Assembly (NCBI GenBank): GCA_020072925.1
Contig: JAIQGA010000011.1
Coordinates: 1-37,198, forward strand
Direction: 5' to 3'
Length of the DNA: 37,198 nt
Source: Terriglobia bacterium
GTDB taxonomy: Bacteria > Acidobacteriota > Terriglobia > UBA7540
In this document: in pieces, positions 1-37,198 of the stretch
Numbering within the stretch: the stretch's first letter is position 1
How the letters are laid out: each line of letters begins with the position of its first letter
Position numbers and translations under genes: made by a program
The notes under the pieces: model-generated
The model's database searches: none
Told to the model about the DNA's origin: nothing
What the model saw: only the letters and a program-made list of their open reading frames with translations

Positions 1-1
1 C

Positions 2-601
2 AGCGCGTTGTTCTATTTCTTTCCCGGCCCCGCGGGAGCGTTTTCCCGCGAAGGCAACATCGGGCAGGTGATTGACAGGGCGCTGCTCGGATACAACTAT
101 CCGGGCTATTACGTGACCATCAATTTCATCAGTAGCACGGTCACCACGCTGTTCGGCGCGTGGACGGGCACGCTGCTGCGCAGCCCGCGCCCGCGCGCCG
201 AGAAGCTGAAGATCCTGGCCGCCACCACGGTCGCGGCGTTTGCCAGCGGTATGGCCCTCGCGCAGGTGATCCCCAACGTCAAGCGCCTCTGGACCGCGTC
301 CTTCACGCTCTACAGCGCGGGCTGGGTGCTCCTGATGATGCTGGGCTTCATTCTGGTGATCGACGTCTGGGGCAAGCGCCGCTGGGCGTTTCCGTTGCTG
401 GTTGTAGGCATGAACTCGGTCTTCATTTACTCGGCGGGTTTCCTCATCAAGGGCTCAATCAACCGCTGGGTCAGCGCCTTCAGCGGCGATTTCAAGTTTA
501 TCGGCACGCTTGCGCCCGTCGCCCAAAGCTGCGCCGTCATGCTCGTCCTCTGGTGCTTCTGCTACTGGCTCTACAAGCACAAGATCTTCATCAAAGTGTG
601 A
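2..601 (+). CDS. Acyltransferase family membrane protein (DUF5009/HGSNAT-like), C-terminal part
   Basis: The reading frame is already open at the first bases of the window, so the 5' end lies outside. About 199 residues remain. They contain several hydrophobic segments separated by short basic loops and end in a basic tail (YWLYKHKIFIKV). The pattern of an ALLG.NYPGYY-like loop, then STVTTLFG.W.G.LLRS, then GKRRWAFPLLVVGMNSVFIY matches the C-terminal half of bacterial DUF5009 proteins related to heparan-alpha-glucosaminide N-acetyltransferase. These are multi-pass inner-membrane proteins thought to acetylate sugars across the membrane. The family call rests on remembered motifs, not a search. 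A GH20 hexosaminidase gene downstream fits an amino-sugar theme, but that link is inference. Confidence 0.7.
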   Translation, partial: SALFYFFPGPAGAFSREGNIGQVIDRALLGYNYPGYYVTINFISSTVTTLFGAWTGTLLRSPRPRAEKLKILAATTVAAFASGMALAQVIPNVKRLWTASFTLYSAGWVLLMMLGFILVIDVWGKRRWAFPLLVVGMNSVFIYSAGFLIKGSINRWVSAFSGDFKFIGTLAPVAQSCAVMLVLWCFCYWLYKHKIFIKV

Positions 602-692
602 ACGCTGTAGACGCTCCTGCAAAAAATCCTGCAACCTTCAGGGGGGAGAATCCATCTGTTTCTTTAGCAGAATGCAAACAAGCCATCAGTGC

Positions 693-783
693 TGTCATTC
701 TGAGCGCAGCGAAGAATCCCGGCATTTCCTGAATCGAACAAATGCCGAGGTCCTTCGTCGCCCGCGGCGACTCAGGATGACAG
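693..783. repeat. REP-like palindromic repeat, copy 1
   Basis: The segment begins GTCATTCTGAGCGCAGCGAAG and ends CGACTCAGGATGAC, giving an imperfect inverted repeat of about 90 bases with the central words CGGCATTTC...AAATGCCG. A related copy lies on the other side of msrB at 1248-1367. Such GTCATTCTGAGCG/CGCTCAGGATGAC elements are widely dispersed in Acidobacteriota-like genomes. Translation in the shadow frame gives the familiar spurious string ALRMT. Confidence 0.8.
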
Positions 784-815
784 GGGCTAATCGTCATCGT
801 CGAGGAGGAAACAGC

Positions 816-1223
816 GTGTCGGCTGATAAAGTCATCAAACCCGAATCCGATTGGAAGAAGATCCTGTCCCCGATGCAATTTGAAGTGACCCAGAACAAGG
901 GGACGGAGATGGCTTTCACCGGCAAGTACTGGAATTCGCACGAGCCGGGTACATTCCGCTGCGTGTGCTGCGGGAATGAACTCTTCAGTTCCGAGACCAA
1001 ATTCGATTCGGGGACCGGCTGGCCGAGCTTCTACGCGCCCATCGCCGAGGAGCGCATACAGACCGAGACTGATTCGAGCTACGGCACGGAGCGCACCGAG
1101 GTCGTGTGCAGCCGCTGCGACGCGCACCTCGGTCACGTCTTCGACGACGGGCCGCCGCCCACCCACCTTCGTTATTGCATCAATTCCGCCGCGCTGGACT
1201 TTGTTAAGAAAGACAAGACTTAG
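816..1223 (+). CDS. msrB: Peptide-methionine (R)-S-oxide reductase MsrB
   Basis: It reduces methionine-R-sulfoxide in oxidised proteins. The 135-residue product has the single MsrB domain. Zinc ligands are Cys49 and Cys52 (CVCC) and Cys98 and Cys101 (CSRC). The family motifs GTGWPSFY (66-73) and HLGHVFDDGPPPTHLRYC (104-121) are present, and Cys121 in RYCINS is the catalytic cysteine. The start is the GTG at 816, preceded by the Shine-Dalgarno sequence GAGGAGG at 802-808. The frame is open further upstream, but only through the REP-like repeat. No signal peptide is seen, so it is probably cytoplasmic. The gene sits alone between two REP-like elements and looks monocistronic. Confidence 0.93.
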   Translation: MSADKVIKPESDWKKILSPMQFEVTQNKGTEMAFTGKYWNSHEPGTFRCVCCGNELFSSETKFDSGTGWPSFYAPIAEERIQTETDSSYGTERTEVVCSRCDAHLGHVFDDGPPPTHLRYCINSAALDFVKKDKT

Positions 1224-1247
1224 GTCTGTCGCTGCGACACCCTGCTT

Positions 1248-1367
1248 CTCATCCTGACCCTTGTTTGTCATCCTGCTCCCCTGCTTGTCATCCTGAGCGA
1301 AGCGAAGGATCTCCGCATTTGCTCGATTCGTGAAATGCCGGGATTCTTCGCTTCGCTCAGAATGACA
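1248..1367. repeat. REP-like palindromic repeat, copy 2, with tandem TTGTCATCCTG units
   Basis: The core palindrome at 1286-1367 starts GTCATCCTGAGCGAAGCGAAG and ends CGCTTCGCTCAGAATGAC. Immediately before it are two more partial units of CATCCTG at 1248-1285. It shares its arms and the GAAATGCCGGGATTC word with the copy at 693-783 (in opposite orientation), so msrB lies between two copies. Confidence 0.8.
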
Positions 1368-1552
1368 AGTCCGGCGGGATTCCCGGCCACCGGCCAGAGC
1401 ATTACACTCCGGGCCCTCCGCACCGTTACTTTCCGCTTCTGCGCCGCGCGACTCTGGTGATAGAGTTCCTTCCCCGAAGCGGTAACAGGACCCTCGCGTA
1501 ACATACTGCCTTGTCCTCGCACCAGGCTCGATGCCGAAGGGAGGATATACGC

Positions 1553-3500
1553 GTGCTCATTCGTGGACTGAAGGTGCTCGTACTTGTCGTACTCGGGGGC
1601 GCCATGGCGCTTCGCGCGCAAGAAAATAACCTGATGCCGCAGCCCGCGGAACTCACCTGGGGACAGGGACGGCTGACCATCGACGACTCCTTCCGCGTGG
1701 CGCTCGAGGGTTACACTGAACCGCGGCTTCAAGCCTCGGCCGAGCGCCTTCTGGAACGCCTCGCGGGGCAGACCGGAATCCCAGTAAGCGATGAAGTCTC
1801 GAAGGATTCGTCGAAGGCGACGCTGGTGATTGATTGCGACCACGCCGGCGAGCGCGTGCAGACGGTCCGGGAAGATGAATCGTATCGGCTGGAGGTGACT
1901 CCGCAGCAGGCCCGCCTGGGCGCGCCCACACCCGTCGGCGTGCTGCGAGGCATCGAAACCTTCCTCCAACTCGTGGACCTCGACAAGTCCGGCTTCGGTA
2001 TTTCCGCCGTCAAGATCGTCGACCACCCTCGCTTTCCCTGGCGCGGCTTGTTGATCGACGCGAGCCGCCACTGGATGCCCGTGCCCGTGATCACGCGTAA
2101 CCTTGACGCCATGGCGGCGCTCAAGTTCAACGTGCTTCACTGGCACCTTTCCGACGATCAGGGCTTCCGCGTAGAGAGCCGCCGATTCCCGAAGCTTTAC
2201 GGGATGGGCTCCGACGGCCACTTCTACACGCAGGCGCAGATTCGCGAGGTCATCGCCTATGCGCGCGAACGCGGCATTCGCGTGGTTCCGGAATTCGATA
2301 TGCCCGGCCACACGACGAGCTGGTTTGTGGGTTATCCCGAGCTTGCCAGCGCTCCCAACCCCTACTCCATCGAGCGCGCCTGGGGCATCTTCGACCCCTG
2401 CATGGACCCGACGCGCGAGGAGGTCTACACATTTCTCGACGCCTTCATCGGCGAGATGGCGGCGCTTTTCGCCGATGAGTACTTCCACATCGGCGGCGAC
2501 GAGGTGAACGGCAAACAATGGCAACCGCCGGATTCTTGTGATCGTCCAGAAGCACGGCAAGAAGATGATCGGCTGGGACGAGATTCTCCACCCCGACCTT
2601 CCTAAGGACATCGTCGTGCACTCCTGGCGCGGACAGGAGTCGCTGGCCGCGGCCGCGAAACAAGGTTTCATGGGAATCCTTTCCGCCGGCTATTACCTGG
2701 ACCACATGCGGCCCGCGTCATTTCACTATTCGGTGGACCCCATGGAGGGTACAACGGCGGGCCTGACTCCGGAACAGCAGGCGCGAATCCTGGGCGGCGA
2801 AGCGTGCATGTGGACGGAATACGTGACGCCGCAAAACGTGGATTCGCGCCTCTGGCCACGCGCCGCGGCCATCGCCGAGCGGTTGTGGTCACCGCAGGAG
2901 GTGAAGGACGTCGATTCCATGTACCGGCGACTCGCGGCAACGAGCCAGAACCTGCAATGGCTGGGCATCACGCATCTTTCGAGCCCCCGCTTGATGCTCG
3001 AGCGCCTGACGGACATGCAACCCTCCCCTCCTTTGGAAATCCTCGACAGCGTGCTCGAGCCCGTCAAATTTTATGCGCGCGGGGAGAGCCGGCCCTATAC
3101 GAGCTTCACGCCGCTCAATCGCCTGGTGGACGCAACACCGCCGGAAAGCGATGCCGCGCGCACGTTTGCTGAATCGGTCAGCCACCTCGATATGAGCAAA
3201 GACCGCGTCCGGCGCGAGCTCACGCTCTGGCGCGACAACCGCGACCAAGTCATGCCGATCCTGCAGAGTTCGGCTCTGCTTCAGGAGGCTTCGCCACTCG
3301 CCCTGGATGTGTCGGCAGTGGCGACCGCAGGCCTCGAGGCGCTGGACTACCTGGAATCCGGCAAGGCAGCGCCGGCGGATTGGCTCGCCGCCCAGACCGC
3401 GTTGCTCGACCGCGCCGCCAAACCGCGCGCGGAATTGCTCATTGTGATCGTCCCGTCCGTCCGCAGCCTCGTCGAGGCGGCCGCCAAAGGCACGCCGTAG
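1553..3500 (+). pseudogene. Beta-N-acetylhexosaminidase (GH20), broken by an internal deletion and frameshift
   Basis: Two frames together make one GH20 enzyme, which removes terminal N-acetylhexosamine residues. The first frame starts at GTG 1553 behind AAGGGAGG (1537-1544), has a hydrophobic signal peptide ending around ALRAQ, and carries HWHLSDDQGFRVES, VVPEFDMPGH and the catalytic Asp-Glu pair in HIGGDEV. It leaves the family pattern after NGKQW (about 2520) and stops at 2605. The second frame resumes at about 2523 with NRRILVIVQKHGKKMIGWDE and runs to 3500 with family features VHSWRGQ and GGEACMWTEY. Family members normally have about 25 residues between GKQW and the NRR region, so roughly 75 bases are missing at the break and the frame changes there. 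This is either a true inactivating deletion or an assembly error. The enzyme would have been exported. Confidence 0.85.
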
Positions 3501-3535
3501 GATTTCGTCGCGGTAAACGGCCCAGAGGGATTTTC

Positions 3536-4480
3536 ATGCGCACTATCACGTTTAAGACCAAAATAATGCTCTTGGTGGTATTGGCCTTTGCGCCCCTCGC
3601 CAGGGCGGCGGAGGCGCAGCCGCGCGAGGTGCTTCTGTGGCCCCAGGGCGCGCCGGGCGCCGTCGGCAATGAAGACGCGGATAAGCCCTCGCTGCTCCTC
3701 TATGTGCTGCCCGCCTCGAAGGCGCCCCGCAGCGCGGTGGTGGTCTGCCCAGGCGGCGGCTACCAGGGACTCGCCATGAGCTACGAAGGGCGCGATATCG
3801 CCGTCTGGTTGAACGCGCGCGGCATGGACGGGTTTGTGCTGAAGTATCGCCTTGGGCCGCGGTATCACTACCCCGCAATGCTTCTTGATGCTCAGCGCGC
3901 GGTGCGCTACGTGCGCTCGCACGGCAGGGAATTCGGCATTGCGCCGGACCGCATCGGCATCTGGGGATTCTCCGCGGGAGGCCATCTCGCTGCCACGGCG
4001 GGAACGCACTTTGACTCGGGAAATCCCGCCGCTGCCGATCCCATCGACAAGGTAAGCTCCCGCCCGGATTTCATGATCCTTGCGTATCCCGTCATCACCT
4101 GCACCGAACCCTTCATGCACGTCGGTTCCTGCTCGCAGCTTCTCGCCGGCAAGTTTGATCCGAAGCTCGCGGAATTGGTGTCGAACGAGAAGCAGGTGAC
4201 CCCGCAGACTCCCCCCGCCTTCCTGTTCCACACCGACGACGATAACGGCGTGTCGTCACTCAATAGTGTGTCCTTCTATCTGGCGCTGAAGAAGGCCCGG
4301 GTGCCCGCGGAGATGCATATTTACGCGCATGGGCCGCACGGCGTGGGCCTGGCGCCGAAAGACTCCGTCCTTTCTTCGTGGCCACGTCGCCTCGAAGACT
4401 GGCTGAAGGTGCGCGGGGTTCTTCCTTCGGGTTCCCCAGCGGAGGTGAAACCCCAAGCTGCGCAGGGGCAACACCAGTAG
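3536..4480 (+). CDS. Exported alpha/beta-hydrolase (acetyl esterase/xylan esterase-like)
   Basis: The 314-residue product has an N-terminal signal peptide (residues about 1-24, ending LARAAEA). The alpha/beta-hydrolase features are in order: oxyanion region CPGGGYQGLA (71-80), nucleophile Ser146 in GFSAGG, acidic residue among HTDDD (234-236), and His268 in HGPHGVGL. This arrangement matches BD-FAE/acetyl-xylan-esterase-like carbohydrate esterases. The exact substrate cannot be read from sequence. The start is ATG 3536 with AGAGGGA at 3524-3530. It lies 35 bases after the broken GH20 gene on the same strand, consistent with a polysaccharide-degradation pair. The C-terminal tail (SGSPAEVKPQAAQGQHQ) is low complexity. 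The stop codon lies inside a strong hairpin. Confidence 0.82.
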   Translation: MRTITFKTKIMLLVVLAFAPLARAAEAQPREVLLWPQGAPGAVGNEDADKPSLLLYVLPASKAPRSAVVVCPGGGYQGLAMSYEGRDIAVWLNARGMDGFVLKYRLGPRYHYPAMLLDAQRAVRYVRSHGREFGIAPDRIGIWGFSAGGHLAATAGTHFDSGNPAAADPIDKVSSRPDFMILAYPVITCTEPFMHVGSCSQLLAGKFDPKLAELVSNEKQVTPQTPPAFLFHTDDDNGVSSLNSVSFYLALKKARVPAEMHIYAHGPHGVGLAPKDSVLSSWPRRLEDWLKVRGVLPSGSPAEVKPQAAQGQHQ

Positions 4481-4505
4481 AGACGGCCCGGCGGGCCGTC
4501 TCTAC
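4477..4505. repeat. Perfect hairpin GTAGAGACGGCCC-GGC-GGGCCGTCTCTAC overlapping a stop codon
   Basis: There is a perfect 13-bp stem (4477-4489 with 4493-4505) and a 3-base loop. It includes the TAG stop of the esterase gene. There is no T-tract on either side, so it is not a classical intrinsic terminator. It may act as a 3' mRNA-stabilising hairpin or be a dispersed GTAGAGACG-type repeat. Confidence 0.8.
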
Positions 4506-4543
4506 GTGAAAACCCAGCGCGTGCGGGGCAATCGTTGGCAAAT

Positions 4544-4576
4544 AGTGGTCGTCATGTGGAGTTCCAAATGACCACT
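4544..4576. repeat. Inverted repeat AGTGGTC...GACCACT
   Basis: A 7-bp perfect inverted repeat (4544-4550 with 4570-4576) with a 19-base spacer lies in the 248-base gap before the isomerase-like gene. It could be an operator or chance. I see nothing else definite in 4506-4728. Confidence 0.35.
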
Positions 4577-4728
4577 TGCATCCTGCACGGAGCGGTCTTA
4601 TCCTATCCAGCCAGTGACAGGACCCCCCTCGCAGGTATTGTCTCCAGGACAATCACACCGAAGCGTCAGGAAGGGTGCCGGCCCGCAAACTATAGAGCCT
4701 TGTAGCAGTTCCATGGAAAGGGACAGCC

Positions 4729-5715
4729 ATGAACAATTCGGATGAACTTAAACCCAGTCAAATCTCAAGCGCTGATGAGGAATCTATAGGCAGGTCATCG
4801 GCCATTTCCCGACGCGGCTTTCTGAGGTCCGCCGCGCTGGCGACGGTAGGCGCCGGGACGGTTTTGACTTCGGCTTTGGGCGCAAAGAAGAAATTCAAGC
4901 CTCCGAAGAAGAAGGTTGTCGTCGGCGGGCATCTTTGGGTATACGCTGCGACGCTTCCCGGTTACGATCCCACGCCCGCGCTCGAGAATGTCTTCGCGGA
5001 TTTCACCTATGCCGGTATCGAGGCGCTCGAGTTGATGGACCGAGCGCTGCGCCACGACGATGCCGTCGAGCACATCGGGAATCTTTCAGAGCAGTATTCG
5101 CTGCCGATTCTCGGGACCTCGTACGAAGGGCCGATGTGGGACCGCACCCAGCACGCGGCGATTCTCGAAGACGCGGAAAAGGTCATCACGCGCCTCGCCA
5201 AGCTGGGCGGACGCACGTTTGGGACCTCCGTGGGTCAGGCCCCCAAGCCCAAGACGCCCGAACAGCTTGACGCGCAGGCCGAAGTGCTTCGCAAAATCAT
5301 CGCGATGTGCGACGCGCACCATATCGTGCTCAACCTCCACAACCATATTTATGAAGTAGAAAACCACGAACACGACTTGCAGGGCACCCTGGCGCGCATT
5401 CCCGACATCAAACTTGGGCCGGATCTGAACTGGCTTGTTCGCGCGGGGGAAGACCCTGTAGACTTCATCCGGCGATTTGCCGACCGGATCGTTTTCCTTC
5501 ACCTGCGCGATCAGAAGGCCGACGGTAAGTGGTCGGAGGCGCTGGGCGAAGGCACCACGGATTTCCAAGCGATTGGCCGCGAACTGCACCGCATCAAGTT
5601 CAACGGCGACGCGGTGATCGAGCTCGCGCACGAGAAAGGTTTTGAGGTGACGCGCCCGCTGCGGGACAGTTGGAAGATGAGCCGCGAATACGTCCGCGCG
5701 ACCCTGGGCTATTAG
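4729..5715 (+). CDS. Tat-exported sugar phosphate isomerase/epimerase-like TIM-barrel protein
   Basis: The 328-residue product has a twin-arginine signal, SRRGFLRS (Arg28-Arg29), followed by the hydrophobic stretch AALATVGAGTVLTSALGA. The remainder resembles the xylose-isomerase-like TIM-barrel family (AP endonuclease family 2). It has an early YAGIEALELMD strand, a central VLNLHNHIYEVEN segment with candidate metal-binding His and Glu, LGPDLNW, and FLHLRDQKADGKWSEALGEGTTDF. Members isomerise or epimerise sugars or inositols using a divalent metal. The substrate here is unknown. ATG 4729 follows AAAGGGA at a normal distance. Folding before export by Tat fits a metal-binding barrel. Confidence 0.8.
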   Translation: MNNSDELKPSQISSADEESIGRSSAISRRGFLRSAALATVGAGTVLTSALGAKKKFKPPKKKVVVGGHLWVYAATLPGYDPTPALENVFADFTYAGIEALELMDRALRHDDAVEHIGNLSEQYSLPILGTSYEGPMWDRTQHAAILEDAEKVITRLAKLGGRTFGTSVGQAPKPKTPEQLDAQAEVLRKIIAMCDAHHIVLNLHNHIYEVENHEHDLQGTLARIPDIKLGPDLNWLVRAGEDPVDFIRRFADRIVFLHLRDQKADGKWSEALGEGTTDFQAIGRELHRIKFNGDAVIELAHEKGFEVTRPLRDSWKMSREYVRATLGY

Positions 5716-5782
5716 ACCGCATCGGTGATTGACGAATCAGATTCTGGAAGGGGTTGGCTGACTGGGATCGGTGGAAAAAAAT

Positions 5783-5812
5783 CGGGCCGCTTCGGTATTC
5801 CGAAGCGGCCCG
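5783..5812 (-). terminator. Intrinsic terminator on the minus strand
   Basis: There is a perfect 13-bp stem, CGGGCCGCTTCGG (5783-5795) with CCGAAGCGGCCCG (5800-5812), and a 4-base loop. Read on the minus strand it is followed by ATTTTTTT (complement of 5775-5782). On the plus strand no T-run follows, so it terminates transcription coming from the right, where no protein gene is evident. Confidence 0.88.
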
Positions 5813-5955
5813 TGGTGTCCGCGAGAGAGGACGGTGTCTTTCGTTTGCGGACCTTCCAGGCGACCCGTTCCGGAGCCCTGAGGTTCCTGGTTGACGAGCC
5901 GCACAGGGAAACTTGGGAACCGTCGCTTAACTCTACCACCCTCGAGGCATCCGCG
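5812..5955 (-). ncRNA. Candidate structured small RNA, 6S-RNA-like
   Basis: Directly upstream of the terminator the minus strand can form one long interrupted rod. Five helices are nested in register: 5812-5816 with 5935-5939, 5824-5827 with 5931-5934, 5830-5835 with 5919-5924, 5846-5850 with 5899-5903, and 5856-5860 with 5886-5890. Between the third and fourth helices is a large open loop, about 15 bases on the 5' side (TCCCAAGTTTCCCTG) and 10 on the 3' side (AACGAAAGAC). A rod of about 140-160 bases with a central bubble is the architecture of 6S RNA, which binds sigma-70 RNA polymerase. The helices are seen; the 6S identity is inference. The 5' end is a guess, and no clear promoter was found. 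A 161-codon open frame covers the same strand but runs through the terminator and is not convincing. Confidence 0.5.
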
Positions 5956-6246
5956 GAGCCCGCCTCCGAAATGGGCGGCATTGCGGACCAGCCTATTGGC
6001 GATCCCTTCTCAATGCCGCTTGCGACGGTGCCGTCCCCCGCTGGCGCAGGTGGTGACGCGCTCGCCTCGTTCTGAGTCAAGCAGCCGGGGCATCCTCCAT
6101 GCTGAAAGCCGGGGCTCATCGGTTCCTCATATCGTCCCCTAATGAGCCATGATCGGCTCTCCGACGGCACTTCCCTGCTGAGCAATCTACCCGCCAAGCC
6201 ACCTTTCGATTCATTTGCAATAAGTTACACGAACGTTAGGGAGGCT

Positions 6247-6327
6247 ATGAACCATTTTCGCGTGACGAAACGACACGGTAAAAAGAAAAACTTACCCGCC
6301 CGCAGTGCCCGTATCGCTAGAAAGTAG
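6247..6327 (+). CDS. Possible 26-residue basic peptide
   Basis: ATG 6247 follows AGGGAGG (6238-6244) at a very short distance of two bases. The frame encodes a strongly basic peptide (MNHFRVTKRHGKKKN and so on, ending ARIARK) and stops at 6327. I do not recognise it. It lies in the gap of about 860 bases between the isomerase-like gene and the suf operon, with no partner. It may be a leader peptide, a small nucleic-acid-binding peptide, or chance. Confidence 0.2.
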   Translation: MNHFRVTKRHGKKKNLPARSARIARK

Positions 6328-6517
6328 ATCGCTGAATTCTCTTGACCTGAGATAAGGCCAACGCATTTTTTGACCGACCTCAAGATACTTGGAGTCGGTT
6401 GACGTGTTTCTAAGACCACGAACCGCAGCATCAACCGGAATCCTCGTGTTACACTCATTTATCCCTCATACCTGGACTGCCATCGACAGGGACCGTGAAC
6501 GGTCCGGTAGAAAAAGC

Positions 6518-6546
6518 TTGACAGCAGTGATTCCGTTAGGTATCCT
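6518..6546 (+). promoter_or_regulatory. Sigma-70 promoter of the suf operon
   Basis: The -35 box TTGACA (6518-6523) is a perfect consensus. A 17-base spacer follows, then the -10 box TATCCT (6541-6546). Transcription would start near 6553, inside the operator that follows, and about 23 bases before the regulator's ATG. Confidence 0.85.
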
Positions 6547-6571
6547 ATATCCGACTAAAATAGTCGGATAT
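6547..6571 (+). promoter_or_regulatory. IscR type-1-like operator
   Basis: There is a perfect inverted repeat: ATATCCGACTA (6547-6557), spacer AAA, TAGTCGGATAT (6561-6571). The known type-1 IscR site has ATA-x-YY-GACTR-NNN-YAGTC-RR-x-TAT, and this sequence matches at every fixed position except the two S positions, where it has T and A. It abuts the -10 box and covers the expected transcription start, an ideal place for repression by the Rrf2 protein encoded 4 bases downstream. Confidence 0.9.
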
Positions 6572-6575
6572 ACAC

Positions 6576-7013
6576 ATGCTGAAGCTGACCAAGAAAGCTG
6601 ACTACGCGCTGATAGCCGTTAGGCATTTGGCAGCCGAGCCGGTGTCGGGAGCGCGCAGTGCGAAAGAAATTGCACGCCTCTACGGCCTGCCCTTGGAGTT
6701 GCTGGCCAAGATCCTCCAGCGGCTGGCAAAGAATGGCCTGCTCGTTTCTCAGCATGGCACGAATGGAGGCTACGCCCTGGCAAAGACGCCCGCGGAGATC
6801 ACGGCCTTTGAGGTCATCCGGGCGATCGAAGGCCCATTGTTCATCACCTCCTGCGTCACAGACCGCCGCGAATGCGGGCAGATGGTGCGCTGCACGGTGC
6901 GGGAGCCGCTTCAGAAAGTCAACGAAACGCTGGTGAGAGCGCTGAGTGAGGTCACCATCGCCAGCCTGAGCGGCGAGCGCGCTCCGCTCATCCAAATCGA
7001 GGGGATAAGGTGA
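6576..7013 (+). CDS. Rrf2-family Fe-S-sensing transcriptional regulator (IscR-like) of the suf operon
   Basis: The 145-residue product has an N-terminal winged helix ([14 protein letters not shown], then [39 protein letters not shown]), as in Rrf2 proteins. Three cysteines follow, Cys93, Cys100 and Cys106 (C-x6-C-x5-C), close to the C-x5-C-x5-C of E. coli IscR that holds a [2Fe-2S] cluster. With cluster bound it should repress its own operon through the operator at 6547-6571, and relieve repression when clusters are scarce. It is the first gene of the suf operon and ends 10 bases before sufB. No strong Shine-Dalgarno precedes ATG 6576 because the operator fills that space, so translation is probably modest. 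Confidence 0.92.
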
Positions 7014-7023
7014 AGGAGAACAA

Positions 7024-8469
<1,446 letters not shown>

Positions 8470-8490
8470 GGAGTAAAGGACGAGGGAACC

Positions 8491-9027
8491 ATGGCCACAA
8501 AAACACTCATGTCGGTGGAAGAGTTTGTTCGTCTGCCGGAGCCCCCAGACAGCCGGTATGAACTAGCGGAAGGAGAGCTTGTCGCCATGTCGCCAACCAT
8601 GCCCCTTCACAACCTGGTTCGGGACAAGCTTCTTGTGTTGCTCCGAACGTTCGTGATGGGGCAGAGACTGGGAACGGTCTTTTCGGAACAGGCTTACCAA
8701 CTCTCGCGGAATACCGTTCGAATTCCAGACATCTCGTTCATGCGCGCCGAACGCCAGTTTGAAATGAACAAGCTTCCAGTCGGCGGACCTGACCTCGCCG
8801 TGGAAGTGATTTCGCCAACCAACACTCCGCGGGAGATGGATCAACGCGTGAGTGAATACTTTGCGGCTGGATCAAAACGAGTCTGGCTGGTATATCCCGA
8901 ACACGGTGAAGTTTACGTTCACGGTCTCGCGGGCGTGACCCGACGGCGGGGAGAAGAGAATCTGGAAGATCCAGAGTTGCTTCCGGGCTTCTCGGTCAAA
9001 GTTTCGAGTCTCTTCACGCAGGACTGA
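8491..9027 (+). CDS. Uma2-family (DUF820) PD-(D/E)XK endonuclease-like protein inside the suf operon
   Basis: The 178-residue product matches the Uma2 family. It begins TLMSVEEFVRLPEP...YELAEGELVAMSPT, has the core acidic residues in IPDISFMRAE and DLAVEVISPTN, and ends with the EYFAAGSKRVWLVYPE signature and the LPGFSVKVSSLF tail. The Lys usual before the EY helix appears as Arg or Gln here (MDQRVSEYF), so activity is uncertain. Uma2 genes are very numerous in cyanobacteria, Acidobacteriota and relatives; their role is unsettled. It sits 21 bases after sufB and 66 before sufC on the same strand, so it is probably co-transcribed but unrelated to Fe-S assembly. I read it as an insertion into the operon. 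Confidence 0.88.
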   Translation: MATKTLMSVEEFVRLPEPPDSRYELAEGELVAMSPTMPLHNLVRDKLLVLLRTFVMGQRLGTVFSEQAYQLSRNTVRIPDISFMRAERQFEMNKLPVGGPDLAVEVISPTNTPREMDQRVSEYFAAGSKRVWLVYPEHGEVYVHGLAGVTRRRGEENLEDPELLPGFSVKVSSLFTQD

Positions 9028-9043
9028 CATGGGCGTCGCGCCT

Positions 9044-9079
9044 TTTTCGAGTTTTGAATTTCTAATTTCGAGTTTCGAC
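9044..9079. repeat. Short-word array (TTTCGAGTTT/TTGAATTTC type)
   Basis: Degenerate repeats of TTTCGAGTTT, TTGAATTTC and TAATTTCGAG fill most of the spacer between the Uma2 gene and sufC. A very similar word set occurs at 26287-26365. Confidence 0.7.
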
Positions 9080-9093
9080 CTAGGGAGCAATGA

Positions 9094-9858
9094 ATGCTGA
9101 AGATCAGAAATCTTAAGGCGAAGGTAGGAAGCAACGAGATCCTGCATGGGATCAATCTGGACGTGAAAGCCGGCGAAGTCCACGCCATCATGGGCCCGAA
9201 CGGTTCAGGCAAGAGCACGTTCGCGCAGGTCCTGGCCGGCCGCGACACGTATGAAGTGACCGGCGGCGAGGCGACCTACGAAGGCAAGGACCTGCTGGCG
9301 ATGTCGCCGGAAGAACGCGCCCGCGAGGGCATCTTCATGGCCTTCCAGTATCCCGTGGAAATTCCCGGGGTGAGCAACACCTACTTTCTGCGCTCGGCGC
9401 TTAATGCCATGCGTAAGCATCGCGGCCTGCCGGAATACGACGCCATGGATTTCCTGGCGCGGGTGCGCGAAAAGGTCAAGCTGCTGGATATGGACGAAGC
9501 CCTGCTGAACCGCTCCGTGAACGAGGGTTTCTCTGGCGGCGAGAAAAAGCGCAACGAGATTTTCCAGATGGCGGTGCTCGAGCCCAAGCTGGCAATTCTG
9601 GATGAGACAGACTCGGGGCTCGACATCGATGCCCTGAAAATTGTGGCCAGCGGCGTCAACGCCCTGCGCAGTCCGGAGCGCGGCATCATCGTCGTGACCC
9701 ATTACCAGCGCCTGCTCAATTACATTGTCCCGGATTTTGTCCACGTCCTCTACAACGGCCGCATCGTCAAGTCCGGTGGCAAGGAATTGGCCCTGGAACT
9801 CGAAGAAAAGGGTTACGGCTGGCTGGAGGAATCCGTGCCGGCGGGACAAACGGCCTAG
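9094..9858 (+). CDS. sufC: Fe-S cluster assembly ATPase SufC
   Basis: The 254-residue product is an ABC-type soluble ATPase that drives conformational change in SufBC2D. Walker A is GPNGSGKST (34-42). The signature is FSGGEKKRNEI (about 146-156), a SufC-specific variant of the ABC signature. Walker B is LAILDETDSGLDIDAL, and the switch His is in VVTHYQR. MAFQYPVEIPGVSNTYFLR is the characteristic Q-loop region. It starts at ATG 9094 after TAGGGAGC and follows the inserted Uma2 gene. Confidence 0.97.
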   Translation: MLKIRNLKAKVGSNEILHGINLDVKAGEVHAIMGPNGSGKSTFAQVLAGRDTYEVTGGEATYEGKDLLAMSPEERAREGIFMAFQYPVEIPGVSNTYFLRSALNAMRKHRGLPEYDAMDFLARVREKVKLLDMDEALLNRSVNEGFSGGEKKRNEIFQMAVLEPKLAILDETDSGLDIDALKIVASGVNALRSPERGIIVVTHYQRLLNYIVPDFVHVLYNGRIVKSGGKELALELEEKGYGWLEESVPAGQTA

Positions 9859-9861
9859 CAC

Positions 9862-9895
9862 AAATGATGAATGCTGAATGTTGAATGATGAATAG
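9862..9895. repeat. Short-word array (TGATGAATGCTGAATG type)
   Basis: Repeated TGATGAATG, CTGAATG and TTGAATG words occupy the whole sufC-sufD spacer. Same general class as the other arrays listed, with a different word. Confidence 0.7.
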
Positions 9896-9910
9896 AGGAA
9901 CAAAAAGCAG

Positions 9911-11314
9911 ATGATTGCTGTTAAAGAAAAAGAAAACGAAGGCGTCTACCTGTCAAGTTTCCGCGAAGTGGAAGAAAAGCTGGCGCATGGTTCGCCCTCG
10001 TGGCTCCAGGCGATCCGCCGAGAGGCGGTCGAAGTGTTTGCGGAGCGCGGATTTCCGACGACCAAGGACGAAGAGTGGCGGTTCACGAGCGTGGCACCCA
10101 TCGCGGGCAAAGCCTTTAAGCCGGGGCGCCATGAACTGACGCCTGCGCTGCGGCAAGCCATCCTCGGCCACGCCATGGCGGATCTGGACTGCCCCCGACT
10201 GGTATTCCTCAATGGCCACTATTGCGAAGAGCTTTCGAGCGCCGCCACGCTGCCGAAGGGAGTGCGCGCCGGCAGTCTGGGCGAGGCTTTACGCAGCGAA
10301 GGCGCGGCGCTGGAAGCCCATCTGGCGCGATACGCCGATTACCGAGACCATTCTTTCGTCGCGCTCAACACCGCATTTCTGGAAGATGGCGCGTTCGTGG
10401 AAATTCCCAAAGGCGTAATCCTTGAGAAGCCGCTCCAACTCCTTTTTGTTTCCGAAGCGGGCAATGGGTTGGTAGTTTCTCATCCTCGCAACCTGATTCT
10501 GGTTGGGCGCGAGAGCCAGGCGACCATCATTGAAACGTTCGTGGGGCTGGACAGCGCCACGAGTGCCGGACTGAAGCCCGCCGCCACACCGGCTACGACG
10601 GCCGCCACCGAAGGAGTCTATTTCACCAATGCGGTGACCGAAATCGCCGTCGAAGAAGGCGCGCACGTGCATTACATCAAGGTCCAGCAGGAAAGCTCGC
10701 GGTCGTTCCATTACGCGCGGATGCAGGTGCAACAAGAGCGCTCGAGCAGTGTAACAACGCACTCGTTCGCGCTGGGTGGCGCGCTGATTCGCGAGGAAGT
10801 GCGCGCCGTGCTCGATGGAGAAGGCGCGGAAGCCGTCCTGAATGGGCTTTACGTGCTAACAGGAAGTCAGCACGTGGACAACCACACCCTGATCGACCAC
10901 GCCAAGCCCCACTGCGGCAGCCGGGAATTCTACAAAGGGGTGCTGGACGGCCGGTCTTCGGCGGTCTTCAACGGCGCCATCAAGGTCCGTCAGGATGCGC
11001 AGAAGACCGACTCGAAGCAGAGCAACAAAAACCTGTTGCTCTCCGAGGACGCCATTATCAACACGAAGCCGCAGCTTGAAATTTACGCCGACGACGTGAA
11101 GTGTACACATGGCGCCACCATCGGCCACATCGACTCGGAAGCGATTTTCTACCTTCGCTCCCGCGGCATTGCTCTCGCGGAAGCCCGCAACCTCCTCACC
11201 TATGCTTTCGCCAACGATGTGTTGGGGCGGATCCAGTACGAACCGCTGCGCCAGCGGCTCGACCGAGAATTGTTTACCCGTCTGGGCGAGACCGGGCGGC
11301 CCGAGGAGGCATGA
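9911..11314 (+). CDS. sufD: Fe-S cluster assembly protein SufD
   Basis: The 467-residue product is the partner of SufB in the SufBC2D scaffold. The C-terminal beta-helix region carries the family pattern SAVFNGAIKVRQDAQKTDSKQSNKNLLLSEDA, TKPQLEIYADDVKCTHGAT (with the His used at the SufB-SufD interface) and DSEAIFYLRSRGI. The N-terminal region has FPTTKDEEWRFTSV, which is usual for SufD. An Ala/Thr-rich insertion (about residues 216-234, including AATPATTAAT) interrupts the middle and looks like a flexible linker. The stop codon overlaps the sufS start (ATGA-type overlap), implying translational coupling. Confidence 0.95.
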   Translation: MIAVKEKENEGVYLSSFREVEEKLAHGSPSWLQAIRREAVEVFAERGFPTTKDEEWRFTSVAPIAGKAFKPGRHELTPALRQAILGHAMADLDCPRLVFLNGHYCEELSSAATLPKGVRAGSLGEALRSEGAALEAHLARYADYRDHSFVALNTAFLEDGAFVEIPKGVILEKPLQLLFVSEAGNGLVVSHPRNLILVGRESQATIIETFVGLDSATSAGLKPAATPATTAATEGVYFTNAVTEIAVEEGAHVHYIKVQQESSRSFHYARMQVQQERSSSVTTHSFALGGALIREEVRAVLDGEGAEAVLNGLYVLTGSQHVDNHTLIDHAKPHCGSREFYKGVLDGRSSAVFNGAIKVRQDAQKTDSKQSNKNLLLSEDAIINTKPQLEIYADDVKCTHGATIGHIDSEAIFYLRSRGIALAEARNLLTYAFANDVLGRIQYEPLRQRLDRELFTRLGETGRPEEA

Positions 11315-12585
11315 TGGCAACGACGCGTGAAATTCTCCAGGCTCCAGCGCGCGAAGCGGCAGCGCCGGCGTTCGACGTGCGCAGGATTCGCGAGGATTTC
11401 CCTATCCTCAAGCAGAAGGTCCACGGCAAGCCGCTTGTGTATCTCGACAACGCCGCCACCAGCCAGAAACCGCAGGCCGTCCTCGACGCCATGCTGCGCT
11501 TCTACACGCAGGACTGTTCGAACGTTCACCGCGGCGTGCACCTCATGAGCGAACGCGCCACGCAGAAATACGAGGACGCGCGCGCCAAGATCCAGCGCTT
11601 CCTGAACGCGGCCGACCCGCGCGAAATGATCTATGTGCGCGGCACGACCGAAGCCATCAACCTGGTGGCGCAGACTTACGGACGCAGCCACGTGCAGGCC
11701 GGAGACGAAATCCTCATCACCGCCCTGGAGCACCACTCGAACATCGTGCCCTGGCAGATGTTGTGCGAGGAGAAGGGCGCGCACTTGCGCGTCGCGCCCA
11801 TCAACGACCGCGGCGAACTCCTTCTGGAAGAATTCGAGAAGCTACTGAACGAGCGCACGCGGATCGTAGCTGTCGCGCACGTCTCGAACGCGCTCGGGAC
11901 CGTCAACCCGGTGCGGCGCATCGTGCAGATGGCGCACCGGCTGAATGTGCCGGTGCTTGTGGACGGCGCCCAGGCCGCGCCGCACCTCAAAGTGGATGTC
12001 CAGGCGCTGGACTGCGATTTCTACGCGATTTCCGGCCACAAGATTTTCGGGCCCACGGGAATTGGCGCTCTGTACGGCAAGGCAAGACTCCTTGACGCTA
12101 TGCCGCCCTACCAGGGCGGTGGCGACATGATCGCCTCGGTGACCTTCGAGAAGACCACGTACAACGTCCTCCCCTACAAGTTCGAAGCCGGCACGCCCAA
12201 CATCGCGGCGGCCATCGGGCTGGGCGCAGCGATTGACTACCTCAACCATATCGGCACGGAGAATATTGCTTCCTACGAGCACGCGCTCCTCACCTACGCC
12301 ACCGAAGCCATCGGACAGATTCCCGGCGTGCGGATCATCGGGACCGCGCGCGAAAAGGCGGGCGTGGTTTCGTTTGTACTGGACGGCGTACACGCCCACG
12401 ATGTCGGCACGATCCTCGACAACGACGGCATCGCGGTGCGCACCGGCCACCATTGCGCGCAGCCCGTCATGGACCGCTTCGGCGTACCCGCGACGGCGCG
12501 CGCTTCCCTGGCCTTCTACAATACCAAGCAGGAGATCAATGCCCTGGCCGAGGGATTGCAGCGCGTGAAGTCAATCTTCAGGTGA
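11311..12585 (+). CDS. sufS: Cysteine desulfurase SufS
   Basis: The 424-residue PLP enzyme takes sulfur from cysteine for cluster assembly. The PLP lysine is Lys244 in SGHKIFGP, and the catalytic cysteine is Cys382 in RTGHHCAQP, the group II (SufS) form. The HHSNIVPWQ motif and DGAQAAPHLKVD are also present. The start is ATG 11311 after CGAGGAGG, overlapping the sufD stop; ATG 11314 is an alternative. The frame is open farther upstream inside sufD, but that part does not resemble the family. Confidence 0.97.
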   Translation: MMATTREILQAPAREAAAPAFDVRRIREDFPILKQKVHGKPLVYLDNAATSQKPQAVLDAMLRFYTQDCSNVHRGVHLMSERATQKYEDARAKIQRFLNAADPREMIYVRGTTEAINLVAQTYGRSHVQAGDEILITALEHHSNIVPWQMLCEEKGAHLRVAPINDRGELLLEEFEKLLNERTRIVAVAHVSNALGTVNPVRRIVQMAHRLNVPVLVDGAQAAPHLKVDVQALDCDFYAISGHKIFGPTGIGALYGKARLLDAMPPYQGGGDMIASVTFEKTTYNVLPYKFEAGTPNIAAAIGLGAAIDYLNHIGTENIASYEHALLTYATEAIGQIPGVRIIGTAREKAGVVSFVLDGVHAHDVGTILDNDGIAVRTGHHCAQPVMDRFGVPATARASLAFYNTKQEINALAEGLQRVKSIFR

Positions 12586-12613
12586 GTAAGCTCGGCGGGC
12601 GCCGCCAAAACTT

Positions 12614-13060
12614 ATGTCAGAACTCGACGCGCTTTATCAGGAAGTCATTCTCGATCACGCCAAGCGGCCGCGCAACTGCCACACGATGGAAGGCGCCGAC
12701 CGGCGCGCGGAGGGCTATAACCCGCTGTGCGGCGACCGCTTCACGCTTTACCTCAAACTCGAAAACGACCGCATCGCCGACATCAGCTTTCAGGGCACGG
12801 GTTGTGCGATTTCAACCGCCTCCGCTTCAATTCTCACCGAAATGCTGAAGGGCAAGACCTTGGCCGAAGCAGATAAGCTCTTCGACAACTTTCATAAGCT
12901 CGTTACGGGGAAAAGCGCGGACGGAACCGAAGCGCTTGGCAAGCTGGCGGTATTCTGCGGCGTCTCGGAATTCCCCGTGCGCGTCAAGTGCGCAATCCTG
13001 GCCTGGCACACCATGCGCAACGCGCTCGCGGACGACCGGGGCGTCGCTTCAACGGAGTAA
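12614..13060 (+). CDS. sufU: Sulfur-transfer protein SufU
   Basis: The 148-residue product is of the zinc-dependent SufU type rather than a true IscU. Cys39 and Asp41 (PLCGD), Cys64 (GTGCAISTASAS) and Cys126 (VKCAILAWH) match the zinc-ligand pattern of Bacillus subtilis SufU (41, 43, 66, 128). The insertion of about 20 residues before the last Cys is present. SufU accepts persulfide from SufS and passes it to SufBCD. It starts 28 bases after sufS. Confidence 0.95.
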   Translation: MSELDALYQEVILDHAKRPRNCHTMEGADRRAEGYNPLCGDRFTLYLKLENDRIADISFQGTGCAISTASASILTEMLKGKTLAEADKLFDNFHKLVTGKSADGTEALGKLAVFCGVSEFPVRVKCAILAWHTMRNALADDRGVASTE

Positions 13061-13066
13061 GCGTTT

Positions 13067-13453
13067 ATGGCAGACGATATTTCCCAGACACCTTCAGCGC
13101 AACAAGCCGCCGATACAACGCCGGCGGCATCCTTGACCGTTTCCGAAATCATCGCGCTCCAAGACAAGATCGTCGAAAAGATCCGGACGTGCTATGATCC
13201 TGAGATTCCGGTGAATATTTACGACCTCGGCCTGATTTATGAAGTCAAGGTCGAGCCCAGCGGTCATGCGTACGTTAAAATGACTCTGACGGCTCCCGGC
13301 TGCCCGGCGGCGGGCTCCCTTCCGGGCGAGGTCGAAGATAAGATCTCGCTGGTCCCGGGCGTCAAGGGCGTGAAGGTCGAAGTTGTTTGGGACCCGCCCT
13401 GGGACAAGGACCGGATGTCGGAAGCCGCCAAACTGCAGCTTGGTTTTCTGTAA
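13067..13453 (+). CDS. sufT: SufT/MIP18-family (DUF59) Fe-S assembly protein
   Basis: The 128-residue product has the DUF59 core: DPEIPVNIYDLGLIY (44-58) and TAPGCP with Cys79, followed by VPGVKGVKVEVVWDPPW. SufT proteins help mature Fe-S proteins and are typically the last gene of SUF operons. The first about 22 residues are Ala/Gln/Thr-rich and probably disordered. The gene begins 6 bases after sufU, so co-transcription is near certain. Confidence 0.94.
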   Translation: MADDISQTPSAQQAADTTPAASLTVSEIIALQDKIVEKIRTCYDPEIPVNIYDLGLIYEVKVEPSGHAYVKMTLTAPGCPAAGSLPGEVEDKISLVPGVKGVKVEVVWDPPWDKDRMSEAAKLQLGFL

Positions 13454-13480
13454 TTACAGTCTCATCCCTCGCGCGGAGAC

Positions 13481-13634
13481 CTGACTGTCCGATGTCAGTA
13501 GCCAGTTGTCAGTGGTCCGTTGCCTGTAGAATCCTGACAGTCGATGGTTCAGGAAGCTCTGTAGATTCACAATCCACCGAACAGTACCTGCGTCGGACGA
13601 CTAACAACGGACAACTGACAAGGGACCACGGACC
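13481..13634. repeat. Short-word array with self-complementary arms (GTCAGTGGTCCGTTG / CAACGGACAACTGAC)
   Basis: The left arm carries CAGTTGTCAGTGGTCCGTTG (13503-13522). The right arm carries CAACGGACAACTGACAAGGG, so the RNA could fold. It fills the 184-base gap between sufT and ygfZ. The same CAGTTGTCAGTGG words recur at 22806-22870. Confidence 0.75.
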
Positions 13635-13637
13635 CTT

Positions 13638-14735
13638 ATGCCACAACTTACCAAATCCCCTCTAGCCGATTACCACCTTTCCCAGGGCGCTACGCTAACC
13701 GAGTACCATGGCGCTCTTGTGCCCGCGCGCTTCTCGGACCCCGTCACTGAGCATCGTGCCGTGCGCGAGGCGGCAGGGCTTCTCGATTTCTCCTTTCGAG
13801 GCAAATTCGCCCTGAAGGGCCGCGACCACGCGCGTTTCCTGCAACGCATGGTGAGCAACGACGTCAAGAAGCTCACGCCGGGTCAGGGAACCTACGCCAC
13901 GTTTCTCGATGCACGCGGCCACATCGTGGCGGACTTCCGGCTTTACTGCGCAGAAGACTGCTTTTTCGCCGACACCGACGCGGACTTGCGCGACAAAGCA
14001 GTCAGTGGGCTGCGCCGTTACGTCGTCGGCGATCAGGTGAGCATCGAGGCGGTCGAGCTTTATGCGCTGGCGTTCCAGGGGCCGCAAGCGCGAGGGTTGG
14101 TCGAAAAAACCCTGCACGTCGATCTTCCGGCCATGCAGGAGTTCGATCATTTCGCCAGCAATTACGCGGGCTTCCCCATCCGCGTCGTGCGCGCCGGCAG
14201 CACTGGCGAAGAGGGTTACGAAGTTTGGGTGAACGATAAGGGCTTGCTGGCCCTCTGGGGAGCGGCGTGCGGCCAGGCGCCGACGTACGGTATGCTGCCG
14301 TGCGGGTCCGAGGCGCTCGAATCGCTGCGCATTGAAGCGGGCATCCCGCGTTACGGGCCTGAGTTGGGCGAAGACGTCATCCCACTCGAAGCGGGCCTCT
14401 ATAACGCTTTGAGCTTCACGAAAGGCTGCTATATCGGCCAGGAAATTGTCGAGCGAGCGCGCAGCCGCGGCCACGTCAACTGGAAATTGATGGGCCTGAT
14501 TGTCGACTCGCCCAACGCCCCGCAACCGGCAGAAAAAGTAACCGCCGACGGCAAGGAAATCGGCGAAATCACCAGCGCTTGCGTCTCGCCGATGTTAGGA
14601 AAGACACTCGCGCTTGCTTACCTCCGCCGCGAGGTCGCAGAACCCGGTACGAAGCTCATCCTTGCCAGCGGCTCTGCTGCCGAGGTCGCTGCCTTGCCCT
14701 TCTACCAACGTGCCACGGCATCCGTGGGCGCGTAG
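13638..14735 (+). CDS. ygfZ: Folate-binding Fe-S maturation protein YgfZ
   Basis: The 365-residue product is related to aminomethyltransferase GcvT. The YgfZ signature FTKGCYIGQEIVERARSRGH is present with Cys264. YgfZ uses tetrahydrofolate to help build or repair certain Fe-S proteins, which fits its place at the end of a SUF operon. The word array between sufT and ygfZ may separate the two transcriptionally, so co-transcription is likely but not certain. The start ATG 13638 lies just after the array (GGACCCTT) and has no good Shine-Dalgarno. It converges on the TonB-like gene with only 12 bases between the stops and no terminator visible. Confidence 0.92.
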   Translation: MPQLTKSPLADYHLSQGATLTEYHGALVPARFSDPVTEHRAVREAAGLLDFSFRGKFALKGRDHARFLQRMVSNDVKKLTPGQGTYATFLDARGHIVADFRLYCAEDCFFADTDADLRDKAVSGLRRYVVGDQVSIEAVELYALAFQGPQARGLVEKTLHVDLPAMQEFDHFASNYAGFPIRVVRAGSTGEEGYEVWVNDKGLLALWGAACGQAPTYGMLPCGSEALESLRIEAGIPRYGPELGEDVIPLEAGLYNALSFTKGCYIGQEIVERARSRGHVNWKLMGLIVDSPNAPQPAEKVTADGKEIGEITSACVSPMLGKTLALAYLRREVAEPGTKLILASGSAAEVAALPFYQRATASVGA

Positions 14736-14747
14736 TCCGCGAATCGC

Positions 14748-15791
14748 TCACTCTGCGAGGCGGAAGGTTACATCGATTTCCGTAAGGACCTCCACGGGCT
14801 CACCGTTGAGCAAGGTCGGTTGGTAACGCCAGTGCTGCACCGCCGCGATTGCAGCCCCTACCAGCCACGGATGCCCGCTGAGCGCCTTCAAATCCTGCAC
14901 GGTTCCGTCCTTCCCGATCATCGCCTGCAATCGGACCATTCCCTGAATCCGCGCCATCTTCGCTAATGGTGGATAATCAGGCGTTGGCTGATAGATTGCC
15001 TTCGCCGCAATCACCTGCCCGCCCACCCGAATCACTTTTGGATGGGGCACCGCCGCGCGCCGTGGCGGTGGGGCTGGAGCAGCAGTCCCCCAGCCAATGC
15101 TCCCGATCATGCTCCCCAGAACCCCGCCGCCCGGTCCACCCGGAATTGCGCCTGGAACCCAGGGGCCGGACTCAGGAGTATCTTCCGGCGGGAGCGGCGC
15201 TTCATGAATTTGCGCGATCGTTCGGGGAATGGAAGGCGGAGTCGCCAGCAACGTTTTCAAGCTTACGCGCTGCCGCGGCGCACTTCTCACAACCCGGGCT
15301 CCCGGTGGCGGCCCGGCCGGAGGCGGCGCCGGCGGGACGACCGGTATCGACCACACCTTTGGCAGCGCGTCCATTCGCATGAGCGGATACAAAACCAGCA
15401 GGCCAATCAAAGCAACCTGGAGGATATACGCGCTGGGGACCGTTGCGCGCTTCCAGTTGCCTGTCTTGGCGGCCGAATAAGCCAGGTAGAGAATAAAGGC
15501 CGGGAGATTCAGCAGGAGTATCAACCCCACCCACCACGCGACGGGCAGGCGAAGCTGGCGTGCGTCGACCCGGACGTAACAGAGCATCAGGGCCCAAAGT
15601 CCGCCTGCGCTTCCCAGAACCGCCGCAGCCGCAAACAGCGTCCGCGGCTGGGGTACACAGAAGAGTTGCGGCAATATAAACCGCACCGCCGTGGCCGCCA
15701 AAACCGCCACGCCCGCGGAAATCAGATAGTGCCGCGCCTTAAGGATCGGCGCGCGCGACGGCGACGAATCGAGCAGAGCGCCTTCAAACAT
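14748..15791 (-). CDS. TonB C-terminal domain protein with a multi-pass membrane N-terminus
   Basis: The 347-residue product ends in a clear TonB domain: YPPLAKMARIQGMVRLQAMIGKDG...SGHPWLVGAAIAAVQHWRYQPTLLNGEPVEV. A Pro/Gly-rich periplasmic linker (about 150-255: VVPPAPPPAGPPPGAR and a Gly-Pro-rich stretch) precedes it. Classical TonB has one N-terminal helix; here there are about four hydrophobic segments (about 20-42, 50-72, 82-108, 120-140). TonB-type proteins transmit ExbBD energy to outer-membrane receptors; some with multi-pass N-termini are linked to signalling instead. No exbB or exbD is nearby. GGAGAGG precedes the ATG at 15791. Confidence 0.85.
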   Translation of the reverse strand: MFEGALLDSSPSRAPILKARHYLISAGVAVLAATAVRFILPQLFCVPQPRTLFAAAAVLGSAGGLWALMLCYVRVDARQLRLPVAWWVGLILLLNLPAFILYLAYSAAKTGNWKRATVPSAYILQVALIGLLVLYPLMRMDALPKVWSIPVVPPAPPPAGPPPGARVVRSAPRQRVSLKTLLATPPSIPRTIAQIHEAPLPPEDTPESGPWVPGAIPGGPGGGVLGSMIGSIGWGTAAPAPPPRRAAVPHPKVIRVGGQVIAAKAIYQPTPDYPPLAKMARIQGMVRLQAMIGKDGTVQDLKALSGHPWLVGAAIAAVQHWRYQPTLLNGEPVEVLTEIDVTFRLAE

Positions 15792-15925
15792 GGCTGCACC
15801 TCTCCGGGAGTTTTGTTCGCCCGTAACTCGGCGACAGCCGCGGAGCGCTCCGACGACCGCTTGCTTTCTTCCTCACTTCAATGGACACCAGCCAGCAGTC
15901 GCGCGTTCCAGTATTTTGAGGATGG

Positions 15926-16045
15926 TTAATGGGTAAGTATCTCTTCAAAGAACGCCAGGGCGCGCGGATCCTTCGATTGTCCCAGCCAGAACATGGCCTG
16001 CTTGCGTACGGCGGGATTCTGGTTCGCTCGCGCCGCCTGAATCAT
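15926..16045 (-). pseudogene. C-terminal remnant of a HEAT-repeat protein
   Basis: About 39 residues (MIQAARANQNPAVRKQAMFW, then LGQSKDPRALAFFEEIL) have the spacing of one HEAT repeat at a natural protein end. The sequence before it in frame is unrelated, so the rest of the gene has been lost. No start or Shine-Dalgarno was seen. Confidence 0.6.
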
Positions 16046-16168
16046 CAAGAGCCCGGAAGATGGCGGAGATTCTCCGCCTTTGAAACTCTGCGCCTTTTCC
16101 ACATGCCCGAATTGTCTACGCTCATTAATAAGCAATGTGAATTGTAACAACCGTAGGGTTTGAACTGC

Positions 16169-16564
16169 TCACTCTCTGCGCTTGCTGTTGTTCTGCATCC
16201 CGGCCAGGGATATCTGGTCCGAGCCGCTGTGGACATCCACGATTCCGCGTGTCGAAACCTCAGGTGAATCCGTGGGGTCTTCCATCTCGACTTGCCAGGA
16301 TTGGTCCGAGCCCGTGAAGGGGTCGATAGGAATTGCGCCGAGATAGCCCTTCTCGACCAACTCATTAAGGGATTCTGGCGGACGCTTGTTGTCGAGCGTG
16401 AAGCGGTCAATCATGGAGCGCATGGTGAAGAGGTCGTCGCGGAGGCGCGCCTCGCGCATGAACAGGAGCGTCCGCTGATAGTGGGGAACGGCAATGGACG
16501 CCAACATCAAGATGATGGCAACCACGAGCATCATTTCGAGGAGGGTGAAGCCACGTGAAGACAC
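16169..16564 (-). CDS. Type II secretion/type IV pilus pseudopilin (GspG-like)
   Basis: The prepilin signature is SSRG|FTLLEMMLVVAIILMLASIAVP, with cleavage after Gly and Glu at mature position 5. After the N-terminal helix comes a typical GspG-like body (RDDLFTMRSMIDRFTLDNKRPPESLNELVEKGYLGAIPIDPFTGS). The start shown is GTG 16564, giving a short five-residue leader with AGGA upstream. The frame is open to 16642, which would make an unusually long leader. No other secretion or pilus genes are nearby, so this is an orphan pseudopilin. It lies downstream, on the same strand, of the zinc-ribbon and RHS genes. Confidence 0.85.
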   Translation of the reverse strand: MSSRGFTLLEMMLVVAIILMLASIAVPHYQRTLLFMREARLRDDLFTMRSMIDRFTLDNKRPPESLNELVEKGYLGAIPIDPFTGSDQSWQVEMEDPTDSPEVSTRGIVDVHSGSDQISLAGMQNNSKRRE

Positions 16565-16642
16565 TTTTGTCCTAAACTGAAGTCCTGGTCCAAAGGAAGA
16601 GCTTGGGTAATTTACTAGTGGGTGGGTTCCCCCTCGCATCAT

Positions 16643-16993
16643 TCGCTCAATACCGCGATGTCGGATGTCGTCACCGTCCCTGGGACTTCAGACCTTTGAA
16701 AAAATAGGTGCGCCACCCGCGGTGAGAAATGACATCCCCAGAGGCCCTCTTTTGCTTAAAGCGCCAACGATCAAGCCGCGGTCGCATGTTTATTGAGGCT
16801 ACCTTGATTGAAATGATGTCTATTCGGGCAACATTAAACCCGGGTTGCCGGGATCGAACACGGACCCCTGCTCCGCACAGAACAGCAGCTAGCGCAGAGC
16901 GGGTTTTCCTCGAGTTCCGTTCCCCCTCGGCGTTTAATGAAAAACGAACTATGCATTATTAACAGCCGCAGACTTTGCACGGCACAAACTCTG
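16643..16993. other. Intergenic region with no recognised gene
   Basis: About 350 bases between the pseudopilin and the zinc-ribbon gene. A stretch near 16840-16870 (TTGCCGGGATCGAACACGG) superficially resembles a tRNA T-arm, but does not fold. I see nothing else supportable. Confidence 0.5.
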
Positions 16994-17383
16994 CTACTCG
17001 CTTTCTCTTCCATCCCTCGGAGTGACCTCTTGATTCGCAGATAAACCCAGTGCAGTAAGCGAACCGAAGCGGCGGGGCACGAGCTTTGGCTCCACCACAC
17101 GCGGCACGGTTCGCACCAACACGGTCAAGATTAGGAAGCCCAAGGGATAGCCGAGCGAAGCTGTGGCCAAGAAACCAAAAACTATGCCCAGGGTTGGATA
17201 GAACAAGAACCGGATGTTCGCCACCCACAAAAGAATCTCCGCCACGAGAAAACTGAGCACAATCAGCACGCGGATGTAGGTAGCGGAAACCAACATTGTC
17301 GCCCCGCAGGCTTTGCAATGCCTTCCGCGAAATAGGTCTTTGGCGAAAGCGACCTCGCAACTGCAATTCGGACAACGCATCAC
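16994..17383 (-). CDS. Small zinc-ribbon membrane protein; possible immunity protein for the RHS gene
   Basis: The 129-residue product begins with CPNC...CKAC (a four-Cys zinc ribbon at residues about 4-27). Two to three hydrophobic segments follow (about 36-55, 60-80 and 80-100) and then a charged tail (PRRFGSLTAL...TPRDGRESE). I do not know a function. It starts 45 bases after the RHS stop on the same strand, the usual place for an immunity gene of an RHS toxin, but that role is inference. Similar CPNC-type small membrane proteins also occur elsewhere without toxins. GTG 17383 and ATG 17380 are alternative starts, with GGAG a little far upstream. Confidence 0.6.
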   Translation of the reverse strand: MMRCPNCSCEVAFAKDLFRGRHCKACGATMLVSATYIRVLIVLSFLVAEILLWVANIRFLFYPTLGIVFGFLATASLGYPLGFLILTVLVRTVPRVVEPKLVPRRFGSLTALGLSANQEVTPRDGRESE

Positions 17384-17428
17384 AGTAGACGTCGCTCCAT
17401 CGTTACCCGACTCAGCGGTTCCCGCTGC

Positions 17429-19132
17429 TCACTGAAGCGCGGAACACGCGTCCCGGACTTGGCCGGGGATAGCCTTGGCAGTCGCTATAGCGGCACCCAC
17501 CGTCCCCCCGCGCAGCTGAAGCCTGTACAACCACGTCAGGAACCTGTTGAAAAGTACTGGGTACTGCTCAGCCGCTGCAGTTGCTATGGCTTCATAATTT
17601 GCGACGGCCACTCCTGTTCCAGCGGCCACCGCTGACGCTCCGTACCATCCGGCAACCGTACAGGGATTGGTAAGGGATTGGACTCCGGTCTTATTGATAG
17701 CCTGAGCGAGAGCCTTCGCCCTGTTATCGAGCGTGGGGTCCGCACTCGCGTTGTTTGCGGCCCCATCGCTCGGTCCTGCCATATAAACGGCTGGTATGGT
17801 TTCGTCCCAGCAATAGCGGTCGTCTGCCGGCCCCTCGCACTGCCGGACCGTCTGCCCCCCCCAATAGAAGCCGCCTCCGACCGCTCCCGATCCGCCGCCA
17901 ACCGCGTAGGCCACGCCTCCTACTACAAGGCTGTTTATCAAGCCGCATGGTGCCGCGATTCCTTCCAGTAGGCAGGAAGACTCATAGCCTCCCCAGTAAT
18001 TGCCGAATAACCAGCTACCGAAGGGGCCCTGTTTCTTGTAGTAGCCACCGCATGCAGGGTTAATGGTCCCGTATATCGGATCACTGCACGAGTTGCCGAT
18101 ACTGTCCAGCCCTAAAGGATCAGTGAGCGTAGTAGGGTTGTTGAGGGCGTAGGTATACCGGTTGAGCGACTGGGGGTTATTTGGGTCACCGGCGAGCGGG
18201 TCCGGGGTGAACCACCTGCCGAGCCTCGGGACGATGTACCGGTAGTCGGCCTGGTAGCCGTCCGTCTCCGGGTCGTACCAGACGAGCGAGTCGAACATCT
18301 GGAAGAGGCTCCCTTTGGTGGTGTTCTGCCACACCTGCCCCCAGGGGTAGAAGAGGATTTCCTGTCCCGCGTTGCCCGCCCCGTCCGTCCACTGCTGCTC
18401 GGAGCCGAGCGCGTTGGGGTGGTCGAAATAGAGCGTCCCCGACAGGCCGCTGCTGTACTCCGCGAGCGTCCGCCCGCCGAGGAGGACGTCGGCGTTCCAC
18501 CCGCCGCCCCAGTCGCCGCCCAGGAACTGCCCCGCCACGTCCCGGAAGTAGCTGACATTGCTGGTGGACGTGCTCCGGTACACCCGCTGCGCCAGGGCGT
18601 TGTACTGCATCGTCACCGTCGCGCCCCCGCTCACGAAGCTCGTGAGCTGTCCCTCCGCGTCATAGCTGTACGTGTTCACTGCGTCGGCGGTCACGTCGCC
18701 CGCCGCGTTGTAGGTGAAGCCCGTGTTCGTGACGCGATTGTTCGACGCATTGTAGCTGTAGGTCGGGCAGGGGCCGTTGGTCTGCCCGTTCACCACGCAG
18801 GTCATGTTCCCGTAGCGGTCGTAGCCGAATGTCAGGTTATGCGTGAGCGAGCCTGTGGCCACGGAGTTCGTCAGGCGATTAAGACTGTCAAAGGTCTGGG
18901 TCGCCGTGTGGCCGAGCGAAGTGTTCACAGAGTCCTGATAAAAGTACCCCATCACGTTGCCGTTGTTGCCTGTCGTAGCCTGGGAGGGGATCACGCAACT
19001 CGTCGGATTTCCCACTCCCGAATAGTAATTGTACACCTGGCAGTAATTCCGGGCGGGAGTGCCCGACGTCCCCAACTGAATGCGCACCGGCTGCAGGCGG
19101 TTGTTGTAGTCGTAGGTCTCCTGGCGCTGCAC
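17429..19132 (-). CDS. RHS repeat-associated core protein, 5'-truncated, with a variable C-terminal domain
   Basis: About 567 residues remain of what is normally a protein of well over a thousand. YD repeats (FGYDRYGNMTCVVNG, TYSYDAEGQLTSF, MQYNALAQRVYRS) lead into the RHS core YDPETDGYQADYRYIVPRLG and PDPLAGDP...LNRYTYALNNPTTLTDPLGLD, ending near residue 340. The last about 225 residues are unrelated to the core: Gly-rich, hydrophobic and Cys-containing. They are the expected place of a polymorphic toxin domain, but I do not recognise one. The frame stays open upstream of GTG 19132 into the kinase gene, with RHS-like residues TGCVQRQETYDYNN reaching about 19141. The 5' part was therefore lost at a breakpoint next to the kinase stop. 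Expression, if any, would come from the kinase transcript. Confidence 0.85.
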   Translation of the reverse strand: MQRQETYDYNNRLQPVRIQLGTSGTPARNYCQVYNYYSGVGNPTSCVIPSQATTGNNGNVMGYFYQDSVNTSLGHTATQTFDSLNRLTNSVATGSLTHNLTFGYDRYGNMTCVVNGQTNGPCPTYSYNASNNRVTNTGFTYNAAGDVTADAVNTYSYDAEGQLTSFVSGGATVTMQYNALAQRVYRSTSTSNVSYFRDVAGQFLGGDWGGGWNADVLLGGRTLAEYSSGLSGTLYFDHPNALGSEQQWTDGAGNAGQEILFYPWGQVWQNTTKGSLFQMFDSLVWYDPETDGYQADYRYIVPRLGRWFTPDPLAGDPNNPQSLNRYTYALNNPTTLTDPLGLDSIGNSCSDPIYGTINPACGGYYKKQGPFGSWLFGNYWGGYESSCLLEGIAAPCGLINSLVVGGVAYAVGGGSGAVGGGFYWGGQTVRQCEGPADDRYCWDETIPAVYMAGPSDGAANNASADPTLDNRAKALAQAINKTGVQSLTNPCTVAGWYGASAVAAGTGVAVANYEAIATAAAEQYPVLFNRFLTWLYRLQLRGGTVGAAIATAKAIPGQVRDACSALQ

Positions 19133-19154
19133 GCAGCCCGTCCCCGGCCTTCGA

Positions 19155-20522
19155 TCACAGCGGCAAGCGGAGGCGCGCCTGGCAGCCGGGGCGCTCGGGG
19201 CGGTTTGCCAGGGTGAGCGTGCCGCCGTGAGCCTCTGCGATCTGGCGGCTCAACACCAGCCCGATGCCGGACCCATTCGGCTTGGTCGTGAAGAAAGGAA
19301 CGAAGAGGTTGGAAGTATTTGAGAGGCCCGGGCCTTCATCTTCGATGCGCAATTCCATCTGCCGGCCATTCCGCGACCAAACCACGGTAACGCCCCCGCC
19401 GGTTTCAAGCGCGGCGTCAACGGCATTGCGCAGCAGATTAATCAGCAATTGTTCGAGCTGGTCACCGTCCGCACGAATCGTGAGCGCCGGCCCGGGCAGG
19501 ACCGTCACCTTAAGGCGAGTCTCGAGCCCGGCGACGCGCCGCACCATGGAACTCACCTCGACCGGCTGCAATTTTGGAGTGGGAAGCCGCGCCAGCCGGG
19601 CGTACGCTTCCATAAAGCGACTGAGTGCTTCCGCGCGCGTCTTGATGACTTCGAGGCCGCGGCGCATATCTTCTTCCCAGTCGGCAGCGCGAGGTTCCCG
19701 GGCCAGCAGGCTTCCCAGCGTGCCCGCCATGGAGCGAATCGGGGCGAGTGAATTGTTGAGCTCATGACCCAGCACGCGGATCAGTCGCTGCCACGCCTGC
19801 CGCTCTTCTTCGCGCAGCGGGCGGCTCAGGTCCGCAATGACGAGCAATTGGTGCGGAAGGCCGCTCTGCCGAAACGTGCTGCGGCGGATTCCCCAGCGGC
19901 CGCTACCTCCCGGGAAAGACTTATCAAGCGTGCGCGCGGGCTCGCCTTCCAGGCAATCGTTCAGGCCAAGTTCGGCGGCAGTGCGACCGAGGATTCGTTC
20001 CCCAGGTGAAGCCAGAAGGCGCTCGCCGGCCCGATTCAACAGGCGCAGGCGCTGGTCGCCGTCGAAGGTGAACACCGCGACATCGATCTCTTCCATCACC
20101 GTGCGCAGCAGCGCGGTGGCTTCCAGGGCTCCGAGACGCTGGTCGCGCAGCATGGCGCCCAGGGCGTTGACTTCGAGCATCACCTCGCCCAGAGCGTCGC
20201 CCGATGCCGCCCCACGCGCGCGTATGGAATAGTCTTCTTCGCGAAGCGCCGAGAGAAGATTCGAAAGAGTCTGGAGGGGATAAATGACGCGGGCGCGCAG
20301 GGAAAACGCGATGCCCAGCCAGAAGACCACCACGAGCACCGTAATCGTCCACTGCGTTCGCGAGGAATAGTCACCGAACCAGAGCAGGAGCAGGGCGACG
20401 ATCAGCGCCGGGAGACCAGCTCCCAAGCCCAGCAGAAGCACCCGCTGCTCGTGGCTCAGGCGCCCGCGCGGCGCGCGCGAAAGAAGTGTTCCTGCGCCCG
20501 GCTTCTGGGCATCGCGTGCCAT
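19155..20522 (-). CDS. Sensor histidine kinase (NtrY/AtoS-like) of the export module
   Basis: The 455-residue product has two N-terminal membrane helices (about 27-48 and 58-74), a HAMP-like linker (RARVIYPLQTLSNLLSALREEDY) and a PAS-like region (IDVAVFTFDGDQRLRLLNRAGERLLA). The H-box is GHELNNSLAPIRS with phospho-acceptor His253. The ATPase domain has N-box LLRNAVDAA, G1 EDEGPGLS and PFFTTKPNGSGIGL. It should phosphorylate the sigma-54 response regulator whose gene ends 8 bases upstream. No enzymatic motif is missing. The gene ends cleanly at 19155 although RHS sequence begins within about 20 bases. Confidence 0.93.
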   Translation of the reverse strand: MARDAQKPGAGTLLSRAPRGRLSHEQRVLLLGLGAGLPALIVALLLLWFGDYSSRTQWTITVLVVVFWLGIAFSLRARVIYPLQTLSNLLSALREEDYSIRARGAASGDALGEVMLEVNALGAMLRDQRLGALEATALLRTVMEEIDVAVFTFDGDQRLRLLNRAGERLLASPGERILGRTAAELGLNDCLEGEPARTLDKSFPGGSGRWGIRRSTFRQSGLPHQLLVIADLSRPLREEERQAWQRLIRVLGHELNNSLAPIRSMAGTLGSLLAREPRAADWEEDMRRGLEVIKTRAEALSRFMEAYARLARLPTPKLQPVEVSSMVRRVAGLETRLKVTVLPGPALTIRADGDQLEQLLINLLRNAVDAALETGGGVTVVWSRNGRQMELRIEDEGPGLSNTSNLFVPFFTTKPNGSGIGLVLSRQIAEAHGGTLTLANRPERPGCQARLRLPL

Positions 20523-20530
20523 GTCCGTGG

Positions 20531-21895
20531 CTACAATCCGTATTTCTTCAAGCGGCGATAGAGCCCGCTGCGGCTGAGACCGAGCACGTCCGCCGCCTGA
20601 CTGACGTTGCCCTCATAGCGAGCGAGGGCCTTTTTGATCAGCAGGCACTCGACATCTTCCAGGCTCATCTCCTCCAGGCGTGTCGCTCCGTCGCGTACAG
20701 CGCGCAGCCCGAGGTCCGCCGGGCGTACCGTCTCGTCCTGTGCCATGAGCACGGAGCGCTCCACGGCGTGCTCGAGTTCCCGCACATTCCCCGGCCAGGG
20801 ATACTCGAGCAGCGACTGCATGGCCGCCGCATCGAAACCCGCCAGATGCTTGCGGTAGCGCTGCGCGAAATGGCGGAGGAAATGAGTGGCAAGCAATGGA
20901 ATATCCTCGCGCCGATCGCGCAGCGGAGGTAGATGAATCTCGATTGTATTCAGCCGGAAGAGCAGGTCTTCGCGAAATCGCCCGGATTGGATTTCCTGGC
21001 GGATGTCGGCGTTGGTGGCGGACAAGACGCGGACGTTCACCCGGCGCGTTTTGGAGGAACCCACGCGCTCCATCTCGCCCGTTTCAAGCACTCGCAGGAG
21101 TTTCGCTTGAAGGTTCAACGGGACGTTGGCGATCTCATCCAGGAAGAGCGTGCCGCCATCCGCAAGCTCGAAGCGGCCCACGCGGTCCATTTTCGCGTCG
21201 GTAAACGCACCCTTGACGTGGCCGAACAATTCGCTCTCAAAAACGCCTTCCGAAAGTCCGCCCGCATTCACGGTGACCATGGGCGTTGCGGCGCGCGGCG
21301 AGAGGGCATGGAGCGTCTGTGAGATGACCTCCTTGCCCGTGCCGTGTTCGCCCGTGATGAGCACGTTCGCGTCCGAGGGGCCGACACGGGCAATCAGGTC
21401 GAGCACAGGACGCATGGCCGGAGACTCAGCAATCAGCGTCGGGCGGCCTTCGGCGCGCAGGAGGCGGTTCTCGGCCTCCAGGCGCAATCCCCGTCGCAGC
21501 GCGCGGCTCAATTCGATCTGGGTGCGGAGAATCGCCAGCAGGCGCGCGTTGTCCCAGGGCTTCTGAACGAAGTCGCGCGCGCCGCGCCGCATCGTTTCCA
21601 CCGCCAACTCCACGCTTCCCCAGGCGGTCATCACCACGACGGGCAAGGTGCTGTCCTGGGCCTGCAGGCGATTGAGTAGATCCAGCCCCTCCTCACCCGA
21701 GGTGGTGTCGCGCGCAAAGTTCAGGTCCATCAAAACTAGGTCGAAGTCTTGGGTATCCACCGCCGCCATGATGCCGGCCGGGGAGGTCGTGGTGTGCGTC
21801 TCGTAGTTTTCGCCCTTCAGCAACAGGCGCAGCGCCTCCAGCACATCCGGCTGGTCATCGGCAATCAGTATTTTCGCGAACTCGGAGGTCTTCAT
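20531..21895 (-). CDS. Sigma-54-dependent response regulator (NtrC family)
   Basis: The 454-residue product has a receiver domain (phospho-acceptor Asp57 in LVLMDLNF, Lys in FVQKPW), an AAA+ domain (Walker A GEHGTGKE, Walker B GGTLFLDEI, FREDLLFRLN, PWPGNVRELEHAV) and a Fis-type DNA-binding helix-turn-helix (VSQAADVLGLSRSGLYRRLKKYGL). The sigma-54 contact loop reads GAFTDA (229-234) where most members have GAFTGA. It should open sigma-54 promoters when phosphorylated. A -24/-12 type promoter lies upstream of the adaptor gene of the same module at 30217-30232, its likely target. Confidence 0.94.
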   Translation of the reverse strand: MKTSEFAKILIADDQPDVLEALRLLLKGENYETHTTTSPAGIMAAVDTQDFDLVLMDLNFARDTTSGEEGLDLLNRLQAQDSTLPVVVMTAWGSVELAVETMRRGARDFVQKPWDNARLLAILRTQIELSRALRRGLRLEAENRLLRAEGRPTLIAESPAMRPVLDLIARVGPSDANVLITGEHGTGKEVISQTLHALSPRAATPMVTVNAGGLSEGVFESELFGHVKGAFTDAKMDRVGRFELADGGTLFLDEIANVPLNLQAKLLRVLETGEMERVGSSKTRRVNVRVLSATNADIRQEIQSGRFREDLLFRLNTIEIHLPPLRDRREDIPLLATHFLRHFAQRYRKHLAGFDAAAMQSLLEYPWPGNVRELEHAVERSVLMAQDETVRPADLGLRAVRDGATRLEEMSLEDVECLLIKKALARYEGNVSQAADVLGLSRSGLYRRLKKYGL

Positions 21896-21930
21896 TGTGC
21901 CTTTGGCTAAACGTTATCTTAGCGCGGATG

Positions 21931-22133
21931 GAGTCAGGTGTCAGGTCTCAGAATCGGGCCATCGGGCCATTTGGCCATTGAATCATTTTCCCATTTCTTC
22001 ATTTCCTCATTGGCACATTCAATGATCGAATAACCCCACGACTGGAAGGCCTGAAAGTCCTCCGCGCTAATGGGCATCCGATGGATTGGATCAATGAACA
22101 AATGATTCAATGAAAAAATGGCTAAATGACTCA
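21931..22133. repeat. Short-word array (CATTTGGCCATT / CATTTCCTCATT / AATGAAC types)
   Basis: The 235-base gap between the second ATPase and the response regulator contains GTCAGGTGTCAGG, GGGCCATCGGGCCATTTGGCC and then many CATTN-type words. At its far end is AATGAACAAATGATTCAATG, roughly complementary to the left part. No gene is seen in it. Confidence 0.65.
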
Positions 22134-22796
22134 GTTTCCCACCATCCATCCATCCTGGAGCTTGATGATCCGGTGGCCGTACGCCGCCCAGTTTTCGTTG
22201 TGCGTCACCTGCACGATGGTGGTCCCATCCTGGTTCAGCTTCTTGAACAACTCCATGATCTCTTTTCCCTGGCTGGAATGCAGGTTGCCGGTGGGCTCGT
22301 CAGCGAGGATCAGCTTGGGATTCGCAATCACCGCGCGGGCGACAGCGACGAGTTGCTGCTGGCCGCCGGAAAGCTGGCTCGGGTAGAGGTCCTTCTTCCC
22401 CACGATCTGGAACCGGTCGAGCGTGTCGGCCACCATCGCCTGCCGCTGGGAAGACTTGACGTTGCGGTAGGAGAGCGGAATATCGAGGTTCTCGGCCACG
22501 GTCAGGTTATCTAAAAGATGATATTGCTGAAATACAAAACCAATGTACTGCTTGTTCAGGTCGATGCGCTTGCGAACGTCCATTTTGTGGACGACGTGAT
22601 CGTACAAGTAATACTCGCCCTGCCAGGCGGCATCGAGCATGCCCAGAATAGCCAGCAGCGTGCTCTTCCCTGCCCCGGATGGGCCCATAACGGTTAGAAA
22701 CTCACCATCGGCGATATCGAGGTCGATGCGCCGGAGCACATAATATCTCCCCGCGCCCACGGGATAAAACTTCTCAACATTGTGGAGTTTGATCAT
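22131..22796 (-). CDS. ABC transporter ATP-binding protein (MacB/LolD type), second of the module
   Basis: The 221-residue nucleotide-binding domain has Walker [11 protein letters not shown]-loop [10 protein letters not shown], signature LSGGQQQ and Walker [12 protein letters not shown], with switch His in VTHNENWA. The residue after LSGGQQQ is Leu instead of the usual Arg, a minor departure. It would pair with the 814-residue permease encoded directly upstream. MacB-type systems do not pump substrate through a channel but couple ATP use to periplasmic adaptor movement. ATG 22796 has no clear Shine-Dalgarno, since a word array fills the region before it. Confidence 0.93.
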
Positions 22797-22805
22797 GTCC
22801 AGCCC

Positions 22806-22928
22806 TCAGCTTTCAACGGTCAGCAGTCAATTGTCAGTGGTCAGTCGTCAGTTGTCAGTGGCCCGTCGTCAGCTTCTCGTATAAAGCGACAAGCGGCTTT
22901 CTGTTCATTATTCATAATTCAGAATTCA
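22806..22928. repeat. Short-word array (CAGTTGTCAGTGGTCAGT and ATTCATAATTCAGAATTCAT)
   Basis: It fills the gap between the second permease and its ATPase and starts exactly at the permease stop codon (minus-strand TATGAATGATGAATTC). Two different word types are adjacent: AT-rich TTCATAATTC near the permease and GTCAGTGG near the ATPase. Confidence 0.75.
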
Positions 22929-25373
22929 TCATTCATACCGCAGCGCCGCCATCGGGTCAACCCTGGCCGCGCGGCGCGCCGGTAAGTACGCGGCAAGGGC
23001 CGCAATACCGAGCACCAGGAACGCTGCCCCAAGCATCGTCGCCGGATCATGAGGGGTAAGGCCATAGAGTATGCCCGAAATAAATCGGGTGGCTCCCCAC
23101 GCGGCCGGCACGCCCAAGGCGATGCCGATCGCCACTAAGATCAGCGACTCGCGGAGGGTCAGCCACAGAACGTCGTGGCGCTCGGCGCCGAGCGCCATCC
23201 GGAGGCCGATTTCGGCCGTGCGGCGCGCAACCTGGTACGCGACCACACCATAGATTCCGATGGAGGTCAGCACAAGCGCGAGCAGGCCAAAGGCGCTCGC
23301 CAGGACTGCAAACATGCGATCGTGCTGAAGCAAGCGGTGGACGACTTCGTCAATCGTCCTGACGTCGTAAACGGAAATATCCTGATCCATGCTCTGGATT
23401 TCGCGGCGAATCCCCTCGATCACCGCCGCGGGGTTGCCCGCCGTGCGCACATGCACTTGATAAGGACGCTTTTCGAAGTTCTGAAAGAGCGGCCTATAGA
23501 ACATCGGCCGCAGCTCCTCGCGAACATTGCCGTACTTGGCATCCGCTGTGACGCCTACGATTTCGATGAGGCTGCTTGAACCCGGGCCCTGATCGCCAAA
23601 GCGCTTGCCGATCGGATTTTCGTCATTGAAAAACTTCCGGGCAAAAGCCCGATTGACCACCGCGACGCGCGGGGTGTTTTCCCGGTCCTGCTTTCCGAAC
23701 TCGCGCCCCGCGAGGAGGGGGATGCCAACCGTCTCAAAAAAGCCGGGACCGACCACGTTGTCCGCCACTTGCGCGTAGTGCTCTCCTCCATCGGCTTGGC
23801 GCACCCAGATGGTCTCGTTCCATCCACCACTACCAAAGACGGCGTCTCCCGCGAGGCTCACGGAGCGCACTCCGGGCAGGGCAGCGAGACGCTCGGTTAA
23901 CTGGCCCCAGAAGGCTTGCCGGTCTCGGGCCGCCTTGCTCGGGGAGGGGTCAACCGTCATTAAGACCAAATTCTCGCGTGCCAAACCCAGATCCCTCGTG
24001 GCCAGGTTCCTCAAAGTACGCACGAACAGGGCGGCGCCAATCAGTAGCGTTAAAGCTAGCGCCACTTGAAAGATGAGGAGCTTTCGGGCGAGCGGCAGGC
24101 GAGTTGGCCCTCGGAGCTCTGAGGCTTTTTGGATGGCCGGTACGAGGTCCCTGCGCACAGCACCAAGTGCCGGCAGCACACCGGACAGCAACCCGGTCAA
24201 GATCGACACTACAAGACTGAAGCCAAGGACCCGCTCGTCCAGTCGGAAATTGAGCGAGGCGCCTTGCAGGTTTCCAACCAGAAATGCCAAAAGGAGTTCG
24301 TGCCCCCAGGCCGCGACGAGAAGGCCGCCCACTCCCCCTAAGACCGCCAAAAGCAGATTCTCGGTAAGTAACTGCCGAAGAATGCGGCTCGTGCCCGCGC
24401 CGACCGCCAGCCGGATGCCAATCTCCCGCGAGCGCACAGCGGAGCGAGCCGTAAGAAGACTCGCGAGGTTCGCGCACGATATGAGTAGGACGAGTCCCGT
24501 CATGCCGAGGAGAATCTTCAACGTGCTGGAGTATTCCCAGTATCGCCACCGTAAGCCGGAAGTTCCAGTGGTGGCGCGTTTGACGAGCAATTTCTGCCCT
24601 AAGAATGCCTCTCGATCGTGCGCCGACCACTGCGTCATTTCATCTCGGAAAGACTCCAGCGCTTGCTGGAACAGTGGATCGAGTTGCGCTCGCGCTTGGG
24701 GAATGGAGGTTCCCGGCTTCAGACGGCCGAGCACCCAGACCTGGCCCGGGGTTCGATCAGACGCAAGAGGGACCCACATCTCCGGAAGTTGGCTGGCGTC
24801 CACGCCAAAAAAACTTGGCCCCATTACCCCAATCACGGTATAGGGCACGCCATTGACGCGTGCTGTGGTGCCGATCACCGACGGGTCGCGCCCCAAGTGG
24901 CGGCTCCAGAAAGGATAGCTGAGCACCACCACCTGACTTGCGGCGCCTGGACGATCGTCATTAGGATCGATCGCACGCCCGAGCAGAGCAGGGACTCCCA
25001 ACGTTGAGAAAAACGATCCGGAAACTTCATGAACGAGTGAGGGTTCAGAGCCGGCCCCCGCATGGAAGACCCGAGTGTCACTCGCAAAAGCGAAGACGCC
25101 GGATAGCACCGATGTGTTCTCGCGCAGATGCTCATACACAGCGTACGGGAGGTTGGTCATCATGGCGCCGTCCGGGTGCACCCGGATGAACTCCACAAGC
25201 TCTTGGGGATTCCTTACCGGCAGCGCCCTGAGCAGCATGGCATCCATAACGCTGAAGATGGCGGTGTTAGCGCCGATACCCAGGGCGAGCGTCAGGACCG
25301 CCACGAGCGTAAAACCGGGGTTCCGCCGCAGCATGCGCAGGCCGTAACGAAGGTCCTGAAGGAGAGTGCTCAT
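22929..25373 (-). CDS. ABC transporter permease, ADOP-type (duplicated MacB/FtsX family), second copy
   Basis: The 814-residue product starts [21 protein letters not shown] followed by a first membrane helix and [25 protein letters not shown], the standard N-terminus of acidobacterial-type permeases. The length is about twice MacB-FtsX because of a duplicated periplasmic domain plus FtsX region, giving about eight helices. Two similar blocks end with [13 protein letters not shown] and [18 protein letters not shown]. The C-terminus has [18 protein letters not shown] chose ATG 25373 because its N-terminus aligns with the first copy; a further 12 codons are open upstream to 25409. It should act with an ATPase and the HlyD-like adaptor in export or envelope stress. 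Confidence 0.9.
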
Positions 25374-25406
25374 GACCTGTTTCTCCGTGCCATCGAGAAA
25401 ATTGTA

Positions 25407-25480
25407 CATTCTGAATTATGAATTATGAAATCATCCAAGTCGTTTTGCTTTCATAATTCAGAATTCATAATTCAGAATTA
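25407..25480. repeat. Short-word array with inverted arms (CTGAATTATGAATTATGAAA / TTTCATAATTCAG)
   Basis: The left arm at about 25410-25430 and the right arm at about 25450-25476 are complementary and could pair in the transcript as a long AT-rich hairpin. It fills the gap between the first ATPase and the second permease. Confidence 0.75.
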
Positions 25481-25526
25481 CCTCTTCGCAACACAGCAGT
25501 ACTTCAGGGGCGACCATGCCGCAGGG

Positions 25527-26270
25527 TCACTGCTTCGACTCCTCCACCACTCGCCCGTCAAACAGGTGAATAGAGCGGTCGGAGTACTCGGCGTAGCGAG
25601 GATCGTGGGTGACCATGCAAATCGTGGCGCCTTCCTGGTGAAGGTTGCGCAGCAAATCCATCACCGCACCACCGTTTTTGGAGTCCAGGTTTCCCGTGGG
25701 CTCATCCGCCAGAAGGATTGACGGGCTCCCCACCAGCGCGCGCGCCACGGCCACCCGCTGTTGCTGACCTCCGGAAAGCTGCGAAGGATAGTGTTTCATC
25801 CGGTGGGACATTCCGACTTTTTCGAGCGCCTCGAGAACCCGTTTTTTGCGCTCGCTGGAAGGCATGCCGCGATAAGTCAGTGGCAACTCCACGTTCTCAT
25901 AGACCGTCAGATCACCGATGAGGTTGAACGCCTGGAAGATGAAACCAATCTCCCGGTTGCGGATGCGCGTGCGGTCCGAGAGAGAGAGGTCTTCTACGGC
26001 CTTGCCGTTCAGCGTGTACTTGCCGTCGGTGGGGGAATCGAGCAGACCGATGATCGAGAGCAAAGTTGATTTCCCGCACCCGGAGGGACCGGCAATCGAG
26101 AGGTATTCCCCCCGATGAATCTCCAAGTGAATGCCCGCGAGGGCGTGGGTCTCCACCTCGTCGGTAAAGAACACTTTCGTGACACCCTCCAACCGGATCA
26201 GCGTTTCGCCGTTCGACTTTGCCGGGGACTTGGCATCCGGTTGGGAGTTAAGCCCGGTAGTTGAATCCAT
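25527..26270 (-). CDS. ABC transporter ATP-binding protein (MacB/LolD type), first of the module
   Basis: The 247-residue product has Walker A GPSGCGKST, Q-loop IFQAFNLIGDL, signature LSGGQQQRVAVARAL and Walker [14 protein letters not shown], with VTHDPRYAEYSDR. A Ser/Lys-rich N-terminal extension of about 22 residues precedes the domain. It lies between the two permease genes and most likely serves the first permease, just upstream. It is complete, with no substitution at any catalytic motif. Confidence 0.94.
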   Translation of the reverse strand: MDSTTGLNSQPDAKSPAKSNGETLIRLEGVTKVFFTDEVETHALAGIHLEIHRGEYLSIAGPSGCGKSTLLSIIGLLDSPTDGKYTLNGKAVEDLSLSDRTRIRNREIGFIFQAFNLIGDLTVYENVELPLTYRGMPSSERKKRVLEALEKVGMSHRMKHYPSQLSGGQQQRVAVARALVGSPSILLADEPTGNLDSKNGGAVMDLLRNLHQEGATICMVTHDPRYAEYSDRSIHLFDGRVVEESKQ

Positions 26271-26286
26271 GTTTGTCTCCTTCAGC

Positions 26287-26390
26287 TAGAAACTGGAACC
26301 TGGAAATTGGAAACTCGAAACGTGTCTGGAGCGCAGCGAGTTTCGAATTTCGATTTTCGAGTTTCCTCTTAACACCTGGCACCTCAGACC
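26287..26390. repeat. Short-word array (GGAAATTGGAAACTCGAAA / TTTCGAATTTCGATTTTCG)
   Basis: Words of GAAACT/GGAACC/GAAATTGG on the left and TTTCGAATTT/CGAGTTTCC on the right are mutually complementary. It fills the gap between the first permease and the first ATPase and ends with GGCACCTCAGACC. Confidence 0.75.
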
Positions 26391-28822
26391 TATTCGTACC
26401 GCAGTGCCACCAGCGGATCGACTTTGGTCGCCCGGCGGGCCGGGAAATACGAGGCCATTAAAGCCACACTGATGGCGATAAGAGTGCTCACGACGTAGCT
26501 TATTGGGTCCGTAGCGGCAATGCCATAAATGAATCGAGACAAGAGGCGAGACACCGCAAAAGCCCCGACGAAGCCGACGGCCGCCCCCGCCGCACTTAAA
26601 CGCAGGCCCTGCGCCAGGACGAGCTTCAGAACGTCGTTGGGGCGAGCGCCCAGCGCCGTGCGTATACCGATCTCATGCGTGCGGCGACTGACCTGATAAG
26701 CCACCGCCGCATAGAGTCCGACCGCCGCCAGGAACATCCCCAGGATGCTCAGGCTTGCAAGCAACGACGCCGCTGAACGCTCCCCGGCCAAAACCTCTTG
26801 CATATATTCCCTGAGGGTTACGGCATTGACGATTGGAACGTGTCTATTGATGGCTGCTGCCTCTTTTACAATTGTGGAGACAAGCGCGCGCGGCTCGCCC
26901 CCCGTTTCCACAAACAGCATGCACTCGAAGGAGAACACCTGGGTGAAAGGAAGGAACAGGTAGGGTTGGCCCGTCTCATGAATGTTGACGTACCTTCCTG
27001 TCTCCACCACGCCGACAATCTGGTAAGCCTTCTTATCAATCTGGATTGCCCTTCCCACGGGGTCCTGGCCGGGCCAGAATCTACGCGCCATCGCATCATT
27101 GATCATCACGACCGGCGGCTTCGATGGCAGGTCGAAGTCACTGAATTCTCGCCCCCTCTCGATGCGAGTCCCCACCGTGGCGAAAAACTTCGGGCCAACA
27201 ATGTTGTAGCGAATCTTGAAATGATCGGTTCCGGGGGGCGGCTGCACGCCGGGAATAACCACGGCCTGCTTTTCTCCTCCTTCAATTTCCGTCAAGGGAG
27301 GCCGCCGGGCGTAGCTGGCCCGTACTACCCCCGGCACGGATTCCAGGCGGGCTGCCAAGGCAGGATAAAGAGTGGCCGCCTGTGCTTCGCTGTAACCGTA
27401 GAGCATCGGCGGCGCCACCGAGAGCATGAGAACATTCTTCCTCGAGTCAAATCCTGGATTGATCCGCTGGCTGTACAGCAGACTGCGGAGCAACAAAGCC
27501 GACCCTGTCATGAGGACCACAGAGAGCGCGATTTCTCCGGAAACCAGCAAACTGCGCAGGGGCGGGCGCCCCCTGGCCTGTCCGAGTCGAGGATCTTCAC
27601 CCTTGAGGACCGCGACCAAGTCACATTTCGCAGCCCGAAGTCCCGGCACCAATCCAAAAAAGAGAGGCGTTAGCAGGGAGGTAGCCGCAGTGAACAGAAG
27701 CACTCGGTCATCGAGGACGAGATGGGTTGCCAACAAACCCGGAACAAGCGCGGGCACGACGCTCATAAGCCAGGAGGCCAACACAACGCCCAGCACGCCT
27801 CCCGCCACGGACAGGAGAAGTCCCTCGGTGAGAAGTTGGGCGACCAGCCGCCCCTGTCCCGCCCCCAATGCCCGGCGCATGGCGATCTCCCGCTGCCGCC
27901 GCTCGGTCTGCGCCAGCATCAGAACGGCCACGTTGGCGCAGGAGATCAGGAGCACCAATCCGACCATGGCCATCAAATAGACTCCGAATCCCATCCCTTC
28001 GTGAGCCACCTTCGAAGCCGGATAAGCGAGAAACCGGACACCCTGATTGGTAGCGGGAAAAGCCAGGGCAAGGCGTTGTGCGAGCCCGTCCAGTTGCGCC
28101 CGAGCTTCCGTGAGCCGAGCTCCGGGGCGAAGGTGGCCGGCTAGGTCAAACCAGCGATTGTCGCGCTCGGCGTAAGTTCGTTCTTCCACGGGAACCATCG
28201 TGACCCAACCATCGGTGGTGACCCAGATGTCTGGGGCCCATCCGGACCGCAGCCCGCAGAAGTCCTGGGGCACGATGCCCAGCACCGTGAATACCTTGCC
28301 GTCGAGGAGCGTGGTTTTGCCGGGGAGTGATGGATCGCCACCGAAGTAGCGCTGCCAGAGGGCGTAGCTCACCACGACAGAGTGGCCTTCCACAGCAGCC
28401 TGCTTGGGCTGCGGTGAAAACGTGCGGCCGAGCAAGGTCCTCACCCCCAATGCCGCGAAGTAGTTTTGCGAGACCACTTCGACGGAAACTTCCTCCCCTT
28501 GCCCCCTGCCGCTTATGAAACCCCCGCGGTTGCCATAGGCTACTATGTCGGAGAAGGCGCTTACCTCGTGGCGAATGTCAAGATAGTCAGAATATGAAGA
28601 CCTGCTGAAATCCGGGGATTTGGGCCAGTCTATCTCAATTATAACTAGACGCCCAGGATCCTTCACAGCCCAGGGCCGTAGGAACAAGCTGTCCACGATG
28701 CTGAAGATCGTGGAGTTAGCCCCAATCCCAAGCGCCAAGGACAGTACCGCGACAGCCGTAAGGCCGGGGTTCTTCAGCAGCATTCGAATCCCGTAGCGAA
28801 GGTCTTGAAGGAGTGTGCTCAC
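26390..28822 (-). CDS. ABC transporter permease, ADOP-type (duplicated MacB/FtsX family), first copy
   Basis: The 810-residue product starts [21 protein letters not shown] with the [20 protein letters not shown] motif, then a long periplasmic region, an FtsX block around LISCANVAVLMLAQTERRQREIAMRRALGAG, a second periplasmic region, and a second FtsX block ending SRRTHEIGIRTALGARPNDVLKLVLAQG and PARRATKVDPLVALRYE. It is a paralogue of the second permease of this module, matching in length and terminal motifs, which suggests an old duplication. The two periplasmic regions are clearly diverged, so the two may form separate or heteromeric complexes. Confidence 0.9.
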   Translation of the reverse strand: MSTLLQDLRYGIRMLLKNPGLTAVAVLSLALGIGANSTIFSIVDSLFLRPWAVKDPGRLVIIEIDWPKSPDFSRSSYSDYLDIRHEVSAFSDIVAYGNRGGFISGRGQGEEVSVEVVSQNYFAALGVRTLLGRTFSPQPKQAAVEGHSVVVSYALWQRYFGGDPSLPGKTTLLDGKVFTVLGIVPQDFCGLRSGWAPDIWVTTDGWVTMVPVEERTYAERDNRWFDLAGHLRPGARLTEARAQLDGLAQRLALAFPATNQGVRFLAYPASKVAHEGMGFGVYLMAMVGLVLLISCANVAVLMLAQTERRQREIAMRRALGAGQGRLVAQLLTEGLLLSVAGGVLGVVLASWLMSVVPALVPGLLATHLVLDDRVLLFTAATSLLTPLFFGLVPGLRAAKCDLVAVLKGEDPRLGQARGRPPLRSLLVSGEIALSVVLMTGSALLLRSLLYSQRINPGFDSRKNVLMLSVAPPMLYGYSEAQAATLYPALAARLESVPGVVRASYARRPPLTEIEGGEKQAVVIPGVQPPPGTDHFKIRYNIVGPKFFATVGTRIERGREFSDFDLPSKPPVVMINDAMARRFWPGQDPVGRAIQIDKKAYQIVGVVETGRYVNIHETGQPYLFLPFTQVFSFECMLFVETGGEPRALVSTIVKEAAAINRHVPIVNAVTLREYMQEVLAGERSAASLLASLSILGMFLAAVGLYAAVAYQVSRRTHEIGIRTALGARPNDVLKLVLAQGLRLSAAGAAVGFVGAFAVSRLLSRFIYGIAATDPISYVVSTLIAISVALMASYFPARRATKVDPLVALRYE

Positions 28823-28851
28823 GATTGGGTCTCACGTGCCATCTGGAAAAT

Positions 28852-28930
28852 CATGAATTCTGAATTATGAAGTATGAAAATTCCTGTATTGAAGCTGCTG
28901 TTTAATTCAAAATTCATCATCATAATTCAG
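28852..28930. repeat. Short-word array (ATGAATTCTGAATTATGAAG / TTCAAAATTCATCATCATAATTCAG)
   Basis: Complementary AT-rich arms around a spacer fill the gap between the HlyD-like adaptor and the first permease. Words are nearly the same as at 25407-25480. Confidence 0.75.
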
Positions 28931-28939
28931 CATGGATCG

Positions 28940-30193
28940 TCAGTCCAGCTTAAGGCGGTTGAACGCGTCCCACGCCGACATGTCCGAGAGAATCACCTTA
29001 TCGCCGGGCTTCAAGCCCTCCAGAATCTCAACGCTGGTGACGGACGCCCGGCCCAACTTCACCTGCACGCGCGAGGCGCCCTTGCCGTCCGGATCCACTC
29101 TGAAGATTCCGATCGTGCTGCTGGGCTGACCAAACGCCGGACGGCCCACGTAGACAACGTCGGTCAGGTTTTCAATCTCGACTGTGCCCTCAACGCTCAG
29201 GTCAGGCACCGCGCCTTTGGGCAAGGCTCCATTTAATCGGACGTCCACAGTGCGGGTTCCGTTTTGCACGGAGGGATCGACGCGACTCACGTGGCCCGGA
29301 ATTATGCCGTTACGCGTATCAATCGACGCGAGTTGACCGATTTGAACATCCTTGGCCTGCGTTTCGGGAATCTTGATTTGAGCCTTCAACCGCGTGGGTT
29401 GCACGACCTTCGCCAGCAGCGTTCCGGCCGCTACGCGTTGGCCGACCTCCACCTCTAATTCTTGCAGCACGCCATCCACGCCCGCGCGCACGTGGAGCGC
29501 CTCCAGTTGGGACTTCTTGAGTTCATCGAGCGCGCGCAACTGCTCGATCTTGGCCTCCTGCGCGGCCAGTTGGGCTTTTGCCGAGGCCTCGCTCACGCTC
29601 ACCCTTTCCTTTTCAATCTGCGTGCGCGTGGCCAGCGCCTCCGCCTTGGCCTCTGAGAGCTTCACGTTCAACTCCGCGCCCAAGCCCAGCTTGGCCAGTT
29701 GCTCGTCCTTGTCCGCAGTCAGCTTGGCCTGCCGGTAATCGGATTGGACGGTGGCCGCCGTAGCGCGCTGATCCAAAAGCTGGCTATCTAGTTGAGCCTT
29801 CAGGCTGTTATACTCGGCTTGCGAAGCCTTAAGCTGGAATTCCGCATCCAGCGCGGCTTGCTCGAGCTCAGGGTTACTCAAGTCCATGATGACCATGTTG
29901 GCCTCCACCGGCGTTCCTGGGAGCACCAGGCGACGGACCACGCGGCCGTCGGTAACCGACGGAACCCAAAGGATTTCTTCGGGCACGAGGGTTCCTAGAC
30001 CGCGGACATTGATCATCATGGGGCCGCGCTGCACGGTCCCAAACCAGAGTGTTCCGGCATCCACGCTCGGGGCCGCGGGCTTCAGGCGCGAAAGCCCCAG
30101 AGTCACCGATGCTATGGCCACTAACCCTATTACCAAGTATAGGATACGACGAATGCGCCTCTGTCGAGCTATAGAAGGACGAGGAATGTCCAT
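28940..30193 (-). CDS. HlyD/RND-type periplasmic adaptor protein
   Basis: The 417-residue product has a basic cytoplasmic N-terminus, one membrane anchor (about 17-37), a beta-barrel/lipoyl half (GTLVPEEILWVPSVTDGRVVRRLVLPGTPVEAN), a long alpha-helical hairpin (about 105-235, rich in Ala, Glu, Lys and Gln), the second lipoyl half (VRAGVDGVLQELEVEVGQRVAAG) and a C-terminal membrane-proximal domain (VEILEGLKPGDKVILSDMS). It joins an inner-membrane exporter to the periplasm and an outer-membrane channel. It is first in the module. ATG 30193 is preferred over GTG 30196 because GAGG lies 8 bases before the ATG. Confidence 0.9.
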   Translation of the reverse strand: MDIPRPSIARQRRIRRILYLVIGLVAIASVTLGLSRLKPAAPSVDAGTLWFGTVQRGPMMINVRGLGTLVPEEILWVPSVTDGRVVRRLVLPGTPVEANMVIMDLSNPELEQAALDAEFQLKASQAEYNSLKAQLDSQLLDQRATAATVQSDYRQAKLTADKDEQLAKLGLGAELNVKLSEAKAEALATRTQIEKERVSVSEASAKAQLAAQEAKIEQLRALDELKKSQLEALHVRAGVDGVLQELEVEVGQRVAAGTLLAKVVQPTRLKAQIKIPETQAKDVQIGQLASIDTRNGIIPGHVSRVDPSVQNGTRTVDVRLNGALPKGAVPDLSVEGTVEIENLTDVVYVGRPAFGQPSSTIGIFRVDPDGKGASRVQVKLGRASVTSVEILEGLKPGDKVILSDMSAWDAFNRLKLD

Positions 30194-30216
30194 CACCTAC
30201 ACCTCGGACTTGGTAT

Positions 30217-30232
30217 GGCAACCTTGAGGCCA
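30217..30232 (-). promoter_or_regulatory. Sigma-54 (-24/-12) promoter of the adaptor-ABC-two-component module
   Basis: On the minus strand the sequence is TGGCCTCAAGGTTGCC. The known consensus is TGGCAC-N5-TTGCA. GG and GC are 12 bases apart as required, and TGGC and TTGC are exact. Transcription would start about 13 bases before the adaptor's ATG, leaving room for the GAGG Shine-Dalgarno. The module carries its own sigma-54 regulator, which supports the call. Confidence 0.75.
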
Positions 30233-30473
30233 TTGCATGATCCCCCGTAATCTATTCATAATAAGGTAGATATTCTTACGCAAGGCCCCACCTTCGGAAG
30301 CCTAGTGTTCGATTTTGGGATTTGTCGGTGTCGATTGCGGTATCCAGTGCTGTCGGCCGGAGCATAGGGGGAATGACCAAGCAGGCTTCCTCGGGCAATC
30401 CTGGGGCCAGAAGTCGGAGGTCGCGCGTCGTCACAGCTTTGGGGCCAAGGGTGCAGTCGAAGGACGTTTGAAC
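30233..30473. other. Region upstream of the sigma-54 promoter, no gene
   Basis: This roughly 240-base interval between the sigma-54 promoter and tRNA-Cys is where enhancer sites for the NtrC-type regulator would be expected. AT-rich ATCTATTCATAATAAGGTAGAT near 30250-30272 has partial dyad symmetry (ATCTA...TAGAT). No terminator of the tRNA unit was found in it. Confidence 0.4.
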
Positions 30474-30548
30474 TGGAGGCGCGGGTGGGAATCGAACCCA
30501 CGCATAAAGGTTTTGCAGACCTCTCCCTTACCACTTGGGTACCGCGCC
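30474..30548 (-). tRNA. tRNA-Cys (GCA)
   Basis: The minus strand folds as a complete cloverleaf: acceptor GGCGCGG with CCGCGCC, anticodon stem GAGGT/ACCTT with loop CTGCAAA (anticodon GCA), T-arm GTGGG-TTCGATT-CCCAC. Discriminator base 73 is U, the strong identity base for tRNA-Cys. CCA is encoded. Confidence 0.97.
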
Positions 30549-30555
30549 TACTAAG

Positions 30556-30643
30556 AGCAGCAATCAGTGACGAGTGACAAGTGAAAAGCCAGAAACCCAG
30601 CTCTTTGTCTGGCTCGTCACTGGTCACTCATCACTTGCCACTG
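30556..30643. repeat. Short-word array with inverted arms between the two tRNA genes
   Basis: Left arm CAGTGACGAGTGACAAGTG...AGCCAGA and right arm TCTGGCTCGTCACTGGTCAC pair imperfectly, giving a long stem with an AACCCAGCTCTTTG loop. It lies wholly in the tRNA-Gly to tRNA-Cys spacer and could be a processing hairpin of the precursor. Confidence 0.75.
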
Positions 30644-30649
30644 AATTTT

Positions 30650-30724
30650 TGGAGCGGGAAACGGGATTCGAACCCGCGACTTCGACCTTGGCAAGGTCGC
30701 ACTCTACCACTGAGTTATTCCCGC
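30650..30724 (-). tRNA. tRNA-Gly (GCC)
   Basis: Complete cloverleaf: acceptor GCGGGAA with TTCCCGC, D-arm ACTCAGTGGTAGAGT, anticodon stem CGACC/GGTCG with loop TTGCCAA (anticodon GCC), T-arm GCGGG-TTCGAAT-CCCGT, U73 and an encoded CCA. It is first in a two-tRNA unit with tRNA-Cys. Confidence 0.97.
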
Positions 30725-30759
30725 TCGACCGAACTCGTTCAACCTCCGCGTCCTACGAA

Positions 30760-30789
30760 ATTATAGGAATCGCCGCTAGGGCCTGTCAA
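30760..30789 (-). promoter_or_regulatory. Consensus sigma-70 promoter of the tRNA-Gly/tRNA-Cys unit
   Basis: On the minus strand: TTGACA (30784-30789), an 18-base spacer and TATAAT (30760-30765). Both boxes are perfect consensus, as expected for a stable-RNA promoter. The start lies roughly 30 bases before tRNA-Gly. Confidence 0.92.
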
Positions 30790-30828
30790 GCCGCACCCGA
30801 CCCGCGGAAATGGCTGGCGTGAAGCGTC

Positions 30829-31848
30829 TCAAGTGGCGACCGGCACGGCCGCCCCGCGCAGAAACTTCGCGGATTCCTCGGGAGGGGTGGGATTGATATA
30901 GAAGCCCGTGCCCCACTCGAATCCGGCCACCTTGGTCAATTTCGGCATGATCTCCAAATGCCAGTGGTAATAATCCTCCGTCGATTCGGCCACCGGCGAC
31001 GTATGGATAATGTAGTTATACGCCGGGTAATCCAGCACGCGGTCAAGCCGCTGGAGCATTTCCTTCAACAATGGAGCCAACTGTTCGAACTCGTGTTTCT
31101 GGGATTCCTCGAAGGCGCATTGGTGCATTTTGGGCACAATCCACATCTCGAAAGGAAATCGGGGCGCGAACGGCGAAAGCACGACGAAGTCCTGGTTCTC
31201 GGCAATGAGGCGCGGCTTCTGCTCGTCCTCGGTTTCCTGCCGGATGATGTCGCAAAAAATACAGCGCTCCTTGAAGTTGTAGTGCTCGCGCGAGCCGTCG
31301 ACTTCTTCGCGGACGCGCTTGGGAACCACGGGCAATGCGATGAGTTGCGAGTGGGTGTGCTCGAGCGAAGCGCCCGCCGCCTCGCCGTGATTCTTGAAAA
31401 TCAGGATGTACTTGAAGCGCCGGTCCTTCTTCAAATCGATGATGCGGTCGCGATACGCCCAGAGAACATCCTCGACGTCGTGCACCGGCATGGTGGCGAG
31501 CGTCGATTTATGGTCGGGCGTCTCGATGATCACCTCATGCGCGCCGATGCCATTCATCTTGTCGTAGCACCCTTCGCCTTGCCGGTTCATGCTCCCTTCA
31601 ATGCCCAGCGCGGGGAACTTGTTCGGCACGACGCGCAGGGTCCAGCCAGGACTGTTCCGCGAGCCGCCATTGGGCCGATAGGCCTGAATTTCCGGCGGCG
31701 TCTTGGTTTCGTTCCCGTAGCAGAACGGGCAAAAACCAGAACCGCGGATCTGCACTTTATCGCGAATAAAATCCGTGGGACGTTTGGCTCGGTCGGTGGC
31801 GATGATGACCCAGCGGCCGGTAATCGGATCTTTTCTCAGCTCGGGCAA
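30829..31848 (-). CDS. galT: Galactose-1-phosphate uridylyltransferase (GalT-like)
   Basis: The 339-residue product moves UMP between hexose-1-phosphates (Leloir pathway or a related nucleotidyl transfer). Metal-binding Cys pairs are CPFC (about 40-43) and CIFC. The catalytic His triad region is ASLEHTHSQLIALP, with nucleophile His166; the common family form is HPH and here it is HTH. The second-domain motif YYHWHLEIMPK is present. The start is TTG 31848, with GAGGAG about 9 bases before it. No other galactose gene is nearby, so the physiological sugar is uncertain. The stop lies 40 bases upstream of the tRNA promoter. Confidence 0.9.
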   Translation of the reverse strand: MPELRKDPITGRWVIIATDRAKRPTDFIRDKVQIRGSGFCPFCYGNETKTPPEIQAYRPNGGSRNSPGWTLRVVPNKFPALGIEGSMNRQGEGCYDKMNGIGAHEVIIETPDHKSTLATMPVHDVEDVLWAYRDRIIDLKKDRRFKYILIFKNHGEAAGASLEHTHSQLIALPVVPKRVREEVDGSREHYNFKERCIFCDIIRQETEDEQKPRLIAENQDFVVLSPFAPRFPFEMWIVPKMHQCAFEESQKHEFEQLAPLLKEMLQRLDRVLDYPAYNYIIHTSPVAESTEDYYHWHLEIMPKLTKVAGFEWGTGFYINPTPPEESAKFLRGAAVPVAT

Positions 31849-31923
31849 GGTCGTGACTCCTCGGTTTCCTGAAGTTCACCACTCGCATATTTAGGATGCC
31901 GATCAAAGCCCCCGCGTACCGCG

Positions 31924-32388
31924 TTAAGGCTTGAAGGCATCCTTGATCAAGCGCACCTGCAACCCCGCTTCCGGGTTCCACGCCACGCTGGCGATGTCGA
32001 AGCGGTAGTTAACGTGCTGCTTCTTCAGTCGCCGCAGATAATCCTGCGCGGCCTTGGCGATGCGTTTCTGTTTTCCCCGGGAAACGGCCGTCTCGGGCGG
32101 TCCCGCCTCGGCAGACGTTCTCGTCTTGACTTCCACGAAGGCCAGCACCGGGCCGTCCCACCCGATTAAATCCACTTCCCCTGAACCCGCGCGGGCGCGG
32201 CGATTCCGCGCTACCATAGTATAACCCGCTTGACGCAGATACCAATAGGCCAACGTCTCGCCGCGTTCGCCGGTCTTCAAGTGCTCGCTTGCGTGCGGCG
32301 CCTTCCCGGCGGGTCCACGACCTCGGAGCGCGCGCTGGCGCTCCTTCCAGACCAGCAAGCCGTACATGAGTCGCGCAAGTACGGACAT
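31924..32388 (-). CDS. yraN: YraN-family (UPF0102) nuclease-like protein
   Basis: The 154-residue product has the family core: GERGETLAYWYLRQAGYTMVARNRR, then GSGEVDLIGWDGPVLAFVEVKTRTS. The E...D...E-V-K arrangement is that of restriction-endonuclease-like folds. The cellular role is not firmly known. The word array at 32391-32441 abuts the ATG at 32388, and there is no visible Shine-Dalgarno, suggesting that the original upstream region was displaced. Confidence 0.9.
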   Translation of the reverse strand: MSVLARLMYGLLVWKERQRALRGRGPAGKAPHASEHLKTGERGETLAYWYLRQAGYTMVARNRRARAGSGEVDLIGWDGPVLAFVEVKTRTSAEAGPPETAVSRGKQKRIAKAAQDYLRRLKKQHVNYRFDIASVAWNPEAGLQVRLIKDAFKP

Positions 32389-32390
32389 GG

Positions 32391-32441
32391 GATTTCGGGA
32401 CTCGCTACTCGAGATCCGGGACTCGTGATTCGGGACTCGGG
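32391..32441. repeat. Left word array (TCGGGACTCG units)
   Basis: Three or four units of CGGGACTCG with variants (CTACTCGAGATC, TGATTCGGGACTCG). It is the reverse-complement word of the array at 32872-32950, so the two form inverted flanks around the four-helix-bundle gene. Confidence 0.8.
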
Positions 32442-32467
32442 GTTAGGAAGTTCATCCTTGCCGTAAA

Positions 32468-32857
32468 TCACGGGGTACTAGCGAGCCGCTTTGCGTCCAG
32501 GGCTTTAATGAGACGGTTCAGCATTTTGCCGACATCGGATATAGCCGTCTGCATGCTCGCCAACTCGGGTCCCTTAATGTACCCGAGCTCACCGGAAACA
32601 ATAAGATGAGTGTCGAGTTCGGTCAAAGAGCCTCGAGCTATCTTCAGGAACTGAATATACTCCTTGGTTGAACCCCGACCCCAGCCTTCTGCGATATTGG
32701 CTGGCACTGAGGTCGAAGCCCTACGGATTTGGCCCGTCAATCCGAATCGTTCATCGGGCGGGAAACACTTAGTCAGCTTGTATAGGTCTACCACAAGGCG
32801 AACGGCTTTCTTCCACACGTCCAGATCCTTGTGACTACGGAAAGAACCCTCCTGCAT
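32468..32857 (-). CDS. Four-helix-bundle protein (23S rRNA intervening-sequence-type, S23 family)
   Basis: The 129-residue product starts FRSHKDLDVWKKAVRLVVDLYKLT and has the family signature FGLTGQIRRASTSVPANIAEGWGRGSTKEYIQFLKIARGSLTELDTHL. Such proteins were first found encoded in 23S rRNA intervening sequences but often stand alone; they form pentamers of unknown role. ATG 32857 follows AAAGGGA; the longer open frame through the array is not credible. The gene lies between inverted word arrays, with the yraN start on one side and the aminotransferase stop on the other. Confidence 0.9.
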   Translation of the reverse strand: MQEGSFRSHKDLDVWKKAVRLVVDLYKLTKCFPPDERFGLTGQIRRASTSVPANIAEGWGRGSTKEYIQFLKIARGSLTELDTHLIVSGELGYIKGPELASMQTAISDVGKMLNRLIKALDAKRLASTP

Positions 32858-32871
32858 GCTCTTCCCTTTCA

Positions 32872-32950
32872 CGAGTCCCGAGTCCCGAGTCCCGAATCCC
32901 GAGTCTCGAGTCCCGAGTCCCGAATCCCGAGTCTCGAGTCCCGAGTCCCG
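32872..32950. repeat. Right word array (GAGTCCC units, 28-bp higher-order period)
   Basis: Seven-base units GAGTCCC/GAATCCC/GAGTCTC repeat about eleven times. A 28-base block made of the units GAGTCCC, GAGTCCC, GAATCCC and GAGTCTC occurs twice in a row, showing recent tandem growth. It ends two bases before the aminotransferase stop codon. Confidence 0.9.
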
Positions 32951-32952
32951 GC

Positions 32953-34290
32953 CTACTTCTCCACCTCCGCGATGCACCGTTCCACGACGTCCACGGCGAA
33001 GTCCGCCTGCTCGCGGTCGATCAGCAGTGGAGGCATGAGCCGCACGGTGTTTTCCCCGCAGCCCAGGATGAGCAAACCCTGTTCGAAGGCGCGCTGGATC
33101 ACCTTGCGGCGCGCTTCCGGATAAGGCTCGCGCGTCTCCCGATTCTTGACCAGCTCCACGCCGATCATGAGCCCCTTCCCGCGCACGTCGCCCACGATCG
33201 CGTGCTTGTGAGGCCAATCGGCGAGCCGGCCCAGGATATATTCGCCCATCCGCGCGGCGTTCGCCATGTACTTCTCTTCCAGCAGGCGAATGGTTTCAAG
33301 CGCCGCGGCGCACGCCACGGGATTTCCCCCGAAGGTCGAGGCATGCGCGCCCGGCCCCCAATCCATCAGTTCCGCGCGCGCCACCATCACGCCCAGCGGC
33401 AGGCCGGAGGCAATGCCTTTGGCCGCCACCAGGATGTCCGGGACGGTCCCGAAGTGCTCGCAGGCCCACATCTTTCCGGTGCGGCCCATCCCGCATTGCA
33501 CTTCGTCGAAGACCAGCAAAATGCCATGCCGGTCCGCGATCTGCCGCAACCGGTCCAGGAAACCGGGCGGGGGCACAATATAGCCGCCTTCGCCCTGAAT
33601 CGGCTCGACGACAATCGCCGCGACTTCCTCCGGTGGCACGGCCGTCTTGAACAGTTGCCGCTCGATATACTCCGCGCACACGCATTCGCTGACGCATTCC
33701 GGAGCGCGATGCCCGGCGGGGCAGCGGTAAGGATTGGGATAGGGCACATGCACCACGCCCGAGAGCAGCGGCCCGAAGCCGCGCCGCTGCACGGCTTTGC
33801 TGGCGGTCAACGAGAGCGAGCCGAAGGTGCGGCCGTGGAACGCGCCCAGGAACGCGATGAAGCGATGGCGCTTGGTATGGTAGCGCGCCAGCTTCATGGC
33901 CGCTTCGACAGCCTCCGTGCCGGAATTGCCGAAGTAAACGCGCTTTTCAAATTTCCCCGGTGTGATTTGCGCCATCTTCTCGGCGAGTTGGACCAGCAAG
34001 GGATAATAGAAATCCGTCCCCGACATGTGAATCAGCGTCGCGGCCTGCTGCTGGATGGCGCGCACGACGTCCGGGTGGCAATGTCCGGTTGATACCACGG
34101 CGATGCCCGCCGCGAAATCCAGAAACAGATTGCCGTCTACGTCTTCGACAATCGCTCCCTGGCCGCGTTTCGCGACCAGCGGGTAATCGCGCGTGTACGA
34201 GGGCGAGATGAACCGCTTATCCAAGGCCAGAATCTTCTGCGCCTCCGGACCGGGCAATGAAGTGCAAATCTTTGGCAGCTTGTTTTCCAT
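32953..34290 (-). CDS. Class III PLP aminotransferase (acetylornithine/4-aminobutyrate type)
   Basis: The 445-residue product moves an amino group from an omega-amino substrate to 2-oxoglutarate, using PLP. Motifs: FLDFAAGIAVVSTGHCHPDVV, GNSGTEAVEAAMKLAR, GAFHGRTFGSLSLT, the PLP-binding FDEVQCGMGRTGKMWA, and the catalytic Lys291 in VAAKGIASGLPLG. A Cys-rich insert (CPAGHRAPECVSECVC, about residue 180-200) holds four cysteines and may bind metal. The true start is ATG 34290 behind GGAGGAATCTC; 30 more codons are open upstream, but without a Shine-Dalgarno. The substrate, ornithine or 4-aminobutyrate type, is not decidable from motifs alone. Confidence 0.88.
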   Translation of the reverse strand: MENKLPKICTSLPGPEAQKILALDKRFISPSYTRDYPLVAKRGQGAIVEDVDGNLFLDFAAGIAVVSTGHCHPDVVRAIQQQAATLIHMSGTDFYYPLLVQLAEKMAQITPGKFEKRVYFGNSGTEAVEAAMKLARYHTKRHRFIAFLGAFHGRTFGSLSLTASKAVQRRGFGPLLSGVVHVPYPNPYRCPAGHRAPECVSECVCAEYIERQLFKTAVPPEEVAAIVVEPIQGEGGYIVPPPGFLDRLRQIADRHGILLVFDEVQCGMGRTGKMWACEHFGTVPDILVAAKGIASGLPLGVMVARAELMDWGPGAHASTFGGNPVACAAALETIRLLEEKYMANAARMGEYILGRLADWPHKHAIVGDVRGKGLMIGVELVKNRETREPYPEARRKVIQRAFEQGLLILGCGENTVRLMPPLLIDREQADFAVDVVERCIAEVEK

Positions 34291-34440
34291 GAGATTCCTC
34301 CTCCGCGCCCGCCTCAGCGGGAGCTCTGACAGGGCTTCGGGTTCCTTGCGGGGGGACAACAGAGGAGGTTCAGTCGCCACCGAACAGGTTGGGTCGAGCC
34401 AACAATGGAAGGGTGAGTCGCAGATTGCGGTTGGCCATAA

Positions 34441-35958
34441 TCACTTCCGCTTCCAGCGCGTTCCTGATTTCGTGTCTTCCAGTATAACACCGGCCTTGAG
34501 AAGATTATCGCGAATTTGGTCCGAGCGGGCGTATTCGCCCCGGCGGCGCGCCGCCTCGCGCTCCTTGATCTGGTTCTCGATTTCCTCTTCCGTCAGGGAC
34601 TCCACCAGCACGGCGCTCGTGTAGCCGTTGCCTATCGCGATTTTTTGCTCGTCCTGCCATGAGATCGCATCGGCCGCGCCCTTGGCCAGGGGCTTGATAA
34701 ACCCAAATTTTACGAGCTTCGCGTGGTCATCGTCCTCCATCACAGCGAAAATGCGGTCCCAGTGCTCGAGCGTGTCGAGGAACGCGCCGCGGTCGCCATC
34801 GCGGAATTCGCCGCGGTCCATGGCCGTGTTGGCGTCGCGCACCATATCGAAAATCGCGGCTTCGGCTTTGGCGGTGTTGAGGTTGTCGTCCATCCCTTCC
34901 TCGAACGCCTCGCGAGCAGCCTGCGCGCGCTCCTGGAGCGCCGGATTCTCTCCCTCAGGGAATTTCTCTTTCGTCAGGCGAAAGCGAAAATTGCGCAAGC
35001 GGTCGATCGACTGTTGCGCCTGGTGCAGGCCGTCAAAGGTGAAATTCAGCGGCTTGCGATAGGGCACCGAGGCCAGCAGGTAGCGAATGGCGGCGGGCTT
35101 ATAGCCCTTGGCGATGAGGTCGCGCAGGGTGTAGTAATTCCCCAGCGATTTCGACATCTTCTCGCCGTTCACGATCAAGTGCTCAGCGTGCACCCAGAAT
35201 CGCACGAACGGCTTGCCCGTGGCCGCCTCGCTCTGGGCGATTTCGTTTTCGTGGTGGGGAAAAATCAGGTCGCTGCCGCCCGAGTGAATGTCGAAGGTCT
35301 CGCCCAGGTATTTCATCGCCATCACGGAGCACTCGATGTGCCACCCGGGGCGCCCGGGGCCGAGCGGCGTGTCCCAGTGCGGCTCGTCTTCTTTGGGAGC
35401 TTTCCAGAGCACGAAGTCGCGGACGTTGGCCTTGTCATATTCGTCGGCATCGACGCGCGCTCCGGCGCGAATCCCCGAAAGATCGATTTTCGAAAGCTTG
35501 CCGTAATCGGGAAACTTCTCCACGCGGAAATAGATTGAGCCCTCGTTCCGGTAGGCAAAGCCTTTTGCTTCCAGGGCCTGTATGAGCTTGACCATGTCGT
35601 CAACATGCTCGGTGGCGCGGGCGAACTTCTGCGGCTCTTCCAGGTTGAGGAGTTGGCGGTCGACCTTGTACGCCTCGATGTACCGGTCCGTATACTCGCG
35701 CAGCGGCACGCCCGCGGCGCGCGCGTTGCGAATGGTCTTGTCGTCCACATCCGTCAGGTTGATGACGTGCACGACGTCGTAACCGCGATACTTAAGGTGA
35801 CGGCGCAGGATGTCCTGGAAAACAAACGTCCGGTAATTGCCAATGTGAGCGTAGTCGTAGACGGTGGGGCCACAGGTGTAGATACGTACCCGGTTGTCTT
35901 CAAGCGGTGTGAACTCCTCCACCTGCCCCGAAAGCGTGTTGTAAAGGCGGAGCGACAT
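34441..35958 (-). CDS. cysS: Cysteinyl-tRNA synthetase
   Basis: The 505-residue class I synthetase charges tRNA-Cys. The HIGH-type motif is AHIGN, Zn ligands include Cys in YTCGPTVYD and the later WHIECS and HHENE region, and KMSKS is present as EKMSKSLGNY. NLTDVDDKTIRNA and GGSDLIFPHHENEIAQSEA are diagnostic. The C-terminal helical domain and a basic tail (GTRWKRK) are complete. A strong sigma-70 promoter lies 30-60 bases upstream. No clear Shine-Dalgarno precedes ATG 35958. Its substrate, tRNA-Cys, is encoded 4 kb away on the same strand. Confidence 0.97.
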   Translation of the reverse strand: MSLRLYNTLSGQVEEFTPLEDNRVRIYTCGPTVYDYAHIGNYRTFVFQDILRRHLKYRGYDVVHVINLTDVDDKTIRNARAAGVPLREYTDRYIEAYKVDRQLLNLEEPQKFARATEHVDDMVKLIQALEAKGFAYRNEGSIYFRVEKFPDYGKLSKIDLSGIRAGARVDADEYDKANVRDFVLWKAPKEDEPHWDTPLGPGRPGWHIECSVMAMKYLGETFDIHSGGSDLIFPHHENEIAQSEAATGKPFVRFWVHAEHLIVNGEKMSKSLGNYYTLRDLIAKGYKPAAIRYLLASVPYRKPLNFTFDGLHQAQQSIDRLRNFRFRLTKEKFPEGENPALQERAQAAREAFEEGMDDNLNTAKAEAAIFDMVRDANTAMDRGEFRDGDRGAFLDTLEHWDRIFAVMEDDDHAKLVKFGFIKPLAKGAADAISWQDEQKIAIGNGYTSAVLVESLTEEEIENQIKEREAARRRGEYARSDQIRDNLLKAGVILEDTKSGTRWKRK

Positions 35959-35993
35959 ATAGTTGGGTTCGCCGCGGAAAATCCAAACAACCG

Positions 35994-36022
35994 ATTCTAG
36001 GAGCGCCCCCCAGCCAAGTCAA
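35994..36022 (-). promoter_or_regulatory. Sigma-70 promoter of cysS
   Basis: On the minus strand: TTGACT (36017-36022), a 17-base spacer and TAGAAT (35994-35999). Both boxes are one base from consensus, and the start falls about 30 bases before the cysS ATG. Confidence 0.85.
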
Positions 36023-36198
36023 GAAAAGAGCAGCGGGCGGGTGTTGCCCTAATTTCAATTCCGAAAGGCGGCTAGCGGGATGAGTCTAAGGTATGCAATG
36101 CCTTGGAAGCGTTCAGGATTAGAGAAATTACGCTTGAGGTCAGCTACGCCTCCATCATGAGTTGACTTCCGCGGTTAACCTGGCATAGAGTCCACAAC

Positions 36199-36423
36199 GT
36201 GGTGGGAAGCGATTTACTTTCCGCATGCTTCAAGCCTTTCGCCGACCGTGCAGACGGCCTAAAGGCGTGGCTCTCTTCGCAGCATCCTTCATGCTTTCAG
36301 GAGCAACTCCACACACAGGAAGGAACCGCAGAGCGAGTATATTGGCATTACGGTTACTACTGCGCCCTGCGGGATATCCTTCGCTTTCTAGTTCGCTTTA
36401 CTGACCACACACCGGACAACTGA
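36199..36423 (+). CDS. Small conserved-looking hypothetical protein
   Basis: The 74-residue product contains EGTAERVYWHYGYYCALRDILRFLV, a pattern I recall from short uncharacterised proteins, possibly phage- or mobile-element-linked. I cannot assign a function. No membrane segment or cofactor motif is visible. Start GTG 36199 has no strong Shine-Dalgarno. Its last about 26 bases overlap the end of the convergent GIY-YIG-like gene. Confidence 0.5.
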   Translation: MVGSDLLSACFKPFADRADGLKAWLSSQHPSCFQEQLHTQEGTAERVYWHYGYYCALRDILRFLVRFTDHTPDN

Positions 36424-36739
36424 GATATGACCCCTTGGGAGCAGCGGGATGAATCTTGTTGTCCCTAGGTCTAAAGTCGTGGTAGATCCTACACTCCTTA
36501 AAGTAAGCTTCCTTGGCTGACGCATAGTACTCGAACTTGAACTTCTGGTATGGTTCAGGGACGTGGTCCTTCAGTCGGGCATTGACATCGTCATCGGCCC
36601 GACCCGCATATTCGACCACGAATTGGTCGTGCTGGTTGATATGGCCAAGGGCATAGGTCCCAGGCATAGCAAATGTGACTGCGGCGTCTACGCCGTCTCT
36701 TGTAAGCGGAAAAGGACCTCTCAAACCAGTGGAAGCCAT
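36398..36739 (-). CDS. GIY-YIG-like small protein
   Basis: The 113-residue product contains GTYALGHINQHDQFVVEYAG, then RADDDVNARLKDH, which follows the GIY...YxGR...R pattern of GIY-YIG nuclease domains. The candidate catalytic Tyr, Arg and Glu (KECRIYHDF) are present. The C-terminal part, DNKIHPAAPKGSYLSCPVCG, ends in a CxxC pair. The start ATG 36739 is set by AAGGAG seven bases before it; the frame is open to 36787. The cut or binding target is unknown. Fold call rests on motif spacing only. Confidence 0.65.
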   Translation of the reverse strand: MASTGLRGPFPLTRDGVDAAVTFAMPGTYALGHINQHDQFVVEYAGRADDDVNARLKDHVPEPYQKFKFEYYASAKEAYFKECRIYHDFRPRDNKIHPAAPKGSYLSCPVCGQ

Positions 36740-37053
36740 AAGTGCACTCCTTTTGGGCAGATTACGCCTCTCGATTCTCCTTGACATGGGTGGAGGTCTA
36801 CTCGTAGGATTGGTGGGATGGTTGAAGTTTCCGTCCTGCTTTCGACTTTTCCCAAGCCAAGCATCACAGACTGGGCGACCGTGCGGGTTGCCCAGCCTGC
36901 CGCATTTATCTCAGCACGCTGCTTTGGAGTCGTCAAGAGGTAAAACACTACATATAGTAGCTTTTTGCGCGGAGAGTCCAAAATCTTGTGGAAATCTCTT
37001 TGACGGTCTGTGGAAATCTTGGACTTGGCATACCGATCAAGTATGGCTTTCAA
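36721..37053 (-). CDS. Uncertain open frame upstream of the GIY-YIG-like gene
   Basis: A 110-codon frame from TTG 37053, with product MKAILDRYAKSKISTDRQRD at its start and LLTTPKQRAEINAAGWATRT later, overlaps the 5' end of the GIY-YIG-like gene by 19 bases. No Shine-Dalgarno or known motif is seen. It may be real or chance. Confidence 0.25.
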   Translation of the reverse strand: MKAILDRYAKSKISTDRQRDFHKILDSPRKKLLYVVFYLLTTPKQRAEINAAGWATRTVAQSVMLGLGKVESRTETSTIPPILRVDLHPCQGESRGVICPKGVHLWLPLV

Positions 37054-37061
37054 GGCAATAA

Positions 37062-37198
37062 AAACGCATTATGAAAGGGCGCCCCTGGGTCTGTGGTAGG
37101 TTCTGGTTGCTAGCCGAATCTCCCACAGAAAGGAGCACCCTCTCATGAGCATCAAGTATATCGGTCTGGACGTGCACATGGCGATGATTGCGGTGGTG
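37062..37198 (+). mobile_element. Left end of an IS110-family insertion sequence (partial)
   Basis: The region before the transposase start contains a 7-bp stem TCTGTGG (37090-37096) with CCACAGA (37123-37129), then AAAGGAG before ATG. IS110-family elements have no terminal inverted repeats and carry a long non-coding end that encodes a bridge RNA in the IS110 group. The exact left boundary cannot be fixed from one end. Confidence 0.6.
37145..37198 (+). CDS. IS110-family transposase, N-terminus only
   Basis: The 18 visible residues (MSIKYIGLDVHMAMIAVV) match the N-terminus of IS110/IS116/IS902 transposases, in which the Asp of GLDVH is the first catalytic acidic residue of the DEDD (RuvC-like) domain. 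AAAGGAG precedes the ATG. The window ends inside the gene. Confidence 0.85.
   Translation, partial: MSIKYIGLDVHMAMIAVV

Follow-up and report, generated by a model that had tools for sequence, protein, structure and literature searches.

The evidence suggests a type of mobile DNA element that has so far been overlooked, and a 560-bp unit in a Terriglobia bacterium, a small S23 gene enclosed by two inverted arrays of one heptamer word, is one case within a far wider pattern. The anatomy of this unit and the association of S23 genes with such arrays are very secure, and the mobility of the whole unit is well supported. The unit was found in a stretch of 37,198 nucleotides, which we refer to throughout as the window.

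Anatomy of the unit

The unit and its surroundings comprise the following features.

31924 to 32388, minus strand: host gene yraN (UPF0102), a flank outside the unit that marks the insertion junction
32391 to 32950: the whole unit, 560 bp, between the class-III aminotransferase gene and yraN
32391 to 32443, minus strand: 3' arm, a degenerate heptamer array in inverted orientation that ends just before the yraN start codon
32468 to 32857, minus strand: S23/IVP four-helix-bundle gene, 129 aa (PF05635, TIGR02436)
32872 to 32950, minus strand: 5' arm in the S23 sense direction, a 79-bp heptamer array of about 11 copies of CGGGACT that abuts the aminotransferase stop codon
32953 to 34380, minus strand: host gene for a class-III aminotransferase, a flank outside the unit that marks the insertion junction

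The word CGGGACTCG occurs 11 times in the window, where 0.69 occurrences are expected and 100 shuffles give at most 3, and 10 of the 11 lie at the unit, three on the plus strand (32396-32439) and seven on the minus strand (32872-32950). TRF resolves the right array (32872-32950) as 11.3 copies of CGAGTCC with a higher-order period of 28 bp at 98% identity, and the left array (32395-32441) as degenerate; the right array is regular and long, and the left retains three exact words. These counts bear out an earlier, sequence-only reading of the window, which had described word-matched arrays of opposite orientation around the gene, adjoining the yraN start codon and the aminotransferase stop codon; both arrays indeed end within a few bases of these codons.

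No transposase, nuclease or polymerase domain was seen in the unit, defence-system families gave no match, and promoter and terminator scans returned nothing informative. Rfam models run over the window detected two tRNAs only, and the unit sits outside any 23S rRNA gene. Elsewhere in the window, a control ORF has a 65-nt inverted match on either side (975-1257 and 1240-1296; TGTCATTCTGAGCGCAGCGAAGAATC class), which probably belongs to another dispersed repeat family.

The S23 protein

The window gene is a member of the 23S rRNA-intervening sequence protein family, matching PF05635 (23S_rRNA_IVP, E=5.6e-39) with 133.1 bits against a cut-off of 33.8 and TIGR02436 with 128.5 bits against a cut-off of 24. 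PF05635 is the sole domain found, and a Y1/HUH transposase domain is absent. The predicted model (pLDDT 94.3) is a four-helix bundle, as the sequence-only reading had proposed, and resembles XCC0516 of Xanthomonas campestris (2gsc, Z 20.8), BT_0352 (2rld, Z 17.3) and the DGR protein Avd (4dwl, 8ub7; Z about 14.8), all with scores higher than those of unrelated bundles. Avd profiles also match significantly (phrog_3206, E=1.3e-10; NF033474, 31.8 bits), the latter under the 80-bit Avd equivalog cut-off. The invariant residues L12, W15, L21, P33, E36, Q43, S50, N54, A56, E57, G58, R61, S77, E80 and T83 suggest a functional site.

S23 copies within the genome

A protein search of the same genome recovered ten S23 copies, the others being 34-53% identical to the window copy, and the family profile gave 15 matches. 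All ten S23 genes read (10/10) have inverted arrays, so the comparison within the genome that the sequence-only reading had proposed came out in its favour. The left and right words match at each locus and differ among loci: CGGGACT, AGGGATT, CGGAAGT, GTCAGCG, GTCAGTT, an octamer of the AGTTGAAA class, GTAGACG, CGAAACT, the GCAGAAA class and GAGTCCG. The copies are divergent and give no indication that gene-bearing copies multiplied recently in this genome.

A second class of arrays with a period of 8 (ATTGATTC-like words) is spread through the same genome as inverted pairs, and period 8 also occurs in some S23 units.

Window 21953-22133, locus L013 1842-1914 and locus L014 2306-2473: period-8 arrays

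Inverted arms across bacteria and archaea

Of 41 relatives, 34 have PF05635, with as many as 23 copies; the 14 control genomes all lack it. The sample was extended by 80 loci from other phyla, including Planctomycetota, Bacteroidota, Cyanobacteria, Chloroflexota, Clostridia, Proteobacteria, Spirochaetes and Methanophagales archaea, and by 58 loci from viral contigs. For all loci, the arm score is a single ungapped comparison of the left flank with the right flank in reverse complement. At a score of at least 15, inverted arms are detected at 171 of 211 loci (81%), compared with 3.1% of mismatched locus pairs and with 21 of 211 loci in the direct-orientation control; at a score of at least 13, the count rises to 186 of 211, compared with 6.7% of mismatched pairs. 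The best lag within the arm is 7 in 154 of the 171 loci and 8 in 13. Of the 25 loci scoring below 13, many have short or diverged arms by eye, and a few (L060, L196, L198) have none that are visible. Arms are found at 28 of 30 S23 loci in Lysobacteraceae, an independent family, and around plasmid-borne S23 copies in Riemerella and Calothrix. On a plasmid record of Riemerella anatipestifer (L329, 3582-5929), an iron-sulfur assembly accessory gene and sufB flank an S23 unit whose arms read GGTTTAA/GGTTCAA.

Replication slippage and quasipalindrome template switching are established mutational processes, and the arrays and their inverted matching could be by-products of them, with S23 merely persisting at such places. 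The widespread occurrence of gene-less heptamer arrays is in line with this explanation, which we nevertheless regard as very improbable, given that ordinary ORFs of similar size from S23-rich regions of the same genomes reach a score of 15 in 4 of 804 cases (0.5%), compared with 81% for S23, and that most S23-free genomes are without arrays.

An annotated phage collection gave no S23 match, and we therefore claim no phage origin despite the 58 loci from viral contigs. A motif scan recognised no S23 locus within 23S rRNA among the fetched loci; the comparison with 23S rRNA intervening sequences, which the sequence-only reading had named as a place where S23-type genes reside, thus rests on the published Coxiella case (PMC4990558). 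At L105 and L128, the S23 gene seems by eye to interrupt, or to lie inside, a frame resembling an N-6 DNA methylase.

The arms are inverted copies of each other

The two arms of an element are more alike (identity 0.87) than adjacent units of one arm are (0.77), and the score falls when one arm has its units shuffled (114 elements, p=6e-16), so the two arms match in register. On the S23 sense strand, the 5' arm contains more G than C in 148 of 167 biased loci and the reverse in 19.

This strand bias would fit a model acting at the level of RNA, in which the arms form a stem that is removed from the host transcript by RNase III or another nuclease, the unit is thus tolerated in operons, and the S23 protein acts on RNA. 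The window unit is co-directional with an operon-like gene row and its arms pair when it is folded as RNA, with a stability far above that of shuffles (z=-5.0); in Coxiella, the intervening sequence contains GACAGAT heptamers, and RNase III cuts its 28-bp stem (PMC4990558). On the other hand, mismatches between arms show no G-U wobble bias on the sense RNA (216 versus 231), which speaks against the pairing being kept by selection on a sense-RNA stem alone. An RNA-level model by itself also leaves both the joint inheritance of word and gene and the gene-less copies throughout genomes unexplained, and we consider it quite unlikely.

The word is inherited with the gene

Similarity between arms of different loci climbs with the identity of their S23 proteins. 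Among S23 pairs that are at least 70% identical and have unrelated outer flanks, the word is shared in 46% (score 15), compared with a baseline of 1.3% for pairs less than 50% identical. Examples include L042 and L297, which share the window's word CGGGACT, L288, L301 and L298 (GGATTCA), and L279 and L306 (GGTGCTG). On the S23 tree, word labels change 139 times, compared with 159 in shuffles (minimum 155), and period-8 labels change 10 times, compared with 13.7 (minimum 12); altogether, 129 distinct words were found in 168 loci. That closely related S23 genes in unrelated places have a word in common indicates that arms and gene descend together, as one unit.

Junctions and empty sites in relatives

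At least 20 relatives keep the aminotransferase-yraN-galT order, and S23 is missing from the junction in every relative tested, some of these junctions measuring 0 to 8 bp. This comparison, which the sequence-only reading had put forward, thus also came out in its favour; its reading of the site, a small non-autonomous unit ended by the arrays, is partly supported. That the arrays are the ends is well supported, whereas the term non-autonomous better fits the gene-less hairpins described below. Arrays at this site without the gene, which had been named as evidence against that reading, do occur: at L200, L203 and L213 the junction retains a short inverted pair of heptamer arrays of the same word class with no gene between them, and that of L201 holds a pair of another word. 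Thus either S23 was lost from these junctions, or it entered a hairpin that already stood at the site.

The latter possibility is the essence of a target model, in which heptamer hairpins are an older and separate intergenic feature and the S23 gene invades their loops, much as intervening sequences enter the tips of 23S rRNA helices. The three junctions favour it; we nonetheless hold it to be unlikely, because word and S23 protein descend together across unrelated surroundings and because an empty site within one genus is fully array-free. In that same-genus pair, the unit at L270 (about 530 bp including arms) corresponds to an array-free spacer of about 80 bp in genome G009. Two further units are missing from relatives: that at L274 is missing in G009, where a short piece resembling its right array is left, and that at L277 is missing in G004, where a different palindrome occupies the site. 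No target-site duplication was recognised at the empty sites read. A segment of about 90 bp at L274 (5042-5133) matches dozens of places in G009 and is an unrelated dispersed repeat of the genus.

Gene-less hairpins co-occur with S23

The window also contains inverted heptamer pairs that enclose no gene.

13487 to 13633, unstranded: gene-less inverted heptamer pair (GTCAGTA class / ACAACTGAC class), a call made on the words of its arrays
25408 to 25479, unstranded: gene-less inverted heptamer pair (ATTATGA / TTCATAA)
26289 to 26365, unstranded: gene-less inverted heptamer pair (GAAACTG / CGAGTTT) of the same build, a candidate non-autonomous relative of the unit

Such pairs are frequent in genomes with S23, and S23-poor genomes have almost none. 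In 386 kb from genomes with 0-2 S23 genes there are 2 period-7 arrays, compared with 42 in 437 kb from genomes with at least 10, while arrays of other periods hardly differ between S23-poor and S23-rich genomes. With kinship ignored, the count of one word-class pattern correlates with S23 number across 41 genomes (rho 0.75, p=1e-8), and among 119 Lysobacteraceae the GGGANTN pattern has a median of 97.5 in the 54 genomes with S23 and 0 in the 65 without (p=8e-14). Lysobacteraceae whose S23 arms have a GGGANT-like word reach a median of 211, compared with 12 otherwise (p=0.013, kinship again ignored). Phormidium has 113 occurrences of its S23 word GGGAGTC, compared with 0-2 in 12 other genomes; in one Ruminococcus, the word is confined to the S23 arms.

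The correspondence between gene-less words and S23 words varies. In the window's own genome, the gene-less words do not match its own S23 words; overall, the match is in excess (p=0.0006), an excess that leans on genome G040, whose units were chosen by word pattern. Ten of the 65 S23-free Lysobacteraceae still have at least 10 array matches. Genomes that keep arrays with no S23 detected include G031 (14 array matches) and the Lysobacteraceae G057, G158 and G167; these may be incomplete or may have lost S23 recently.

Gene-less hairpins can also be nested. At L318-L322 (G032) and L310 (G040), an outer word pair encloses an inner pair of another word, with a third layer (AAGCCNT) inside the G032 hairpin, and one gene-less unit of G032 is present in two copies 3.5 kb apart with different outer flanks. 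The great numerical excess of gene-less hairpins over S23 units and their potential nesting speak for the target model, and the near absence of arrays from genomes without S23 speaks against it. Judging from the correlation, S23 likely has a role in trans in maintaining gene-less hairpins.

A proposed mobile hairpin with its own binding protein

Our favoured interpretation, which we hold with moderate confidence, is that the site is a mobile hairpin element with heptamer arrays as its ends and S23, a relative of the Avd fold, as its nucleic-acid-binding protein. Gene and arms would move and evolve together, with arrays of one heptamer word as ends and S23 as cargo. The S23 protein may bind, in DNA or RNA form, the hairpin built from its own word, and such binding would promote the copying or insertion of its own unit and, in trans, of gene-less hairpins, in a manner resembling the service of RAYT proteins to REPINs; the chemistry would presumably come from the host or a partner enzyme. 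Slippage inside the arms, together with copying from arm to arm, could keep the arms matched as the word drifts.

A broader proposition, which we judge to stand at about even chances, is that these elements constitute a class of mobile DNA spread among bacterial and archaeal lineages. Here an Avd-fold protein with no known catalytic domain would recognise hairpins of its own word and propagate its own gene inside such a hairpin and, acting in trans, hundreds of gene-less ones. Drift of the protein would go along with drift of the word, giving each lineage a private word, and the class would include, as special cases, the intervening sequences of 23S rRNA and the unexplained heptamer repeats of Xanthomonas, Nostoc and Beggiatoa.

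S23/IVP genes are common and their structures have been solved, while no function has so far been known for them, and heptamer repeats have been reported in several phyla with no explanation. The link between the two offers a testable role for the protein and a likely origin for the repeats, and widens the intervening sequence from a curiosity of rRNA genes to a widespread element. If the protein indeed reads or maintains its own word, the element would define its ends in a manner new to mobile DNA, and the matched protein clades and words provide many natural test cases.

Comparison with known systems

Several known systems share parts of this architecture. S23 has the same four-helix fold as the DGR accessory protein Avd (Z 14.8 to 4dwl). 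Like RAYT genes with REP/REPIN elements, S23 genes lie between inverted elements and are accompanied by many gene-less hairpins of the same build per genome; unlike them, S23 has no HUH/Y1 transposase domain, and its ends are heptamer arrays of variable word rather than fixed palindromes. As for a dependence of the gene-less hairpins on the gene in the style of REPINs and RAYTs, co-occurrence is strong and the word match is absent in the window's own genome. With respect to MITEs and insertion sequences, the ends of the unit are inverted, no target-site duplication was recognised at the empty sites read, and no transposase was seen in the unit.

G-rich intergenic heptamer repeats have been described in Xanthomonas and Nostoc (Rehm et al. 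2015, PMC4692102), those of Xanthomonas forming about 70 convergent inverted pairs with no known role (PMC4692102), and TAACTGA intergenic heptamer repeats in Beggiatoaceae (PMC4679880). The S23 arms of Lysobacteraceae bear the same GGGAATC-type word as the Xanthomonas repeats. S23 genes are unmentioned in these two reports, and within the open-licence literature searched, the association and co-occurrence with S23 are findings of this study.

The nearest known system is the S23-encoding intervening sequences of 23S rRNA. In Coxiella, terminal inverted repeats around an S23 ORF form the 28-bp stem that is cut by RNase III, with the GACAGAT heptamers in tandem at the 5' end (PMC4990558). As in the intervening sequences of Coxiella and Leptospira (PMC4990558), the S23 ORF of the window lies in the loop of a stem made by the element's own ends. 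Unlike them, the unit lies between protein genes, its word varies among units and passes down together with the protein, and it has gene-less relatives genome-wide. The unit probably works like an intervening sequence and differs from one by its location.
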